From an uncultured Poribacteria bacterium (GTDB taxonomy: Bacteria; Poribacteria; WGA-4E; WGA-3G): DNA of 64,000 bases. Shown one piece after another: positions 1-64,000 of the stretch. Below the pieces are notes generated by a model. The model made no database searches. It was not told the origin of the DNA and saw only the letters and a program-made list of their open reading frames with translations. The stretch covers positions 4,207,200 through 4,271,199 of the forward strand of contig OX639973.1 of the NCBI GenBank assembly GCA_951828385.1, given 5' to 3'. A program made the position numbers and the translations under genes. Numbering within the stretch: the stretch's first letter is position 1; every line of letters starts with the position of its first letter.

Positions 1-75
1 TAAACCCAGAAGCCCGAAAATCGCAAAAGCGGCAAGAGGGCAAAGCAAGATGATACGTATTAAAGAAACAACCAT
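1..75 (-). CDS. nuoL: NADH-quinone oxidoreductase subunit L, N-terminal fragment
   Basis: The first 25 codons of a minus-strand gene run off the left edge of the window, starting at the ATG at 75-73. The visible peptide begins MVVSLIRIILLCPLAAF and continues hydrophobic, as expected for the first membrane helix of the NuoL proton-pumping subunit. Position is the main support: it lies directly downstream of nuoK, the usual nuoK-nuoL order. Too little is present to see any catalytic or channel residue, so the identity rests largely on context. Confidence 0.7.
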   Translation of the reverse strand, partial: MVVSLIRIILLCPLAAFAIFGLLGL

Positions 76-85
76 ATTTTTTTAT

Positions 86-272
86 GAGTTATTAGTTATC
101 AGTTGTCAGTTCGGTTTTTCTGCGAAAAACCTTTCAGTTGTCAGTTAAGAGGTTTGCGAAACAATAACGTTTTTTGGTAACCGTTATATCTGATTTGGGT
201 AACGACGGTTACCAGAAAATGTTCCTTCATCAAAAACCAGACTGAAAACTAATAACCGATAACTGCAAACTG
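86..272. repeat. Intergenic AGTTATC/AGTTGTC short-repeat element (copy 1)
   Basis: The nuoK-nuoL gap contains runs of the near-heptameric units AGTTATC and AGTTGTC (91-111 and 135-151). The same units appear in inverted orientation at 238-272. A perfect 9-bp inverted repeat GGTAACCGT/ACGGTTACC lies inside, at 176-184 and 205-213. The 17-mer at 135-151 is repeated exactly at 55799-55815. Related copies occur near 6.8, 23.9, 42.7 and 55.8 kb. No ORF of note is present here. Confidence 0.75.
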
Positions 273-274
273 TT

Positions 275-583
275 TCATCCTTTCAAGGTATCCACTTCGT
301 CGGGACGTATGCTACCGAATTCGCGGTAAATCGCAAGGATAATCGCTAAAAAGACAGCGGCTTCTGCTGCAGCGAGCACAATCCCAAAGATTGCGATAAT
401 TTGTCCGCTGATGTCCTCCGGCGGTGTCATAAAACGCGAAAACGCGGCGAAGTTCAGATTACACGAATTAAGAATAAGTTCAATGCCCATCAAAATACTG
501 ATAGCGTTCGGACGCGTCAAGACAGCAAAAATGCCGAGTGTGAATAGAATTGCGCTGATAACGAGATAATGTTGTAAGGTCAT
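275..583 (-). CDS. nuoK: NADH-quinone oxidoreductase subunit K
   Basis: A 102-residue membrane subunit of complex I, the usual length for NuoK. Three hydrophobic helices are visible, and the conserved membrane glutamate lies in GIELILNS at about residues 33-40, part of the proton-translocation path. It takes part in coupling quinone reduction to proton transport in the cytoplasmic membrane. The start is three bases after the nuoJ stop, so the two are almost certainly co-transcribed and translationally linked. Downstream is a 187-bp repeat-filled gap before nuoL. Confidence 0.96.
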   Translation of the reverse strand: MTLQHYLVISAILFTLGIFAVLTRPNAISILMGIELILNSCNLNFAAFSRFMTPPEDISGQIIAIFGIVLAAAEAAVFLAIILAIYREFGSIRPDEVDTLKG

Positions 584-586
584 TTT

Positions 587-1105
587 TTAGTCCCTAACCT
601 CCTTTCGGGAAATCAGGGCGGCTCCGATTAACGCGACTAACAGCAACACGGAGACGACCTCAAACGGAAGGAGGAACGGTCCATTCAGAATGAGTTCGCC
701 GATTTTCTCAGTGGTTGGTGGCAGTTCTGTGCCATCATCGGTGAGATTTTTCCACGCAGGCGTATTGGCAATAACAGTCAAGAGGAGCGTAAGGAGTGCC
801 AGCGCGACAACGCCGCCAAGCAGGAGCTGCCCGCGCTCAATATGGATGCGCATCTCCAAGCGTCCACTTGTCATCATGACACCGAATAAGATAAGGACGA
901 GAATACCGCCGACATAGACAATCACTTGCGTTGCGGCGAGAAAATCAGCTTGTAGAAAGACGTAAAGCCCGGCGACACCGAAGAGCGTTACCATCAGCGA
1001 AAATGCCGCGTGGACGATGTTTCGCACTGTCACGACAAGGAGTGCCGAGCCGACTGTCATCAGGGCAAAGCCGTAAAAGATAAAGTTTGTAAGTGTAAAA
1101 TCCAT
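587..1105 (-). CDS. nuoJ: NADH-quinone oxidoreductase subunit J
   Basis: A 172-residue, five-helix complex I membrane subunit. The third helix carries the conserved signature around YVGGILVLILFGVMMTS (about residues 64-80), including the pi-bulge helix of NuoJ. The interval between helices 4 and 5 (about 113-140) is a hydrophilic loop. The ATG at 1105 is preceded by AAGGTAAGTTAGAAAA, part of a leader motif found before several genes in the window. It sits between nuoI and nuoK in the standard order. Confidence 0.96.
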   Translation of the reverse strand: MDFTLTNFIFYGFALMTVGSALLVVTVRNIVHAAFSLMVTLFGVAGLYVFLQADFLAATQVIVYVGGILVLILFGVMMTSGRLEMRIHIERGQLLLGGVVALALLTLLLTVIANTPAWKNLTDDGTELPPTTEKIGELILNGPFLLPFEVVSVLLLVALIGAALISRKEVRD

Positions 1106-1171
1106 TTTTCTAACTTACCTTGCGGTTAAAGGACGGTGGTTTGACTTATAACAGTCCTTTCTTAAATCCGC
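1106..1171. repeat. Intergenic element A, shared with the nuoD leader
   Basis: This 66-bp gap between nuoI and nuoJ begins with 25 bp (1106-1130) that recur exactly at 4741-4765, and ends with TCTTAAATCCGC, which recurs at 4794-4805. The central part differs between the two copies. Read on the minus strand, the ends resemble short inverted repeats: GCGGATTTAAG against TTTAACCGC. The element supplies the ribosome-binding region of nuoJ. Confidence 0.7.
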
Positions 1172-1891
1172 CTAATCTGCGGCTTCCACGTCTTCAACAC
1201 CATCTTTACCGTACATCTCCTGCTTGTCGAAACTGAAGATGAGGTCTGACCGGTCGAATTTGGAGTACTCGATACCTTCGAGTGAATCCTTCATGGTAAG
1301 GCACTCTGTCGGACAGACTTCCGTGCAAAGTCCACAATACATGCAGAGGGACATATCGATATCAAACTTGTCGAGGTAAAAGACGACCGGGTTTCGCGTA
1401 ACAACCCGCGATATCTCGTCGCTCGCAAAGGTCTGGGTTCGGCTATCATCCGCCGATGCTTCAAGGCGATCTATGACTTCCTGTGAACCTTGGCGAGAGG
1501 TGATATTCGTGAGAGTTACTGAATCTTCCGATTTTATCTTTTTGTCATCGCCTTCAATGAGACCGATGATTTCTCGTCCGTCTTTGAGATGAACGACGTT
1601 CATGCTATCCCAGAGTTGCTCGCCTTTTGGGAGTTTAGTGGCATCAATCATAATACAATCGACGGGACAGATCATTTCGCATTTTTTGCATCCGATACAG
1701 TCCTCAGTGCGGTTGTAAAGCTGCCCACGATATCCTTTCGGAATCTCTCGGACGTTTTGCTTCTTTTCGTAGTCGTGTTCGTATGGGTATTGATGTGTGA
1801 CATTCGGTTCAAAGAACTGCTTGATTGTCACCCGCATACCGACGAGTACGGTATAAACGCCTCTGTAGATGTTTCGTATGTATTTCTCCAT
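1172..1891 (-). CDS. nuoI: NADH-quinone oxidoreductase subunit I (two 4Fe-4S clusters), with insertion
   Basis: Complex I iron-sulfur subunit carrying clusters N6a and N6b, which pass electrons along the peripheral arm. Two ferredoxin motifs are clear: C65-x2-C68-x2-C71-x3-C75 and C183-x2-C186-x2-C189-x3-C193. The N-terminal amphipathic stretch and the FEP turn near residue 27 fit the family. The spacing between the two motifs is 107 residues, far more than the roughly 35-40 I expect for NuoI. The extra block (about 85-168) contains LKDGREIIGLIEG and DEISRV, resembling a small beta-barrel module. The protein is therefore 239 residues, longer than typical. Confidence 0.95.
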   Translation of the reverse strand: MEKYIRNIYRGVYTVLVGMRVTIKQFFEPNVTHQYPYEHDYEKKQNVREIPKGYRGQLYNRTEDCIGCKKCEMICPVDCIMIDATKLPKGEQLWDSMNVVHLKDGREIIGLIEGDDKKIKSEDSVTLTNITSRQGSQEVIDRLEASADDSRTQTFASDEISRVVTRNPVVFYLDKFDIDMSLCMYCGLCTEVCPTECLTMKDSLEGIEYSKFDRSDLIFSFDKQEMYGKDGVEDVEAAD

Positions 1892-1917
1892 TTAGATGTT
1901 CCTCCCAACAGGTAACC

Positions 1918-3186
1918 CTAACTCGGTTGTGGTTCTGGCTTTTGCGCGAGCGTCCGTCCAGCAATCGTATACGCGATAATAAGTCCAATGTAGATAATCG
2001 CACAGCTGATAATAATGCTAACAAGCGTATCTTCTGGGAAAATGAGCCCCCAGATGCCGGTGCCTAAGATGTTAAAGAAGGCGATCGGGATAAAGTACTT
2101 CCAGCAGAGATTCATGAGTTGATCTACGCGCAGGCGTGGCAACGTCCATCTCAGCCACATCATCAAGAAAACGAGTGCGAGGGTTTTGATAACGAAACCG
2201 GGGAGTCCACCGAGGATATCGTAACCCGGTAGAACACCTTCCCAACCGCCGAGGAAGAGCGTTACAGCGATTGCACTGACGGCGAACATATTCGCGTATT
2301 CAGCGATAAAGAAGAGTGCGAACCGCATCCCACTATACTCGGTATGAAAACCTGCGACGATTTCAGACTCGGCTTCCGGCAAATCAAACGGGGTTCGGTT
2401 TACCTCTGCAATAGAAGATATAAAAAAGATAAAGAATGCGATAAAGGTAAAAGGTGTCCTGAAAATGAGCCAGCTGAAAACACCATTAGATTGGCTTTCT
2501 ACGATAGCCACCATGCTCAAACTCTCCACGAGCATAACGACTGTCAGGATAGAGAGACCGAGCGGAATTTCATAACTAACGATCTGGGCGGCGGAGCGTA
2601 AAGAACCCAACAATGACCATTTGCTGTTTGAGGACCAGCCTGCCATAATCACGCCCATGACAATCACAGAGGAGATCGCCATGATATAGAATATTCCGAT
2701 ATTAAAAGGGCTAACCAAGATGCTTTGACCAAATGGAATGGCGGCGAAAACAGCGAAAGAGCATGCGAAAATAATATAAGGGGCAAGTAGGAAAAGGAGT
2801 TTATCGCCTTGTGGCGGGATAAAATCTTCTTTGAAGATGAGTTTGATACCGTCGGCTAAAGTTTGAAGTGTACCCCACGGTCCAACACGCATAGGACCTG
2901 TCCGATTCTGAAAACGGGCGGCGACTTTTCGTTCAGCAAGTACCAATACGAGAGGGAGCAGTGGAACAACTGCAACGAAGATGCCTGCACATGCGAACAT
3001 GACGAGAATCGTGCCTAACTCTACAGGAAAATGTGCAGCGACGGCTTCGGGTAGTCGCGGGATTAAAACGTTCTGTATGAATTCCTCTGCCCAATTGAGT
3101 TTATCTTGTAAATCTATGTTGGGAAAGAAATTCTCAGATACATTGAAATCTGGGAAACCTACAAACATCGCCCTAAAATCCGACAT
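1918..3186 (-). CDS. nuoH: NADH-quinone oxidoreductase subunit H
   Basis: Membrane subunit that forms much of the quinone-binding site and links the two arms of complex I. Family signatures are AERKVAARFQNRTGP (about 84-98), ADGIKLIFKEDFIPP (about 111-125) and the cytoplasmic loop EVNRTPFDLPEAESE. About eight or more hydrophobic helices are visible. At 422 residues it is longer than the usual 325-350. Most of the excess is an N-terminal extension of about 50 residues before the first conserved helix, so an internal start cannot be excluded. The gene lies between orf103 and nuoI. Confidence 0.95.
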   Translation of the reverse strand: MSDFRAMFVGFPDFNVSENFFPNIDLQDKLNWAEEFIQNVLIPRLPEAVAAHFPVELGTILVMFACAGIFVAVVPLLPLVLVLAERKVAARFQNRTGPMRVGPWGTLQTLADGIKLIFKEDFIPPQGDKLLFLLAPYIIFACSFAVFAAIPFGQSILVSPFNIGIFYIMAISSVIVMGVIMAGWSSNSKWSLLGSLRSAAQIVSYEIPLGLSILTVVMLVESLSMVAIVESQSNGVFSWLIFRTPFTFIAFFIFFISSIAEVNRTPFDLPEAESEIVAGFHTEYSGMRFALFFIAEYANMFAVSAIAVTLFLGGWEGVLPGYDILGGLPGFVIKTLALVFLMMWLRWTLPRLRVDQLMNLCWKYFIPIAFFNILGTGIWGLIFPEDTLVSIIISCAIIYIGLIIAYTIAGRTLAQKPEPQPS

Positions 3187-3195
3187 CCAATCTCC

Positions 3196-3507
3196 TTATC
3201 CGGCAAGCAAAAATTCGCCAATTTTCAGAATCCAGCCAACAGTCATGATACCCCCTGCTAATAGGAGGGTCCATCGCAAAAATCTGTTCTGCGGCAGCAA
3301 TGATGGCATGTCTGAAAACATTTGTTGTCCCGGTTCAGACCGGCGAACCACCTCAAATAGACACACAGAACCGATGAGAGCTACGCCAACTGTTTCAGAT
3401 ATAATTTCAGTGTCGGTGAAGAAAGTAAGCAAAAGACAGATCAAAAGCATCGCAGCGATTGCCCATACTAAAATGTTTACTTGCTTTTTCGTTGTAATTC
3501 TCATCAT
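3196..3507 (-). CDS. Small membrane protein inside the complex I operon
   Basis: I do not recognise this 103-residue protein. It has three probable membrane helices: about 10-30, 38-52 and 78-97. Charged stretches (KKQ at the start and VVRRSEPGQQ after helix 2) separate them. A GAGGAA ribosome-binding site precedes paired ATG codons, and it lies 9 bp from nuoD and 9 bp from nuoH. It therefore occupies exactly the place where nuoE, nuoF and nuoG sit in 14-gene operons. It could be an accessory subunit, an assembly factor or an unrelated insertion. Confidence 0.8.
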   Translation of the reverse strand: MMRITTKKQVNILVWAIAAMLLICLLLTFFTDTEIISETVGVALIGSVCLFEVVRRSEPGQQMFSDMPSLLPQNRFLRWTLLLAGGIMTVGWILKIGEFLLAG

Positions 3508-3515
3508 TTATTCCT

Positions 3516-4721
3516 CTATCGATCAACTTCTCCCATCACGATATCAATACTGCCGATAATTGCGATAATATCTGCGACCATCAAGCCTCGACTGAGTTCT
3601 TGTAGCGCGCTCAATGCACTGAAGCAGGGTGAGCGTCCTTTGAGGCGTACTGGCTTCGGCGTGCCGTCACTGACAATGTAGAATCCGAGTTCACCGCGTG
3701 GAGCTTCACTACGGAAATAGATTTCACCTTTAGGTGGACGGACGGCTTTTAAATCTGCCATCACAGGCCCCCCAGGAAGTCCTTCCGCTAAAATCTGTCG
3801 GACAATCCGGACAGACTCTTTCATTTCATCCATACGTATTTTATACCGACTCCAGCAGTCACCGACAACCGCGCCCAACTCTGGCACATCTACAGCGACG
3901 GGGACATCAAAGTCAAATCTGTCATAGATAGAGTAGGGTTCATCTCGCCGGAGATCCCAATCCACACCAGAACCGCGGAGGTTAGGACCGGTTGCACCAT
4001 AGCTGAGTGCCATCTCCGCTGACATGACAGCGACCCGCATCGTGCGTTCTGTGAAGATACTGTTTTTTGTCAAAAGTTCGTTGTATACGTCAATCAACGG
4101 TTCAAAATAGTCTAAAAACTGTTCGATTTCGTCCAAGAAGTTCTGTTCGGCAATAGATCCGGGTTCCAGCGGAATGATTTCAGAGACACCACCGATACGG
4201 ATATAATTATACGTGAGCCGCGCCCCGCAGACTTTCTCAAAAAGGAGGAGCAGGCGTTCTCGGTCGCGGAAGGCGTAAAGGAAAGGGGTGAATGCGCCGA
4301 GGTCCATCCCGTAGGTTCCAAAAGAGAGGAGATGGCTTGCGATACGGTTTAATTCACAGATCAGCACGCGCAAGTATTCCGCCCGTTCTGGCACCTCAAA
4401 TGCCTTGCTTTCATCCGCTGCCATCAATTTCTCGACAGCGAGGCAGAACCCCCAATTTTGGTTCATCGCCGCCACGTAATCCATGCGGTCAGTGAACGGA
4501 ATGATTTGGGGATAAGAGAGGTTCTCCGAATGTTTTTCAAAACAGCGATGCAGGTAACCGATGTGGGGGATTGCTTCCCGAACGATCTCACCATCCAATC
4601 TCAATTCCAAGCGTAACACGCCGTGTGTACTTGGATGCTGAGGTCCCATGTTGACGACCATCTCATCGGCGAAAGGTTTTAGTTCTATAATTTTGCTTTC
4701 AGTCTGTTGTGTGCTTTCCAT
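3516..4721 (-). CDS. nuoD: NADH-quinone oxidoreductase subunit D (49-kDa)
   Basis: Peripheral-arm subunit related to the large subunit of NiFe hydrogenases; it shapes the quinone pocket next to cluster N2. Hallmarks are GPQHPSTHGVLR (about 26-37), the HRCFEK stretch near residue 58, the NWGF region, and the ending DIVMGEVDR, which is close to invariant. Length is 401, normal for a stand-alone NuoD that is not fused to NuoC. It has its own strong promoter upstream (4890-4918) and a leader of about 160 nt, separating it from nuoABC. Confidence 0.97.
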   Translation of the reverse strand: MESTQQTESKIIELKPFADEMVVNMGPQHPSTHGVLRLELRLDGEIVREAIPHIGYLHRCFEKHSENLSYPQIIPFTDRMDYVAAMNQNWGFCLAVEKLMAADESKAFEVPERAEYLRVLICELNRIASHLLSFGTYGMDLGAFTPFLYAFRDRERLLLLFEKVCGARLTYNYIRIGGVSEIIPLEPGSIAEQNFLDEIEQFLDYFEPLIDVYNELLTKNSIFTERTMRVAVMSAEMALSYGATGPNLRGSGVDWDLRRDEPYSIYDRFDFDVPVAVDVPELGAVVGDCWSRYKIRMDEMKESVRIVRQILAEGLPGGPVMADLKAVRPPKGEIYFRSEAPRGELGFYIVSDGTPKPVRLKGRSPCFSALSALQELSRGLMVADIIAIIGSIDIVMGEVDR

Positions 4722-4740
4722 AATGTCGGTTCTGCAACGT

Positions 4741-4805
4741 TTTTCTAACTTACCTTGCGGTTAAACAACGGGATCCAAGCTTTCACGGTTATCTCTTAAA
4801 TCCGC
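4741..4805. repeat. Intergenic element B, second copy in the nuoD leader
   Basis: This element shares 25 exact bases with element A at 1106-1130 and the 12-mer TCTTAAATCCGC at its other end. The centre is unrelated to A. It is transcribed as part of the nuoD leader if the 4890-4918 promoter is used. It contains the CCGCAAGGTAA motif (minus strand), here about 30 bases from the nuoD ATG rather than immediately before it. Confidence 0.7.
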
Positions 4806-4889
4806 TTTCCACTTCGTTCCAAGCTGCGTTTCTTTTTAGATTGGACTTACGCGTTTTCTTCTATTTTTAGACTTTGCCACTATATATAT

Positions 4890-4918
4890 ATGATACCATT
4901 TTTGCGGTGTAATGTCAA
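4890..4918 (-). promoter_or_regulatory. Sigma70-type promoter for nuoD
   Basis: On the minus strand a perfect TTGACA box (4918-4913) is followed after 17 bp by TATCAT (4895-4890), with an AT-alternating tract just downstream. Transcription would start near 4883 and read into nuoD. It lies in a 425-bp gap inside an operon that is normally continuous. Confidence 0.8.
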
Positions 4919-4968
4919 ATCTTAGCCTTGTTTTCTCAGAGAAAGATGGTGTCGTATTTCTATAGGAA

Positions 4969-4992
4969 AAATGTTACACCAGTGTAACATTT
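4969..4992. promoter_or_regulatory. Perfect 24-bp palindrome upstream of the nuoD promoter
   Basis: The arms AAATGTTACAC and GTGTAACATTT are perfectly complementary around a 2-bp centre. One more right-arm half-site (GTGTAACATTT) occurs at 5083-5093, and GTGTAA also overlaps the -35 box of the nuoD promoter (4908-4913). This has the form of a dimeric regulator's operator with an auxiliary half-site. I cannot name the regulator family. The remaining gap from 4722 to 5145 shows no convincing gene. Confidence 0.7.
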
Positions 4993-5145
4993 CATGTTCA
5001 GCATTTGCGTCTACAAATCAGCGTCCCACCTAAGTTTAGAGGTGTTTTGCGTCTGATGTTGCGTTACGAAAAAAAGTCAAAAGTGTAACATTTTTCGTGT
5101 CGTGTAGCAACTCCATAGGCGACGAAAATTCGATATCCCAATACC

Positions 5146-5631
5146 CTAATATGGCACCCGCATACCGCGATAGAATTCAGGCTCCTTATAATCTTTGCGT
5201 AGGGGATATCCCTCCCAATCATCGGGGAGTAAGATGCGGCGGAGATCGCTGTGTCCCTCAAAGAGAATTCCGTAAAGGTCATAAGCTTCGCGCTCGTGCC
5301 AATCTGCGGTTTTCCAGATATGCGAGACGCTTGGGAGGTGCGGGTCGGTTTTCGGGACTGCCGTTTTTAGAACCACGCTATGCCGGTGTTGCATGGCATA
5401 GATGTGGTAGACGACAACGAGTTCCTCATCTTTAGCACTTAAATCTGCGCCACTGAGACACATCAAGGAATCAAACGCCAATGTGTCAGTTTCGGCGAGA
5501 TATTGGCACACATCGGCGATTGCTGAGGGCGCGACGCTAATGCTCGGGTCGCCAGCGAGTTCAGTATCAAACCCGAGGACAGCTTCTCCGAACTGCGCGG
5601 TGAGTGCTTCATAGATTTCTTGGGGTTTCAC
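5146..5631 (-). CDS. nuoC: NADH-quinone oxidoreductase subunit C (30-kDa)
   Basis: Hydrophilic complex I subunit without cofactors that packs against NuoD. The family signature is visible as WHEREAYDLYGILFEGH (about 111-127) followed by LRRILLPDDWEGYPLRKDY. It has 161 residues, short but in range for the stand-alone protein. It is the last gene of the nuoA-B-C segment and is followed by the long regulatory gap before nuoD. The gap to nuoB holds a two-copy 28-bp repeat. Confidence 0.96.
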   Translation of the reverse strand: MKPQEIYEALTAQFGEAVLGFDTELAGDPSISVAPSAIADVCQYLAETDTLAFDSLMCLSGADLSAKDEELVVVYHIYAMQHRHSVVLKTAVPKTDPHLPSVSHIWKTADWHEREAYDLYGILFEGHSDLRRILLPDDWEGYPLRKDYKEPEFYRGMRVPY

Positions 5632-5650
5632 GTAAATTCTTACTCCATGG

Positions 5651-5705
5651 TCGCGACTACAAGTCGCTCCTACAATGATCGCGACTACAAATCGCTCCTA
5701 CCTTT
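5651..5705. repeat. Two-copy 28-bp tandem repeat between nuoB and nuoC
   Basis: Two adjacent units start at 5651 and 5679 and share TCGCGACTACAA(G/A)TCGCTCC. The first unit can fold into a hairpin with arms GCGAC and GTCGC around TACAA. A related ACAAACCGCTCCTACAATAG tract lies at about 39196-39215, so this is probably a dispersed intergenic repeat. Confidence 0.65.
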
Positions 5706-5720
5706 GAATGGGTTGATATT

Positions 5721-6326
5721 TTAGGCGGTGCTTTCGGGACTGTCGCTTTCTGCGGTTGGAGCGTCTGCTTCAGCCACCGCTTCGATTTCTTCTTGCTCGT
5801 ACCATTCTGTCTTAGTAAAGAGCCTTTTCAGAAATGGAACATGTTCGCGTTTGGCAACGGTCTGCGTTTTAATCTTTTCTTGTAGTTTGAGTAGCCCTTC
5901 AATGAGTGCCTCTGGGCGCGGTGGACATCCGGGTACATAAACGTCAACAGGGATAATCCGATCAACGCCTTTGAGAACGTGGTACCCGTGTTGCCAATAG
6001 GGGCCGCCGCTGGTGGCGCAGCTGCCCATAGAGATGACGTATTTCGGTTCCGGCATTTGTTCATAAAGCCGTCTGATACGTGTCGCCATTTTGAGTGTCA
6101 CCGTGCCGGAGATGACCATAAGGTCGGATTGGCGCGGTGTCGCGCGCGGTACACCTGCCCCGAACCGGTCGAGGTCATAGTTAGAAGCAGCCGTCGCCAT
6201 AAATTCAATGGCACAACAAGCGAGTCCGAACGTCATAGGCCAGAGTGCTGAAGAGCGTGCCCAGTTGGCGACAGCGTCAACCGAAGTGACAATAACGTTT
6301 TTGTCCAGTTTTTCATCAATTATCAT
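5721..6326 (-). CDS. nuoB: NADH-quinone oxidoreductase subunit B (cluster N2)
   Basis: Carries the N2 4Fe-4S cluster, the last electron carrier before quinone. The four expected ligands are present: the adjacent pair C37-C38 in [10 protein letters not shown]103 in GSCATSGG and C134 in VPGCPPRP. I chose the ATG at 6326, which follows GGAGGAAC. The longer reading frame upstream only covers nuoA in another phase. The gene overlaps the nuoA end by 11 bp. The last 30 residues are an acidic Glu/Ala tail not needed for the fold. Confidence 0.97.
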
Positions 6327-6726
6327 AACGTTCCTCCCGCTGGACGGATTGTACTTCCAGCTGTGTGGATCGGATCCATTCCAGATCGCCTTTTGCCCAG
6401 ACGTAGGCAAGTCCAACCAATAGAATAGTGATGAAGACAAGCATCTCCAAAAACGCGAAGAGGCCGAAGTCCCGGAAAACAACTGCCCACGGGAAAAGGA
6501 ACACGGTTTCCACGTCAAAGATTAGGAAGATGAGCGCGATGACGTAAAAGCGGGTGTTAAACTTGATCCGCGTATCACCGATCGGGTCTTCGCCGCATTC
6601 ATAAGGGATATACTTTTCGCCTGAGAACAGTTTGGTATGTAGGAGGCGAGAGATCGTAAGGTTTAGAACGACAAATAGACAGCCAACAATCAAGAAGATT
6701 AGCACATTTGCGAAATTAAAAAGCAT
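6316..6726 (-). CDS. nuoA: NADH-quinone oxidoreductase subunit A
   Basis: First gene of the complex I operon, a 136-residue three-helix membrane subunit. The conserved loop after helix 1 contains [20 protein letters not shown] (about 39-58), which includes the cysteine of the mobile loop near the quinone channel. [15 protein letters not shown] follows in helix 2. It overlaps nuoB by 11 bp. A good promoter lies about 67 bp upstream. Confidence 0.97.
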
Positions 6727-6792
6727 TCTGGGTTATCCTTAGGAACCGCGGTATCGTGAAAACTTTCGGGCATATACGATTTTGTTCTTAAA

Positions 6793-6821
6793 ATTATATA
6801 TCATTTTATGCGGATTTGCAA
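6793..6821 (-). promoter_or_regulatory. Promoter of the complex I operon
   Basis: Minus-strand TTGCAA (6821-6816), a 17-bp spacer and a perfect TATAAT (6798-6793) point into nuoA. The same TTGCAA/17/TATAAT combination precedes argG. Confidence 0.75.
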
Positions 6822-6831
6822 GTAAAAATTT

Positions 6832-6895
6832 TAGCCATCAGCAGTCGGCTATCAGCCATTAGCCATCAGGAGTCAGTTATCAGTTTCGTAAGCAG
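6832..6895. repeat. Short-repeat element (copy 2)
   Basis: A chain of units such as AGCCATC, AGTCGGC, TATCAGCC, AGTCAGTT and ATCAGTTTC fills the space between the nuo promoter and the next gene. It is the same family as the elements near 0.1, 23.9, 42.7 and 55.8 kb. Confidence 0.65.
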
Positions 6896-6914
6896 GCTGT
6901 TTCAGGTTGGAATG

Positions 6915-7541
6915 TCAATTGGTTGTTTCGACTTTTGCCCAGGCTGTGGTAAGTAGATGTGGTTCGGGGGAAACAGGTAAAACTTTAGGATCAAACCAGT
7001 CCCAACCTGTATTTTGCCCGTGACGTGTCGTTGGTCCCAGGCGCGCGATCGGTGTTTCAGTGCGGGAGGCAAAGTCTATTTTAAACAAAAGTTTATGGCC
7101 CGCGACTGTCTTTCGATAAAGCAGTTCTTTCCCATCCGGCGACCACGCAAGCGTTCCGAACGCATTTTCGACGATCTCCTCACATTTTTTCCCATCACGG
7201 TGAATAATATAGATACCCGGTTCCCTGCCCCGTCTCCACATGGCAAATGCGAGTTTTTTCCCATCAGGTGACCAAGCGGGGTAATGCATATCGCTTCCCT
7301 CAATTTTCGGAAGGAGTATCTCTTGCTTGCGCGTTTGTCGGATACTTCGGGTTTGCTTTATTTTTGAACTTAGGGGCAACCACTGAGGCGAAGTCCTCAA
7401 ACGCTGATGGCGTTTCGTCTTGTGTTTGTTCAGCTGGTGGTTCTGTTTCGGGTTCCACGCGACGGTTTGTCTCTCTGAGCGGACGAATTTGCTTAAGGTG
7501 ACGGTTTGCCTTTCTAAAGGGACGAATTTGATTAAGTCCAA
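6915..7541 (-). pseudogene. TolB-like (PD40) C-terminal segment, out of frame with the upstream lipoprotein
   Basis: From about 7350 down to the stop, this frame encodes two beta-propeller repeats: YPAWSPDGKKLAF and TLAWSPDGKELLY. It closes with WDWFDPKVLPVSPEPHLLTT, an ending I associate with TolB-like propellers in Poribacteria. The part between 7350 and 7541 is low-complexity and basic and looks non-coding in this frame. The neighbouring lipoprotein frame overlaps it by about 240 bp. The simplest reading is one gene broken by a frameshift near 7330-7400, leaving only a fragment of a propeller. Confidence 0.55.
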
Positions 7542-8340
7542 CTGGTGGCTCCGTTTCCGGTTCCACCGTCACAGTAATACTGTTTGATGTAAGCGATGTC
7601 TTGCCACGCAGCGATTTGACGGGTAGGTAAATATCTTTCACTGCGTCCTTATGCCGTTCCTGAATAAACTTAATTTGCTCTTGGTAGTAACTGAGGGCAT
7701 CCTGTTTCGCGGCACCTTGAAGGTTCGGGTCGTTCTGGATGCGCGCCATATCTTGCTTTAATTCTCGGATTTCAGGATGTTCTTCGGTTATAGATGCTTT
7801 GTAAACCTCCAGTTCGATTGTAAGCGTTACGGTGTAAGTTCCGGGCTGTAACAGGTAGTATCTTTGAATGTCTTTCAATTTTAGTTCTTGATTCTCGGAT
7901 GCTTTGAGTTCAAACCCTTGAATACACCGAACCGTTTTGCCGTCACTCTGCACGTATTTTTGCGGGTTTTCTTGCGTAATTGGGTGCTTCGGTTTAACCA
8001 TCTGTCCGTTCGCGTCGTTCACAGTTATTTGCGTAAATGCGCCCTTCGTTGCGACACTGAAAAATGGGACGAGCAGATCAAATTTCCCGTTCTGAATGTT
8101 GAGTTCCAGTGGAATGGCTTCCTTCGTCGCATAATTTGTTTTAGGCGTTGAAAGTTGGAGTTCTGCGAGGGCAGTGGGCGTTTCCATTTCTGCAGCCGAT
8201 GTGGCTTCATCGGTTTCTGGTTGGGGTGTCGTTGTCTGTAGACTTCCGATGCATCCAATAATTGTGCCGACACTCAGCAAAAGAAAAAGCGTAACAAGTT
8301 TTAGTGTAATTTTCTGGTTTCCAATATCGCTAAATATCAT
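7300..8340 (-). CDS. Lipoprotein, possibly the 5' part of a frameshifted gene
   Basis: I do not recognise the family. The N-terminus is a lipoprotein signal: hydrophobic residues about 12-29 ending in IIGC, with Cys30 as the lipid site. A threonine- and glutamate-rich linker follows (about 35-60). Next comes a mostly beta region (60-260), with a helical stretch around EHPEIRELKQDMARIQ. The last 90 residues hold a duplicated basic/acidic segment (PETEPP occurs twice) coded by a 39-bp tandem repeat. The final 25 residues are probably read out of frame relative to the propeller tail that follows. Confidence 0.65.
   Translation of the reverse strand: MIFSDIGNQKITLKLVTLFLLLSVGTIIGCIGSLQTTTPQPETDEATSAAEMETPTALAELQLSTPKTNYATKEAIPLELNIQNGKFDLLVPFFSVATKGAFTQITVNDANGQMVKPKHPITQENPQKYVQSDGKTVRCIQGFELKASENQELKLKDIQRYYLLQPGTYTVTLTIELEVYKASITEEHPEIRELKQDMARIQNDPNLQGAAKQDALSYYQEQIKFIQERHKDAVKDIYLPVKSLRGKTSLTSNSITVTVEPETEPPVGLNQIRPFRKANRHLKQIRPLRETNRRVEPETEPPAEQTQDETPSAFEDFASVVAPKFKNKANPKYPTNAQARDTPSEN
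7461..7539. repeat. 39-bp tandem duplication inside the lipoprotein gene
   Basis: Two imperfect units begin GACGGTTTG at 7461 and 7500 and share GGACGAATTTG later in the unit. The repeat length is divisible by three, so the duplication itself keeps frame. It sits near the place where the reading frame seems to be lost. Confidence 0.65.
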
Positions 8341-8368
8341 TTTATTTCTCCTGATATGTTTAGGTTTG

Positions 8369-9448
8369 CTATAATGTAATGCCTAACCCTGCTCGGTCAG
8401 GTACTTCAATAGATCCGTTAACTATTTGCTCCGGTGGTTCAGTAAGTGAGGCACGCCATTCGACTTCTCCCCATGCGTATTCAAGGATTGCGAAATTCGG
8501 CACACTCGCCATGCACTGCACGCTGGCAGCGGTTGCGACAGGCCCGCTCGGATTGTGGGGTGTTACACTAACATTTCGCGCGGCGGCGAGCGTGGCTATT
8601 TTCTTGAGTCCCGAAAGTCCGCCGACATGTTTGACATCTGGCAAGATGTAGTCAACATGTGTTTGGGTTAGCAATTTATCAAAGTCCGTGAGGGTCCGTA
8701 AACGTTCACCGGTTGCGATCGGGATTCCGATGGAGCGGCTCATATATGCGAAGGCATCCAAATTGTCCAACGATACCGCATCTTCAATCCAGAAGAGGTG
8801 TAAGTCCTCCAGTTCTTTTGCGACTTGGATGATGATGCCCGGATTAAAACGGCTGTGGCAATCCACCATCAGGTCGATATCCCCGCCGATGGCTGCGCGA
8901 ATTGTGCGGATGCGATCAATGCCTAAACAAATAGCAGGTGTTAGACTCCCACGCGAAATATTAGGGACTGAAACATCGTCAAAAGGCGCGCATTTTATGG
9001 CGGTAAAACCTTCAGCAGCGGCGCGCTCGGCATTGTTAGCGAACCCGAAAGGGCTGCGATCCACAGTTGCGCGGTTGATATTCGCGTAGAGGCGAATTTT
9101 TTCTCGGCATTTGCCACCTAACAGTTGATAGCTGGGTACGTCTAATGCCTTGCCAGCGAGATCGAACATCGCCTGCTCAATTCCGCTGAGTGCGGTATGA
9201 TAGGTATGGCTTTCAGTGTCTCGGTAGAAACGTTGGCGAAATGCCTCCAGTTGAAACGGATTCCATCCGACGAGTGCGGGTTTGAGGGTATCAATGATAT
9301 GTCGAGCGCGGTCATCATCTCTACCGTGGGAAGCCTCGCCGACACCGGTGGTGCCGTTATCAGCATGTACCTTGACAAAGAGCCAATTGCCGCGGTGGTT
9401 TACCTGAACGATCTCAGTTTCTATGTCTGTGATTTTTAGTGTCTGCAT
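8369..9448 (-). CDS. Enolase-superfamily sugar-acid dehydratase (galactonate dehydratase-like)
   Basis: A 359-residue enzyme with an N-terminal capping domain (about 1-115) and a TIM barrel. Metal ligands are D196, E222 (WIEDAV) and E248 (TGERL). H198 (VDCHSRF), H298 (TPHNPSGP) and E323 (LEYAWGE) complete the site. This D-x-H plus late His/Glu arrangement is that of D-galactonate dehydratase rather than muconate cycloisomerase, and no KxK base pair is present (IKCAPF). Such enzymes remove water from sugar acids. The exact substrate is not readable here. The ThuA gene upstream is on the same strand. Confidence 0.88.
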   Translation of the reverse strand: MQTLKITDIETEIVQVNHRGNWLFVKVHADNGTTGVGEASHGRDDDRARHIIDTLKPALVGWNPFQLEAFRQRFYRDTESHTYHTALSGIEQAMFDLAGKALDVPSYQLLGGKCREKIRLYANINRATVDRSPFGFANNAERAAAEGFTAIKCAPFDDVSVPNISRGSLTPAICLGIDRIRTIRAAIGGDIDLMVDCHSRFNPGIIIQVAKELEDLHLFWIEDAVSLDNLDAFAYMSRSIGIPIATGERLRTLTDFDKLLTQTHVDYILPDVKHVGGLSGLKKIATLAAARNVSVTPHNPSGPVATAASVQCMASVPNFAILEYAWGEVEWRASLTEPPEQIVNGSIEVPDRAGLGITL

Positions 9449-9471
9449 TTGCGTGTGCGATAATGTAGCGT

Positions 9472-9493
9472 GGCGAGGCGTTTATGCCTCGCC
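9472..9493. terminator. Intergenic hairpin between thuA-like and dehydratase genes
   Basis: Perfect 8-bp arms GGCGAGGC and GCCTCGCC enclose GTTTAT. No T-run follows on either strand, so it may act as a processing or repeat hairpin rather than a classical terminator. Confidence 0.45.
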
Positions 9494-9506
9494 TCAAGAA
9501 TCTTCG

Positions 9507-10154
9507 TTAGGATGCAGCTGCCCATTTCACGCCTTGGGTGAGGAATTTTTGCATCCCTGTGCGCTCAAAGGTACCTGGTCCGTGTCCTAAAGTCGTGTAG
9601 AAGACGCGTCCAGAACCGTAAGGCTTTACCCATGCCATAGGATGTGCTTTGCCGAACCATTCGGCGGATGCCAAGATATGGATGTGCGGATCGTGTGCAG
9701 AGATATAGATTTCATCTTCGACATCAAAATCTTCGATGCCTTGGGTTGTCGGGTGCGCGTTATCTTCGATATGGACGGTAAAGGTTGACCCCGGTGGATG
9801 CCAATTGGCTGCCCCGCCGATAAGGTCCATGGCGCGACCGCCGATCCACCACGCGGTGCCGTGAATACCGACTAACCCTTTGCCTTCGCTTACAAACTGG
9901 AATAAACCGTCTTCTTCAGTTTGGGTTAAATCGGAGACACGTGCGACAGATCCGTCCGCTTGGAGTTCCGTGCGCGTGAAGCCGGTGCCAAAGACACACG
10001 CATCATAGGTCTGTAACTCGGATGATGCTAAGATCCCTTTATCATCGGCTAACGTTGCTGAGATGTCAGCATCTTCGGCAAGAAAATCGTGGATGACGCT
10101 GGCACTTGCATTAAAACGGTGGTTTTCACCTGACAGTACAAGGATTTTCGACAT
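9507..10154 (-). CDS. ThuA-like domain protein
   Basis: A 215-residue protein of the ThuA (trehalose utilisation A-like, glutamine-amidotransferase fold) family. Family features include the N-terminal KILVLSGENHRF strand-turn, the GKGLVGIHGTAWWIGG segment (about 106-121 with this start), and GSGRVFYTTLGHGPGTF near the C-terminus. The start at 10154 is preceded by AAGGAG at a good distance. The longer upstream frame lacks such a site. ThuA proteins often accompany Gfo/Idh and DUF1080 genes in glycan degraders. Their precise reaction is poorly defined. Confidence 0.88.
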   Translation of the reverse strand: MSKILVLSGENHRFNASASVIHDFLAEDADISATLADDKGILASSELQTYDACVFGTGFTRTELQADGSVARVSDLTQTEEDGLFQFVSEGKGLVGIHGTAWWIGGRAMDLIGGAANWHPPGSTFTVHIEDNAHPTTQGIEDFDVEDEIYISAHDPHIHILASAEWFGKAHPMAWVKPYGSGRVFYTTLGHGPGTFERTGMQKFLTQGVKWAAAS

Positions 10155-10284
10155 GAGAGTCTCCTTAGGAACGGCACTAAAGCCGCCGCTCACGATGCGT
10201 AATTGAACGTAAGAATTGCACTTTGTGGCAACAGTTTAATGCAAAATCTAAATTGTGTCAAACCAATTCTGAAGAAAGATTGTT

Positions 10285-10313
10285 TTGACAATAATGTGTC
10301 ATCGTGATACAAT
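10285..10313 (+). promoter_or_regulatory. Strong sigma70-type promoter
   Basis: TTGACA (10285-10290), a 17-bp spacer and TACAAT (10308-10313) precede the plus-strand membrane protein gene. This placement excludes the ATG at 10285 as a start codon. Confidence 0.8.
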
Positions 10314-10350
10314 AGAGTTAATATATTTAAGAGAGAATCGGACGGAAGGT

Positions 10351-10893
10351 ATGAAAAAAAATAATATCACGTTAACCCTTGGTCAAATTGCTACCGGGGG
10401 TATCATTGGACTGGCCGGTGGTTGGGTTTGCCTGTTTGTCTTTGAGAATTTTATTTGGCAGGTGCTACTCGGGGATCGAGTCAATCACGGTTTCTGGGTC
10501 GGTTTATTTCTGCTCATTTCGCTGGTTATCACGTATGGTGTCGTAATTGTGGGAGCGAGCGTGGGGATGCGGTTTGTGAGTCAGAAGTTTGGTGTTGATA
10601 TTCCGCTAAGACCGCTTTTCTCAGGTGCGTTTTTGGGGCCACCTGCTGTTGTTGGGTTGCTCGCGCTTCTTAACGTGCCGTGGGAGATATTTGGTAAACC
10701 GAACCTGATTCTGGCGTTGCTAATCCCTGTGCTTAAAACCGTCGCGTATCTTGTTTCGTTACCGATGCGCGGGTGGGTCTCTGTCGGTTTGCCTGTTGAA
10801 ATTTGGTATGTTCTTGCTGTCCCTATCGGTGCGATAGTGGGATATAGGTTAGAGTTGTCCCAATCAGCGCGCGACATTGCGCTGCTGGGTTAG
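10351..10893 (+). CDS. Hypothetical integral membrane protein
   Basis: I do not recognise this 180-residue protein. The ATG at 10351 follows GGAAGGT. Four or five hydrophobic helices are visible (about 8-30, 40-65, 82-100, 112-135, 145-165), with glycine-rich first and second helices and few charged residues. It has its own promoter and precedes the purine genes by about 150 bp. The last codons lie in a tandem duplication, so the stop falls inside the second repeat copy and the C-terminus may be recently altered. Confidence 0.7.
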   Translation: MKKNNITLTLGQIATGGIIGLAGGWVCLFVFENFIWQVLLGDRVNHGFWVGLFLLISLVITYGVVIVGASVGMRFVSQKFGVDIPLRPLFSGAFLGPPAVVGLLALLNVPWEIFGKPNLILALLIPVLKTVAYLVSLPMRGWVSVGLPVEIWYVLAVPIGAIVGYRLELSQSARDIALLG

Positions 10894-10920
10894 AGTTGTC
10901 CTTATTGACGCGCGATATTG
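10847..10920. repeat. 33-bp duplication covering the 3' end of the membrane protein gene
   Basis: Units at 10847-10879 and 10888-10920 share GGTTAGAGTTGTCC and the following GCGCGA(C/T)ATTG. The stop codon TAG at 10891-10893 comes from the second unit. Confidence 0.7.
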
Positions 10921-11050
10921 GGATTGATATGGGTTAGCGAGCGTGGGAGAGACTGAGGCGAGTGCAGAACACGCGTAAATTTGTGAAAGACTTCCTCAAT
11001 GACGAGTTGCGAAAATTTAAAAGCACATGCTGGAGGGTTTAACCATCAAA

Positions 11051-12457
11051 ATGCAGTATGATGATAAGCCGAAGGACGAGTGTGGTGTCTTCGGTGTTTT
11101 CGGCCATCCAAGAGCCGTAGAGTTGACCTATTTAGGCTTACGTGCCCTTCAGCATCGAGGGCAAGAGAGCAGCGGTATTGTTGCCTCAGATGGCGAGAAA
11201 TTTACGTATCACCACGGCATGGGTCTCGTTCACTCTGTGTTTAGTGCTGAGACTTTAGAGAAACTGGAAGGACATATCGCTATTGGGCACAACCGCTATT
11301 CGACGGCAGGGGGAAGCACGCTTGAGAATGCGCAACCTTTGGTCCGAAATTACAAACAGGGGCCCCTCGCGCTTGGTCACAACGGCAATCTTGTCAATGC
11401 CGTGCACATTCGGAATCATTTGGAGAACGCGGGTTCCATCTTCAGCACAAGTTTAGACACAGAAGTTATTTTCCACTTGATAGCACATTCGCGAAAGCAG
11501 GCGTTAGAGCATAGAATCATTGACGCACTGCGGAGTGTTACGGGGGCGTACTCGTTTGTCTGTATGGATAAAACCACGCTGATAGGTGCCCGCGATCCGT
11601 ACGGGTTCCGTCCGCTGTGGCTTGGTAAGTTAGGGGATGCGTATGTATTAGCCTCTGAGACGTGTGCATTTGATGTCGTTGAAGCAGAGCCGATACGCGA
11701 GGTAGAACCGGGAGAATTGGTATTTATACGCTCTGCACATCTCGGTTTAGAGTCGTTGCGTTTCCATAAGAGACAGTCAGAGTTATCGCAGTGTATCTTT
11801 GAGTATATCTATCTGGCGCGGCCGGATAGCATGATGTTTGGGCAGAGTGTGAACAACCCGCGCCGAGAGTTCGGCAGGCAATTGGCGCGCGAACACCCTG
11901 TTAAAGCAGATGTCGTGATCCCGGTGCCTGATTCCGCGACGATTGCTGCGCTCGGTTACGCTGAGGAGTCTGGCATTCCGTTCGATTTAGGGTTGTCGCG
12001 GAACCCTTTCGTTGGGCGCTCTTTCATGAACCCGACACAGGATATCCGAGAACTGATGGTAAAAGTGAAGTTGAACCCGATCCGCGATGTGTTGCGCGGC
12101 AAACGGGTTGTGCTCGTAGATGATTCGATTATGCGTGGGACAAATAGCAGAAAACTTATTAAAATCGTTCGGCAGGGCGGTGCGACAGCTGTACACCTCC
12201 GAATTGCCTCGCCGCCAAATAAATTCCCGTGCTTCTACGGCGTAGACACACCGACCCGTGGTGAATTAATTGCGAGTTCGCACACGATTGAGGAGATACG
12301 GAAGTATATCCGCGCTAATAGTCTCGGTTATCTAAGCATTGAAGGGTTGCTAAATTCGGTGAAGGCATCTCAGGATTTTTGCACCACCTGTTTTGACGGG
12401 GCGTATCCGATTCCGGTTGTGGAAGAATCTTCAGAACAACTGCCGTTGCTTATGTAG
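11051..12457 (+). CDS. purF: Amidophosphoribosyltransferase
   Basis: Catalyses the first committed step of purine synthesis, making phosphoribosylamine from PRPP and glutamine. The ATG at 11051 gives a 10-residue propeptide ending DE before C11, the N-terminal nucleophile of the glutaminase domain (C11-GVFGVFGHP). The phosphoribosyltransferase PRPP loop is VVLVDDSIMRGT. Cysteines in SQCIFEY, FPCFYGVD and CTTC fit the Bacillus-type enzyme with a 4Fe-4S cluster and cleaved propeptide. An alternative ATG at 11027 lacks a ribosome-binding site. A small membrane protein and purM follow. Confidence 0.96.
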   Translation: MQYDDKPKDECGVFGVFGHPRAVELTYLGLRALQHRGQESSGIVASDGEKFTYHHGMGLVHSVFSAETLEKLEGHIAIGHNRYSTAGGSTLENAQPLVRNYKQGPLALGHNGNLVNAVHIRNHLENAGSIFSTSLDTEVIFHLIAHSRKQALEHRIIDALRSVTGAYSFVCMDKTTLIGARDPYGFRPLWLGKLGDAYVLASETCAFDVVEAEPIREVEPGELVFIRSAHLGLESLRFHKRQSELSQCIFEYIYLARPDSMMFGQSVNNPRREFGRQLAREHPVKADVVIPVPDSATIAALGYAEESGIPFDLGLSRNPFVGRSFMNPTQDIRELMVKVKLNPIRDVLRGKRVVLVDDSIMRGTNSRKLIKIVRQGGATAVHLRIASPPNKFPCFYGVDTPTRGELIASSHTIEEIRKYIRANSLGYLSIEGLLNSVKASQDFCTTCFDGAYPIPVVEESSEQLPLLM

Positions 12458-12507
12458 ATTTACTGAGTGTTTTAATTGTAGACTTAGTGCCTACGAGGAA
12501 AATTTTT

Positions 12508-12825
12508 ATGCTGATTTTTAGGCAGAATAAAAAAAGTGGGAATCAGAAGAGACCGAATCCGATAGGCACACCCCAAGGGCGCAATACGCTTATTTCTCTG
12601 CTGATTTGTGCGATTCTCGGAATGGTTTTGAGTTGGGTGCTTCCTGTACTGCTTGAGAAGTTGCAGCCGAATATAAAACCTGAAAAAGCGCAGGAGATCG
12701 GTGTTCTCGTTGCTTTAGGTATTAGTGGTGTTGTATTAGTCATTAGTTTGTTAAGACCGAGAAAAAGTGTTTCTCCACTTCGCAGACAATTATTGAAGGA
12801 ACAAGAGAAATCAGATGGCAGATAA
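12508..12825 (+). CDS. Small membrane protein between purF and purM
   Basis: A 105-residue protein of unknown function with a basic N-terminus (KKSGNQKRPN), two membrane helices (about 28-48 and 64-82) and a charged tail. I took the ATG at 12508, preceded by GAGG at 12494-12497; the ATG at 12487 is possible. It overlaps the purM start by 11 bp, so translation is probably coupled. Nothing links it functionally to purine synthesis except position. Confidence 0.7.
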   Translation: MLIFRQNKKSGNQKRPNPIGTPQGRNTLISLLICAILGMVLSWVLPVLLEKLQPNIKPEKAQEIGVLVALGISGVVLVISLLRPRKSVSPLRRQLLKEQEKSDGR

Positions 12826-13855
12826 AAAGCAGTTGACGTACGCTAATGCCGGGGTCTCGTTTGAAGCAGAGTCCGAAGCAATATCTCGGCTTAAACCTCT
12901 CGTCCAGACGACCTACCGCCCTGAGGTACTCAGCGATGTTGGGAGTTTCGGGGGGCTTTTTGCACTCAAATCGTATCAAGAACCGGTGCTTGTTTCCAGT
13001 ACGGATAGTGTTGGTACAAAGTTAAAGGTCGCGTTTAAAGTGGGGCGACACGACACCGTTGGCTTTGATATTGTCGCACATTGTGGTAACGATATTGTTG
13101 TCCAGGGAGCGGAACCGCTTTTCTTTTTGGATTACATTGGGATGAGTAAGGTAGAACCCGCGGCGATTGAAGGTATTGTGACAGGTCTCGCAGCCGGATG
13201 TCGAGAGATTGGTTGTGCATTAATCGGCGGTGAAATCGCAGAACTTTCAGATATTTATACGCTCGGTGAGTACGATTTGGTAGGGACCATTGTCGGCGCG
13301 GTTGAGAAAGCGGACGTGATTACTGGTGAAAAGATCGCCCCCGGCGATCAACTCATTGGGTTAGGCTCGGCAGGTTTGCATACCAACGGCTTTTCACTGG
13401 TCCGCCGGATTCTATTTGATAGGTGTGGCTACGATGTTGATACCTACATCCCCGATCTTTCAGCTACAGTTGGGGAGGCATTGTTGGTATCCCATAAAAG
13501 TTATGTGAAATCTATTCTGGAACTTCGCAAGGTCTGCGAGATTAAAGGGATTGCCCATATCACTGGCGGTGGGTTGCCTGCGAATGTGCCACGCATTTTG
13601 CCGGAGGGGTGTGTTGCCGATATTCGGAAACGGACCTGGGAGATTCCGCCTATTTTCCCGTTTTTACAGGCGAAAGGCGATGTTGAAGAGACAGAGATGT
13701 ACAGGGTCTTCAATATGGGAGTTGGTATGGTAGTCGTACTGGCACCTGATGCTGTTGATGCTGCCTTAGCGTCGCTGAATGCCTCTGGGGAATCTACTTT
13801 CCTCATCGGAGAAGTGGTGGCAGGCGAAAAAGGGGGGCAAGGTGTCGGTTCCTAA
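12815..13855 (+). CDS. purM: Phosphoribosylformylglycinamidine cyclo-ligase (AIR synthetase)
   Basis: Fifth step of purine synthesis: ATP-dependent ring closure of FGAM to AIR. The family opening TYANAGV is followed by VSSTDSVGTKLKVAF (about 60-74), GNDIVVQGAEPLFFLDY (about 91-107) and the glycine-rich AHITGGGLPANVPR (about 247-260). Length of 346 is normal. It overlaps the preceding small membrane gene by 11 bp and the following FliG-like gene by 14 bp, suggesting one transcript. Confidence 0.96.
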   Translation: MADKKQLTYANAGVSFEAESEAISRLKPLVQTTYRPEVLSDVGSFGGLFALKSYQEPVLVSSTDSVGTKLKVAFKVGRHDTVGFDIVAHCGNDIVVQGAEPLFFLDYIGMSKVEPAAIEGIVTGLAAGCREIGCALIGGEIAELSDIYTLGEYDLVGTIVGAVEKADVITGEKIAPGDQLIGLGSAGLHTNGFSLVRRILFDRCGYDVDTYIPDLSATVGEALLVSHKSYVKSILELRKVCEIKGIAHITGGGLPANVPRILPEGCVADIRKRTWEIPPIFPFLQAKGDVEETEMYRVFNMGVGMVVVLAPDAVDAALASLNASGESTFLIGEVVAGEKGGQGVGS

Positions 13856-14603
13856 TACAGATGCACAGACAACTCCTCCGCTTTTAGATGCGGCTGCGCT
13901 GCAAGCATTGACGGTTTTGCTTGACGAAACACCCCCACAGGTTGTTTTAGCAGCATTCCAAGATGTAGATGATAACGACGCTGCGCTCTTTTTTGTGTTG
14001 TGCGCGCAGCTGAAAAGTGAACATAACGGAGATGCTCTCGCCGCGCATGCTGGAAAAATTTTCGCGATGCTCCCTTTTGATAAACAGGTACGCATCGCTG
14101 AGAAGGTGACAATAACAGAGATCGTTGATGCCGAACGTGCGGCACAAATCTGGAACGAACAGGTGGCGAAGATTAAGGAAGTGCTCCAAAAAACGACCTT
14201 CTTGGGTGAAGGCGCGACGAACCTTGCTAAACTGTTGTCCTATATGGATATAGCAGAGCAGAATCGGTTGTTAGCGCGGTTGGCAGAGAAACAACCGGAG
14301 ATGGTAGAGAGTGTCTCTGAGAAATTGTTTACCTTTGAAGACTTAAGTAATTTGGAGAATGAAGCGATCAAAACTATTCTGCAGGTATTAGACAAACCGA
14401 CCTTAGCTCTCGCCTTACACAATGCCCCGACTGAAATACACGATCGATTTTTAGAAAATATGTCAGCATCGCAAGCGGAAGCTGTTGAAGCAGAAATTGC
14501 GCAATTGACGTTTGAGCAGACGCAGATCGCCGATACGGCTCGGCAATCCGTTGTTAGTTTGGTGCGTAACTTCGCAGCCAAAGGGTTGCTAAAAGTCGGG
14601 TGA
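13842..14603 (+). CDS. Orphan FliG-like protein
   Basis: A 253-residue, mainly helical protein with the layout of the flagellar rotor protein FliG minus its N-terminal domain. ETPPQVVLAAF (about 29-39) corresponds to the EHPQ motif of the middle domain. The C-terminal domain shows KLFTFEDLSNL (161-171), LALALHNAP (188-196) and RFLENMSASQAEAVEAEI (202-219), which match the FliG-C pattern of FEDL, LALK-A and NMS-R-A-E. I prefer the GTG at 13842, inside the purM end and after a G-rich tract. No flagellar gene is nearby, so the role is unknown. Confidence 0.72.
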   Translation: MSVPNTDAQTTPPLLDAAALQALTVLLDETPPQVVLAAFQDVDDNDAALFFVLCAQLKSEHNGDALAAHAGKIFAMLPFDKQVRIAEKVTITEIVDAERAAQIWNEQVAKIKEVLQKTTFLGEGATNLAKLLSYMDIAEQNRLLARLAEKQPEMVESVSEKLFTFEDLSNLENEAIKTILQVLDKPTLALALHNAPTEIHDRFLENMSASQAEAVEAEIAQLTFEQTQIADTARQSVVSLVRNFAAKGLLKVG

Positions 14604-14608
14604 ACTTC

Positions 14609-14700
14609 TTCGGTTTCTTACGTTCAGCGTGATGCTGCTGCATTTGACTGAGCATGTCGGAAGTTCTACGACTCATTCACTTTTCCGCCTATAAGCGCAA
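14609..14700 (-). pseudogene. Truncated copy of the 5' end of tonB
   Basis: This stretch repeats the leader and first 20 or so codons of the tonB gene at 15601-15690. The copy's ATG is at 14676 and would read MSRRTSDMLSQMQQ, against MSSRTSGMLSQMQQ in the intact gene. The leader TTTTCC(G/T)CCTATAA(G/A) is also shared. Only the first part is present before it meets the end of the FliG-like gene. It is a remnant of a tandem duplication or of a lost second tonB. Confidence 0.75.
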
Positions 14701-14720
14701 AAGGATGACAAGCGGTGTGC

Positions 14721-15668
14721 TTAGTCATCAAGTTCAAACTCATAGGTGATTTGAACCTGTTTGCTGATAGGTGTATCCCCCTTCATTGCTGGACGAAAAG
14801 AAGATTTTTTGAACGCCGCGATTGCCGCATCTTCGAGCCCAAATCCGAGGTTTGTCAATGCTACAATGTCTTTTGGAATACCTTTTTCATCGATGGTTGC
14901 TTGTAAAATAACGTTGCCTATCTTACCTGCCTTTTTAGCATTCTCTGGATACTTCGGTTCTACTTTAATCTTGAACGCAGGGTCAGTAACACCTGGTTCA
15001 GGAGTGAAGTCAACGTTTCCCACGCTCAGTGATTCATCGGGTGCAGGCGTATCAAGTTTATCAAGCAGTGTTGTTGCTTCGCGTTCTATCTGAAAGCCTT
15101 GTGTCGTTGTTTCGGGTTCGATCGTTGGTGTCGGTTTTACAAAATTCCGATCGACCTCTATGGGTGTGAGGCCTTCGCTAACGTCAGGTGTTGTGAGATC
15201 AAGCCCTGTGTCCGGGCCTTGAGGGATTGTGAACCCATCTTTTGGCAGTTGGGCGGTGTTAGTCCTTACCGGCTGCTTAATAACGACTTTCTGTTGAGTC
15301 TGTTGTGCCTCGTTGAATTTCGGTGCTTCGCGGCGTATGAACCGGCGTTTCGCCTTTGACGCTTCTGTGACTATACTGACATTAAAAATCTCACCTTCTG
15401 GTTCAATCTGATCGACGATAACGTAAGTCGTAATAAATATAGCGATGAGGATATGAAACCCCATTGCGACTGAAAAGGCAGTGGAACTCTTTTTAATGTG
15501 TTTTTGCGTGATAGTGTGTTTCGGCAGGTTTGCCTGTGCGTTGGAAAGGCTGCTCTGCTGGCTCGGGTCTATCGAAACCTTCTTCAATGCGACAAAACGC
15601 TTCGGTTTCTTACGTTCAACGCGACGCTGCTGCATTTGACTGAGCATACCGGAAGTTCTGCTACTCAT
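14721..15668 (-). CDS. tonB: TonB family energy transducer
   Basis: A 315-residue TonB-like protein. A basic cytoplasmic N-terminus (about 1-60) is followed by one membrane helix (about 62-86). A long Pro/Thr/Glu-rich periplasmic linker (about 90-225) precedes a C-terminal TonB domain with PKYPENAKKAGKIGNVILQ (about 233-251) and FRPAMKGDTPISKQVQITYEF near the end. It transmits proton-motive force to outer-membrane receptors, and two candidate receptors lie in the same block. It has a consensus promoter about 200 bp upstream and two inverted repeats in the leader. Confidence 0.9.
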   Translation of the reverse strand: MSSRTSGMLSQMQQRRVERKKPKRFVALKKVSIDPSQQSSLSNAQANLPKHTITQKHIKKSSTAFSVAMGFHILIAIFITTYVIVDQIEPEGEIFNVSIVTEASKAKRRFIRREAPKFNEAQQTQQKVVIKQPVRTNTAQLPKDGFTIPQGPDTGLDLTTPDVSEGLTPIEVDRNFVKPTPTIEPETTTQGFQIEREATTLLDKLDTPAPDESLSVGNVDFTPEPGVTDPAFKIKVEPKYPENAKKAGKIGNVILQATIDEKGIPKDIVALTNLGFGLEDAAIAAFKKSSFRPAMKGDTPISKQVQITYEFELDD

Positions 15669-15700
15669 TCGCTTTTCCTCCTATAAACAGAAGAGGGATA

Positions 15701-15805
15701 GTTTCGGTCTCAAGATGCTGTTATTGTGTATAGCTGACCGAAACCGGCGTTGCAAAGATTCTTTAAAAACTATTCGCCAGTACTTAATTTTAACGTCAAG
15801 TACTG
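15701..15805. promoter_or_regulatory. Two inverted repeats in the tonB leader
   Basis: GTTTCGGTC (15701-15709) pairs with GACCGAAAC (15736-15744). CAGTACTT (15778-15785) pairs with AAGTACTG (15798-15805). Both are perfect and lie between the tonB promoter and its start codon. They could be operators or leader hairpins that control tonB expression. Confidence 0.55.
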
Positions 15806-15871
15806 CCAAAACGTTTAATATGGCTCACAAAATGTGGTAAAAATTCCCAATTTTAGCGTAAATATCTCTTA

Positions 15872-15900
15872 ATTATAACATATTTTCACTTCTGTGTCAA
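15872..15900 (-). promoter_or_regulatory. Consensus sigma70-type promoter of tonB
   Basis: On the minus strand TTGACA (15900-15895), a 17-bp spacer and TATAAT (15877-15872) match the consensus exactly. It drives tonB with a leader of about 200 nt. Confidence 0.85.
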
Positions 15901-15916
15901 TTTTTTTAGCAGCGAA

Positions 15917-18175
15917 TTACGGATTCCACCAATACGTCATCTTTGCGACCACGGTTGAATCTAACAAGCGGGATTTCGTAGTCCCGTTCGTATCATACGT
16001 CTGATTGAAAACGAAATAGAAATCGCTTCCTGGACGATAGATGTAGTTGATAAGGAAGTTAGTAGACACAACATTTGTATCAGCATTCCATTGGGCAAAG
16101 AGTTTCGCAAAGAGCCCTGTAGAAAAAGAATAGTCAAGTCTGCCTCTGAAAAGATTGACGTAAACAGGACGGGGCTGCCCATCGGTAAAATATGCTTCTG
16201 GTAGGTTCACTACCTGATTAAATTGGTATTGTGCGCTCAGACTTATATGTCCATTCGGTTTAAGAGTGGTTTGTAGGTATGCTCTGCGAACTGTGCCGTT
16301 GTAGAAATCCTCAATGCCACCGCCGACGGTGGCACTAATTGGGCGACTATCATTGCCGGAGAGACGGATGTTATATGAGTTAGACTGGTAGGCGCCTATC
16401 GGAATTTCGACATTATCTCTAAAATCGAAAACCTCGTCGAGTTGTTCAAAGCTGCGACTGGCACTGAAAAAGATATAATCTCCGGTGTTGAGTTCAAAGA
16501 AGTTGGTGTAGGAGAGGTCCCATTCTTCCAATTCGTTGTTGTGATTGAGAATATAATCTATCTCTGGCCCCGTCCAAACCTGCCGAATCCCAAATTTGTG
16601 GGGCATCGGGGTCCAACGCAATTCACTACGGAAATGCCGGATGCCTTTACGGCGTACATATCCGACCCCAGGGTTGAAGTCATCATCAATGTCGGTATAT
16701 GACCCCTCGGCGCGAAAGCGGTTGTTCTGCCATTGGGAGCCGAGATACCAAGCGTTATTCTGTCCAGACATACCGGGTTCAAAAGTTCGTGCCCACATGC
16801 CTCGGACGTTCAGACTGTCCTTGGGTCGGTACTCAAAATCGAAACCGCCGGCGCGATTGTAATCCCCGATTTCGTCTTTATTGACAGCAATAATCCCGAT
16901 ACGCGAGCCTGCGGCAATATCCTTTGTAAGCCGCATCACGGAATAGTTTGTGTGCGGAATATCGATGGGGTCATCATCGGTATTGTCATCGTAAAATTCA
17001 TCGGCGAGTACATTGAGAAAGCCTACACCGTAAGACCCAATTTTACCGGTCGTTTTTCCGCCAAAAATAATCGGAATCGCGTTCCCTTCTGCAAGCCCGA
17101 TCCGTCGGCTATAGAAAAGGAGCATTGGTGGCGGTCGTCGGAAGCTCGTCCGTGGGATACCAAAATCGAAAAGCCCCGCGCCTTCGAGAAAGAAGGGCCG
17201 CTTCTCAGGAAAAAAGAGGCTGAATCGGGTAAGATTTACCTGTTCCTCATCCGCTTCAACTTGTGCGAAATCGGTGTTATAGGTGATGTCAGCGGTGAGA
17301 TTTGAGGTGATGCCGTATTTAGCATCAAATCCGAGTTTGAATTCGCGTGTCGTTTGGAGTGTGCCACCGTCATCTTGAATTTGGGTAATTCCGGGCAGCA
17401 TGTACGGGAGGACTTCTAAGTTGCGGGACGGTGCGATCCCTTCCAATCCGACAAGGTTACCGACGTATGCTGTTCGGTATTTTGCCCTACCGCCGTAAGA
17501 GGATGGAACGGGCATCCATATCGCCTCTTCTCGCAAGCGCGCGATCCCACGTCCGGCATTGATCCCCCATGTCATCGGGTCGTTTTTTTCAAAGCGGAGT
17601 TGACTAAACGGAACGCTAAGTTCAGCGGTCCAGTAGGAATCATTGATTTTCGACTTGCATGCGACAACGGCATCCCAATCTGTGTTCATCGTGTCGCCGC
17701 TGTTGGTGATGACTCTGTCCTGTATCGCGCCAAGCGGATTCATCCGAAAGAAAAAACCGCTCCGTTTGTCGTTATATGTATCCAATAGCACGAAAACATT
17801 GTCGTTTTCGTGTAGGTCGCGGGAATCTCGGCGCATTTCGTTGGCGATGAGTTTGGACATGTCTGAATCGAAGCAGGTGAAACCGAAGTAAATGTTCTCA
17901 TCATCATAGAGAATCCGAAGTTCCATGGATTCCGACATGTTTTCGCCGACATGTGGCTCGACCTGCACAAACTGGTCCATGGGTTCCGCGTGCTGCCAAT
18001 CCGCTTCCGTCAAATCGCCGTCAATCTCAATGCTTTCGTGGGTGCGATATGCCTTAATTTGGTTGTTGTGTGGCTCGGAGTGAACATTAGCAATAACGGC
18101 GTGAAACAGCGTAATGATGAACAAGGGGATTGCGATCTTTTGGAATTTGGGAGAAGAAAATAGATACTCGTCCAA
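15917..18175 (-). CDS. DUF5916 family outer-membrane-type protein with CBM9-like N-terminus
   Basis: A 752-residue secreted or outer-membrane protein. The TTG start at 18175 follows GGAGG; an N-terminal signal segment (about 12-33) is visible. Residues about 40-225 resemble the carbohydrate-binding module 9-like fold, with IDGDLTEADWQHAEPMDQF and the YDDENIYFGFTCFDSD strand. The DUF5916 portion follows, with VEADEEQVNLTRFSLFFPEK and EKRPFFLEGAGLFDFG around 310-340, then alternating beta strands typical of a barrel ending in an aromatic C-terminus (KMTYWWNP). It may be an outer-membrane partner in glycan uptake. The function of the family is unknown. Confidence 0.88.
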   Translation of the reverse strand: MDEYLFSSPKFQKIAIPLFIITLFHAVIANVHSEPHNNQIKAYRTHESIEIDGDLTEADWQHAEPMDQFVQVEPHVGENMSESMELRILYDDENIYFGFTCFDSDMSKLIANEMRRDSRDLHENDNVFVLLDTYNDKRSGFFFRMNPLGAIQDRVITNSGDTMNTDWDAVVACKSKINDSYWTAELSVPFSQLRFEKNDPMTWGINAGRGIARLREEAIWMPVPSSYGGRAKYRTAYVGNLVGLEGIAPSRNLEVLPYMLPGITQIQDDGGTLQTTREFKLGFDAKYGITSNLTADITYNTDFAQVEADEEQVNLTRFSLFFPEKRPFFLEGAGLFDFGIPRTSFRRPPPMLLFYSRRIGLAEGNAIPIIFGGKTTGKIGSYGVGFLNVLADEFYDDNTDDDPIDIPHTNYSVMRLTKDIAAGSRIGIIAVNKDEIGDYNRAGGFDFEYRPKDSLNVRGMWARTFEPGMSGQNNAWYLGSQWQNNRFRAEGSYTDIDDDFNPGVGYVRRKGIRHFRSELRWTPMPHKFGIRQVWTGPEIDYILNHNNELEEWDLSYTNFFELNTGDYIFFSASRSFEQLDEVFDFRDNVEIPIGAYQSNSYNIRLSGNDSRPISATVGGGIEDFYNGTVRRAYLQTTLKPNGHISLSAQYQFNQVVNLPEAYFTDGQPRPVYVNLFRGRLDYSFSTGLFAKLFAQWNADTNVVSTNFLINYIYRPGSDFYFVFNQTYDTNGTTKSRLLDSTVVAKMTYWWNP

Positions 18176-18267
18176 AAATGTTGCCTCCTCTGGAAAAAGA
18201 AGTTAATTATTATATAGACGAAAAAGGAGGCGAATTGGGATAAATAAATTTCAGTTCGACGGGATTA

Positions 18268-20409
18268 TCAAAACTCCAGTGTCACTGCAAGGAATGGGAC
18301 TATAGGCAATTGGGCGATCCATACTTCTTTTGTATAGTTGTCACCGTAGCGAACTTGAAGATAATTAGTGCGGTTATAAGCGTTCCAGAGTTCAAGTGTG
18401 AATCCACCCTTCCATCTGTCATAGATTAAGAAAGACCAATGAAACCGTAAATTCAAGCGGTGATACGGAGCTGTGCGCGCCGGCTCACCGTGAATTGGTA
18501 ACCATGTTTTGTTTTTGGTAAAGGGATTGGTATACCGTTCTCGGTCTAATAACGGTGAATATAGCACACCGCTTTTGTATTGCCAATTTGCACCAAATTC
18601 CAACGATTCTAATAGATAATTCAGACCGATCGTCACAACATGGGGTGTGTTGTACATATAGAAACGCTCGTCATCCGTTGGAGAATCTTGGCGTTTAGAG
18701 ATGGTATAGGCATAAGAGAGCCAACCTCGGAAAGCCTCACCGATTTCATGCTCCAATGAAATCTCAACCCCTTTCACATATCCGGTTCGCTGGTTCTGAT
18801 AACGTCTTTCGGATATGTTGTAAGTAATCATATCGCGGAGGTCTTTGTAATAGCCAGCGATTTCGATTTTCGTCTGCATAGGTAACTGTTGCTTCTTTGT
18901 ACGTGTGGTTGAATCTATTTCCTGCGGTTTTGAGATTAATTTTTTTTCCACTGCGACGACATAATGTCTTGCCAGACTTGACGTGAGTTCTGGATTCTCT
19001 TTTCCAAGGACGACTTGGTAGAGCTGTGGGTTTTGAACGTAGCTGCCGTACATAAAACGGAGGTTTAGCGGCAAAAGATGGAGTTGGTCAGTATTCTCGA
19101 AATTGGGGCCAAGCGTCACACCGAGGAGTCCGCGGGGCTGCAGCGAAAAGTCGTCTATGAGATTAAAGTAGTTTGCGCGTATCCCGGCGGTGGCATAAAA
19201 ATCGGCGTAGCGAGGCGAAGGCAAGTCTTGTGTTGCTTGCAGGTACCCTTCCAGGCGGTGGAGGCTCTTGGATATGTTGGTGAGGATTTTCTCTCCATCT
19301 TGCTTAAGCCTGAAGTCATAGTCTGGATCCCCTTCTTCAAACGGCCGCGCACCAACGCTAATGAGTGATGTGGGAATATTTGAAAGTACAAATCCGGATT
19401 CCAGCAGTGTTTTCGGATGCTTGACCCAGTACTTGAGGTCGCTTCGCAATGCGTAGATACTTCGTGCTGATCGATAAAAATAGCCATCACCGAACTTAAG
19501 TTCCGTGCGAGAGAATGAACGCGTGAGTGACACAATTGACGTGAATACATCCTGTTTCTCGGAATAGAGATGAATCCCTTGTGAATCGAAGGGATTATTT
19601 GAGCTCAGGGGACCTCGCAAATCGCTATCAGACACTTCATCCGAAGTAAAGTTCAATTCGCCGAAATCGTATGCTGCGATGGTGTTGACAACCAACCTGT
19701 GTGTATTATTTAATTGGTAGACTCCCTTTCCTTGATAACTCCAGAAACTTGGTACCTCGGTCACCCGATCATCCTCAATTTCTAACAATCGTGGTAACAA
19801 TTCAAAAAGGGGCCCCATGTAACTTCGCCGTCCGAAAGCGTACCAATATCCGCGTTCACCTATATTTCCTTCAAGGAAGGTTTGCGAATACACGAAATTG
19901 GAGTTGACTGTTCCACCTAACCGAGTATCCGTCTTCGTGCGGGAGTGGATGTCAATCACTGCCTGTGAGTCCGCACCGAACTCTGCACCGTATCCACCCG
20001 GGTACACCTCAATATTTTCAATCACGTCAGCATTGACAGTTGAGACGATTCCATGGAGATGGTACGGGTATCCTAACGGCAGTCGATCAAAATAGTAGAG
20101 ATTATCCTCAGGTCCGCCGCCTCGGACAGAGAGAACGCCGACAAAATCGTTCAGAACGCCGATGCTCGGGAGATGATTTAGAACCCGCAGTGGATCGCCG
20201 CCACTTCCCGTAGCACTCCTGATAAATCTGCCCCCTAAAGTATGTCGTGGCTTTATTTCGATCCGATCTGCTTCAACTGTTATTGGGTCTAACTTAACAA
20301 CGGGATGTGATGCTTCATCCTTTGCTGGATCTGATTGGTTGGTATCATCGGTTTGTGCGAAGGCACTGAACGGGACTATGCAAATTAAAAGGATCAGTAT
20401 CTTTTTCAA
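18268..20409 (-). CDS. TonB-dependent receptor
   Basis: A 713-residue outer-membrane receptor. A signal peptide (about 1-18, ending AFAQ) leads into a plug domain with VLSVRGGGPEDNLYYFD (about 92-108), the LGYPYHLHGIVSTVNAD segment and YGAEFGADSQAVIDI. A predicted 22-strand barrel follows and ends in AVTLEF, an aromatic terminus typical of outer-membrane proteins. The start is TTG at 20409 with AGGAGA upstream. It is clearly related to the neighbouring receptor at 20462-22684. The ligand cannot be read from the sequence. Confidence 0.92.
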   Translation of the reverse strand: MKKILILLICIVPFSAFAQTDDTNQSDPAKDEASHPVVKLDPITVEADRIEIKPRHTLGGRFIRSATGSGGDPLRVLNHLPSIGVLNDFVGVLSVRGGGPEDNLYYFDRLPLGYPYHLHGIVSTVNADVIENIEVYPGGYGAEFGADSQAVIDIHSRTKTDTRLGGTVNSNFVYSQTFLEGNIGERGYWYAFGRRSYMGPLFELLPRLLEIEDDRVTEVPSFWSYQGKGVYQLNNTHRLVVNTIAAYDFGELNFTSDEVSDSDLRGPLSSNNPFDSQGIHLYSEKQDVFTSIVSLTRSFSRTELKFGDGYFYRSARSIYALRSDLKYWVKHPKTLLESGFVLSNIPTSLISVGARPFEEGDPDYDFRLKQDGEKILTNISKSLHRLEGYLQATQDLPSPRYADFYATAGIRANYFNLIDDFSLQPRGLLGVTLGPNFENTDQLHLLPLNLRFMYGSYVQNPQLYQVVLGKENPELTSSLARHYVVAVEKKLISKPQEIDSTTRTKKQQLPMQTKIEIAGYYKDLRDMITYNISERRYQNQRTGYVKGVEISLEHEIGEAFRGWLSYAYTISKRQDSPTDDERFYMYNTPHVVTIGLNYLLESLEFGANWQYKSGVLYSPLLDRERYTNPFTKNKTWLPIHGEPARTAPYHRLNLRFHWSFLIYDRWKGGFTLELWNAYNRTNYLQVRYGDNYTKEVWIAQLPIVPFLAVTLEF

Positions 20410-20461
20410 AACTTGTCTCCTGAAAGGGTTAGCAAGCAGGTGCTTTTACAAGAAAATCGGA

Positions 20462-22684
20462 TTAAAATTCCGCCGTAATTCCGAAATAAGGAAGGATAGG
20501 CAGTTGGTTGGTGTCGTCCCGCGTTTTGTAATCATCGCTATAGTCGTAATCGAGCAGATTCTTTCGGTTATAGGTATTCAGGAGTTCCAAGAAGATACCG
20601 AGTCTCCATCCACTGAATTGGAAAATTTTACTGACGCGCAGGTCCAATCTGTGGTAAGCCGGTAACCGGTCGGAATTCGTTTCAGCATAAATCGGGATGT
20701 AGATAAGTTCTCCGTTCCTTGGATCGAGCTGGATTTTCGCTTCTTCAACCGGTGTATACGGATTACCGGTACGGTATTGCCATTTCGCACCGAATTCCCA
20801 TGTCGGCGTGAGATTGTAGCTTGCGGCGAGTGTCGCAACGTGCGTCTGATCAAACGAGTAGGGGCGGTATGGTTCACCAGCACGGTCGCGGCGTTTAGAT
20901 AGGGCGTAGGCATAGGAAACCCAGCCAAAAAATTGATTTCCACGCTGATGTCGGAGAAATATCTCGGCACCTTGTGCATAGCCGACCCCTTGATTGAGAT
21001 AAGCGGCTTCTTCATCAGTTGTTGCCAAACCTGCGAGATCTTTATAATAGGCCGCCATTTTGATTTCTGTCTCTTGTGAAAGTTTCCGTTTAAGTTCAAG
21101 AATATAATGGCTCGCACGACTTGACTTCAAAGCGGGATTACCGATGGTAGGCGAGAGGAGGGCTGGTAGTGGTGTCTGGTTGTAAATTCCATACGCAAAT
21201 TGGAGTTCGGATTTATTAGGGAGTTCCACAAATAGGCTACCGCGCGGCTGGATAGAAAGTTCGTCGGTACGGTTGAAATAATCGAAACGGAGTCCAAACA
21301 CGACAGATAGGAAAGGTAACACGGTGTACCTATCCTGCAGATAGCCTTCAATGCGTTGTCCCCGGACGTATTCGTCTAAGGCGACTTTTTCCTCGAATCG
21401 GATGTCGTAGTCAACCTCACCTTCATCCGGTATCCGTGTGAAAGTGCCAGTAACCTGGCCGGGTTCAAGCCCGAGGATTAACCCGGATTCTAAACGGTGC
21501 TTCGGGTTTAGTTCGTAAGTGAGATCTTCGCGGAGGGTGTAACTCGGGGCATCTATGTTAAGAGAGAGGGCTGGACCCAAGTTGACATCGAATAAGAAAT
21601 CGGATCGGGTGAGGGATAAAAAAGAGGTGAGCCGTTCCGTGAGGAATGAGCGGAGGTGGATCCCCGCGCCCTCAAAACCGCTTTCAAAACTGGTGTTCCC
21701 CCTAAAATCTTCGTCTACATTTTCGCCCTCTAATGTGAGTGCGAATTGGTCGCCGGAGGCGAACAGGTTAAAAAAGAGTTGGTGTTTTTCGTTCAGATCA
21801 TATCCTGCCTTAATTTGATAATCCCAAAAACGCGGGAAAGAGTCAATTGAGACGGCATTAAATGTAAGGGTTCCGATGAACAGGTCGATGTAGCTTCTGC
21901 GTCCTGCGGCGTACCAGAACCCATTTTCGCCAATTTTACCTTGGAAAAATCCTTCTGAGTAAAGGAAATTGAGATTAAATTTTCCACCGAAGTTTGTTGG
22001 ACTGTCGTTCTTTGAGGAAATATCAATTACAGCCTGGGAGTCCACGCCATATTCGACACCGTAACCGCCCGCGTAGACATCAATGTCGTCGATAATTTCG
22101 GAACTCAAGGACGAGACAATTCCACCAAAGTGGTACGGATAGCCGACAGGGACCCTATCAAAGTAGTAGAGATTATCCTCATCAGAGCCGCCGCGGATAT
22201 AGAGTGCCCCGCTAAAGTCGTTTGCGACACCAATACCCGGAATGGCTGGTAGGGCACGGAGCGCGTCGCCTGCTGTGCCGGGTAAACGCGTAATTTCATC
22301 GGCCTGAATGCTTTTTTTCGCGACAGTCTTCGGAACGCGTTTGTCGATGACCTCGACACCTTCGAGAAGAACGGGTTCCGTTGCGACATAGATTTCGGTT
22401 TCTTGATTTTCTCCCGCTACAACGATCACTGAGGTTCGTTGGATCAGTTCAGTTTCAGCTGCCCTGGTAATTAAGGTATAAGTGCCTTCAGGAACGGCAC
22501 TGAACACGAATTTTCCATTTTCATCGGTTTTTTGACGTTCATCAGTTTGAAGAATCTGGACCTCTGCGCCTGCCAATGGTGCTTTCGTGTCGTTGTTATA
22601 GACGGTACCTTCAATTGTCCCCGTTTGTGCAAAGGCGACTGCAGGGACGACAAGAAGCATCAGCAGACAAAACAAGTTTTTCAT
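20462..22684 (-). CDS. TonB-dependent receptor with N-terminal carboxypeptidase-regulatory-like domain
   Basis: Outer-membrane receptor with signal peptide (AVAFAQTG), then a CarboxypepD-regulatory-like domain (about 23-105, GTIEGTVYNNDTKAPLAGAE). The plug contains YIRGGSDEDNLYYFDRVPVG and the YGVEYGVDSQAVIDISSK stretch, nearly the same as in the next receptor. The barrel ends in YFGITAEF. I chose ATG 22684, 12 bases after AGGAG; a TTG at 22696 abuts that site and is less likely. Together with tonB, DUF5916 and the second receptor it forms one minus-strand uptake block. Confidence 0.92.
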   Translation of the reverse strand: MKNLFCLLMLLVVPAVAFAQTGTIEGTVYNNDTKAPLAGAEVQILQTDERQKTDENGKFVFSAVPEGTYTLITRAAETELIQRTSVIVVAGENQETEIYVATEPVLLEGVEVIDKRVPKTVAKKSIQADEITRLPGTAGDALRALPAIPGIGVANDFSGALYIRGGSDEDNLYYFDRVPVGYPYHFGGIVSSLSSEIIDDIDVYAGGYGVEYGVDSQAVIDISSKNDSPTNFGGKFNLNFLYSEGFFQGKIGENGFWYAAGRRSYIDLFIGTLTFNAVSIDSFPRFWDYQIKAGYDLNEKHQLFFNLFASGDQFALTLEGENVDEDFRGNTSFESGFEGAGIHLRSFLTERLTSFLSLTRSDFLFDVNLGPALSLNIDAPSYTLREDLTYELNPKHRLESGLILGLEPGQVTGTFTRIPDEGEVDYDIRFEEKVALDEYVRGQRIEGYLQDRYTVLPFLSVVFGLRFDYFNRTDELSIQPRGSLFVELPNKSELQFAYGIYNQTPLPALLSPTIGNPALKSSRASHYILELKRKLSQETEIKMAAYYKDLAGLATTDEEAAYLNQGVGYAQGAEIFLRHQRGNQFFGWVSYAYALSKRRDRAGEPYRPYSFDQTHVATLAASYNLTPTWEFGAKWQYRTGNPYTPVEEAKIQLDPRNGELIYIPIYAETNSDRLPAYHRLDLRVSKIFQFSGWRLGIFLELLNTYNRKNLLDYDYSDDYKTRDDTNQLPILPYFGITAEF

Positions 22685-22774
22685 GGAAGTTGCCAACTCC
22701 TATTCTGTGTATATTGGGAAATCGTCTGTATTTTATTTATTAAAAGTATACAATTTTCTTTCCGAGATTGCCAA

Positions 22775-22818
22775 AAAAAGATACTACCTCTTATCTGTTT
22801 CAGAGGCAGTATCTTTTT
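22775..22818 (-). terminator. Bidirectional rho-independent terminator
   Basis: A long stem pairs AAAAAGATACTACCTCT (22775-22791) with AGAGGCAGTATCTTTTT (22802-22818), with one G-T-type mismatch and a 10-nt loop. The A- and T-runs at the ends suit termination on both strands. It ends transcripts of the PhyH gene before the receptor gene. Confidence 0.85.
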
Positions 22819-22890
22819 AATCGCGGTATTGTGGTATCGTTAAATCCAGATGTAAAGGTGGGCAACATTGCCCATCGGTTATGCTTGATA

Positions 22891-23739
22891 TTAACGTGCG
22901 ATCGCTTCAGAACCGAGGTTTTCCTGAATCCACGAGCGGAGTGGAACATCTTTTTCACCCGGTGAGGTGTACCCCATACCCCCTGTGCTTTTCCCCAAAA
23001 TCTGTTGTCGAATTGGATCAGCGTGTTCCATGACGTGTTCCACTGTCATATTATCGCGCGGTTGGAGCCAGCGGTAACTATAGCCGTAGAAAAGCACCTT
23101 GCGCATCATATCAGAGGTGTTACGTCCGGCTGCGTGCCAGAGTCTCCGATCGAAAAAGACAGCCGTTCCAGGTTTCGCGAATATAGGTGTAGCGGTCTCA
23201 GGGTCCGCGGTGCTGTCCTCTGGCATTTCTACCTTGTTGAGTAGGTGACTGCCCGGTATTGCGGAGAAATTGCCACGTCCGGGCACAGAGGTATCCGTCA
23301 GGAAGTAGGCGACCTTCAGCGATACACGCGGGCGCGGGTTACCTTCCAATTCGATGTTGAGTCGCCCACTGTCTTGATGCCATCCGAGCCGTTTCTGTTT
23401 ATCACGTTCTTCGGGTGGCAGCGGGGGCAGCACAATCAGGTGCGAATGGTAGAGTTTGATGTTCCATCCTAAAATACCCCACACTTTCGGGAACGTTGTG
23501 TGCCAATCGAGCAGCTCAATAAAACTTTCATCTCTACCGACGAAGTCGAGGAGGTTGAAACTTGCGTCGGGTGGGAGTTCGTCTTTGCCGAGATGCGCCG
23601 CGCCCACGCGATCAACAGCGGCAACCAACTTCTCGACCATTTCCTGTGGGATGGCATTTTCGACGACCAAAAAGCCGTTTTCTTCAAAATGCTGTTTTTC
23701 TGTTTCTGTCAAACAGTGTTCTAAACATAGCGGATTCAT
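22891..23739 (-). CDS. Phytanoyl-CoA dioxygenase (PhyH) family protein
   Basis: A 282-residue Fe(II)/2-oxoglutarate-dependent oxygenase. The iron triad is H121-x-D123 (GWHQDSG) and H202 (LWHAAG). R213 in MMRKVLFYGYSYRW is the likely 2-oxoglutarate contact. The double-stranded beta-helix core spans about 95-225. Such enzymes hydroxylate diverse small molecules, and the phytanoyl-CoA name does not fix the substrate. It shares architecture with the second PhyH at 61147-61983. It stands alone between a terminator and a repeat-filled gap. Confidence 0.9.
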   Translation of the reverse strand: MNPLCLEHCLTETEKQHFEENGFLVVENAIPQEMVEKLVAAVDRVGAAHLGKDELPPDASFNLLDFVGRDESFIELLDWHTTFPKVWGILGWNIKLYHSHLIVLPPLPPEERDKQKRLGWHQDSGRLNIELEGNPRPRVSLKVAYFLTDTSVPGRGNFSAIPGSHLLNKVEMPEDSTADPETATPIFAKPGTAVFFDRRLWHAAGRNTSDMMRKVLFYGYSYRWLQPRDNMTVEHVMEHADPIRQQILGKSTGGMGYTSPGEKDVPLRSWIQENLGSEAIAR

Positions 23740-23846
23740 CGTTTTCTCCCATAAGAGCGACTAAGTGTCGCAATACTTTAGGTTTGCGAAAAGTTTACAT
23801 TGAATCTGAATTCTGGTCAACTGGAAAAGTATATGTAATAGGAGCG

Positions 23847-23917
23847 TTCAGTTGTCAGTTATCGGTTGTCGGTAGAAAAAATGGTAACCATCAGTTGTTA
23901 ACTATCAGTAGCCAGTG
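23847..23917. repeat. Short-repeat element (copy 3)
   Basis: Units such as CAGTTGTCAGTTATCGGTTGTC are followed by AAATGGTAACCATCAG and AACTATCAGTAG. The GGTAACC core also occurs in copy 1. It occupies the gap upstream of the FGE-like gene's end. Confidence 0.65.
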
Positions 23918-23923
23918 AAGGCG

Positions 23924-25003
23924 TTAATGAGAAGGCAGAAAATTTTCGGACTCCACCTGTTTTGCGCGCTGGGCGGCGCGCCATCTCCGCCAAAAATTCA
24001 CGCTCGCACTAAAAAGGAATCCGGCACCGATCATGCCGATGATCGTACCACCCAACGCCAATTCAGGATTTACCACAACGCTATAAACTGCACCTCCGAT
24101 GAGAACGAAGGCAATCAGGACATCTTTAAGACTGTTATTTTGTGCCCGTTTTTGAAGGAGTTGTAGATTGGCAAGTTTCTTCTGTTTTATATAGTCAATC
24201 AATGGCTCTATGGGAACATGTACCGACTCGGCTTGCCGAGGTGGTGCCTCTCGGACACAGCGGAATCCAATATTTCCGGCACTGTAGTCTGGCGGTGCCT
24301 GTAGACGATTGGCGCATCGGAAATAGCGTTCTGCTGTGCCATCGCGTACTTCTAACCATGAGCCGCCCCGTAAGGCTTTCTGTTTTTCATCAGTTACCTG
24401 TTTAGACGCCGGACGTTTCGGGTCGGGATAAGGTTGATACCAATCGGCAGTCCATTCCCACACATTTCCTGCAGCTTCGCCGACCCCGTAAGGGCTTACT
24501 GTGGCGGGACGGGTGCCGACTGGTGTGAGATGTGCTGTCAGAATTTGTGAGGTCTCTGACGGCGTTTCTGTAGAATCTGATGCGTCAGGAACGAAGATAT
24601 TGCCCCATGGATAGATGCGTCCGTCGGGACCGCGGCACGCTTTTTCCCATTCCGCTTCCGTCGGTAGCCGTTTGCCTGCCCATTGTGCATACGCTTTACT
24701 ATCGTGCCAACTCACATGGACAACGGGGAGATTCGCATCTTCAGACGCGAAGGCACCGTTTTTCCAGTGTACCGGCGGTGAATGATTCGTCGCCTGTACG
24801 AAAGCAGCGTATTCGGCGTTCGTCACGGGATACTGCTCAACGAGAAATGCCTCCAGAAAGCGGACATGCATCGGTGCTTCATCAAGTTTAGCGTGTTCCG
24901 AGTTGACTAATGCGGTCCCATAGAAGGGTTCAATATCGGTGCCCATGATAAACGCACCCTGCGGGATAAGAACGGCATTGGTAGGTTTTGGGTCTTGATT
25001 CAT
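23924..25003 (-). CDS. Formylglycine-generating-enzyme-like (FGE-sulfatase fold) protein with membrane anchor
   Basis: A 359-residue protein with the FGE/SUMF1 fold: VVHVSWHDSKAYAQW (about 94-108), GKRLPTEAEWEKACRGPDG (about 110-128), GNVWEWTADWY and RGGSW near 212-216. The block after RGGSW reads LEVRDGTAERYFRC, so the cysteine pair used by true aerobic FGE for copper binding and catalysis (in the GSxxC and following positions) is absent. Only C230 and C249 remain. A C-terminal hydrophobic hairpin (about 285-330) anchors it. It may not be a sulfatase activator. The ATG overlaps the upstream stop (ATGA). Confidence 0.85.
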   Translation of the reverse strand: MNQDPKPTNAVLIPQGAFIMGTDIEPFYGTALVNSEHAKLDEAPMHVRFLEAFLVEQYPVTNAEYAAFVQATNHSPPVHWKNGAFASEDANLPVVHVSWHDSKAYAQWAGKRLPTEAEWEKACRGPDGRIYPWGNIFVPDASDSTETPSETSQILTAHLTPVGTRPATVSPYGVGEAAGNVWEWTADWYQPYPDPKRPASKQVTDEKQKALRGGSWLEVRDGTAERYFRCANRLQAPPDYSAGNIGFRCVREAPPRQAESVHVPIEPLIDYIKQKKLANLQLLQKRAQNNSLKDVLIAFVLIGGAVYSVVVNPELALGGTIIGMIGAGFLFSASVNFWRRWRAAQRAKQVESENFLPSH

Positions 25004-25782
25004 CCAAAGTTCCAACCTAATGTAGCATATTTTGTCTCAGCCAAGGTTTTAGCCTGCACATGTTCTGTTGATGACAATTCACTTGAATGAAACGCAATTC
25101 CGAGGTTAAGTGTTTCAGATATTGCTTGGATGAGCGCGCTTCGGGGGATCGAACGTCCACCCGTATTAATAGCGGTCGATTTTTCACGCAGCATCTCTTG
25201 GACCGCAGGATCTTTTGAAACCCGCGCGAGAATAGGGGACGGCGGCATATCCAAGGAGATGTAGCCTTGAAACATTATCCCGTTTCGATTGCGCCTGACA
25301 GAGACACCGGCCAACTTCTTGTTATCTGACATCACATCGTGTTCAGCGGGATTCGTCAGGCAGATATTTTGGGCGGATTCGGAAGCGTCGAGGCATTCAG
25401 CATAGCACTGTGTGGGGATACCGAGTTGTTGGAACGCCTTGACGAGGGATTGTCCAATGCTGTGATAGGCATCGGAAATATTCATTTCTCCGGCACCTCG
25501 TGGGAGAATGAGTGTATAAGTTAATTCCCAGCCATGTACAACGGTGCCGCCGCCGGTCATCCGTTTTACCAGTTCAATACCAGCTGCACAACACGCTTCC
25601 ACGTTAACTTCTGATGCAATATCTTGGAAGTAGCCGAAACTGAATGCGGGTTGCGTCCAACCGTAAAACCGTAGCGTCGGGTTCGCTTGTGCTTTCTGTG
25701 CGGCGAGAATCGTTTCATCAATTGCCATATTCATCGCCGCACTATTTTTTCCCATGTTCAGAAGTCTACCGATGGTTTCCAT
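25000..25782 (-). CDS. Lipoate-protein ligase A / octanoyltransferase family protein
   Basis: A 260-residue BPL/LplA-fold protein. The lipoyl-binding loop is RMTGGGTVVHGWE (about 74-86) and the catalytic lysine is in DNKKLAGVSVRR (about 153-164). It probably attaches or transfers lipoyl groups to carrier domains of 2-oxoacid dehydrogenases or GcvH. The start codon overlaps the stop of the upstream propeller gene as TAATG, so translation looks coupled. A longer upstream reading only runs into that gene in another frame. No LplA C-terminal accessory domain is evident, so LipM-like transferase activity is possible. Confidence 0.86.
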   Translation of the reverse strand: METIGRLLNMGKNSAAMNMAIDETILAAQKAQANPTLRFYGWTQPAFSFGYFQDIASEVNVEACCAAGIELVKRMTGGGTVVHGWELTYTLILPRGAGEMNISDAYHSIGQSLVKAFQQLGIPTQCYAECLDASESAQNICLTNPAEHDVMSDNKKLAGVSVRRNRNGIMFQGYISLDMPPSPILARVSKDPAVQEMLREKSTAINTGGRSIPRSALIQAISETLNLGIAFHSSELSSTEHVQAKTLAETKYATLGWNFG

Positions 25783-26414
25783 TAGGATAATGGGACGCGA
25801 CACACCGCTGTCGTGTGTGCATCGCAGTACCAGAAATACCCATCCCAATAGGTCATTCCGTGTGGTTCAGGATGCGGTTCCGGTATCTCAATTTTGTTCA
25901 GATGGCTGCCGTCTTTTGGGTCAAGATGGAAGATTGCACGATGGTTTGTCTCGACACACCAGAGATCATCGCCGACCCATGCGATACCGTGTGGTCGGTC
26001 ACCGGGAGCAGGGAGCGTGTGGATCACCGTGAAATCGTCTTCTACGTCTACCTGATAGATAGTGGCAGAGGGCGGTACTGCCAACCAGAGTTTGTTATCT
26101 CGCCATTCTAAGCCGTGTGCACCGGTCTGTCCTGCACCGGGTGTTTCAAAAGAGGCAAGCGTCTCACCACTATCTGGATCGGTTGATAGGATTTCGCAGC
26201 TATAGGTAGACGCGAGCCAGAGCGTATCGCCTGTGTCTGTGATACCGCTGCCTCTGTCGGAACCGGTCGCGAGTGTCTTTTTTATATCGCCGTCGTAAGA
26301 GACGAGGTGTACTTCATTGGTCTGCTGATCAAGAATCCAGAGCCCGTCTTTGGTGGCTTGCATTCCGTTGGGTTGTGGGCCTGGGGTGTCAAAAACTTTT
26401 TCGATTGTGGGCAT
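25782..26414 (-). CDS. NHL/SMP-30-like beta-propeller protein
   Basis: A 210-residue protein built of four or five repeats of about 40 residues, each with a G-LWILD, DTLWLAS, NKLWLAV, DDLWCVE or GYFWYCD strand. This is the pattern of streptogramin-lyase/NHL-type propellers. Repeated His-Gly pairs (AHGLEW, PHGIAW, PHGMTYW) line up on one face. No signal peptide is visible, so it is probably cytoplasmic. It is the first gene of a three-gene coupled set with the lipoate ligase-like and FGE-like genes. The function is unknown. Confidence 0.78.
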   Translation of the reverse strand: MPTIEKVFDTPGPQPNGMQATKDGLWILDQQTNEVHLVSYDGDIKKTLATGSDRGSGITDTGDTLWLASTYSCEILSTDPDSGETLASFETPGAGQTGAHGLEWRDNKLWLAVPPSATIYQVDVEDDFTVIHTLPAPGDRPHGIAWVGDDLWCVETNHRAIFHLDPKDGSHLNKIEIPEPHPEPHGMTYWDGYFWYCDAHTTAVCRVPLS

Positions 26415-26503
26415 GGGATACCTCCGTATGCGATATGTTGTATTGAGGTTTTATTATATGCGGTTTCGGACAAGATGTCAAGGTTTTTTACGTTGATTTT
26501 GCG

Positions 26504-26532
26504 TTGCAGCCCACGAAGGATCGTGGTATAAT
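26504..26532 (+). promoter_or_regulatory. Toxin-antitoxin promoter with operator in the spacer
   Basis: TTGCAG (26504-26509), 17 bp and TATAAT (26527-26532). The spacer holds a perfect inverted repeat CCACGA/TCGTGG (26511-26516 and 26521-26526) around AGGA. A regulator bound there would block RNA polymerase, as is common for autoregulated toxin-antitoxin operons. Confidence 0.75.
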
Positions 26533-26582
26533 TCTTTTACAACCTCTTGTCATACAACACGGGTTGTGTAAGGAGATACATA

Positions 26583-26852
26583 ATGGAAGGAATCACATAT
26601 ACTCAGGTGCAGCAGCTAGTCGAAAAACTTCCAGAAACCAAGTTACCGCTTGCGTATCATTTTTTGCTTGCGTTGGCAGAAAGAGAGGTAGACCCCGAGT
26701 CGCCTCAAGCAGATTTTATGCGGCTTTCTCCAGAAGAACGCCATCGACTTCTATCCGAACAAGCCGAGCAGATGAAAGCACATTATGAACAGACTGCCGA
26801 CGAGCGTACTGAATGGCAAGCAGGAGATTTTATTGATGAACGTGGGTCGTAG
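26583..26852 (+). CDS. Putative antitoxin of a MazF/PemK-type pair
   Basis: An 89-residue, acidic, largely helical protein starting at the ATG at 26583 after AAGGAG. The N-terminal part (YTQVQQLVEKLPETKLPLAY) and the RLSPEERHRLLSEQAEQM helix are typical of small antitoxins paired with PemK-type toxins. No clear DNA-binding fold is visible. It overlaps the toxin gene by 17 bp. Assignment depends mainly on the neighbour. Confidence 0.75.
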   Translation: MEGITYTQVQQLVEKLPETKLPLAYHFLLALAEREVDPESPQADFMRLSPEERHRLLSEQAEQMKAHYEQTADERTEWQAGDFIDERGS

Positions 26853-27180
26853 GGAAATTTGGTTAGCTAATCTGGATCCGGTACTTGGTAGAGAGATCCG
26901 AAAAACGCGTCCTGTTGTTGTCGTGAATTCGGATTCAATAGATGCATTACCGATTCGGCTTGTTGCGCCGATAACTGAGTGGAAAGATTATTTTTCGCGG
27001 AACATTTGGCATGTGAAGTTAGAACCCAATCTTACAAATGGCCTCACAAAGCTTTCTGTAGTTGATACGCTGCAACTACGGGGTATTGATACACTACGAT
27101 TTGTTAGAAAGCTGGGCAAGGTGTCACCTGAAGTGATGAGGGCGATTGTTGTGGCAATTGCAGGAGTGATTCAATACTGA
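26836..27180 (+). CDS. MazF/PemK-type mRNA interferase toxin
   Basis: A 114-residue endoribonuclease toxin. Family features are the opening REIWLANLDPVLGREIRKTR followed by PVVVVNSD (about 6-33), which matches the W-x-x-LDP-x-G-x-E-x-x-K-x-RP motif. A second is KLSVVDTLQLRGIDTLRF (about 73-90), which supplies the catalytic Thr/Asp/Arg region. The ATG at 26836 lies inside the antitoxin gene. Such toxins cut mRNA at short sites when the antitoxin is degraded. The pair borders a gene-poor stretch and a large unassigned gene, fitting an accessory region. Confidence 0.9.
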   Translation: MNVGRREIWLANLDPVLGREIRKTRPVVVVNSDSIDALPIRLVAPITEWKDYFSRNIWHVKLEPNLTNGLTKLSVVDTLQLRGIDTLRFVRKLGKVSPEVMRAIVVAIAGVIQY

Positions 27181-27891
27181 TTTGTCTTAGCAACACTTAA
27201 GTCAGTAATTCGTAATCAATGACTCTCACTTCATAACTTCCGGCGGAGTTTTTGGCAGCACGGTCAACAATATTATAGTCACTGGGATTGTAACCGAGGT
27301 GAATGATACTCAAGATCAAGACGGCGATTCTGTCAGCAACACTCCAACCCTTAAAGTCCAGATTCTGAAGATGCGGAATATCAAAAATACTGCAGCGAGT
27401 GATATTTTTTGTTGCACCAGCAGGTATCGGATCAGGAACTTTCACAATATCAAAACCGATGTGCCGCTGCAGTTGGTCGGAAAAAAGGACGAGACAGTGA
27501 ACATTTTTTATTGGCCAACGGTGCTTGTTTTGGAAAGAACAGGTGTGGGATATTCGCCGGAGTGGTTTGAAAAGGGAGTTGGCGAGCGACAGAGAGGACG
27601 CGCTTCTGGAAGTTTCCGCTCTGCCGCTCTGCCAAAATCTCCTTTTGAATTCTGGATGACTGAAATCACAATGAGGTATGATATATGAATATAAAATATG
27701 AATGGATTTCAGTTTGAATTCTCTATGACTAAAATCATAATGGCGTATTAATTATGATTTAATTTTAGTCATGTTAAAATATTATACACAAATTAATTCG
27801 GTTTTGCAAGAAAAAATGCAATTTTTGCATCAAAAAATGTTATTTTGGTAAATTTTTCGCGAAAGATGCGCTTTAAAAGGATAGGTGTTTA
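27181..27891. other. 711-bp gene-poor stretch with possible decayed coding sequence
   Basis: No convincing intact gene is present. On the minus strand, 27197-27445 can be read from a GTG as 82 residues (ending AGSYEVRVIDYELLT). The frame stays open further upstream for about 45 codons without a start, which looks like the 3' remnant of a longer protein. I do not recognise it. The right-hand part is AT-rich and holds direct and inverted repeats. The setting, between a toxin-antitoxin pair and an unassigned large gene, is consistent with insertion and decay. Confidence 0.5.
27645..27772. repeat. Direct and inverted repeats in the AT-rich gap
   Basis: A 39-bp unit at 27645-27683 recurs imperfectly at 27714-27752, sharing TTGAATTCT and ATGACT(G/A)AAATCA. 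The second unit's ATGACTAAAATCATAAT is matched in inverse at 27752-27772 with a short insertion, so it can fold into a hairpin. Confidence 0.6.
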
Positions 27892-30800
27892 TTATGTGAG
27901 GGCATAAACGCCGCGCCGGATCCTCACAATCTCACCCGTTTCTACAAGATGGGTGAGTTCGTTTTTAATGGCACCCGGATTGCCCTGGATTGCTTCAAGG
28001 ATTTCAGATGTTGTTTTCTCTCCATCTGAGAGTAGATCGAAAATCTGGGCGTGAAATGGAACACGCTTGATTTTAGTGCCCCGCAATCTCATCAATATAC
28101 GGTTTGCTTGCGCCTTAGAAACACCGAGCAAATACTCAACGCGTTTTCGGCTCCACGACGCATCCATATTCGCGTATTCTGCCTCGTAATTCTCGCGTAT
28201 CCGAATCGTTTCTGAAAGTTCATCCAACCCACCAGCGATCTCAAAGTCTTCCCAATCGAACAATTTTGTCTCTGGTGCATCGGTAACAGAGGGTATCCGT
28301 AAAGCCGTGTTGAGAATCAGCGTTTTGCCTGATGCCTCATTGAATCCAGCGATACGGATGATCTGTATCAGGGCACCGATAGCATTCTGTTCGTAGAGTT
28401 CTTGTATCCGTTGATCTTCAAATTGATAAGGATTCATTGTGAGGTTGTAATTTAACGGTCTCACTTGATTTCCAAACAGGATTTTCGCTTGTTCCCAGAT
28501 GAATTTCGGGGGCCAATAAGGCGTACCAACGATCCAGACAACATCAGCCGCTTCAAAGATAGATTGTAGAACCTTGATGCGGTCGTAGTAAGCGTCATCC
28601 GCTTCGAAAGTGGATCGCAAATCCTCAGGATGTGCTGGGGTGTCTTTGATAAGATCGTGGTAACTAATAATCTTATCGAAAACATTTTTCAACATCAGCC
28701 TCGCGCTTGTGCTTGAGATAACGACATGATTGCGATCTGGGTGTTGCTTCATTTCTTGATAGATCCCGTGAAAAAAGCGACTCGCAATTTCAGAAAGGCT
28801 AAACGCATCCCAATTAACTTCGTAGTTCGCGATTGCGTAGGCGATATGCGGCGCGCTTCGCAGCTGAAAAGACTTGTTCTCTGAAAGCGATGTCTCCTGC
28901 GATTCAACCCACCTGACGGAAACAAGTTCTTCAGGAAACACGTTTTTGAAATAATCTTCCGAGAACGCTGGCGATATGAACACAAGTTCCTGAATCTCTG
29001 GATGAATTCTTGGGGGTAACCAGAACCGCAAAATTCCGTCATCGACAAACATCGGAGCATCCGTATCGCGCGTGTAATACGCAAAGAATGTCTTCAACTG
29101 ATGCCATAATGTCCACTCCGGGTCGCGATATACATTTGGTGCCTTCTCTATGTTTTCTGGGGTTGATATATCCAAAACCCCAAGCTGGATTGCGCTATCA
29201 ATATCTATTGCAGTCCTGTTGCCATCTTCATTTGTACAATTTACCTGACACATTTGCTGAACAATGCTATCTTCTAACCCTTCAAACGCCTGAACAACAG
29301 TACGAATTCGCTTCGCGATATCGCCGTGTTGACTATCTGTAATCCGAATAGCGTTTAGCATTGTTTTTGCGAATTGACCCAACGCTGCACGACTCCAATT
29401 AATGAGCCAGCCTTCAAGAATTTCAGTTGACAGATGATGCTGTGAAAAGAGTTTCGTGAGCTGGGATTCAGAATCGTTTATAATACAGATTCGATCAGGA
29501 GCAATCAACATATCAACAAACGCAGCATACCGCCGATCCAGAAAGAAGTTCGGAATATCGGATACGATGGCCTGCTTCTCCTTGAGCGTTTTGAATTGAG
29601 AAAGATACCCGTGCGCTTGACACGCGTCATAAACTGGACAATTCGGACAGAGACTCCTATTCGGATCACTGCCTTTCTGCTCTAAGGCATCACATCTCTC
29701 GGCATCTTCGCAGACGTTTCCCCGCGCGAAAGGATTCTGCATCCGTTCAGCAATAGGTATCCACTTCGCCTGTTCCCAGCGATGGTTTCTCGGTTTCCAA
29801 CATCCCACTGAAACCCCCTGCCTTTCATAATACTGCTCTGCATCTTCAGTATCGTGTGCGTTATTAGCATTGATCCATATAGGGGCAGTATCAAGAAATG
29901 TGGTTTCGATTTCACGTTTCTTTTCAGTGCTCATTGAACCCGTGATAATCCCAAGAATGCGGGCTTCCTGTTCAGCGAGATTCCTTGCCGCCTCCACTGC
30001 AGTGTGTTTCACTTTTTCGAGGAGGGGTCTTGGTCGTTTAATGCCAATCGGAGAAAGCTTACCGCGTTGCACTGCAAGGATACTTTCATTCACAACTTGT
30101 TCTGTCTCTAACGATTCTATGACATCGAAATCGTCGAGATCCTGTGTATCCACGAGTGCTTCATCAGTCAAGTCTAATTCCGATATTGGAGCAGGTTCAT
30201 GTAGCAATTCTCGTAAGACATCGAGAAACGCAAAAAGCACGTCTTTAGAAATGATGGGTGGGTTTAATAGGCTGCCCTTAAGAATCTCGTAGCGAGCATC
30301 CCAACGGTTGTAGCCTTTATCCGCAAGGATGCGTACATAGACATCTCGATCGCGAGGGTGATCTGAGGGTAGATGCTTATGAACATACTGTCTTGCGTCC
30401 GTTGTGTTCGGGTGAAGATAGTCCGGCACTCGGCACGAAAACCTCAAGCCTCCGCCCTTGAGTAAGGTGAGTAGTGGGTTCATAACAGCGTTGACGAGTG
30501 CGTCCACACATGCAACAACGGCGTCGGGTGCATCTTGGATCGCTTTGTAGGGGAACTCGATGTCGTGCCAGTTAGCACCGTCGCGGGCAGATGGCATTCC
30601 TGTATAGATCTGAATGCCCCACGATGAGAACCATCGTCTCGAGCTCCAGTTGAGTGTGCCTTGTCGTCTTAAGAGGCGCGTGCCACCACGATACGCTGGC
30701 CCCTGATCGAAGGGTGCCTGTCCGATCGGCATAAACGAAATATCTGCCTGTTCGATGTCATGCAAAAGCAATGGATGCCGACGCGCGCAATGAACGATAT

Positions 30801-30912
30801 AGTGGTAAGGGTGTTCACCGTGCAACGTGGGTGAGACAATTGTCTCCCGCTGCTGCAGTTTCTTTTGTCGCCGTTCGTGGCATTGTTGGATAATATCTTT
30901 CACGGATTCCAT
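27892..30912 (-). CDS. Large protein of unknown function with cysteine cluster and winged-helix C-terminus
   Basis: A 1006-residue protein I cannot assign. I start it at the ATG at 30912, nine bases after GGAG; an ATG at 30927 lacks a site. A five-cysteine block C401, C407, C422, C425, C431 (CEDAERC then CPNCPVYDAC) resembles the iron-sulfur insert of XPD/DinG-type helicases. Downstream, IINDSES (about 478-484) sits where DEAH would be, GTPY is at 796-799 and ALIQIIRIAG at 847-856. No Walker A GxGKT is visible. The last 90 residues (TTSEILEAIQGNPGAIKNEL and following, ending VRIRRGVYAL) look like a winged helix. It has a perfect consensus promoter. Confidence 0.75.
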   Translation of the reverse strand: MESVKDIIQQCHERRQKKLQQRETIVSPTLHGEHPYHYIVHCARRHPLLLHDIEQADISFMPIGQAPFDQGPAYRGGTRLLRRQGTLNWSSRRWFSSWGIQIYTGMPSARDGANWHDIEFPYKAIQDAPDAVVACVDALVNAVMNPLLTLLKGGGLRFSCRVPDYLHPNTTDARQYVHKHLPSDHPRDRDVYVRILADKGYNRWDARYEILKGSLLNPPIISKDVLFAFLDVLRELLHEPAPISELDLTDEALVDTQDLDDFDVIESLETEQVVNESILAVQRGKLSPIGIKRPRPLLEKVKHTAVEAARNLAEQEARILGIITGSMSTEKKREIETTFLDTAPIWINANNAHDTEDAEQYYERQGVSVGCWKPRNHRWEQAKWIPIAERMQNPFARGNVCEDAERCDALEQKGSDPNRSLCPNCPVYDACQAHGYLSQFKTLKEKQAIVSDIPNFFLDRRYAAFVDMLIAPDRICIINDSESQLTKLFSQHHLSTEILEGWLINWSRAALGQFAKTMLNAIRITDSQHGDIAKRIRTVVQAFEGLEDSIVQQMCQVNCTNEDGNRTAIDIDSAIQLGVLDISTPENIEKAPNVYRDPEWTLWHQLKTFFAYYTRDTDAPMFVDDGILRFWLPPRIHPEIQELVFISPAFSEDYFKNVFPEELVSVRWVESQETSLSENKSFQLRSAPHIAYAIANYEVNWDAFSLSEIASRFFHGIYQEMKQHPDRNHVVISSTSARLMLKNVFDKIISYHDLIKDTPAHPEDLRSTFEADDAYYDRIKVLQSIFEAADVVWIVGTPYWPPKFIWEQAKILFGNQVRPLNYNLTMNPYQFEDQRIQELYEQNAIGALIQIIRIAGFNEASGKTLILNTALRIPSVTDAPETKLFDWEDFEIAGGLDELSETIRIRENYEAEYANMDASWSRKRVEYLLGVSKAQANRILMRLRGTKIKRVPFHAQIFDLLSDGEKTTSEILEAIQGNPGAIKNELTHLVETGEIVRIRRGVYALT

Positions 30913-31098
30913 TGAGGAAATCTCCATAGGGAATGGACGTTATTGGGTTTTTGCGAACCTGAAAACGACTTGAGAGGGGCGTAAAAAAATAGCACACTTA
31001 ACACTGTATGTTAAAGGGTGGCGAAGCGCGTCTCGCTCATTTCTTTTTCTCAGGTTCGTTGCTCCAGATAAAGTAGATGCCATCGTACCACTAAAGTC

Positions 31099-31127
31099 AT
31101 TATACTACAAACGAGAAAAATTGTCAA
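31099..31127 (-). promoter_or_regulatory. Consensus sigma70-type promoter of the large gene
   Basis: Minus-strand TTGACA (31127-31122), 17 bp and TATAAT (31104-31099), an exact consensus. The leader of about 180 nt contains CGAACCTGA near 30953, matched in inverse by TCAGGTTCG near 31050. Confidence 0.82.
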
Positions 31128-31157
31128 ATACATCGTGTTGAATGTCTCAATATTGGT

Positions 31158-31186
31158 TTGCAAGCTGCGAGAAAAAGTGGTATAAT
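31158..31186 (+). promoter_or_regulatory. Promoter of argG
   Basis: TTGCAA (31158-31163), a 17-bp spacer and TATAAT (31181-31186). The first bases coincide with the TTGCAAGCTGC motif found as the loop of hairpins near 41.7 and 43.5 kb. It is back-to-back with the promoter of the large minus-strand gene. Confidence 0.78.
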
Positions 31187-31224
31187 TCCGTTATAACTTA
31201 GAACACAATACCTTGGAGATTACT

Positions 31225-32463
31225 TTGAACGTTGATACATTAAAAGGAAAAACGGTGGGTGCTGCTGTTTCGGGTGGCTTGGATAGCTGCACTATTACTA
31301 AATGGTTAGTCGATAACGGGGTCAAGGTTGTCTGTTTTACAGCGGACCTCGGTCAACCCGACGAACGGGATGTTTCTGAAATCAAGGAACGGATGTTGGC
31401 GTGTGGTGCTGAAGAGGCTGTTATTATAGATGCGAAAGATGCACTTGCGGAAGACGGTATCCGCCTTATCCAATGCCAAGCGATGTATGAGGGTGGCTAT
31501 TGGAATACGACCGGTATTGCTCGGCACGTCACGGTAAAAGCACTTTTGCCGGAGATGGAGAAACGCGATATTTCCATCTTAACACACGGGGCAACGGGTA
31601 GAGGCAACGACCAGGTCCGGTTTCAACTTGCTACCAATATGCTCAATCCACATTTTGAGGTTTATGCCCCGTGGCGAGATCCTGAATTCCTGAAAAAGTT
31701 TGGCGGCAGAACAGAGATGATAGACTTCTGCCAAGCACATAACTTACCGATTACCGCGACACACGAGAAGCCCTACTCCACCGATGCGAACCTCCTTGGA
31801 CTTACGCATGAGGCTGGACGACTTGAATCGCTGAAAACCCCGGCAGGGTTTATCAACCCGGGGATGGGAGTTCATCCCAAAGATGCCCCTGATGACGTAG
31901 AACACTTTACGGTTACTTTTGCGCGTGGAACACCTGTTGAAGTCAACGGAAGTCCTGTTACACCGCTTCAGAGTCTGATGGAAGCGAACCGTATCGGTGG
32001 ACGGAACGGGGTCGGCATCGGTATTCACACCGTTGAGAACCGGTTTGTTGGGATCAAGAGCCGTGGGGTTTATGAATCTCCGGGGATGGAACTGCTTGGG
32101 AAGTGTTACGAGTATCTGCTCCAACTGATTTTAGACAGACGTGCGCGTCGCCACTTTGAGAGTGTGGCACCGACAATTGCTGAACAGATTTATCAAGGCT
32201 ACTGGTTTGATGCTGCGACGCAGGCGTTGCTGTCCTCGATTCAGCCGCTCACCGACTTGGCGAGTGGGACGATTACAGTAGCACTTTATAAAGGGAATGT
32301 CGCATTTCACGCCGCTGGTGGCGCACAGCATTCGCTCTACTCCGAGGAGACTGCCTCTATGGAAGCGATCGGAGACTTTGATCACGCGGATTCAGAAGGG
32401 TTTTTAGCGGTGCTTGGCGTAGGTGCGCGGGCATCGGCGGTTGCTGGACAGACGCAGGAGTAG
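31225..32463 (+). CDS. argG: Argininosuccinate synthase
   Basis: Joins citrulline and aspartate using ATP in arginine synthesis. The PP-loop is AAVSGGLDSCT (about 12-22). HGATGRGNDQVRFQ (about 115-128) and the SSIQPLTDLASG region are family signatures. Length is 412. The start is TTG at 31225, seven bases after GGAG at 31214-31217; a TTG at 31213 contains that site and is therefore unlikely. The gene is monocistronic here, with its own promoter, and converges on the moxR gene four bases after its end. Confidence 0.95.
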   Translation: MNVDTLKGKTVGAAVSGGLDSCTITKWLVDNGVKVVCFTADLGQPDERDVSEIKERMLACGAEEAVIIDAKDALAEDGIRLIQCQAMYEGGYWNTTGIARHVTVKALLPEMEKRDISILTHGATGRGNDQVRFQLATNMLNPHFEVYAPWRDPEFLKKFGGRTEMIDFCQAHNLPITATHEKPYSTDANLLGLTHEAGRLESLKTPAGFINPGMGVHPKDAPDDVEHFTVTFARGTPVEVNGSPVTPLQSLMEANRIGGRNGVGIGIHTVENRFVGIKSRGVYESPGMELLGKCYEYLLQLILDRRARRHFESVAPTIAEQIYQGYWFDAATQALLSSIQPLTDLASGTITVALYKGNVAFHAAGGAQHSLYSEETASMEAIGDFDHADSEGFLAVLGVGARASAVAGQTQE

Positions 32464-32466
32464 CGT

Positions 32467-33459
32467 TTAAGGCACCTCAAGTTTTGCGAACACTTGTGCG
32501 ATAATGCTCTCAGCGTCTCGTCCGTCTGCCTCTGCTTCGTAACTGATGATGACGCGGTGCCTTAGCACATCCATGCCGACGGCGTGAATATCCTCCGGCG
32601 TAACATAGCCGCGCTGCGAGAGGAATGCCCTTGCCCTTGCAGCGAAAGCGAGAAAGATGGTCGCACGTGGTGATGCACCGTATTCAATGAGTGTACTGAG
32701 TTCGTCTAATTGATACGCTTCCGGTGCGCGCGTCGCACAGACCAAATCGACAATATAATTCTCCAACTGTTCTGCCATATAGATGTTTCGGACGACTTCT
32801 CGGAACCGGATGATGTCTTCAGGGGAAATCACCGATTGAATCTCGGCGATATCTTCGGTTGTCATCCGCCGAAGGATTTGTAACTCCTCTGAATGTGAGG
32901 GGTAATCCACCTTAATCTTTAGCATGAACCTATCCACCTGCGCCTCTGGTAGCGGATAGGTGCCTTCATGCTCAATCGGGTTTTGCGTCGCCAAGACGAG
33001 GAACGGATCATCGAGTGGATACGTGGTGCCACCAATCGTTACCTGCCGTTCTTGCATTGCTTCAAGGAGCGCGCTTTGCACTTTTGCGGGTGCGCGGTTT
33101 ATCTCGTCTGCGAGGATGACGTTGGCGAAAATCGGTCCCTTTTTCGTGTAAAAATCGCCCTTCTGCTGGTCGTAGATGAGCGTGCCGACGAGGTCTGCTG
33201 GGAGCAGGTCGGGGGTGAACTGGAGACGGTTGAAAGAAGCATCAATGGTCTGCGCAAGGGCACTGACAGCGGTTGTCTTCGCGAGTCCGGGTACCCCTTC
33301 GAGTAGAATGTGACCGTTGCAGAGCAACCCGATAATCAGTCCCTCCAGTAACGCGGTCTGCCCGACGATAACTTTCCCTGTCTCTGTGAGTATCTGCTGA
33401 ACTAACCCGCTATCCGCTTGGATGCGGGCGTTCATCGCTTCTAAATCGTAGTTTTGCAA
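32467..33459 (-). CDS. MoxR family AAA+ ATPase
   Basis: A 330-residue AAA+ chaperone-like ATPase. Walker A is GVPGLAKTT (about 55-63), Walker B VILADEINR (about 114-122), sensor 1 lies in ATQNP, and the MoxR lid domain is C-terminal (GASPRATIFLAFAARARAF). MoxR proteins usually work with a DUF58 protein and VWA-domain proteins in maturation of enzyme or envelope complexes. Here a VWA membrane protein is 2 kb further on the same strand but DUF58 is not seen. The TTG start follows the GCAAGGTAA leader motif; an ATG eight codons later is possible. Confidence 0.92.
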   Translation of the reverse strand: MQNYDLEAMNARIQADSGLVQQILTETGKVIVGQTALLEGLIIGLLCNGHILLEGVPGLAKTTAVSALAQTIDASFNRLQFTPDLLPADLVGTLIYDQQKGDFYTKKGPIFANVILADEINRAPAKVQSALLEAMQERQVTIGGTTYPLDDPFLVLATQNPIEHEGTYPLPEAQVDRFMLKIKVDYPSHSEELQILRRMTTEDIAEIQSVISPEDIIRFREVVRNIYMAEQLENYIVDLVCATRAPEAYQLDELSTLIEYGASPRATIFLAFAARARAFLSQRGYVTPEDIHAVGMDVLRHRVIISYEAEADGRDAESIIAQVFAKLEVP

Positions 33460-33511
33460 TTTTTATTTTACCTTGCGGGAGAACAGCGTGAATTTGGGTG
33501 CTTGACGGCTA

Positions 33512-34870
33512 TTACGTGAAAAAAGGTTGTGTTTCGCCTTCTTGGAAGGACTGCTCAAGCCACGGATCCTTGGTTTTCTGTCTAAACTCAATGACTTTTC
33601 GGCGCATCTCGTTGGCGATGTCTTGTAACGCTGGTACGTCAATAAGGTTCTGCGATTCCGCAGGATCGTTCTGGATATCAAACAGTGCCTCGCGGCTCTG
33701 TTGTAGAAACTCGGTGCGCTGCCGTTCACCGAGTTGCTGGACGTTGTCGTCGCGTACGGCTGTCCATGAGATTGAACGGAATAGGTCGCTTGGGAGTGGT
33801 GTCTCTAATTGATACGCCAGATTACGGACGTATTTATACCGTCTGCCGCGTAACACGCGATACGGGTAGTAGTTCGTCACCTCATGGAAGCAGTGGGAAA
33901 AATAGGTTTCCTCCCATTCACCGTTGCCCGGATGCGCGCTATCATCTTCAAGGATGGAGAGGATAGACCTGCCCGGAAGCGCGTCGGCTCCGTCGGGGTG
34001 TGTAACACCACACCAATCCAACATCGTTGGGCAGAAATCTACCCAGTTGACGAGTGCCTGATTATGGAAGCCGCGTTTCTGTTGCATAGGACTGGAAATC
34101 AACAGTGGGCAGTGGTGTCCGCTATCAAAGCTGGATGCCTTCGCGCCGGGAAAGGGCATTGCATGATCAGTAGTGACAAAAACGAGGGTTTCGTCTGCGC
34201 GTCCAGAAGCGTCAAGCGCCTCTAAAACTGCGCCGACGACGGCATCCCAGCGTGAAACGCTTTCGTAGTAATCTGCGAGATCCTCGCGAACCGCTGGTAC
34301 ATCCGGTAGGAAATTCGGTACAATGATTTCATCCGGCGTATATGGATTGGATTCGATGCCTGGATGTGTTCGGTCGTTTCCGAATCCCTTACCTGCACGA
34401 TGGGGATAAGAGCTGCCGATATGGAGATAAAAGGGTGTCTCTGCGTTCTCGTTGAGGAATTCTGTAACCCTCGCAGCCATATCCGCGGGGCTTCGTGGAT
34501 TAACTTTGGGTTCAAAATCGAAGGGATAAACACTCTTCGGTTCGACGTGTTTCTTTCCGAGGCACGCCGTGGCGAATCCGTGTGCTTTCAGGATTTTTGG
34601 TACGGATTGCATATATTCATGCGTACGAAACCCGTGTATGCCGTGGCAGTGTCCGTATTGCCCATGTGTGTGGCTGTGTTGTCCAGTGAGTATACATGCA
34701 CGGCTCACGGCGCACGAAGGACTTGTACAGAATGCGTGGTCAAAGACGACACCGCGTTCGGCAAAGGCATCAATGTTTGGTGTTCGGATAACGTCATTTC
34801 CGTAACACTTTGCGATACGGCTCCAATCATCAGCGATGACGAACATTACGTTTTTGTATGAATTGTTCAT
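33512..34870 (-). CDS. Sulfatase, heparan N-sulfatase (SGSH)-like, with variant active-site motif
   Basis: A 452-residue type I sulfatase, apparently without a signal peptide. Metal ligands are expected at D14-D15 (IADDW) and D235-H236 (TTDHAMP). GKKHVEPKSVYPFDF (about 105-119) and the GQYGHCHGIHGF stretch (about 70-81) resemble N-sulfoglucosamine sulfohydrolase. The formylglycine site reads C53-A-V-S-R57, with valine in place of the proline of C-x-P-x-R. It may remove sulfate from sugars or other esters. Lack of a signal suggests it acts inside the cell or uses an unrecognised export route. Confidence 0.9.
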   Translation of the reverse strand: MNNSYKNVMFVIADDWSRIAKCYGNDVIRTPNIDAFAERGVVFDHAFCTSPSCAVSRACILTGQHSHTHGQYGHCHGIHGFRTHEYMQSVPKILKAHGFATACLGKKHVEPKSVYPFDFEPKVNPRSPADMAARVTEFLNENAETPFYLHIGSSYPHRAGKGFGNDRTHPGIESNPYTPDEIIVPNFLPDVPAVREDLADYYESVSRWDAVVGAVLEALDASGRADETLVFVTTDHAMPFPGAKASSFDSGHHCPLLISSPMQQKRGFHNQALVNWVDFCPTMLDWCGVTHPDGADALPGRSILSILEDDSAHPGNGEWEETYFSHCFHEVTNYYPYRVLRGRRYKYVRNLAYQLETPLPSDLFRSISWTAVRDDNVQQLGERQRTEFLQQSREALFDIQNDPAESQNLIDVPALQDIANEMRRKVIEFRQKTKDPWLEQSFQEGETQPFFT

Positions 34871-34940
34871 GATTTTCCTATATTATAAAGGTTTTTCATT
34901 TTCGTTCAACACAACCTACACGCTAATAGAAAAGACTTAA

Positions 34941-35507
34941 CTACTCAAAAAGTTGTGAGACCGGACAGGTAAACCCTGGCACGACATCCTCACCGGTGAG
35001 TGTGTCTTCAAATGTGAGCAGCGCGATGTCTCTTTCGGAACGATATACTGTAACCGTTTTAGAACGGGGATCCAGGACCCAGACAAGGCGCGTTCCGGCG
35101 TTCAGATAGGTAAACGCTTTGTCGGCGACATGCCACTGAACGTCTGTCGGTGAAACCACCTCAATCGCCAAATCGGGCGGTATCGGGAAACCTGTGTTTT
35201 CGTCTCCATCCAACCGGGAAGTTGACACGAATGCAACATCTGGCTTCAGGCCCCGTTCGCCCACCTGAAAAGTTGCCTCTACATGTACCTCCCCTAACTG
35301 ATTCTCACGTACATGCCGGTCCAAATGCCGGATAACGTTAACACTAATCTTACTATGTATTCTTGTTGGTGGCGACATCGGCACTAATTCTCCTTTAACG
35401 TATTCATATCCGTCTACATCGTTCTCAAGAAATTCTGCCAACGTCATGGAGACTTCTTCCGGTGCGCGAATACCTTGCGCGACTTCGTGGCGTTCTTGTT
35501 GTGTCAT
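34941..35507 (-). CDS. Uma2 family (DUF820) endonuclease-fold protein
   Basis: A 188-residue protein of the Uma2/DUF820 group, a PD-(D/E)XK-like fold. Family features are YEYVKGELVPMSPPTRIHS (about 34-52), LKPDVAFVS (about 92-100) and PPDLAIEVVSPTD (about 109-121), which supply the acidic residues of the putative nuclease site. LDPRSKTVTVYR is near 145-156. Members occur in many copies in some phyla, and their role is unknown. It lies alone between the sulfatase and the VWA protein. Confidence 0.88.
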   Translation of the reverse strand: MTQQERHEVAQGIRAPEEVSMTLAEFLENDVDGYEYVKGELVPMSPPTRIHSKISVNVIRHLDRHVRENQLGEVHVEATFQVGERGLKPDVAFVSTSRLDGDENTGFPIPPDLAIEVVSPTDVQWHVADKAFTYLNAGTRLVWVLDPRSKTVTVYRSERDIALLTFEDTLTGEDVVPGFTCPVSQLFE

Positions 35508-35587
35508 GCTTTTAATCCTCTTTTGATGTCTTATAGCGAATTTCTGATATGAATCATTGTAATATTTAATTCAGAAATAATCAGACT

Positions 35588-37984
35588 TTACACAAGACCG
35601 CTCCGTTTTCTTAGGAACCATTCAAATCCGAGTAGTGCGATCACAGCACCAAAAATGAGCGGAATATCCCAGATGTCAACATCCGTAATTTTTGAGGTTG
35701 CGCTTTCGACGAGTGGGATCTGGTTCACGAGTTGGGCTGCCTCCTCCATGGCATAGTACTTTCCGCCACTCACTTCCGCGAGTGTTTTGAGAAGCGGGAC
35801 GTTGAGTTCAGCGTTACTGAATTCGGCGTAGGACGCTTTCACCTCAAAAAGGGTCTGTTGTTCGCCGAGGCTTTCGCTAGCGAGGGTACCGGTAGCGGTG
35901 ACAGTGTATTCGCCATATTGGTTCGGGATAAAACGTGCCGTGTAGAGTCCATCTTCACCGAGGACCTGCTCAAGTTTTAACTCTTTGCGCTTACCTGCTT
36001 CATCGACGACGATGGCTCGGATTTTCGCGTTGTTCGTTGATTGGAATTGTTGATCTGTAGCCGTAACCTCAATCACGACAGGTTCTTTCAATGTATAGGC
36101 TGTTTTTGCGATATCAAGTTTAATGTGTTCTTTGGGTGCGGTTGTCAACCATCTGGCGGTCTGTCGCCAGAAGCGTTCATGACTATCATCTTCAGGGGAG
36201 TCCTTGAGCATTTGCCATCGCCATGACGTATGTGGCGTAAAAACCATCACGCGTCCGGCGTTATAATTATGAGTTGCGATGAGAATACGATTTCCAAATT
36301 CATTTCGGTCGGTTGGATGTTCCGCTAAAACGAGTGCACCTGCTTTGGCACGCTTGACTTTACTATAACCTACGAGCGGTTTGAGATCCGTCCAACGTTT
36401 CATATTCTCGATAGGGGTATCCGCCAACGCCATCAAATTTTCGGCCTTTCCTTCTGATGTCAGTTGCAACTTATATCCTTTGCTTCCGGTCGGGGATCGA
36501 GACCCTGTGGTTAATCTGGTACGTCGTCTCGGTGTTAGCGGCGTTGGCGGGGATCCGAGTTCTGTTTCTACTGGGAGACATTGTGCAATAGGTGTGTTAA
36601 TATAGGATCCAGTGAGTTCATGGTTCCCCAAAGAGCTTGAACCGCCTAACATCAGCAATCCACCGCCACGGGTGCGGACGAACTCAAGTGTATTTTCCAG
36701 CTGTGTGGCTGTAAATTGAGAGGCATCTACGTTCCCTAAAATAATGGCATCAAAGTCGAAGAGCGTCTCCTTATCATCTGGGTAAAACCCGAAGTCGTGC
36801 GATGTTGCGGTGCGGGTGCCGAGATAGTGTCTGCCGTCATCGGAGAAACTTGTTAATATTCGATCAGTGAGTTGGATGTTGGGATCCTTTTTCAGCGTCC
36901 GTTTTATGAAGCCAAATTCAGCGCGCGGCTTGCCGTCAACAAACAGGATTTTCACACGTTTGGTCGGGGCAACCTTCAGCAGAAATGTTTTTGTGTTGTT
37001 CTGTGGTACCGCTTCTGTTTCTTCCAAAGCTGCATGCACCTCAAATTTTTGGGTGCCGGCTTGGCGGGGGGTAAACTTAAGCAACACGCGTTTTGTTTTT
37101 ACGTTAGAGATTGTGTCTGTTGGACCGATTTGCGGTATCCAAGAAGAACCTTCATCCATATCAACAGGTTCTGTTTTCAGAATCCGTCCATTGCTTGTTA
37201 ACTGGAGGTTCACCTTTTTGCCGTTAAATCCTTTTCGTTGGACGGTAGCCCATATTTCGACAGGAAAATCTTCTTCTGCCGTGCGAGGAACATCGAGTTT
37301 GACGATTTCGAGGTCCGGATTGCCTTCTTCAGAACCGACACCAACAGTGTGAATAGGCAGTTTCCGTTCCCGGATTTGCATCGCGAATTTCGCGATGTCA
37401 GTGCCACTTCTATCTACACCATCAGTTAAAAGGACAGCACCAGAGAGAGGGATGCCTTGTAGGTCATCAAGTGCTTCGTTTAATGCTTGCGGGATGTCTG
37501 TGCTTTCACCTTCTGCACTCGTCAATGCTTCATCAGAGATACGTTTGGCGGTAGTGTCAAACGCAAAGAGTCGCACTTTGAATTTGGTATTCAGTTTTTC
37601 AAGGAGCCCCTCGTTTTCAGCAAAGAGCAGGTCATTGACGCGACGCAATCGTGGTGCTGAATCGATGGAATCGGTAATCTGCATACTCTTGGAGCGATCA
37701 ACCATTACCAATAGGTAGGAATCGTCAGGATTTGACTGATAGATCGTTAGGAACGGTTTGAGTAGGCAGAAAGCGAGCAGACAGAGTGCGACTGTCCGGA
37801 GGAAAATAAGAAAGCCGCGGAACCCACGTCTGATACGTCCTTGTGTGCTACGATATGCCCATATCGTAGCGACAATCAGTGCGACAAGCAGAACGGCAAT
37901 GAGAAGCCCTGGTAACGGTACTCCAAACGAGAAATTTCCCTCTCGAAAAACATCAATGGGGTACCTCATTATTGTTTCAAACAT
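35588..37984 (-). CDS. VWA-domain membrane protein with glutamine-amidotransferase-like region
   Basis: A 798-residue membrane protein. Two N-terminal helices (about 24-44 and 55-79) precede a von Willebrand A domain whose metal site begins VMVDRSKSM (D96-x-S98-x-S100). A CARDB-like beta section follows. Then comes an amidotransferase-like fold (FDAIILGNVDASQFTATQ, with GGGLLMLGG near 440-448). A last membrane helix lies at about 775-792 (LIFGAVIALLGFEWFL). This architecture is common next to MoxR and DUF58 genes in Planctomycetes-like bacteria, and a MoxR gene is downstream on the same strand. Confidence 0.85.
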   Translation of the reverse strand: MFETIMRYPIDVFREGNFSFGVPLPGLLIAVLLVALIVATIWAYRSTQGRIRRGFRGFLIFLRTVALCLLAFCLLKPFLTIYQSNPDDSYLLVMVDRSKSMQITDSIDSAPRLRRVNDLLFAENEGLLEKLNTKFKVRLFAFDTTAKRISDEALTSAEGESTDIPQALNEALDDLQGIPLSGAVLLTDGVDRSGTDIAKFAMQIRERKLPIHTVGVGSEEGNPDLEIVKLDVPRTAEEDFPVEIWATVQRKGFNGKKVNLQLTSNGRILKTEPVDMDEGSSWIPQIGPTDTISNVKTKRVLLKFTPRQAGTQKFEVHAALEETEAVPQNNTKTFLLKVAPTKRVKILFVDGKPRAEFGFIKRTLKKDPNIQLTDRILTSFSDDGRHYLGTRTATSHDFGFYPDDKETLFDFDAIILGNVDASQFTATQLENTLEFVRTRGGGLLMLGGSSSLGNHELTGSYINTPIAQCLPVETELGSPPTPLTPRRRTRLTTGSRSPTGSKGYKLQLTSEGKAENLMALADTPIENMKRWTDLKPLVGYSKVKRAKAGALVLAEHPTDRNEFGNRILIATHNYNAGRVMVFTPHTSWRWQMLKDSPEDDSHERFWRQTARWLTTAPKEHIKLDIAKTAYTLKEPVVIEVTATDQQFQSTNNAKIRAIVVDEAGKRKELKLEQVLGEDGLYTARFIPNQYGEYTVTATGTLASESLGEQQTLFEVKASYAEFSNAELNVPLLKTLAEVSGGKYYAMEEAAQLVNQIPLVESATSKITDVDIWDIPLIFGAVIALLGFEWFLRKRSGLV

Positions 37985-38153
37985 TTTTTAATTTATGGCC
38001 TCCTGGGCTGCGCGCCACTACGTGCCGCGCAGGTTTCCTGTTAATTCTACACATTTAAAATCGCGCAGGCTTCGCTTTACTCCAGAACGAACACAACACT
38101 CTTTTACCGAAGTACTGGCCGCCGATGGCTAATGATTAATCCCTTGATTGCTG

Positions 38154-39155
38154 TCAACTATTCTCAAGTCTTTGCACAGGGATCTTGATGCACTGACCTG
38201 TATGTGCGGATTGGTGTAATGCATCAATGACACGCATGTTTCCGAGTGCGTCCTCTATTGGCAACCGGAGCGGGGCACCGGTATCTATCGCTTGACAGAG
38301 ATCCAAAATTTCAGCGGCGTAAGGATTTACACCGCTAACGCTAAAGGTTTCACCGTTTACTGTAAAGTGTGCCTCGCCTTCTGAGTTGCCCCAGGCACTC
38401 TGAACAAAGAGTGTGCCCTCTGTGCCAGCGACTTCATAAGATTCACGCCATGTCCAACCGAAACTGCAGTCTAATTGCCCGGTAATGCCATCGCCAAAGT
38501 CTAAAGTTCCAATCAATGTTTCCCAGACGTTGTTAATCGGCTCAAATGTGCCTGTTGCCCAGACGGACTGCGGTTCTCGCCCGACGAGATAACGGATGAT
38601 GTTAATACAATAACAGCCTAAATCCATAACAGCACCGCCACCGAGGTCGCCTCTCAATCGCCAGTTCTGACGGTCTGTGAGTCCGGTTGAAAAGGTAGAA
38701 CGGGCATAGCGGACTTCCCCGATCGCGCCTTCTTCAACTTTTTGTTTCACGGCGAGCGTCAACGGGTGATGCCGATACATGAACGCTTCCATCAATAAGA
38801 TATTGGTGCGTTCTGTAACTTGAATCATCTGCTCCAACTGCGTAGTGTTAACAGTGATCGGCTTTTCAACAAGGATGCCTTTGACACCACACCGCACTGC
38901 CTCCAGTACATTTTTCAGATGGCTTGAGGGCCACGTGGCGACTACCAGAACGTCCGGTTCTTGTTTTTCCAACATCTGTCGGAGATCGTTGTAGGTGTTC
39001 TGAACGTTATATTCGGTCGCAAAACGCTTAAGCGATTCAAATTTCTCGTCGCACGCGCCTACAATTTCAATCTCCGGCAAGTTTCGCCACGCGTTGCCGT
39101 GTGCGTGAGAGATACCCCCACACCCGACAATTGCGACTCGGTATTTTTTCGCCAT
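38154..39155 (-). CDS. Gfo/Idh/MocA family oxidoreductase
   Basis: A 333-residue NAD(P)-dependent sugar or polyol dehydrogenase-type protein. The Rossmann fold opens AIVGCGGISHAHG (about 8-20). VEKPITVN holds the catalytic EKP lysine (about 97-104), and the DLGCYCINI stretch carries a later conserved motif. The ATG at 39155 has GCAAGGTAAAAATC directly upstream. It is the last of a three-oxidoreductase series on this strand, with a DapA-family aldolase at the front. The exact substrate is unknown. Confidence 0.92.
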   Translation of the reverse strand: MAKKYRVAIVGCGGISHAHGNAWRNLPEIEIVGACDEKFESLKRFATEYNVQNTYNDLRQMLEKQEPDVLVVATWPSSHLKNVLEAVRCGVKGILVEKPITVNTTQLEQMIQVTERTNILLMEAFMYRHHPLTLAVKQKVEEGAIGEVRYARSTFSTGLTDRQNWRLRGDLGGGAVMDLGCYCINIIRYLVGREPQSVWATGTFEPINNVWETLIGTLDFGDGITGQLDCSFGWTWRESYEVAGTEGTLFVQSAWGNSEGEAHFTVNGETFSVSGVNPYAAEILDLCQAIDTGAPLRLPIEDALGNMRVIDALHQSAHTGQCIKIPVQRLENS

Positions 39156-39260
39156 GATTTTTACCTTGCATCTGTCAGTAAAATGGATTCGGGGTTACAA
39201 ACCGCTCCTACAATAGATTATATTCTCAAAACAAAAGCAATGTCGTTTGAAGCCACGAAT

Positions 39261-39308
39261 GCTTCCGCTTAGCACAACTTTGCGGAAGCCCCCGAATTCA
39301 TTCGGGGG
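39261..39308. terminator. Twin hairpins between two oxidoreductase genes
   Basis: GCTTCCGC (39261-39268) pairs with GCGGAAGC (39282-39289). CCCCCGAAT (39289-39297) pairs with ATTCGGGGG (39300-39308). The two share one base and lie just beyond the stop of the upstream minus-strand gene. The second stem is strong but no T-run follows. Confidence 0.55.
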
Positions 39309-39312
39309 TCTA

Positions 39313-40284
39313 TCACAGCGAAGATATTTCTACCAACCGCTTTTCTTGCGCGGAGAGATTTGCCGCGAGCGATATTTCAAGTGTTTTGACGGCATCGCTG
39401 TACGGACTCAAAATCGGAGATGCATCCCCGCTACGGACTGCGTTCACAAAGACTTCATCGATTGTTGGTCCCGGTTCTGTTTTATCGACCCATTCGCCAT
39501 CTTCCTGGACCGAGACTCTTGATGGATTCCAATTCAAAATTTCATCTTCATACAATAAATCCAGTACATTAGCATTTGACCAGTCGCCTGCATACGCCCA
39601 AGTCGCAGTCAACGAACCGACAGCTCCACTTGCAAACTGGAGAGTGACACTATTGGCATCTGGGCAATCGGTCTCTTTAAGAAACCGATTTGCTTGCATG
39701 GCGTAGACGGTTTCTACTTCACCACACATATACCGCATCATATCGATGGTATGTGTTGCTTGTTCGACAAGTTGCCCGCCGGATTTGTTCATCTGTCGGA
39801 GCCACGCGTTCGGGTCCCCGTGTCCGGTGCTGCACCAATACTTACCGACGGCCATGTTAATTGTTCTGTCCTTCAGGATCTGCCGTGTGATTTGGGTCGA
39901 ACCGAGGTAACGGAGTTGGTAACCGACGCATGTTATTAATCCCGTTGTCATTAGTTCCTCCTCAATCATAAGGGCGATGTCCATATTGATGGCAACGGGT
40001 TTCTCCACAAAAAATGGCAAATCGCGTGCGATAACGTCAAGTTCTGGCTCCCCGTGGGCAAAAACAGGGAGACTCAGATAGACTGCATCCAAGTCATCAC
40101 GTTCAAGGAGTTCTTGGTGTGCGGTATAGGCATCCGTATTGTGTTTCTCGGCTGCGCTTTGTGCGCGTTCAGCCTGAACGTCACAGACTGCGACAACGCG
40201 CGCACCTTCGATTTCGGCTAACCGATTCATGTGCCCATTGGCATTACCACCACATCCTATAAACCCTATTTTAACTTCCTTCAT
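39313..40284 (-). CDS. Gfo/Idh/MocA family oxidoreductase
   Basis: A 323-residue oxidoreductase with GFIGCGGNANGHMNR (about 7-21) as the dinucleotide loop and FVEKPVAINMD (about 91-101) with the catalytic lysine. EQATHTIDMMRYM (about 173-185) holds the conserved His-x-x-D of the C-terminal domain. It probably oxidises or reduces a sugar derivative. A hairpin separates it from the next oxidoreductase, and a palindrome plus the GCAAGGTAA motif lies in its leader. Confidence 0.92.
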   Translation of the reverse strand: MKEVKIGFIGCGGNANGHMNRLAEIEGARVVAVCDVQAERAQSAAEKHNTDAYTAHQELLERDDLDAVYLSLPVFAHGEPELDVIARDLPFFVEKPVAINMDIALMIEEELMTTGLITCVGYQLRYLGSTQITRQILKDRTINMAVGKYWCSTGHGDPNAWLRQMNKSGGQLVEQATHTIDMMRYMCGEVETVYAMQANRFLKETDCPDANSVTLQFASGAVGSLTATWAYAGDWSNANVLDLLYEDEILNWNPSRVSVQEDGEWVDKTEPGPTIDEVFVNAVRSGDASPILSPYSDAVKTLEISLAANLSAQEKRLVEISSL

Positions 40285-40338
40285 TTGTACCTCGATTTTA
40301 TAAGAATTACGCGATTTTTCTACCTATTACCTTGCGTA

Positions 40339-40359
40339 GGCGGGGTTTTAAACCCCGCC
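40339..40359. promoter_or_regulatory. Near-continuous 21-bp palindrome upstream of an oxidoreductase gene
   Basis: Arms GGCGGGGTTT (40339-40348) and AAACCCCGCC (40350-40359) meet around a single base. It could form a hairpin or serve as a repeat or binding site. Similar GC-rich hairpins occur at 9.47 and 54.24 kb. Confidence 0.5.
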
Positions 40360-40442
40360 TGCATTTCGGGTTATTCGGGTCGCGTAAGTTTTGTTCTATA
40401 TAGATTTGACAAAATTGTTGCCGCCAAGTCGGTCCCATTTAA

Positions 40443-41654
40443 CTAACGCGCTTTGAAATTCACTTGTAGTGCTTTTTCGATATCCTCGCGCGGGTGGACA
40501 CCGAACTGTGCCTCAAAATCTCGGTCAAAAGCATCTTCTTCTGCCGGATCGGGTTCAAGTGGAAGTTGGATCGGTTGTCGATGCGTCCGGATGGATCGGT
40601 GTGCGGCAATCACCATCTCCTGATCGGCTCTACCCATTTCTCCTGTCCATAGTGGTTGTGTGTCTTCTCGAACGGCGCGTGCGATACCGTCAAGCATCGT
40701 TGCCAATGAGATCCCCGTCTCTGAAATATCCGTCCGCCGATAAGGATTTACCCACGCCACAGTGCCGCCTAAAGACTCTGGGAGTTCCACAAAGATACGT
40801 TGCAAAGTACCACTGTCACTGTATTCTCTCTGGAATTCATAAGTCTGTGCCCTTCCGCCGTTTAGCAGGTCTTCATCTGTGCAAACATTGACTGTTTCGC
40901 CGCCGGTAGCCCCCTGATTTCCGTTGGTGATAATTGTGCCGCGCTCGCCACAGGTCTCAAAACCTACGAGTTTGTTCCGTCCGAGGCATCCATTCTTATT
41001 GCCGACCATGGCGATGCCGAGTCCGCCGTTATCGAAATCTATGGCGTAAAACTCAAGGTTTTCGCGATTAAAATCTCGTTTTGCCCGGTCGACGTAGCGG
41101 GCAACAGGCATTGTATGTCCGATGCTGCTGACTGCTTTCGGGTTGGCATCCATCCGGTACCGTATCGCGGCAAGTCCGTGATAGCCGGTTGTAGAAAAGA
41201 GTCGATGGCACTTATGGACGTTTCCGATGACACCTTCCTTGATGAGTTTGTACACAAACTGTTCCACGGGAATAAACGGAAAATTTTCTGATGTCTGGAG
41301 TTTCACCTCATTTTCGGCAGCGTCGGTTATCATCAGGTCCATCAAACCGAGTGTCGGCGCGAGTCCTGTCTCCACGTTATGTGAGATACCACACCGAGAA
41401 AGATAGCAGGAAACAACATGATGCAGTGGCATAGGCACAACCACATCGCAAACATCTGGCGAGGTTTCATCAACCATTTTTCGGACATCCGTATAGGCTT
41501 TAGTGCCGACTTTTGCTGCACCCGCCTCTGCGGATCCCTGATGTGCATCACACACAGCGACTATATCGAAGGTGTCCTTTAATGTAGCGGCTGTTGATAG
41601 ATGCCCTGCGCCGCGTCTACCGTGGCCGATCAAAGCGTATTTTAGACGTGACAT
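40443..41654 (-). CDS. Gfo/Idh/MocA-like protein lacking the EKP lysine
   Basis: A 403-residue relative of the Gfo/Idh/MocA group. The dinucleotide loop is ALIGHGRRGAGH (about 7-18) and the MPLHHVVS segment (about 75-82) fits. Where the family has EKP, this protein reads HNVETGLAPTL, so the usual catalytic lysine is missing. The C-terminal domain is longer than in its neighbours. It may be a divergent enzyme or a non-catalytic relative. Its gene follows the DapA-family gene on the same strand. Confidence 0.85.
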   Translation of the reverse strand: MSRLKYALIGHGRRGAGHLSTAATLKDTFDIVAVCDAHQGSAEAGAAKVGTKAYTDVRKMVDETSPDVCDVVVPMPLHHVVSCYLSRCGISHNVETGLAPTLGLMDLMITDAAENEVKLQTSENFPFIPVEQFVYKLIKEGVIGNVHKCHRLFSTTGYHGLAAIRYRMDANPKAVSSIGHTMPVARYVDRAKRDFNRENLEFYAIDFDNGGLGIAMVGNKNGCLGRNKLVGFETCGERGTIITNGNQGATGGETVNVCTDEDLLNGGRAQTYEFQREYSDSGTLQRIFVELPESLGGTVAWVNPYRRTDISETGISLATMLDGIARAVREDTQPLWTGEMGRADQEMVIAAHRSIRTHRQPIQLPLEPDPAEEDAFDRDFEAQFGVHPREDIEKALQVNFKAR

Positions 41655-41700
41655 TCCGACCCTCCAACTCTTATAACACTCACATTGGACAGTGAGCGTG

Positions 41701-41754
41701 CATTAACTTTTAACAGCAAGTTTTCGGTTTGCAAGCTGCACCGAAAAGTTAATG
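41701..41754. repeat. Hairpin with conserved TTGCAAGCTGC loop (member a)
   Basis: TTTTCGGT (41721-41728) pairs with ACCGAAAA (41740-41747) around the 11-nt loop TTGCAAGCTGC. An outer pair CATTAACTTTT (41701-41711) and AAAAGTTAATG (41744-41754) is also perfect and would compete with the inner stem. The flank AACAGCAAG precedes the stem. It overlaps the 3' end of the aldolase gene. Confidence 0.7.
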
Positions 41755-42696
41755 AACGCACTGGTAACCGGTTGCTTCAAGGCTTGCTCGGATTTTATCT
41801 ATTTCGGCTGTGGACAATTGGCGGAGCGGTCGTCGCATTGTCATTGATGGGAATCTGCCCATCAACCAACGTGCGCACTTCATTCGCTGATGCGCGTCGC
41901 TGCTCGGTTCACCGAAGTTGTAGACGATCCGTGCCAATGAATCCACTTGACTGCGTGCTTTGCGCGCGCCAATAAGATCATCGTTGAGGGCGGCATGGAC
42001 GACATCTACCATCAGTTCCGGCACAAATCCTGCAAATCCGATGAGTGCGCCGTCACTGCCTTCAAGCAGCGATGCAAGCAGATATTCATCGTGGCAGGTC
42101 AAGATCGGGACATCCGGTGCAGCCTCTCTGAGTTGCTCGTAGTCCCATCGCCAGCGTGCCATGTCGCGGGTCCCCATTTTGATGCAGATAACTTGTGGGA
42201 TTTTCACCATCTCCAGCATCTCTTCAAGGCTATACCCTGCTTTTGTCCATGCGGGGTATTGGTGAACGATGATCGGTATATCCGCGCCTTCGGCGACATC
42301 TTGGAAGTAACCGACTGCGGTTTCAGGTGTTCTGCCGAAACGCAGCCAGTGATGTGCGGGCATTAAAAGGATGGCATCCGCGCCGGCTTCCTTCGCTGCG
42401 AGTGCGTCGTCAATTGCTGGCAGGCTCCCTTCCGCGCTAACACCGGAGACGACTTTCACCCGATCCCCAACAGCTTCAGCGGTAATCCGCGTAACTTGCT
42501 GTCTTTCATGGAGACGGAGAGACATGATTTCGCCGGTGTGTCCGTTACAGACAACGCCTTTTATCCCCGGAACACTTGCGAGTTCCTGCATGTACTGACG
42601 CAATCCGGCTTCGTCAATTGATTCATCTTCATGAAAAGGGCAGAGCGTTGCCGGAAATACACCTGCCCATGGATGGTGCTGCCAATTCAGTTTCAT
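41749..42696 (-). CDS. Dihydrodipicolinate synthase (DapA) family aldolase
   Basis: A 315-residue TIM-barrel lyase of the DapA/NanA/KdgD family. VVCNGHTGEIMSL (about 48-60) is the GxxGE pyruvate/keto-acid carboxylate site. The Schiff-base lysine is in VICIKMGT (about 170-177), and the tyrosine region is IIVHQYPAWTKAGYS. Cleavage or dehydration of a keto-sugar acid is more likely than lysine synthesis, given the three Gfo/Idh neighbours downstream. It would fit a sugar-acid catabolic operon. Confidence 0.88.
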   Translation of the reverse strand: MKLNWQHHPWAGVFPATLCPFHEDESIDEAGLRQYMQELASVPGIKGVVCNGHTGEIMSLRLHERQQVTRITAEAVGDRVKVVSGVSAEGSLPAIDDALAAKEAGADAILLMPAHHWLRFGRTPETAVGYFQDVAEGADIPIIVHQYPAWTKAGYSLEEMLEMVKIPQVICIKMGTRDMARWRWDYEQLREAAPDVPILTCHDEYLLASLLEGSDGALIGFAGFVPELMVDVVHAALNDDLIGARKARSQVDSLARIVYNFGEPSSDAHQRMKCARWLMGRFPSMTMRRPLRQLSTAEIDKIRASLEATGYQCVH

Positions 42697-42711
42697 ATTT
42701 TATTTCCTATC

Positions 42712-42797
42712 GGCTATTGGCTATCAGTTATCAGTAAGGAGAAGTCTAATTTAATCAATAACTTCTTACCGACGACCGATAACTAATAACTGACACC
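42712..42797. repeat. Short-repeat element (copy 4), inverted arrangement
   Basis: TATCAGTTATCAGTAAGGAG on the left is mirrored by CTTACCGACGACCGATAACT and AATAACTGAC on the right, and AGAAGT/ACTTCT pair at the centre. The whole block could form a long imperfect hairpin between the aldolase and ccmE genes. Confidence 0.7.
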
Positions 42798-42858
42798 TAT
42801 TCTCCTGACTGCTTTTTACTCAGAATTCCAAACGATTTTCTGACTTAATTCTATTTTA

Positions 42859-42889
42859 ACTTGATTTTGCATGTAAAATCAAGTATTAT
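42859..42889 (+). promoter_or_regulatory. Probable ccm promoter overlapped by a perfect inverted repeat
   Basis: TTGATT (42861-42866), 17 bp and TATTAT (42884-42889) read toward ccmE. A perfect inverted repeat ACTTGATTTT (42859-42868) and AAAATCAAGT (42875-42884) covers the -35 box and spacer. This is the geometry of a repressor site. Confidence 0.65.
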
Positions 42890-42940
42890 TTTAAGTAGAA
42901 GAATTCATCTTGTCGGTACAGTGGACTTTATAACAGCGAG

Positions 42941-42965
42941 ATTTGGCTTTCAAGTTGTGCCAAAT
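42941..42965. repeat. Variable-stem hairpin (member b) in the ccmE leader
   Basis: ATTTGGC (42941-42947) pairs with GCCAAAT (42959-42965) around the 11-nt loop TTTCAAGTTGT, a variant of TTGCAAGCTGC. The flank TAACAGCGAG precedes the stem, like the AACAGCAAG before member a. Confidence 0.65.
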
Positions 42966-43000
42966 AGCATCTACTGGTTGTATTCATGGAGGATGTGCAG

Positions 43001-43447
43001 GTGAAAAAACAGAGCAGACTTAAAATCGTGGCTGCGAGTGCGCTTTTGCTCGGAGGTATGGCGTTTTTGGTAGCCACCATGACGAGAAGCACGAGTATGC
43101 GGCATTTCACACCCGCTGCGCTTGTGGCAGATGCCAGCAGCGCAGATGATCAACGGGTTCAAGTTGATGGGCTCATTGCGGAAGGCAGTTCCAAGTGGGA
43201 CGCGGCGGATTTTAAACTTACCTTTGCTGTACGCGACCGCGAAACCGAAGCAACGGTCAACGTGATTTACGAAGATCGGCTTAAACCGGATAACTTCAAG
43301 GATGGCGGTAGTGTTTTCGTTGAAGGTAGATATGACGCAACACAGAACCTCGTTGTCGCGACTAAGCTCATGACGAAGTGTGCCTCGAAATACGAAGGGG
43401 CAGAAAGTGCCGTGCCTACAGATGAAACTTCATACACTTCAGAGTAA
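43001..43447 (+). CDS. ccmE: Cytochrome c maturation haem chaperone CcmE, Cys-type
   Basis: Membrane-anchored periplasmic chaperone that takes haem from CcmC and passes it to CcmF. One N-terminal helix (about 9-26) precedes an OB-fold domain (VQVDGLIAEGS, VNVIYEDRLKPDNFKDG, VFVEGRY). The haem-attachment site near the end is C127-A-S-K-Y131, so cysteine replaces the histidine of the common H-x-x-x-Y motif. Cys-type CcmE is known from some archaea and delta-proteobacteria. GTG 43001 is chosen because GGAGG sits eight bases upstream; the ATG at 42986 overlaps that site. Confidence 0.9.
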   Translation: MKKQSRLKIVAASALLLGGMAFLVATMTRSTSMRHFTPAALVADASSADDQRVQVDGLIAEGSSKWDAADFKLTFAVRDRETEATVNVIYEDRLKPDNFKDGGSVFVEGRYDATQNLVVATKLMTKCASKYEGAESAVPTDETSYTSE

Positions 43448-43485
43448 GGAATACATAGTACTTTAGCCGTATGTTCAACGATACC

Positions 43486-43511
43486 TTTTTGACGCAGCTT
43501 GCAAGTCAAAA
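43486..43511. repeat. Variable-stem hairpin (member c) between ccmE and ccmF
   Basis: TTTTGAC (43487-43493) pairs with GTCAAAA (43505-43511). The loop GCAGCTTGCAA is the exact complement of TTGCAAGCTGC in member a, so this copy is inverted. Its stem sequence is unrelated to those of a and b. Confidence 0.7.
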
Positions 43512-43544
43512 CTTGTTCTCAAAAGTGAGGAGGCGCAGAAACGA

Positions 43545-45563
43545 ATGACTGCGGAAATCGGACAAGCCGCTATATATCTCTCTGTGCTTTCATGTTTATG
43601 GGCAATCGGCTTCCTCGGTTTCGGGCTGTGGATACGAAATGCCCGTGCCATCCAGAGCGGCAGAAACGCCGTTGTTGCCACCTTCATCCTTATCAGTATT
43701 GCGACTGGGGCGTTAATTTACGGTTTTGTGGACGATGATTTCTCAATGCGCTATGTATTTGAGGTCTCAAGCGCAGCACAGCCCTTAATTTATAAAATTA
43801 CAGCACTTTGGGGTGCTATGTCTGGTTCGCTCTTGTTCTGGCTCTGGCTGCTTACAGTCGGCGGCGTTATTGTCGTCTGGCAGAACTACCAGCGTAACAA
43901 ACAGACGCAAGATACTTTAGCAGACTACTCCCTGATTCCGATCGCTATTGTTCAGCTTTTCTTTACTATCCTTGTCACAGGTTTAATAGACGGCATTTAC
44001 AATCCACTCGCTCGGTTTCCCGGTGGACAAGTTGCTGCCGATGGTCAAGGAATGAACCCGCTTCTCCAGACACCGCTCATGGCGATCCATCCACCGACAT
44101 TATATATCGGTTGGATCAGTCTGACGATACCGTTTGCGTTCGCAGTTGGTGCACTTGCATCTGGTAGAATCGGCAGCGGTTGGATACTCCGCTCGCGCAG
44201 ATGGATGCTGTTTTCATGGATTATACTGACGATCGGTATCACACTTGGTGGCAATTGGGCGTATCAGGAGCTGGGTTGGGGCGGTTATTGGGCATGGGAT
44301 CCCGTTGAAAACGCCTCTTTTATGCCGTGGCTTCTCGGCACCGCTTATCTACACTCTGTGATGATTCAAGAGAAGCGGAATATGCTCAAACTTTGGAATA
44401 TCCTCCTAATTACGCTTGCATTCCAATTTACATTATTAGGGACTTTTATTACGCGTAGTGGAATTATCACATCGGTGCATGCTTTCGGCGGAACCGGTAT
44501 TGGTGGGTATTTCCTGAGTTTCATTTTCGCTTCAACAGCCGGGGTCATCGGACTCATCATCTATCGTTGGAACCGGCTTAAGAGTGCGAATCGTTTAGAA
44601 TCACTTCTCTCTCGTGAAAGTGTCTTTCTTCTCAATAACTGGCTCCTTGTCGGGTTAACCCTAATTATCCTCTGGGGTACGTTGTGGCCGATTATCTCCG
44701 AGGCGATTAACGGCGAAAAATCTACTGTTCCTGAAGCGTTTTTCAATAGAGTTGTTATTATTCCAGGCTTATTACTGCTGTTCTTGACGGGTGCCGGACC
44801 AATCATTTCATGGAAGAAAATTACTGCGAACAACTTCCGACGCATGTTTTTGATGCCGCTGGTTATTGGTTTAGTCGGTGGTGCCCTGACATGGAGATTC
44901 CTTGCACTCATAGGATATACTTTTCCGCTGTACTCAGTGCTCTGTAGTTTTGCTGCTGTTTTTGTGCTTGCCGCAATTTTTGCTGAATTTTATCGGGGTG
45001 CGAAACTTCGTGCGAAACGACAAGAGACCTCCTTCGTCAACGGCTTGAATCTCCTTATCCAGCGTAATAAGCGGCGATACGGCGGTTACATCATCCATAT
45101 CGGCATTGTTATCCTCTATATAGGCATTATGGGATCGAAAGGCTATTTTCTGCTTGAATCCAAAAGTATGACACTCGGTGACTCAATGGAAGTAGGCAAG
45201 TATAAACTGACAATGATAGACTCGTTTGAGAAAGAATACGCGAACTATCTTCGAAGCGGTGTTATTTTCGATGTTGCGAAGAACGGAAAACGAATAGGAA
45301 CAATGGAACCCGCGATTCACGCCTATTACACGGCGAAGCCAGATGATGAACCTACCAAGGAATCAGCCATCCATCACGTGGGTATGAATGACCTCTATGT
45401 TGCCCTTGCCAACGTTCCACGAGATATCAAGACGGGTGGTGTTGTGAACGTTCAGACGTATTACAACCCTCTGATTGGTATTGTCTGGATTGGTGTTGTT
45501 GTGATGGTGTTGGGAGGCATCGTTGCGATAGCCGAGAAATCTGAACGCAGTAGAGACTCCTGA
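43545..45563 (+). CDS. ccmF: Cytochrome c haem lyase CcmF
   Basis: A 672-residue polytopic membrane protein that ligates haem to apocytochrome c. About 14-15 helices are visible. The periplasmic WWD tryptophan-rich motif is GNWAYQELGWGGYWAWDPVE (about 236-255), followed by NASFMPWLLGTAYLHS. Conserved histidines include HPPTLYIGW near 184-192 and the HAFGGTGIGGY region. Near the C-terminus a periplasmic domain (about 545-640) is followed by a last helix. The gene is 18 bp upstream of ccmH and clearly co-transcribed. Confidence 0.95.
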   Translation: MTAEIGQAAIYLSVLSCLWAIGFLGFGLWIRNARAIQSGRNAVVATFILISIATGALIYGFVDDDFSMRYVFEVSSAAQPLIYKITALWGAMSGSLLFWLWLLTVGGVIVVWQNYQRNKQTQDTLADYSLIPIAIVQLFFTILVTGLIDGIYNPLARFPGGQVAADGQGMNPLLQTPLMAIHPPTLYIGWISLTIPFAFAVGALASGRIGSGWILRSRRWMLFSWIILTIGITLGGNWAYQELGWGGYWAWDPVENASFMPWLLGTAYLHSVMIQEKRNMLKLWNILLITLAFQFTLLGTFITRSGIITSVHAFGGTGIGGYFLSFIFASTAGVIGLIIYRWNRLKSANRLESLLSRESVFLLNNWLLVGLTLIILWGTLWPIISEAINGEKSTVPEAFFNRVVIIPGLLLLFLTGAGPIISWKKITANNFRRMFLMPLVIGLVGGALTWRFLALIGYTFPLYSVLCSFAAVFVLAAIFAEFYRGAKLRAKRQETSFVNGLNLLIQRNKRRYGGYIIHIGIVILYIGIMGSKGYFLLESKSMTLGDSMEVGKYKLTMIDSFEKEYANYLRSGVIFDVAKNGKRIGTMEPAIHAYYTAKPDDEPTKESAIHHVGMNDLYVALANVPRDIKTGGVVNVQTYYNPLIGIVWIGVVVMVLGGIVAIAEKSERSRDS

Positions 45564-45581
45564 TAAGCGAGGCGTTAGGCG

Positions 45582-46154
45582 ATGAAAACTCGAAGATTTG
45601 AACGCATTAAAACTGAATTTTTAATTCTTAATTTTGTTTCGATTGTTGTGCTTCTCGTCGTATGTAGTTTTATTGTCACCGGGTACGCGCAGACCGAGGA
45701 ATCTCAGGTTGCAGAACCGGAAGGCGTGACGGATGCCGCGGTTGCGTCCAATTTAGATGAGCTGCTAACTACGGTCTACTGTCATTGCGGGTGTACGAGA
45801 GAGACAATTGAAGTGTGTACGTGCGGCACGGCAATGCGTATTGAGAACAATTTTCGCGATCGCCTGCTCGCTGGCGAAACGGTTGAACAAATTCGCACCG
45901 ATTATCTTGACACCTACGGACCGCAATATTATGCAGTCATGCCTGTAGAAGGTATTAACCTACTCGCCTACGTTATGCCAGTTATCATACTTGCTCTCAT
46001 TGGAGGGGTCGTCTTTGTTGTGCTCCGAAGGTCAACAAGATCAATGCAGCAGACTGTATCAGAAGACGGGAGCGGAGAAGCGGGGCATCGAGTTTCTGAT
46101 GAGACTGTCCAGCAGGTTGAAGCTGAATTGGAAAAATATAAGCGGGAAGGTTAG
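45582..46154 (+). CDS. ccmH: Cytochrome c maturation thiol protein CcmH-like
   Basis: A 190-residue membrane protein with N-terminal helix (about 14-36), a periplasmic cysteine domain and a second helix (about 126-148). The cysteine site reads C67-H-C69-G-C71 with C79-T-C81, unlike the plain LRCxxCQ of proteobacterial CcmH. NNFRDRLLAGETVEQIRTDY (about 89-108) and YGPQYYAVMP match the three-helix CcmH domain. It should reduce apocytochrome cysteines for haem attachment. The extra cysteines could alter redox behaviour. ccmI-like follows after 61 bp. Confidence 0.9.
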   Translation: MKTRRFERIKTEFLILNFVSIVVLLVVCSFIVTGYAQTEESQVAEPEGVTDAAVASNLDELLTTVYCHCGCTRETIEVCTCGTAMRIENNFRDRLLAGETVEQIRTDYLDTYGPQYYAVMPVEGINLLAYVMPVIILALIGGVVFVVLRRSTRSMQQTVSEDGSGEAGHRVSDETVQQVEAELEKYKREG

Positions 46155-46215
46155 ACTCAGCAATTTTTTCGTAACGGAATTGGTTTTCACGCGTGTACTT
46201 CAAAAAGGGGCCTTT

Positions 46216-46563
46216 ATGTCTTTTCTTGTGCTTTTGTGGATGGTTATCTTTGGAATCCTGCTACTCGTTTATTTGGGGTTTCCGATTTTCTCAAAAACGG
46301 GTGGGCAATATGCTGTAACGTCCGAAGAAGTCATTGAAGAACGGCGACGGACCCTCTTTCAGGAACGTGAAAGTAGCTACGCAGCATTGGCGGATCTCGA
46401 TGAAGATTATGAAACAGGGAAACTCTCTGAAGCCGATTATCAGGAACTACGCGAAGAGCTTTTACAAGAGACTGCGCGCGTCATCATGCAACTCGAAAAT
46501 GAGTCTTTGTCGGATGTAGAATCAGAGATTGAACGATTTAAAGAACAACAACGCGGAATATAA
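46216..46563 (+). CDS. CcmI-like cytochrome c biogenesis protein (N-terminal part only)
   Basis: A 115-residue protein with one membrane helix (about 3-22) and a cytoplasmic coiled-coil-type tail. The pattern SSYAALADLDEDYETGKLSE then ADYQELREELLQE (about 55-87) is that of the CcmI/CycH N-terminus. The TPR domain of full CcmI is absent. The start follows AAAAAGGGG. It lies directly after ccmH, which supports the assignment. It may act as a scaffold next to CcmF and CcmH. Confidence 0.78.
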   Translation: MSFLVLLWMVIFGILLLVYLGFPIFSKTGGQYAVTSEEVIEERRRTLFQERESSYAALADLDEDYETGKLSEADYQELREELLQETARVIMQLENESLSDVESEIERFKEQQRGI

Positions 46564-46564
46564 C

Positions 46565-47899
46565 ATGTACACGAACGAATCTGATATGCGGTTGAGAACC
46601 GTACTGACTAAGAGGGGCAAGTCGCAATGTAGCTCTATCATCGTCCGGTGTGTGAGTCGTCTGTTAGCGATTGCCCTAATTTTTTTCACCGCGCTTTCCG
46701 CGCTACATGCCCAAACGGCAGAACTCGGCGACATCCAAGGCACAGTTATTGACAGAAAACTCGAAAAACCGATCGCTTCGCATCCTGTAACGCTCACGAT
46801 TCATAAGACCGACACCGTTGAGACGCAAGAAACAACGACAGATGAAAATGGAAACTATCGCTTTGCGGAATTGCCGCTGGATCCGAGCGTCTACTATACG
46901 GTTTCAACTGTCCATGAAGATACCGACTACACGGAGAAGGATCTGGTTCTGTCCACTTGGGTTCCGAATCTCAAGATTGACTTTGATATTGGGGCGTTTA
47001 CGGATGACACTGCGCAAATCCGAGTCAAAACGTATAGTTTCATTATTGGGCCTCCGCCTGCAGATCACGCGCCGGATGGTGCTGTCACAGTCGCTGAGGC
47101 GATTGGGATTGAAAATCTGAGTACGCTCCCTTTTAGAACAACGCACGGTACGCAAAAAGTCGGGGTAAATTTAACACTGCCAAGAGGTGTTGAAGGGCTT
47201 CAACCGCATTCGCCAAACCTTACGATGGACCCTAACACCAATCAAATCCTCCTCAAAACGCCATTACCGCCAGGAGAATCGCACTTAGGTTACGAGTACA
47301 TCTTTCACATTGAAAAAGGTAGGTTGGATTTATCGCGTCGTTTGAATTTTAACACGAACCAATTCTTTGTTTTTGTTCCTGAAGGTATTGGTATAGTGCC
47401 GCGTGGCAAGTTTTTCGGTGCCCCGAGACGCGAACAAATCCATAATAATGTATATCTAATATATGAGAGCGATGCGAATCAAACGTTCGCAGCCGGTAAA
47501 AAGATTGACTTGGCACTGAATATAAATATGGGTGCGGCTCGCGGTGCTTTACCGGGGCAGACCTCCAATAATTTGGGACAGTTAATTTTTATCGCTGTCG
47601 CGGCGGCATTGACGGGTGGATTCTTTGTAGCGGCACTTTTCAAACTCCGCGCAGCCAGAAATACTACAGAATCTGATACGGATGATACATCAACACCTCC
47701 AGATGCAGGTTGGCTTCTTAAACTGAACCCTGATGATCGCGAACATGTGCGCGTCGCACGGCTTGAATTTATAACGCATCTTGATGATAAGTACGAGAGG
47801 CAAGAAATCTCGGAGCGCGTCTACAAACGATTGCGCCGGGAGCAAACGGAACGCCTCACCACACTCTTAGAACAACAAAAAAGGGGAAATAATGCATAG
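46565..47899 (+). CDS. Secreted carboxypeptidase-regulatory-fold protein with membrane anchor
   Basis: A 444-residue envelope protein of unknown function. The signal segment (about 26-50, ending LHAQ) precedes a carboxypeptidase-regulatory-like beta sandwich (GDIQGTVIDRKLEKPIASH). An extended beta region follows up to about 330. One membrane helix (about 337-360) leads to a cytoplasmic tail with a charged helical end (KYERQEISERVYKRLRREQ). Its place right after ccmHI and before two HEAT genes suggests a role in envelope or cytochrome assembly, but this is only positional. Confidence 0.75.
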   Translation: MYTNESDMRLRTVLTKRGKSQCSSIIVRCVSRLLAIALIFFTALSALHAQTAELGDIQGTVIDRKLEKPIASHPVTLTIHKTDTVETQETTTDENGNYRFAELPLDPSVYYTVSTVHEDTDYTEKDLVLSTWVPNLKIDFDIGAFTDDTAQIRVKTYSFIIGPPPADHAPDGAVTVAEAIGIENLSTLPFRTTHGTQKVGVNLTLPRGVEGLQPHSPNLTMDPNTNQILLKTPLPPGESHLGYEYIFHIEKGRLDLSRRLNFNTNQFFVFVPEGIGIVPRGKFFGAPRREQIHNNVYLIYESDANQTFAAGKKIDLALNINMGAARGALPGQTSNNLGQLIFIAVAAALTGGFFVAALFKLRAARNTTESDTDDTSTPPDAGWLLKLNPDDREHVRVARLEFITHLDDKYERQEISERVYKRLRREQTERLTTLLEQQKRGNNA

Positions 47900-48287
47900 C
47901 AAACACCATATCGCTGATTTGATAGTCATGTTGGGTCATGTAGACGAAAACGTTCGGGACACCGCGAAGGCAGAATTGATTGCCATAGGTAAACCGGCTA
48001 TTCCGCAGCTCATCGATGTTCTTACCCAAGAGTGCTGGCATATATCTGGGTATGGTGCCGAATTTTACACGCATATCGAAGAATCCGCTATCCCTGTTTA
48101 TATGGAACAGATGGCAAATAACGCTTCGGAGGTCTTGGCAGAAATCGGAGAGTCCACAGTCCCCGCGCTGACGGCGGAACTCACCAGAGCCGAGCGCGAG
48201 TTTTCGGAATGGTTTTATAAGTATTTACGACCCGAACAGACGGACCGTCTTATCACGATGTTGGCGTATGTTAAGAAAGGCGAGTAA
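47892..48287 (+). CDS. HEAT-repeat protein (small)
   Basis: A 131-residue helical-repeat protein. Repeats of the form DENVRDTAKAELIAIGKPAI then PQLIDVL, and NASEVLAEIGESTVPALTAE, are the HEAT/PBS-lyase-type pattern. It overlaps the preceding gene by 8 bp and its stop directly abuts the next HEAT gene. Such proteins are adaptor scaffolds. No catalytic residue is seen. Confidence 0.8.
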   Translation: MHSKHHIADLIVMLGHVDENVRDTAKAELIAIGKPAIPQLIDVLTQECWHISGYGAEFYTHIEESAIPVYMEQMANNASEVLAEIGESTVPALTAELTRAEREFSEWFYKYLRPEQTDRLITMLAYVKKGE

Positions 48288-48896
48288 ATGGACAACGAAA
48301 GTATTGTAGCCGACTTAATCTATGATTTGTCAGAGTTGGATGACGATATCCGTGAGGCTGCAAAGAAAGAGTTAGTTGCGATTGGTGAACCTGCGATTCT
48401 GCAACTCGTTGAGGCACTCGCTGATAATCTTGGGGATGTGGTTGAACAAGCCACTGATATCTTGGCTGCCATCGGTGAACCGGCAATACCTGCGCTTATT
48501 GATGAGATGGCGATAGCTGAGCGGTACCATGCGCTCGCTCTCGGTGATACGCTGAGCCGCATAGGCGAACCCGCGGTACCGGTTTTGGTTGAAGCGTTAT
48601 CTGATAAACTCAATGAAGAGTTCCGCGAATATGCGATTCGTGCGCTTAACCTGATGGGAAGTACGGCAATTCGTGCGATACCTGCGCTTATTCAGGCTTT
48701 GAGCGATCCGTCGGAGGATGTTCGGTCTTATGCTGCCTACACGTTTGCTAAAATGGAGAGCGCAGCAGCGGAAGCGGTGCCTGCGCTTATCAAGGCACTT
48801 GCTGATGAAGCCGAAGAGGTCCGAAATCATGCGGCTTTTGCATTAGAAAAAATTGGAACCCCGGAAGCGAAACAGGCACTTGAAGCGTTTAGGTAA
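48288..48896 (+). CDS. HEAT-repeat protein
   Basis: A 202-residue protein made of five or six HEAT repeats, each ending in a variant of AIGEPAIPALIDEMA or AVPALIKALADEAEEVR. Conserved Asp/Arg positions in DDDIREAAKKELVAIGEPAI and DEAEEVRNHAAFALEKIG are regular. It begins at the base after the previous stop. It is likely a protein-protein scaffold. The methyltransferase cassette starts 19 bp downstream, so these genes may share a transcript. Confidence 0.85.
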   Translation: MDNESIVADLIYDLSELDDDIREAAKKELVAIGEPAILQLVEALADNLGDVVEQATDILAAIGEPAIPALIDEMAIAERYHALALGDTLSRIGEPAVPVLVEALSDKLNEEFREYAIRALNLMGSTAIRAIPALIQALSDPSEDVRSYAAYTFAKMESAAAEAVPALIKALADEAEEVRNHAAFALEKIGTPEAKQALEAFR

Positions 48897-48915
48897 GTGT
48901 AGTGGAGGAGTTTTT

Positions 48916-49755
48916 ATGGCAGAAGAAAAAAAACACAGTCGAAAACATGCGAATGAACTTGATGGTAAAACATGGCTGCGATATTCGGTCTCGGTATGGA
49001 GTGATATTAGAAAAACAAAGGAGGAGATTGAACTAAAACATCCTGCTATGTTCCCCGGTATGCTTGCAAAGCGTCTTATTGCGTGCTTTACACCTCCCGA
49101 AGCCTCTTTAATATTAGACCCCTTTGCCGGGGTTGGGTCCACATTACTTGCAGCGAAGGAGTTGGGTAAGGATGCTATCGGTTTAGAGATTTCTCCAGAA
49201 TTTGTGCAGATCGCTGAAAGGCGCGTAGACCAGATGCTGCCATTTGCAGGGCAAACTGATGTTCAAATCCATACTGCCGACTGTCGAGAACTTTATCGGT
49301 ATGTTTCTCCAAACAGTGTAGATATGGTAGTGACATCGCCTCCGTATTGGGATATCCTTATGCAAAAACGGACTGCGGATAACAAGGAACAGCGGGGTTA
49401 TGGAGAAGCTTCAGCAGATTTAGGAAAGATTCAGAATTATGAGAAATTCTTATTAGAACTTCGCAAGGTTTTCGAGCAGGTTTACAATGTGATGAGACCC
49501 AACAGTTACTGTTGTGTCATTGTTATGGATTTACGGAAAAAGAACCGTTTTTACCCATACCACATTGATATTTCCGAGTTTATGCAGGAAGTTGGTTTTA
49601 TTTTCGACGACCTCATTATATGGAATCGAGGGCAAGAGTACAACAATTTGCGTCCCCTGGGATATCCGAGTGTATTCCGAGTCAATAAAGTTCATGAATT
49701 TATCTTGATTTTTCAAAAATCCAAGGAGGGGAGTTTGTCTGGTGAGCTTAATTGA
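48916..49755 (+). CDS. DNA methyltransferase (probable N4-cytosine/N6-adenine type)
   Basis: A 279-residue SAM-dependent DNA methylase. The SAM motif I is LDPFAGVGST (about 66-75) with GLEISPEF after it. The catalytic motif IV is TSPPYWD (about 138-144), which favours N4-cytosine or N6-adenine methylation. Motif I comes before motif IV, unlike the common beta class. An N-terminal SVWSDIRKTKEE and HPAMFP region precedes motif I. The start at 48916 follows GGAGGAG. It overlaps the next gene by 14 bp and is the likely protective member of the three-gene set. Confidence 0.92.
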   Translation: MAEEKKHSRKHANELDGKTWLRYSVSVWSDIRKTKEEIELKHPAMFPGMLAKRLIACFTPPEASLILDPFAGVGSTLLAAKELGKDAIGLEISPEFVQIAERRVDQMLPFAGQTDVQIHTADCRELYRYVSPNSVDMVVTSPPYWDILMQKRTADNKEQRGYGEASADLGKIQNYEKFLLELRKVFEQVYNVMRPNSYCCVIVMDLRKKNRFYPYHIDISEFMQEVGFIFDDLIIWNRGQEYNNLRPLGYPSVFRVNKVHEFILIFQKSKEGSLSGELN

Positions 49756-50704
49756 AGATATAGACTATATTGATGCGGATGTTGCCTACCTTCTTGGGTT
49801 GATCACAGCAAGAGGGAAAATCTCAGAAGATTCTGATGTCCGGCGAATTATCATAGAATTCCCCTATAAGTCTCTTGAAATTGAAGGAATCTCCGAGCGT
49901 TTTGATACTGATAACTCGATAAAACTTGGCTTGCAACAAATCCAAGAGCGTATTTTGGATGTAACAGGTGCTGATGTAAGTATCAGGAGTACGGATAGCA
50001 GCATTACACTTGTACTACGCTTTTTTAGGAATACGATGATATGGCGAAACATTTTGATGCACACGCAGGAAGCTACTGGATACGAACATTTTCGAGTTCC
50101 AGATATATTCTTTTCTTCAAATATCCTGACAGACTGGAAGCGAGAGTATCTTAGAGGTTTCGCAGATGTTGCAGGTAATATCAGGCGGGCTAATCGTTAT
50201 GTTGACGGTTCTGACCGTGTTCGTTTGGATGTCTTGAACTATCAGACCAATTGGGAAATGCCGGTCCTGCTCTGCACTTTATTAGAGGAGCATTTAAAAA
50301 TACCCATTCAATTGATTACTTGGGGACATCCAAACATGGGAAGAAACTTTAGAGAACATCAAATCAACATTTTTGCTGTCCCTTTTGGAGAAATCGGTTT
50401 TTCATTTCCGCACAAACAAGCATTACTTCAAGAGTTTATAGCGCATAATAAGGAACATTATCCCAAGAAAGTTTATAATCCGTGTCTCGGTAAAAAATTA
50501 TTGGGCAAACGAAAACGAAAACCAAAGGACAGCGGGGAAAATGATGACAGACTTGACCCGAAGATAAAAGGACAACATTTTAATGCTTACTGGCAAATTT
50601 GTAAAAAACTTGGTTGTCCACGTACGCCAAAAATCCTTGAACAAGAAGGGTGGCAGATTAACAAGCGACAGGCATTAGAGGAAGTCCCAGAAGATGAAAT
50701 ATAA
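49742..50704 (+). CDS. LAGLIDADG-like protein without catalytic acids
   Basis: A 320-residue protein with two LAGLIDADG-type helices: YLLGLITARG (16-25) and YLRGFADVAG (136-145). In homing endonucleases the eighth motif residue is the catalytic Asp/Glu. Here it is R24 and A144, so DNA cutting through this fold is unlikely, while sequence-specific binding remains plausible. A basic tail (GKRKRKPK, about 255-262) and a helical end follow. The GTG start at 49742 lies in the methyltransferase gene after AAGGAGG, and the end overlaps the nuclease gene by 11 bp. Confidence 0.8.
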   Translation: MSLIEDIDYIDADVAYLLGLITARGKISEDSDVRRIIIEFPYKSLEIEGISERFDTDNSIKLGLQQIQERILDVTGADVSIRSTDSSITLVLRFFRNTMIWRNILMHTQEATGYEHFRVPDIFFSSNILTDWKREYLRGFADVAGNIRRANRYVDGSDRVRLDVLNYQTNWEMPVLLCTLLEEHLKIPIQLITWGHPNMGRNFREHQINIFAVPFGEIGFSFPHKQALLQEFIAHNKEHYPKKVYNPCLGKKLLGKRKRKPKDSGENDDRLDPKIKGQHFNAYWQICKKLGCPRTPKILEQEGWQINKRQALEEVPEDEI

Positions 50705-51203
50705 ATCTGAAAAGGATATGTATCCTGATGTGTGTCAATGGTTAGAGGATTTTCTAAAGGACCGCTTCCGACAGACTGAAGTTGATGTTCACGCCCTGCC
50801 GCATACCGCAATTTCCCGTTTTCTCAGTACATACAACCGAGGTAACTTTCCTGGGGAGTGGGTTACATGGAACATAAAAGTTGATGTTGTTGGATTTGTA
50901 CATCACGCCGATAAACCGACCGATCTGGTTTTTGTAGAGTGTAAAAACACCAAACTTACGCTGGCACACCTTTCCCAACTTCTGGGATATAGCCGTATTG
51001 CTCGACCCACATATTCTTTTTTACTTTCCGCAGTAGGTTTTTCCGCATCACTTGTCTCCTTGCTTCAAGAATATCAGCGGCGCGATGTGCTGGAATATCA
51101 TTGGGAACCCGGAAAATTACCTCGGCAGGTGATTGTAGCGCAATGGGAAATGACTACCCGTAATCTAAATAGACACACTATGATCGGAGGTGCGGGTTTG
51201 TAA
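50694..51203 (+). CDS. PD-(D/E)XK nuclease-like protein
   Basis: A 169-residue protein with the core of a restriction-type nuclease: D64 in NIKVDVVGF and E82-C-K84 in LVFVECKN, the D...ExK arrangement, with a preceding E7/D8 helix (KSEKDMYPDVCQWLEDF). No DNA-recognition domain is evident, so specificity may come from the upstream LAGLIDADG-like protein. It is the third gene of an overlapping cassette with the methyltransferase. A 257-bp gap with a strong promoter follows. Confidence 0.82.
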   Translation: MKYKSEKDMYPDVCQWLEDFLKDRFRQTEVDVHALPHTAISRFLSTYNRGNFPGEWVTWNIKVDVVGFVHHADKPTDLVFVECKNTKLTLAHLSQLLGYSRIARPTYSFLLSAVGFSASLVSLLQEYQRRDVLEYHWEPGKLPRQVIVAQWEMTTRNLNRHTMIGGAGL

Positions 51204-51241
51204 AATCTGCTATATAGTGCATGCGTTGAGACTTAAAAAAC

Positions 51242-51270
51242 TTGAAAAAATGAACAAAATGTAGTATAAT
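51242..51270 (+). promoter_or_regulatory. Promoter of the 2-oxoacid:ferredoxin oxidoreductase operon
   Basis: TTGAAA (51242-51247), a 17-bp spacer and TATAAT (51265-51270). The leader to the korA start is about 185 nt and holds no gene that I can see. Confidence 0.75.
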
Positions 51271-51460
51271 TTAAAAAAGTAGAATGTTCTATGTGTTCAT
51301 GAATATTAAATAATAAGGTGCAAATATCGCAATGTAACTAACAAACGAATCAATTTGCTTATTTGTCCATCCATCTGATGTCGCTACACTGATTGAACCC
51401 AACTGTGGTGTATTTGCGGTATCAAAATGGAATATGAAAAATTATTAGAAGGGAGCCAAG

Positions 51461-53245
51461 ATGGCAAAATACGACTTTGTAATCGCTGTAGGAGGGGCAC
51501 CCGGGCAGGGAATAGACTCTGTTGGACAGGTTCTGACTCGGATCTGTGCCCGGCACGGTTTGCATGTCTTTACCTATAGCGCCTATCAATCCCTCATCCG
51601 CGGCGGTCACACCTTCCTTGCTGCCAGAATTAGTTCTGAACCGGTTGCTAACCACGGCGACAAGCTTGATTTGGTTATTGCCTTAGACCGGAACAGTTTG
51701 GAGACACACCTTCCACACGTTGTTCCCGGCGGCACGCTCATTTATAATAGCGATGATGTCAAAGCCGCACCAGAACGCGATGACATACAACTGGCCCCTC
51801 TGTCCTATAAAGAGCTGTCTAACGACACCGACAGAAAGAAGATAATGCTAAATGTCTGTATGCTCGGCGCAGCAATGAAAATGGTGGGTGGAGATTTAAA
51901 AGTGTTTGAGGACATGCTCACTGTTCAATTCCTCAAACGTAAGGGACAAGAGATAGTAGACGCGAACATCGGTGTAGCACGCGCCGGTTACGAACACGCA
52001 GCTGAGAATTTTACCCCATTTGATACGCAATTCCAGAAGCAAGAACCTGCTCTTGCTGTTGTTGATGGGAATTCGGCGATGGCGATGGGTGGTGCAGCGG
52101 CCGGTGTCAAATTTTATGCTGCCTATCCGATGAGTCCGTCAACGGGTGTCCTCCACTGGATGGCGGCGAATGCGCGCGATCTCGGTATTTTAGTGCGCCA
52201 ATGTGAGGACGAAATTAGCGTTGTCAACATGGTTATCGGTGCAGCGCATGCGGGGAGTCGCGCGATGTGTGCCACGTCAGGAGGTGGGTTCGCTTTGATG
52301 TCAGAAGCCATTGGTAGTGCGGGGATGATGGAAATTCCGATCGTTGTTATTAACGTTCAGCGTGGGGGTCCTTCAACAGGCTTACCTACAAAAACGGAGC
52401 AAGGAGATTTGTGGCAGCTGCTCGGTGCCAGCCAGGGCGATTTCCCGAAAATCATTGTCGCTCCGACGAGCATCATGGACGGGTTCGATACCATCCCTGA
52501 AATCTTCAATCTTGTAGACAAGTTTCAATGTCCCGGTATGGTGCTTTCTGATCTTACACTCTCTATGGGTTTCACGACGTTTGATCCGGATACTATCAAT
52601 TGGCAGCCTGAAATAGATCGAGGCGAATTCATCAGCGGTCCCGTAGAACTGGCCGGTGAATACCTCCGTTATGCGATCACTGACAGTGGCATCTCCCCGC
52701 GAGCGATTCCAGGTACGCCTGGGCACATGCACGTTGTTGCGACCGACGATCATGATGAAGATGGCGGTCTGATTAGTGATGAATTCACGAATCCGCACAA
52801 ACGTCGTGATATTATGGAGAAACGGCAACGCAAGATGGAAGGCATCGTTGAACTTCTCCCGCCTCCGACGCTGGAGGGCCCCGAAGATGCGGAAGTCACC
52901 TTGATTGGGTGGGGATCCACGCATAGTGTGATTAGTGAAGCGGCAGAAATGTTGACTGAAGCAGGTATTGCGACCGACCATATCCACTTCAAGTGGCTCT
53001 ATCCGATAGATGAAGATGCCGTCAACGAAGTGCTTTCAAAATCTGCACACGCCATTATAGTTGAGTGCAACTACACGGGTCAATTCGCTCGGTTCTTACG
53101 GGGTGAGACCGGCTTTAAGGCGGACGGTCACATCCGCAAATACGACGGTGAACCGTTTATGCCGCACCATATTGCTGATGGCGCGCGTGAACTTTTGAAC
53201 AGTAAAACGGATCTTTATGTCCCCTATCAAGAGATTGTTGTCTAA
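51461..53245 (+). CDS. korA: 2-oxoacid:ferredoxin oxidoreductase, gamma-alpha fusion subunit
   Basis: A 594-residue fusion. The gamma domain (about 1-185) opens with IAVGGAPGQGIDSVGQVLTR; the alpha part (about 195 on) contains NSAMAMGGAAAGVKFYAAYP and MSPSTGVLHWMA, then GGGFALMSEAIGSAGMMEIP and VINVQRGGPSTGLPTKTEQG. With KorB it oxidatively decarboxylates a 2-oxoacid, probably 2-oxoglutarate, to the CoA ester and reduces ferredoxin. The start at 51461 follows AGAAGGGAG. It is 18 bp upstream of korB. Pyruvate or branched-chain substrates cannot be ruled out from sequence alone. Confidence 0.92.
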   Translation: MAKYDFVIAVGGAPGQGIDSVGQVLTRICARHGLHVFTYSAYQSLIRGGHTFLAARISSEPVANHGDKLDLVIALDRNSLETHLPHVVPGGTLIYNSDDVKAAPERDDIQLAPLSYKELSNDTDRKKIMLNVCMLGAAMKMVGGDLKVFEDMLTVQFLKRKGQEIVDANIGVARAGYEHAAENFTPFDTQFQKQEPALAVVDGNSAMAMGGAAAGVKFYAAYPMSPSTGVLHWMAANARDLGILVRQCEDEISVVNMVIGAAHAGSRAMCATSGGGFALMSEAIGSAGMMEIPIVVINVQRGGPSTGLPTKTEQGDLWQLLGASQGDFPKIIVAPTSIMDGFDTIPEIFNLVDKFQCPGMVLSDLTLSMGFTTFDPDTINWQPEIDRGEFISGPVELAGEYLRYAITDSGISPRAIPGTPGHMHVVATDDHDEDGGLISDEFTNPHKRRDIMEKRQRKMEGIVELLPPPTLEGPEDAEVTLIGWGSTHSVISEAAEMLTEAGIATDHIHFKWLYPIDEDAVNEVLSKSAHAIIVECNYTGQFARFLRGETGFKADGHIRKYDGEPFMPHHIADGARELLNSKTDLYVPYQEIVV

Positions 53246-53263
53246 CAAAGGAGGATGAATCAG

Positions 53264-54169
53264 ATGGCGAGAAGAGCGAGAAAAGAAAGACCTGTTCAAG
53301 GCGCGCCGACAGCGCGAGATTTTAAAGGTGATGTTAATCCGGATTGGTGTGCCGGTTGTGGTGATTTCGGTGTGTTGAGCGCGCTACAAGGTGCTTATGC
53401 AAAACTCGGTCGTGGCAACCATGATCACCTGACAGTCAGTGGGATTGGGTGTTCCTCTAACCTCCCTGGCTATATAAGAACTTATGGAATGCACACCCTG
53501 CATGGTCGTTCACTTGCTGTGGCGACCGGTGCTAAATTTGCCAATCACGAGTTGAATGTTGTCGTCACTGGTGGTGATGGTGATGGTTACGGCATCGGTG
53601 GAAATCATTTTATTCATACGATGCGAAAAAATATTGATCTCCTCTACATTGTCATGAATAACGAGACGTACGGGTTGACAGTCGGCCAAGCCTCACCGAC
53701 GACTATAGTAGGAGAACAGACGAAAAGCACGCCGTTCGGTAATTTAGAGACACCTCTCAATCCGGTTGCGATGGCAATTGTCGCGGGTGCGACTTATGTC
53801 GCCAGAGCATATAGTTCTGACGGACCAAAACTCGCGGAATTGATGTATAACGGGATGCAACACAAAGGATTTGCATTCATTGATGTTATCAGCCCTTGTG
53901 TGACCTGGAAGGGAGGGGCGCGGGTAATTTTCGATTACTGGAAGGAGCGGGTCCAATACCTTGAAGATCATGACACAAGTGACAGAGCCGCTGCGCTTGA
54001 ACAAGCGGTCAAGACGGGTCATGAAACGCAGCTTGGGTTGTTCTACCACGATACGAGCCGGCAATCACTGAATGAAATGGAACCTGTTTTGGAAAACGGA
54101 CCTATAGCACATCAACCGCTCGGCATCAGCCAAGAACAAGGCGATGCGATTATCGAGAAAATGATGTAA
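53264..54169 (+). CDS. korB: 2-oxoacid:ferredoxin oxidoreductase, beta subunit
   Basis: A 301-residue thiamine-diphosphate subunit. NPDWCAGCGDFGVLSALQ (about 24-41) supplies two iron-sulfur cysteines. VTGGDGDGYGIGGNHFIHT (about 104-122) is the ThDP/Mg site, followed by MNNETYGLTVGQASPT. A later cysteine is in VISPCVTWKGG. The ATG at 53264 is eight bases from GGAGG; the ATG at 53255 abuts it. Together with the gamma-alpha fusion it makes a two-gene enzyme without a separate ferredoxin subunit. A terminator follows. Confidence 0.93.
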   Translation: MARRARKERPVQGAPTARDFKGDVNPDWCAGCGDFGVLSALQGAYAKLGRGNHDHLTVSGIGCSSNLPGYIRTYGMHTLHGRSLAVATGAKFANHELNVVVTGGDGDGYGIGGNHFIHTMRKNIDLLYIVMNNETYGLTVGQASPTTIVGEQTKSTPFGNLETPLNPVAMAIVAGATYVARAYSSDGPKLAELMYNGMQHKGFAFIDVISPCVTWKGGARVIFDYWKERVQYLEDHDTSDRAAALEQAVKTGHETQLGLFYHDTSRQSLNEMEPVLENGPIAHQPLGISQEQGDAIIEKMM

Positions 54170-54234
54170 AGATGAACGGAGGCGATGGGTCATTGTGCTT
54201 CGTCTATCCGTTTGATTTATGATATTGGCTGTCG

Positions 54235-54267
54235 GGGCGGGTTGTATCCCGCCCACTGCCTTTTTTT
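54235..54267 (+). terminator. Rho-independent terminator after korB
   Basis: GGGCGGG (54235-54241) pairs with CCCGCCC (54248-54254) around TTGTAT, and seven T residues lie at 54261-54267. It lies between korB and ccmA. Confidence 0.75.
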
Positions 54268-54296
54268 ATTGCCGACTACAGGGGCGTTCACACACC

Positions 54297-54998
54297 ATGC
54301 GTCTTCGTGCTTCCCAACTCACCAAGGACTTCGGACATCGATCGATTGTCAAAAACGCCACACTTTCGGTGAACCCTGGAGAGGTGGTTACGATTTTCGG
54401 TCCCAACGGTGCCGGTAAGACAACATTCATCAAAATTCTCGCGACGCTCCTGAAGCCGACCTCCGGGGAACTTGAGATTGAAGGCACGGATGCTATAGAA
54501 GATTACTCAGATGTGCGGGGCATGCTGGGGGTTGTTATCCATGAAATGCTCGCTTACCCGGCGTTCAGTCCATACGAGAATCTCAAATTTTTTGGACAGA
54601 TGTACGGCGTTAATCAGTTAGAACACCGCTGTAGGGTGCTGCTTACCGAAGTCGGCTTGCAACGTTTTGCCCACGAACCGCTTCATATCTTCTCACGCGG
54701 CATGACGCAGCGTTTTATGATTGCCAGAGCGCTGCTGCATCATCCTTCAGTGTTATTATTTGACGAACCTTTCTCTGGATTGGATGCTGCTGCCAAGCAG
54801 TTTGTCTTGGACCGCGTTGCACAAGAACAACAAAGCGGCAAAGGTATTGTGATTACGACACATAATACGGAGTTGGGTTATCTCGTGGGTACACGGTTTT
54901 TCTTTATGATAAATGGGGAATTGGAGGCGGTTGCGCAGAAAGATGAGATTGCGGCAGAGACGTTACTGCTGATGTATGAGGAGAGATTGACTTTTTAA
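54297..54998 (+). CDS. ccmA: ABC transporter ATP-binding protein, CcmA-like
   Basis: A 233-residue ABC ATPase. Walker A is GPNGAGKTT (about 39-47), the signature region reads FSRGMTQRFMIARALL (about 137-152), and Walker B is VLLFDEPFSGLD. The signature has SRGM in place of LSGGQ, as in CcmA proteins. The next gene is a CcmB-type permease, which supports the haem-export/CcmE-release complex CcmABCD. The start at 54297 gives a normal N-terminus; the longer frame starts within the terminator region. Confidence 0.88.
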   Translation: MRLRASQLTKDFGHRSIVKNATLSVNPGEVVTIFGPNGAGKTTFIKILATLLKPTSGELEIEGTDAIEDYSDVRGMLGVVIHEMLAYPAFSPYENLKFFGQMYGVNQLEHRCRVLLTEVGLQRFAHEPLHIFSRGMTQRFMIARALLHHPSVLLFDEPFSGLDAAAKQFVLDRVAQEQQSGKGIVITTHNTELGYLVGTRFFFMINGELEAVAQKDEIAAETLLLMYEERLTF

Positions 54999-55086
54999 CG
55001 ATTCGGGCTCGTCCCGCTTTCCTCCGGCGAAATTGGTTGCTGTAAAGGAGTGGACAACTGCCATTCCGATAAAAATTGAGACGAAC

Positions 55087-55779
55087 ATGAAGGCATTCCG
55101 TCAAATTGGTGCGTTGATTCGCAAGGACCTTGGACTTCAATTCCGCTCAAAGGAGACGCTGGTATTAATCTTTGTTTTCAGCGTGCTGGTTGTCCTCATT
55201 TTCGCTTTTGCGTTTGGTCCGATTTTCCCTGAGAAGGGCGAACGTGGCAAATTAGCCGCGAGTGTGCTCTGGGCAGCATTCGTTTTTGCAGGGATTATCA
55301 CCTTGAACCGCTCATTCACAGCAGAACGTTCACACGGTGCTTTACACGGCATTCGGCTGACCGGTGTCGATGCGAGCAACCTCTATCTTTCTAAAGTTGT
55401 TAGCACTGTCATTTTTCTATTCCTATTGGAAATCGTCATTACCCCCATCGCCCTACAATTCTTAGATTTGCTTGATGTGGTGACGGTGGGCATATTACTG
55501 AAACTTTTCGGTGTACTGGGTATCGGTACACTTGGATTTTGCGCCGTCGGTGTGCTGTTAGCTGGTATGTCCACAAGTACAAACGGTGGCGAAAGTCTAC
55601 TCTCCGTCATTCTACTCCCGATTGTTATTCCAATTATTATGGGCGGTGCGAAATGCACCGTTTCGCTTTTGGTAACCGGTGAGTTAGCTAACGGGTTTTG
55701 GCTCAATTTGCTTATCGGCTATAGTTTAGTCTTTTTCGCATCCGCGTACCTACTTGCGGGTGCTGTTATTGAAGAATAG
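55087..55779 (+). CDS. ccmB: Haem exporter permease CcmB
   Basis: A 230-residue membrane protein with six helices and family features IRKDLGLQFRSKETL (about 10-24), AAFVFAGIITLNRSFTAERS (about 60-79) and HGALHGIRLTGVDASNLYLS. With CcmA it powers release of haem-loaded CcmE. I start at the ATG at 55087, preceded by GAGACGAAC; the frame extends 18 codons upstream. It is split from the ccmEFHI block by 8 kb, and ccmC and ccmG are not in the window. A short-repeat element lies just after its stop. Confidence 0.88.
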   Translation: MKAFRQIGALIRKDLGLQFRSKETLVLIFVFSVLVVLIFAFAFGPIFPEKGERGKLAASVLWAAFVFAGIITLNRSFTAERSHGALHGIRLTGVDASNLYLSKVVSTVIFLFLLEIVITPIALQFLDLLDVVTVGILLKLFGVLGIGTLGFCAVGVLLAGMSTSTNGGESLLSVILLPIVIPIIMGGAKCTVSLLVTGELANGFWLNLLIGYSLVFFASAYLLAGAVIEE

Positions 55780-55815
55780 CGAGTCAGTTATCAGTTATCA
55801 GTTGTCAGTTAAGAG
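55780..55815. repeat. Short-repeat element (copy 5)
   Basis: Three units CAGTTATC, AGTTATC and AGTTGTC in a row; the final 17 bases are identical to 135-151 near the left edge. It lies in the short gap between ccmB and enolase. Confidence 0.75.
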
Positions 55816-55847
55816 TGGTTTGATTGTGTTAGACGCAGTGAAATTGA

Positions 55848-57188
<1,341 letters not shown>

Positions 57189-57253
57189 GAATTTGCATCC
57201 GTATAGGGGCGGCCGCAGTGCTGTCCCAAATTACGCTTTTTAGAGGACACCTT

Positions 57254-57541
57254 ATGCGTGTTTTGCGTCCTATCCTACTCCTGATTGCACTCGGTTTATT
57301 GGTGGTCAGCGTCAGGCAATTCATGAACGGTTATAACGACTGGCAAGAAGCACAAATCGCTGAGAACGCCTATCGCTCTGAGATACGAGAATTGGAGGCG
57401 AAGCGCGATCAGTTAAAGCAGCGTGTTGAGATGCTGAAGAATGACGAGTTAACAAAGGAACGGCTCGCCAGAAAACGGCTCGGTTATATTCGGGCGGGTG
57501 AACTCAAATTCAAGATTATAAAGCCTGACGTTGTTGAGTAA
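57254..57541 (+). CDS. ftsB: FtsB/DivIC-type septum formation initiator
   Basis: A 95-residue bitopic protein: one N-terminal helix (about 5-20) and a coiled coil (about 28-66, EIRELEAKRDQLKQRVEMLK) ending in ERLARKRLGYIRAGE, the family's characteristic end. Such proteins join FtsL and FtsQ in the divisome. The ATG at 57254 gives the family length; the frame is open further up but without support. Position after eno supports the call. Confidence 0.85.
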   Translation: MRVLRPILLLIALGLLVVSVRQFMNGYNDWQEAQIAENAYRSEIRELEAKRDQLKQRVEMLKNDELTKERLARKRLGYIRAGELKFKIIKPDVVE

Positions 57542-57565
57542 TTTGTAATTGCCCTTAAATTTTTC

Positions 57566-57593
57566 TTGCTTTTTTTATCTACGCTGCTACAAT
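57566..57593 (+). promoter_or_regulatory. Possible promoter of the DUF5069-like gene
   Basis: TTGCTT (57566-57571), 16 bp and TACAAT (57588-57593). The -35 box is weak. Confidence 0.5.
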
Positions 57594-57684
57594 AAAGTAG
57601 AATTTTGCATGGCAGGCAACGACACTTGTTGTGTTGATGATACCTACCTATTACTCAACGTTCAAAGTAAGGGAGGAGAACAGA

Positions 57685-58131
57685 ATGTTCGGAAAAAGGA
57701 AAGTAGCAATGATTCCAACAATTAGTTCCGGGGTTGCAGGACCGCTCGGCGTGTTGCATCTCCCCCGATTCTGGTCGAAAGTACTAATGGATTCTAAAGG
57801 TCAACTGCATGAAGATTATCCGGCATGCGGCGCAGGTTTCGATCAGATGGTATTAGATGGACTCGGACTGGACAAGGATGCCACGCTGGCGTATATCAGC
57901 GACAATTCACCCACTTATCCACAATTTGAAGCGTGGGTTTCGGAAAACGGAAGTTTTGACCAAGCGGCGGTCGATGCACTGAACGCTGCAATTTCAGGCT
58001 ATGATCATGATGACGATACCCGCGGAGGCATCCTCGGTGCAAGCGGCATTGACGACGACGGCTCTATCTTAGATGCTGTTAACCTCAACAACCTTGATGA
58101 CTGGTATGAATTACACGCCAGTTTGGGTTAG
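57685..58131 (+). CDS. DUF5069-like protein
   Basis: A 148-residue soluble protein. GVLHLPRFWSKVLMDSKGQL (about 23-42), then a DYPACGAGFDQMVLDGLGLD segment and FEAWVSENG, fits the DUF5069 pattern of LPR...D-K.., G.D..ll..lG and W. The start follows GGGAGGAG. The C-terminal third is Asp/Gly-rich. The function of the family is unknown. A strong hairpin follows the gene. Confidence 0.72.
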   Translation: MFGKRKVAMIPTISSGVAGPLGVLHLPRFWSKVLMDSKGQLHEDYPACGAGFDQMVLDGLGLDKDATLAYISDNSPTYPQFEAWVSENGSFDQAAVDALNAAISGYDHDDDTRGGILGASGIDDDGSILDAVNLNNLDDWYELHASLG

Positions 58132-58156
58132 ACTTAGTTTCGGTTAGACTTTTAGG

Positions 58157-58201
58157 AATCTTCATGTAGGCGCGTTTTTTAAGACTGCCTACATGAAGAT
58201 T
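58157..58201. terminator. 15-bp-stem hairpin between convergent genes
   Basis: AATCTTCATGTAGGC (58157-58171) pairs perfectly with GCCTACATGAAGATT (58187-58201). The loop of 15 contains TTTTTT. It lies between the plus-strand DUF5069-like gene and a minus-strand oxidoreductase, where a bidirectional terminator is expected. Confidence 0.7.
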
Positions 58202-58238
58202 TCTATTTTCCTTCCTAACTCCCTGTCTACTCACCCGA

Positions 58239-59324
58239 TTAACAACAGTCCGACGATGAACAATTTCCACAATTGTGCGCTTCTGTCGTTAGCTCAATCG
58301 CCCTACCCGTTGCAGAAGATTCAAGTCCTGTGAGTAGGATTTCAGTGACATGCCGCGCCGTATACACATTTGAGAGTGGCGGTTGCGTGCCTTCACGGAT
58401 ATGTTCTGCGAAGTGTGCGTGCATCCCGCTCGGGGCTGCATCTGAACAGTCAATCGCTTTGACATCTACTGGTGCGTGTTCGCGCGTGTAAGATGTGGGT
58501 GTCAATTGGCTGAGTGTCGCGCCATCTTTACCGGGCATCGTGAACTTGCCTGCTGTGCCGTGTACGCTCGCTTCACCTGTGCGCGCTGGATCACACCAAC
58601 TTGTTTCCGCTGTGACAATTCCACCGGATTGCATCTCAAGCACGAGCGTAGCGACATCCTCTAATTCTGTGGGTTTGTCGAAAGTAGAAACGAAGCCGGT
58701 CACCCGTTTGAAGGTGCCGAGCATCGCGACGAGACCGGAGACGGCATAAACACCCATATCAAAAAGTGCGCCGACACTTGCCTGTTTCGCGTCGAAAAAC
58801 CATAGATCGTCGCCGGTTTCACCGAAGATGTCGCGAATCTCTGCGTAATAGATTTCAGGTCCGCCGTGGCTACTTCGCATTCTCGCCCCGGAAACCCGTC
58901 CGATTGCCTCTTCGGCAATTAATTGGCGAATTTTGTAAATCGCGGCGTTGAAATGTGGGAGACACATAACTGTTTTACCGCTGGCTTCGGCGGCTGCCAC
59001 AAATTGATTCGCCTCATCCATCTCACCGCAGAGCGGTTTTTGCATGAGGACATGCTTGCCGGCTTCCAATGCTTTGACACCCCACGAGACGTGCAAAGGG
59101 TGCGGGGTACCCACAAGGATCGCATCAAGCGTCCCATCAGCGATGATTGCGTCGTAATCCTGTGTCCAGCGCGGTATGTCGAATTCTTGACATTGGTGTT
59201 TGAGACGGTGTTCGCGTCTACCGCCGATGACACTGACTTCAAAATCGGTGCCTTGTGTGAGGTCGGGGAGGTGCATTCGGCAGACAATGCCGCCTGCACC
59301 GATAACGCCAAGTTTGAGTTTCAT
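58239..59324 (-). CDS. Gfo/Idh/MocA family oxidoreductase with cysteine-rich tail
   Basis: A 361-residue oxidoreductase. GVIGAGGIVCRMHLPDL (about 6-22) forms the dinucleotide loop. HVLMQKPLCGEMDEA (about 90-104) holds the lysine, with Gln in place of the Glu of EKP. The last residues hold C352, C355, C360 and C361 (CGNCSSSDCC), which could bind metal and are not a feature I know from this family. The DUF1080 gene upstream on the same strand suggests sugar metabolism. Confidence 0.9.
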   Translation of the reverse strand: MKLKLGVIGAGGIVCRMHLPDLTQGTDFEVSVIGGRREHRLKHQCQEFDIPRWTQDYDAIIADGTLDAILVGTPHPLHVSWGVKALEAGKHVLMQKPLCGEMDEANQFVAAAEASGKTVMCLPHFNAAIYKIRQLIAEEAIGRVSGARMRSSHGGPEIYYAEIRDIFGETGDDLWFFDAKQASVGALFDMGVYAVSGLVAMLGTFKRVTGFVSTFDKPTELEDVATLVLEMQSGGIVTAETSWCDPARTGEASVHGTAGKFTMPGKDGATLSQLTPTSYTREHAPVDVKAIDCSDAAPSGMHAHFAEHIREGTQPPLSNVYTARHVTEILLTGLESSATGRAIELTTEAHNCGNCSSSDCC

Positions 59325-59350
59325 AATAATTTCCTTTGTAGCCAGATGAC

Positions 59351-60016
59351 CTAAATGGGTTTGAGGACAACGTTGCGATAGGCGACAGGTCCGTGATCGC
59401 CTTGCAACATTAATGGACCGGCGGTGGCTTCATGTTCTATCATTGCCCCGCGCGTGCAACCGACGACCTCAACACCTTCATGGACGACCTGTCCATTCCA
59501 GACGATTTTGACAAAGGTAGCATTCGCAGTCTTATTGCCATCAGCATCAAATTTTGGTGAGCGGAAGGTGATGTCGTACGTCTGCCACTCGCCTGGGGGT
59601 TTACTTGCATTGACACGCGGCGGTACGCCATCTACCGGTTGATTGTCTATCCAACGGCAATACACACCGCCACAGGTGCCGTAGTGAAGTTCAGTCTCAC
59701 CCCAACTGTCCAATATTTGGATTTCGTACCTGCCCATGAGGTAAACGCCGGAGTTAGAGCCTTGTGAAACGAGAAACTCCACGTGGAGTTCACAATCGCC
59801 GTATTCTGCTTCGGTATAGATGTCGGCGGTTCGTCCTGTGGGACCGTTGTAAAAAATGCCTTCGCCGGTTGTCGTTGCGAGCAGTTTCGGATTATCTGGA
59901 TTGAGAGCAACACCGCCAGCCGCATCCCATTCATGCTGTGGTGCACCACCTCGTGCAAGCCAGCCGTCCATGTTTTTGCCATTGAAAAGGTTTATTCCAT
60001 TTTCGGATTGAGACAT
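59351..60016 (-). CDS. DUF1080 (3-keto-disaccharide hydrolase-like) protein
   Basis: A 221-residue jelly-roll protein of the DUF1080 family. It has LFNGKNMDGWLARGG (about 10-24), the FLVSQGSNSGVYLMGRYEIQ stretch (about 80-99), PPGEWQTYDITFRSP and GPLMLQGDHGPVAYRNVVLK, which are the core motifs. Members hydrolyse glycosidic bonds of 3-keto sugars or bind glycans, and work beside Gfo/Idh enzymes such as the next gene. The ATG at 60016 is seven bases from GGAGGG. No signal peptide is visible, so action in the cytoplasm is likely. Confidence 0.9.
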   Translation of the reverse strand: MSQSENGINLFNGKNMDGWLARGGAPQHEWDAAGGVALNPDNPKLLATTTGEGIFYNGPTGRTADIYTEAEYGDCELHVEFLVSQGSNSGVYLMGRYEIQILDSWGETELHYGTCGGVYCRWIDNQPVDGVPPRVNASKPPGEWQTYDITFRSPKFDADGNKTANATFVKIVWNGQVVHEGVEVVGCTRGAMIEHEATAGPLMLQGDHGPVAYRNVVLKPI

Positions 60017-60093
60017 CAAGATCCCTCCAATTTTTTCGCAAGTCTTGCAAAATGTTAAGAGAACAGTTTACAGGTTTTCTATGCTAAAAGGTG

Positions 60094-60122
60094 TTGACAT
60101 ATTTCGGCAGATAAGGTATGAT
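60094..60122 (+). promoter_or_regulatory. Promoter of the multihaem cytochrome gene
   Basis: TTGACA (60094-60099), 17 bp and TATGAT (60117-60122) point at the cytochrome gene 80 bp downstream. Confidence 0.78.
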
Positions 60123-60201
60123 ATTTACTATCAAGGGTTGTTTCGTAAGCGATATAGCCCAACGAATTAAAAAAGAAATTGTACAAGGACAATGAAAATT
60201 C

Positions 60202-61107
60202 ATGAAACAGGTTTTCTTATTTTTAGGGTTATCCGTACTGATGGGAACGATTGCCCTTTTCGCGCTCTGTGGCTACGATGAGGTCGGGACACTCCACGCG
60301 GCACCTGTAGAGAATGACACATCTACCACAAAAACACCGTTTGCTGAGGGCTGCGATAAGTGTCACGGGAGCGAACCTGCTTACCAAGAATGGCAACACG
60401 CTGGACACTCACATGCCCTTGTGAACCTGATTGAGGGTCCGTATGAGGTACAGACATCCTGCCTGAGCTGCCATTCCGCTGGTTACGACATCTTTAGCGA
60501 GCGGGGCTATCCGGGGCATCCTTATAACATAGAGACAGCGGTGAATGCTGTTTCTTGTTCTACGTGCCATTCCCACACGAGCAAATTAGAGCACTTATTG
60601 GTGCAACCCGCGAAAAAATTGTGTGTCAGCTGCCATAAAATGGACTGCGGTTGTGCGGGTGCCGGGATCGTTCACCAATCCCAGTCGGAGATGTTCCTTG
60701 GACGCGAGGGGGCCGGCGTAAAACGGATGCCGTCGCCGCACGTGCGCGTCATGAAAAAGCGGTGTGTACAATGCCACATGGCGAAAGAGGACCCAGAGGC
60801 AGTTGCGAAACACGGTGGACATACATTCGTCGCCGAGCTGTCGGTATGCAGTACTGCCGGTTGCCACGATAGTGCGGATAACAGCATGGAGACGAAGTTG
60901 CCACAATACCGTGCTGAGATAGAGGCGAAGATGCAAACCGTCAAAACGATGTTGGATGCTGCGCCTGACAAAACTTCACAGGACTACCTTGATGCGAAGT
61001 TGAACTACGACATGGTTAAAGGCGATAGCGGGTATGGGCTTCACAATATGCCATACGCGAATGCGCTCCTCGATTATAGTCTTTCACTCAAGAGCAAGCT
61101 TGAATAG
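60202..61107 (+). CDS. Secreted multihaem cytochrome c
   Basis: A 301-residue exported cytochrome. A hydrophobic signal (about 3-22) is followed by haem sites CDKCH (51), CLSCH (87), CSTCH (119), CVSCH (141) and CVQCH (188). A sixth, C216-STAG-C221-H222, has four residues between the cysteines. Other histidines (HAGHSH, HGGH, PSPH) are candidate axial ligands. The C-terminal helical part (YRAEIEAKMQTVKTMLDAAP and following, ending in HNMPYANALL) resembles the tail of nitrite- and octahaem-reductase-type cytochromes. It needs the ccm genes of this window. The electron acceptor is unknown. Confidence 0.9.
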   Translation: MKQVFLFLGLSVLMGTIALFALCGYDEVGTLHAAPVENDTSTTKTPFAEGCDKCHGSEPAYQEWQHAGHSHALVNLIEGPYEVQTSCLSCHSAGYDIFSERGYPGHPYNIETAVNAVSCSTCHSHTSKLEHLLVQPAKKLCVSCHKMDCGCAGAGIVHQSQSEMFLGREGAGVKRMPSPHVRVMKKRCVQCHMAKEDPEAVAKHGGHTFVAELSVCSTAGCHDSADNSMETKLPQYRAEIEAKMQTVKTMLDAAPDKTSQDYLDAKLNYDMVKGDSGYGLHNMPYANALLDYSLSLKSKLE

Positions 61108-61146
61108 TGAATGCGGCACATCCGCGGCATACGCGTCTGTCCGTTG

Positions 61147-61983
61147 TTATGCCTCCGAGTTGAGCGTGGCGCGCAGCGGTACGTCTTGGTCCTTCGGTAG
61201 ATAGTAGCTGAGCGGATCACTGACGACCCCGATTAATTGTTTCTGGATCGGGTTGCATTTGGCAACGAGTTCGTCAGGCATCGTGATATAATCCATCGGT
61301 TTGACCCAACGGTAGGCGTATCCCATAAAAATGGTTTTGCGCGGCATACCGGACCAATTGTGTCCGATACCGTGCCATGTGCGTTGTTCAAAGAGGAACG
61401 CATCTCCGGCGTTGACGTTCATAGAAATGGCACCGCGTGCCGAACCGGTATCTGGGTCAGTTGCCGGTCTGCCTGACAACCGATTACTTCCGGGTACAAG
61501 GACTGTCGCGCCAGAAGCAGGATCGGATTGGTCGCTGATAGCGTAAGCGATCTTAAGCATGATGCGCGGATGGGGTTCCTGCATTTCCGCATGTGACGTG
61601 CCACCGTCGCGGTGCAAGCCGATACGGTTCTTTACCTCGTCAGGCGGTTCTTCTTTAGAGGGCAGCACAATCAGATGAGATGTAATCATCTGAACGTTCC
61701 AATTGAGTACGCCGTAGGCGAGCGGCACGGTCTTCTGCCAATCAAGAAGTTGGAGGAACGCCTCGTGGTGCGTGATGCAGTTACGGAGATTCAACTTACC
61801 GCCTGCTTCAAGATTCCCCGCTGCTTCTTCTTTGGCGTAAACTTCGTCAACAGCGGCATCAATTTCCGCGACGACATCGGCGGGCAAGGCGTTTTTAATT
61901 AACAGGTACCCGTTGTTTTCGACGAATTCCTTGTGCTGTGGTGTAAAGATTGCTGCTTCCTTAAGATCTGTTGTCGTATCCAT
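61147..61983 (-). CDS. Phytanoyl-CoA dioxygenase (PhyH) family protein
   Basis: A 278-residue Fe(II)/2-oxoglutarate oxygenase. The iron site is H124-x-D126 (GLHRDGG) and H204 (TWHGIGH), with R215 in PRKTIFMGYAYRW as the likely co-substrate contact. LLIKNALPADVVAEIDAA near 27-44 is the usual N-terminal motif. It is a paralogue of the enzyme at 22891-23739 and shares YRW and the closing DVPLR segment. Such enzymes are strongly expanded in Poribacteria-like genomes. The substrate is unknown. Confidence 0.9.
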   Translation of the reverse strand: MDTTTDLKEAAIFTPQHKEFVENNGYLLIKNALPADVVAEIDAAVDEVYAKEEAAGNLEAGGKLNLRNCITHHEAFLQLLDWQKTVPLAYGVLNWNVQMITSHLIVLPSKEEPPDEVKNRIGLHRDGGTSHAEMQEPHPRIMLKIAYAISDQSDPASGATVLVPGSNRLSGRPATDPDTGSARGAISMNVNAGDAFLFEQRTWHGIGHNWSGMPRKTIFMGYAYRWVKPMDYITMPDELVAKCNPIQKQLIGVVSDPLSYYLPKDQDVPLRATLNSEA

Positions 61984-62225
61984 AGAGTTTATCCTTTAGT
62001 CTGCTGAAAATAACCTTGATCTGCTGATCGGGATTCAAATCATACTATGCATTATACAAGACATACCGAAAAAATTTCAAATCAATTTTATTTTATTGTA
62101 GGCGCAAAACGGAATATTCAATAGCAAGCAGTGCACCGTTCTTCTCAAAAGTTCGCGACGCTGTCAAAAATCGCCTGTTAAACACATGTACACTGACGGA
62201 TGAAAGAGAGGAAGCCCCACGCGAT

Positions 62226-64000
62226 TTGAAAAGCGAATTGACTTCAGCACCTTATAGATTCAGAGCACCTCCCGAACAAAATAGTCGAAGCATTAAGTTT
62301 GGCGCGTCATGGCGAGCGATTCTACTCGGCACGCTCTTGATCATCCCGAACATGTACTGGATTCTGGACTCTGCCGGGCAAGGGTATCCGACGACTATTT
62401 CTCTCTATTTTAACGTCATTTTCTGCGTTTTTGTTATCATGGGGGTTAACCTCGTCTTGGTACGGGTTGCTCCTGGGATCGCGCTGCAACAAGGCGAATT
62501 GCTGACGGTTTACGTCATGTTAGCGATCGCTTCTTCGCTGGCAGGGCACGATGTACTTCGCGTCCTGATCCCGATGATTCCGTACGCGTTCTGGTACGCA
62601 ACGCCAGAAAATGACTGGGCAGACCTGTTTCATCGGTATATCCCGGATTGGATGGCTGTCAAAGAACGGACCTTCTTAACAGAGTATTATCGCGGCGAGA
62701 CAACCCTTTACGAATGGGAAACTGTCCACGGTTGGCTGACGACAACAGTTGCTTGGGGAGGTTTTCTATGCGTGATGGTATTCCTGATGGTGTGTATCAA
62801 CAGTCTCGTTCGGAAGCAGTGGACAGAGCACGAGAAACTGAGCTATCCCATCATTCAGTTGCCGCTTGAATTGACAAGCGGTGGTAGAACAAACTTGCTC
62901 ACAAACAAAATGATGTGGCTTGGGTTCGGGATTGCAGGAGCGATTGACATCCTCAATGGGCTCCACTATCTTTATCCGAATGTGCCGAGTTTGGGCGGGA
63001 GACTCTACGATTTACGTCCATTCTTTACACAGAAACCGTGGAGTGCAGTGGGTTGGACACCTGTCGCTGTCTTTCCGTTCGCAGTGGGCATCGCTTTCTT
63101 TATTCCGCTGGATCTGTCGTTTTCATGTTGGTTTTTCTATCTCTTTTGGAAGGTAGAGCGCGTCTTCGGAGATGCTTTAGGGGTACGGGGTATGCCGAAC
63201 TTCCCGTTTACGGATGAGCAATCCTTCGGTGCGTATCTCGGCTTGTTCGTTATCGCGATTGTTGCGACGCGGAAGCACCTTGCACAAGTTGGACGCAAGT
63301 TATTTAGAAACGACCCACGCGTTGACGATTCCGACGAACCGATGTCCTATCGGGTGACGGTGTTAGGACTGATCGCAAGTATCATCTTTATCGTCGGGTT
63401 CTGTAAAACAGCGGGGATGTCTATCTGGGCGATCCTCGTGTTTTTCGGCATCTATTATGCGATTTCTACAGCGGTAACCCGGATGCGCGCAGAACTCGGT
63501 TCGCCGGTCCACGATCTACATTTCATTGGCCCCGATGAGATGATGCCCCGTATCTTTGGCACGCGGTTGCTCGGTCCACACAATTTGACGATAATGGCGT
63601 ATCTGTTCTTTTTCAACCGTGCCTATCGCGGGCATCCGATGCCGCACATCTTGGAGGGGTTTAAATTAGCAGAACGGACCGGCATTTCTAATAGACGGTT
63701 GTTGATAGCGATGTGCATTGCTATTGTTATCGGCACCTTTGCTTCTTTCTGGGCGTTCTATCATATTTCTTACATTGAAGGGGCTCGCGATTGGTTCGCG
63801 GGACGACCGTTCAACCGGCTCCAAAGTTGGTTGACTTCGCCGAGGGTACCAGATGTGCCGGCAATTGTCGCGATGTGTATCGGTTTCCTGATTACCGGCT
63901 TTTTGATGGTAATGCGGATGCGACTCTTTTGGTGGCCTTTTCACCCTGCTGGGTTTGCGATTTCCAGCAGTTGGTCGATGAATGTCTTTTGGTTCTCGAT
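62226..64000 (+). CDS. DUF6785-family polytopic membrane protein, 3' end outside window
   Basis: A reading frame open from at least 62226 to the right edge (591 codons without stop). It has at least eight hydrophobic helices, such as ILLGTLLIIPNMYWIL, FCVFVIMGVNLVLV and GLIASIIFIVGF. Conserved-looking segments are EHEKLSYPIIQLPLELTS and GMPNFPFTDEQSFGAYLG. LFWWPFHPAGFAISSSWSMN near the edge is the ending I associate with DUF6785/6784 proteins of Poribacteria and Planctomycetes. The start is uncertain: TTG 62226 after GAGAGG is my choice, but the frame is open upstream without ATG. The function is unknown. Confidence 0.82.
   Translation, partial: MKSELTSAPYRFRAPPEQNSRSIKFGASWRAILLGTLLIIPNMYWILDSAGQGYPTTISLYFNVIFCVFVIMGVNLVLVRVAPGIALQQGELLTVYVMLAIASSLAGHDVLRVLIPMIPYAFWYATPENDWADLFHRYIPDWMAVKERTFLTEYYRGETTLYEWETVHGWLTTTVAWGGFLCVMVFLMVCINSLVRKQWTEHEKLSYPIIQLPLELTSGGRTNLLTNKMMWLGFGIAGAIDILNGLHYLYPNVPSLGGRLYDLRPFFTQKPWSAVGWTPVAVFPFAVGIAFFIPLDLSFSCWFFYLFWKVERVFGDALGVRGMPNFPFTDEQSFGAYLGLFVIAIVATRKHLAQVGRKLFRNDPRVDDSDEPMSYRVTVLGLIASIIFIVGFCKTAGMSIWAILVFFGIYYAISTAVTRMRAELGSPVHDLHFIGPDEMMPRIFGTRLLGPHNLTIMAYLFFFNRAYRGHPMPHILEGFKLAERTGISNRRLLIAMCIAIVIGTFASFWAFYHISYIEGARDWFAGRPFNRLQSWLTSPRVPDVPAIVAMCIGFLITGFLMVMRMRLFWWPFHPAGFAISSSWSMNVFWFS

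Follow-up and report, generated by a model that had tools for sequence, protein, structure and literature searches.

A putative two-part restriction–modification cassette in Poribacteria containing a LAGLIDADG protein that lacks its catalytic acids

Introduction

Among the closest described relatives of the arrangement reported here are the Type IIT enzymes BbvCI and Bpu10I, together with BslI, in which two adjacent genes make up one endonuclease and are accompanied by the associated methyltransferase(s). Both subunits of these enzymes are restriction-endonuclease proteins. Restriction enzymes and LAGLIDADG homing endonucleases have been treated as separate worlds, which the family described below would join. 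A 2023 paper states that restriction–modification (R-M) systems with LAGLIDADG proteins have not been described, and such proteins are unmentioned in a 2014 review of Type II enzymes (PMC4081073). Two precedents for DNA reading by members of the homing-endonuclease lineage are WhiA, a relative that binds DNA without homing (PMC3781837, PMC11701221), and a man-made chimera, cited in PMC3857828, that joins PvuII to an I-SceI without catalytic activity. A full-text search of open-licence papers other than preprints for LAGLIDADG with restriction, defence or recognition-subunit terms returned no such system in titles or abstracts. The preliminary description of the locus, made from the sequence by itself, knew of no described system with this split; no earlier account of a dead LAGLIDADG protein in the role of restriction reading subunit appears to exist.

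Here, we analyse a cassette of three genes from the chromosome of an uncultured, sponge-symbiotic member of the Poribacteria (assembly GCA_951828385.1). The cassette is probably an R-M system with a two-part endonuclease, in which a dead LAGLIDADG protein would serve as the reader and a small PD-(D/E)XK nuclease as the cutter.

Results and discussion

Gene layout and genomic setting

The cassette occupies positions 48916–51203 of a 64 000-nucleotide stretch of contig OX639973.1 (the window) and sits in a 6.66 Mb genome consisting of a single contig. All three genes lie on the forward strand and encode a DNA methyltransferase (MTase; 48916–49755, ATG start, 279 residues, preceded by GGAGG at 48904–48908), a double LAGLIDADG protein without catalytic acids (49742–50704, GTG start, 320 residues, preceded by AAGGAGG at 49723–49729) and a small PD-(D/E)XK nuclease (50694–51203, ATG start, 169 residues). 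The first two genes overlap by 14 bp (49742–49755) and the last two by 11 bp (50694–50704), and these coordinates match those first reported for the trio exactly. As is characteristic of Type II R-M systems, methyltransferase and putative endonuclease genes are linked. Comparison of the junctions among related loci shows that the overlap between the LAGLIDADG and nuclease genes is steady (4–11 bp in 13 of 14 loci), whereas the MTase/LAGLIDADG junction ranges from overlap to gap and the 14 bp overlap is absent in the other genus and outside Poribacteria. This difference suggests that the tight unit is that of reader and cutter.

On the 5′ side, the cassette is preceded by two HEAT-repeat genes (47892–48896), which are retained in genomes without the cassette, and on the 3′ side it is followed by a 2-oxoacid:ferredoxin oxidoreductase pair. 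The same genes flank the site in related genomes whether the trio is present or absent; the position is thus fixed and the presence of the cassette variable. An Rfam search of the locus gave no intron or other RNA element. Elsewhere in the window, an open reading frame of 1011 residues on the reverse strand (27892–30927) had no Pfam match at an E value of 1e-5.

The methyltransferase

The MTase matches the Pfam family N6_N4_Mtase (PF01555) with an E value of 6e-36. Motif I (DPFAGVGST) precedes motif IV (TSPPYWD), as had been noted when the gene was first called a DNA methylase, and the latter motif suggests that the product would be N4-methylcytosine or N6-methyladenine. A relative with 58% identity to the MTase of the window is found in another genome (G067; L079:3087–4728), where it is followed by a different open reading frame of 212 residues with a PD-(D/E)XK-like stretch (PDF...LEYK) and no Pfam match; here the same type of methylase has another possible nuclease beside it.

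The LAGLIDADG protein

The first LAGLIDADG motif (LLGLITARG, residues 17–25, 49790–49816) corresponds to a modelled helix spanning residues 12–24 and the second (LRGFADVAG, residues 137–145, 50150–50176) to a modelled helix spanning residues 130–144. Alignment places Arg24 (codon 49811–49813) and Ala144 (codon 50171–50173) at the catalytic positions, as originally proposed. Among 15 aligned relatives, the catalytic pair is Arg/Ala in the eight Poribacterial proteins and Asn/Thr in the seven others, and Asp or Glu occurs at neither position in any of them (0/15). The acids are therefore gone in both branches and have been replaced by different residues. A conserved Asp142, two residues before the catalytic position of the second motif, does not fall on that position when the motif glycines are placed in register. 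The second repeat contains 24 invariant residues and the first contains six.

Structure models were calculated with AlphaFold, using alignments without rows from annotated public records, and were then compared with the PDB using Foldseek. The AlphaFold2 model of the LAGLIDADG protein (pLDDT 73, pTM 0.79), in which some parts are of low confidence, shows a helix–strand–strand–helix–strand–strand–helix topology repeated twice, which is the double LAGLIDADG fold. All 50 of the 50 best matches are LAGLIDADG homing endonucleases or maturases; the best is I-AniI (E value of 5.5e-08, probability 1.00) and others include bI3, I-DmoI and I-SceI. The Foldseek TM-scores are modest, at about 0.4–0.6. At the sequence level, neither this protein nor the nuclease gave a significant match in Pfam, NCBIfam, PADLOC, PHROGs or the PDB sequences (phmmer and profile searches), and a search for a helix–turn–helix (HTH) domain in all members of the LAGLIDADG family found no match.

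The nuclease

The nuclease carries an active site of the form D64...E82-x-K84 (50883–50945), and Asp64, Glu82, Lys84 and Gln95 are invariant in 20 of 20 sequences. Its AlphaFold model (pLDDT 89.8, pTM 0.88) has the mixed α/β fold of PD-(D/E)XK enzymes. The best Foldseek match is MspJI (E value of 2e-04, probability 1.00), with weaker matches to AF1548, EndoMS, AspBHI, EcoT38I and BamHI. Matches to the RNA polymerase subunit Rpb5 were set aside as a distant fold resemblance. With the acids absent from one protein and the D-ExK residues invariant in the other, family membership indicates that the LAGLIDADG protein should not cut DNA and that its neighbour should.

The preliminary description had stated both that the nuclease possesses this core and that it lacks a recognition domain. 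The former stands; the latter is something we infer rather than observe. Restriction enzymes the size of PvuII exist, and PD-(D/E)XK enzymes of about 160 residues, PvuII among them, can read DNA unaided. A better argument for a dependent cutter than a missing domain comes from genomes that carry an intact nuclease without the methylase, which are considered below.

Relatives outside Poribacteria

A scan of the genome collection with the window's protein as the query gave matches in Poribacteria only. Two Lactiplantibacillus plantarum plasmids (27 and 26% identity) also carry the LAGLIDADG–nuclease pair, as do two gut phages and four contigs from IMG/VR; the distinct loci known outside Poribacteria number only seven. 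A profile built exclusively from the non-Poribacterial members recovers the full-length Poribacterial genes with E values of 1e-35 to 1e-43, which makes the homology of the two branches secure. The nuclease used alone as the query returns the same four contigs, plasmids and phages as the LAGLIDADG query, and outside Poribacteria it is found only adjoining a LAGLIDADG gene. The co-occurrence of the trio that the preliminary description led one to look for thus extends to plasmids, phages and viral contigs.

The class of methyltransferase changes around the same LAGLIDADG–nuclease pair. One partner set consists of an EcoRI-type m6A methylase and a C5 methylase; L. plantarum and the phages encode the two as a fusion, and two of the contigs (L090 and L093) have them as separate genes. 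The other consists of an Eco57I-type m6A methylase and a homologue of the MTase of the window (L086 and L087). The window MTase and the second MTase of L086 share 48% identity, and the corresponding LAGLIDADG proteins 29%, so that the same three-gene order is common to Poribacteria and these two contigs. Each non-Poribacterial set therefore combines one clear adenine methylase with one enzyme of another class. The Poribacterial trio has a single MTase, a point against the R-M reading proposed below.

Two of these loci have further neighbours. In L093 (2868–3944 and 6764–9421), a gene for a NOV_C-domain protein lies between the C5 methylase and LAGLIDADG genes and a helicase-like gene lies downstream, which suggests that this cassette is within a larger defence island. 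In one gut phage (L084), a GmrSD (Type IV) restriction gene (4202–6295) is immediately 3′ of the cassette, forming a defence cluster on the phage.

The spread of the family bears on whether the LAGLIDADG gene might be the decayed remains of a homing endonuclease that inserted itself between M and R, now inert or merely structural. LAGLIDADG elements do insert in phage methylase genes (PMC9957025). Here, however, each of the 15 distinct intact LAGLIDADG genes lies downstream of a methyltransferase gene and is followed by the nuclease gene, and none of the homologues was found alone or, by the Rfam search, in an intron. The setting is not that of an intron, an intein or a free-standing homing gene; the gene lies in an operon, flanked by M and nuclease genes, and this order recurs at about 30% identity in Poribacteria, in phages and in the Lactiplantibacillus plasmids. 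The clustering of invariant residues in the second repeat does not resemble random loss, and the gene is under purifying selection (dN/dS of about 0.05–0.15, as for all three genes among the Poribacterial trio genomes). We give this explanation very little credence. Purifying selection, model-supported folds and recurrence in other phyla together argue that the arrangement is not a product of chance.

Distribution and loss in Poribacteria

The pattern of loss was surveyed across the phylum in 85 genomes. Eight have a full-length LAGLIDADG gene, one (G052) has a copy that runs off the end of its contig, and three retain remnants of it. The MTase gene accompanies it in every Poribacterium with a full-length or contig-cut copy (9/9), and a methyltransferase does so in all seven cases outside the phylum. 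Seven of the eight genomes with a full-length LAGLIDADG gene have an open nuclease frame; in the eighth (G082; L004:6953–7459) codon 59 of the nuclease gene is an in-frame TAG, its sole interruption, and the other two genes are open. In three genomes (G063, L008; G043, L078; G047, L073) the MTase frame is open and the LAGLIDADG and nuclease genes have mostly been lost through internal deletion or decay. An R-M system would be expected to decay in this order, with the MTase outlasting the others.

Six genomes (G058, G042, G049, G076, G039 and G041) have an intact nuclease without the LAGLIDADG gene or this MTase. In these nuclease-only loci (L066–L071, i.e. L066, L067, L068, L069, L070 and L071) the gene is directly behind a HEAT-repeat gene and the active site is intact. 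The alleles have a different N-terminus of about 15–20 residues, of similar type in two genera, and form one supported group per genus. A profile search for a hidden LAGLIDADG relative across these genomes found none; a 31% identical relative of the MTase, with an internal stop codon, lies elsewhere in one of them. The nuclease alone thus does not need this methylase.

These loci weigh on two further explanations. The small nuclease could be a Type II enzyme in its own right, about as large as PvuII and reading DNA by itself, with the LAGLIDADG protein regulating the operon in the manner of C-proteins or of WhiA, a relative of homing endonucleases that is known to regulate transcription (PMC3781837). 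The persistence of the nuclease by itself in six genomes, under purifying selection, would fit a self-sufficient enzyme; yet a site-specific enzyme of that kind would be expected to be lethal without its methylase, whereas a reader-dependent cutter would not. A regulator is also at odds with the lack of an HTH match, with the position of the LAGLIDADG gene between M and R and its coupling by overlap to the nuclease, and with the joint loss of the LAGLIDADG and nuclease genes from the MTase-only genomes. We regard this explanation as unlikely, and rank both it and an orphan homing gene below the reading of the cassette as an R-M system with a two-part endonuclease. Alternatively, the nuclease could be a Poribacterial maintenance or repair enzyme that was joined secondarily to an unrelated unit of M and LAGLIDADG genes. 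Its occurrence at the same chromosomal place in two genera, intact and selected, is what a host nuclease would show, but outside Poribacteria it occurs only beside the LAGLIDADG gene and many Poribacteria have nuclease remnants only, or none; the chance that this explanation is correct seems slim.

The nuclease-only alleles have dN/dS values of about 0.07–0.17 in all but one pair, with synonymous divergence reaching above 1. The nuclease may therefore serve a further purpose or work with a different partner, and selection on it where the LAGLIDADG protein is missing is the main weakness of a simple model of reader and cutter.

Proposed mechanism

In the proposed R-M system, the LAGLIDADG protein would have lost its two catalytic acids and kept its twofold pseudo-symmetric DNA-binding fold. 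It would bind the target site and recruit the small nuclease, the two forming a two-gene restriction endonuclease. The MTase would modify the same site, so that the cell's own DNA is neither bound nor cut and incoming unmodified DNA is. In the relatives with two MTases of different kinds, protection would come from both, each strand of an asymmetric site having its own enzyme. If an adenine methylase and a methylase of another class both serve the site of the pair, that site would be asymmetric, and an asymmetric site could be read by a single-chain LAGLIDADG protein. The preliminary proposal of an R-M-like system with the LAGLIDADG protein as the DNA reader thus gains support from sequence and predicted structure, from the phylogenetic range of the family and from the pattern of its losses; complex formation, DNA reading, the cutting of unmethylated DNA, the sharing of one site by MTase and endonuclease and the asymmetry of that site are the steps that we infer. 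Direct testing is possible, since the L. plantarum plasmid version, as in the p9 cassette (NZ_CP060181.1), sits in a culturable organism.

On balance, we lean towards a LAGLIDADG fold that has been domesticated as the stand-alone specificity subunit of a new restriction class, able to act alongside varied MTase sets and dispersed on plasmids and phages. If this is true, a dead homing enzyme can turn into a restriction specificity subunit and the restriction repertoire gains a DNA-reading fold. The cassette would also be a natural pair of reader and cutter with parts that may be exchangeable, a counterpart of the engineered chimeras of dead meganucleases and restriction enzymes.

Comparison with known systems

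The LAGLIDADG protein of the cassette shares its predicted fold and its two motifs per chain with I-AniI, I-DmoI and I-SceI, and differs from homing endonucleases in having no catalytic acids, no intron and no homing context. WhiA, in contrast to it, carries an HTH, regulates transcription and is not coupled to any nuclease. The nuclease domain of MspJI is the nearest solved fold to the predicted model of the cutter, but MspJI acts on modified DNA and has a reading domain of its own. Type I R-M systems use a separate reading subunit, HsdS, as is proposed here; there, however, it serves both M and R and the enzyme has an ATP-driven motor, whereas the cassette has none, and a search of its three proteins for HsdR motor and HsdS domains found neither. 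BbvCI, Bpu10I and BslI resemble the cassette in gene arrangement and differ from it in that their subunits are restriction-endonuclease proteins throughout. The closest parallel is the PvuII/I-SceI chimera as presented in the citing paper, in which a dead LAGLIDADG reader directs a PD-(D/E)XK cutter; in the chimera PvuII keeps its own specificity, whereas here the two parts are encoded by two natural genes accompanied by a methylase.
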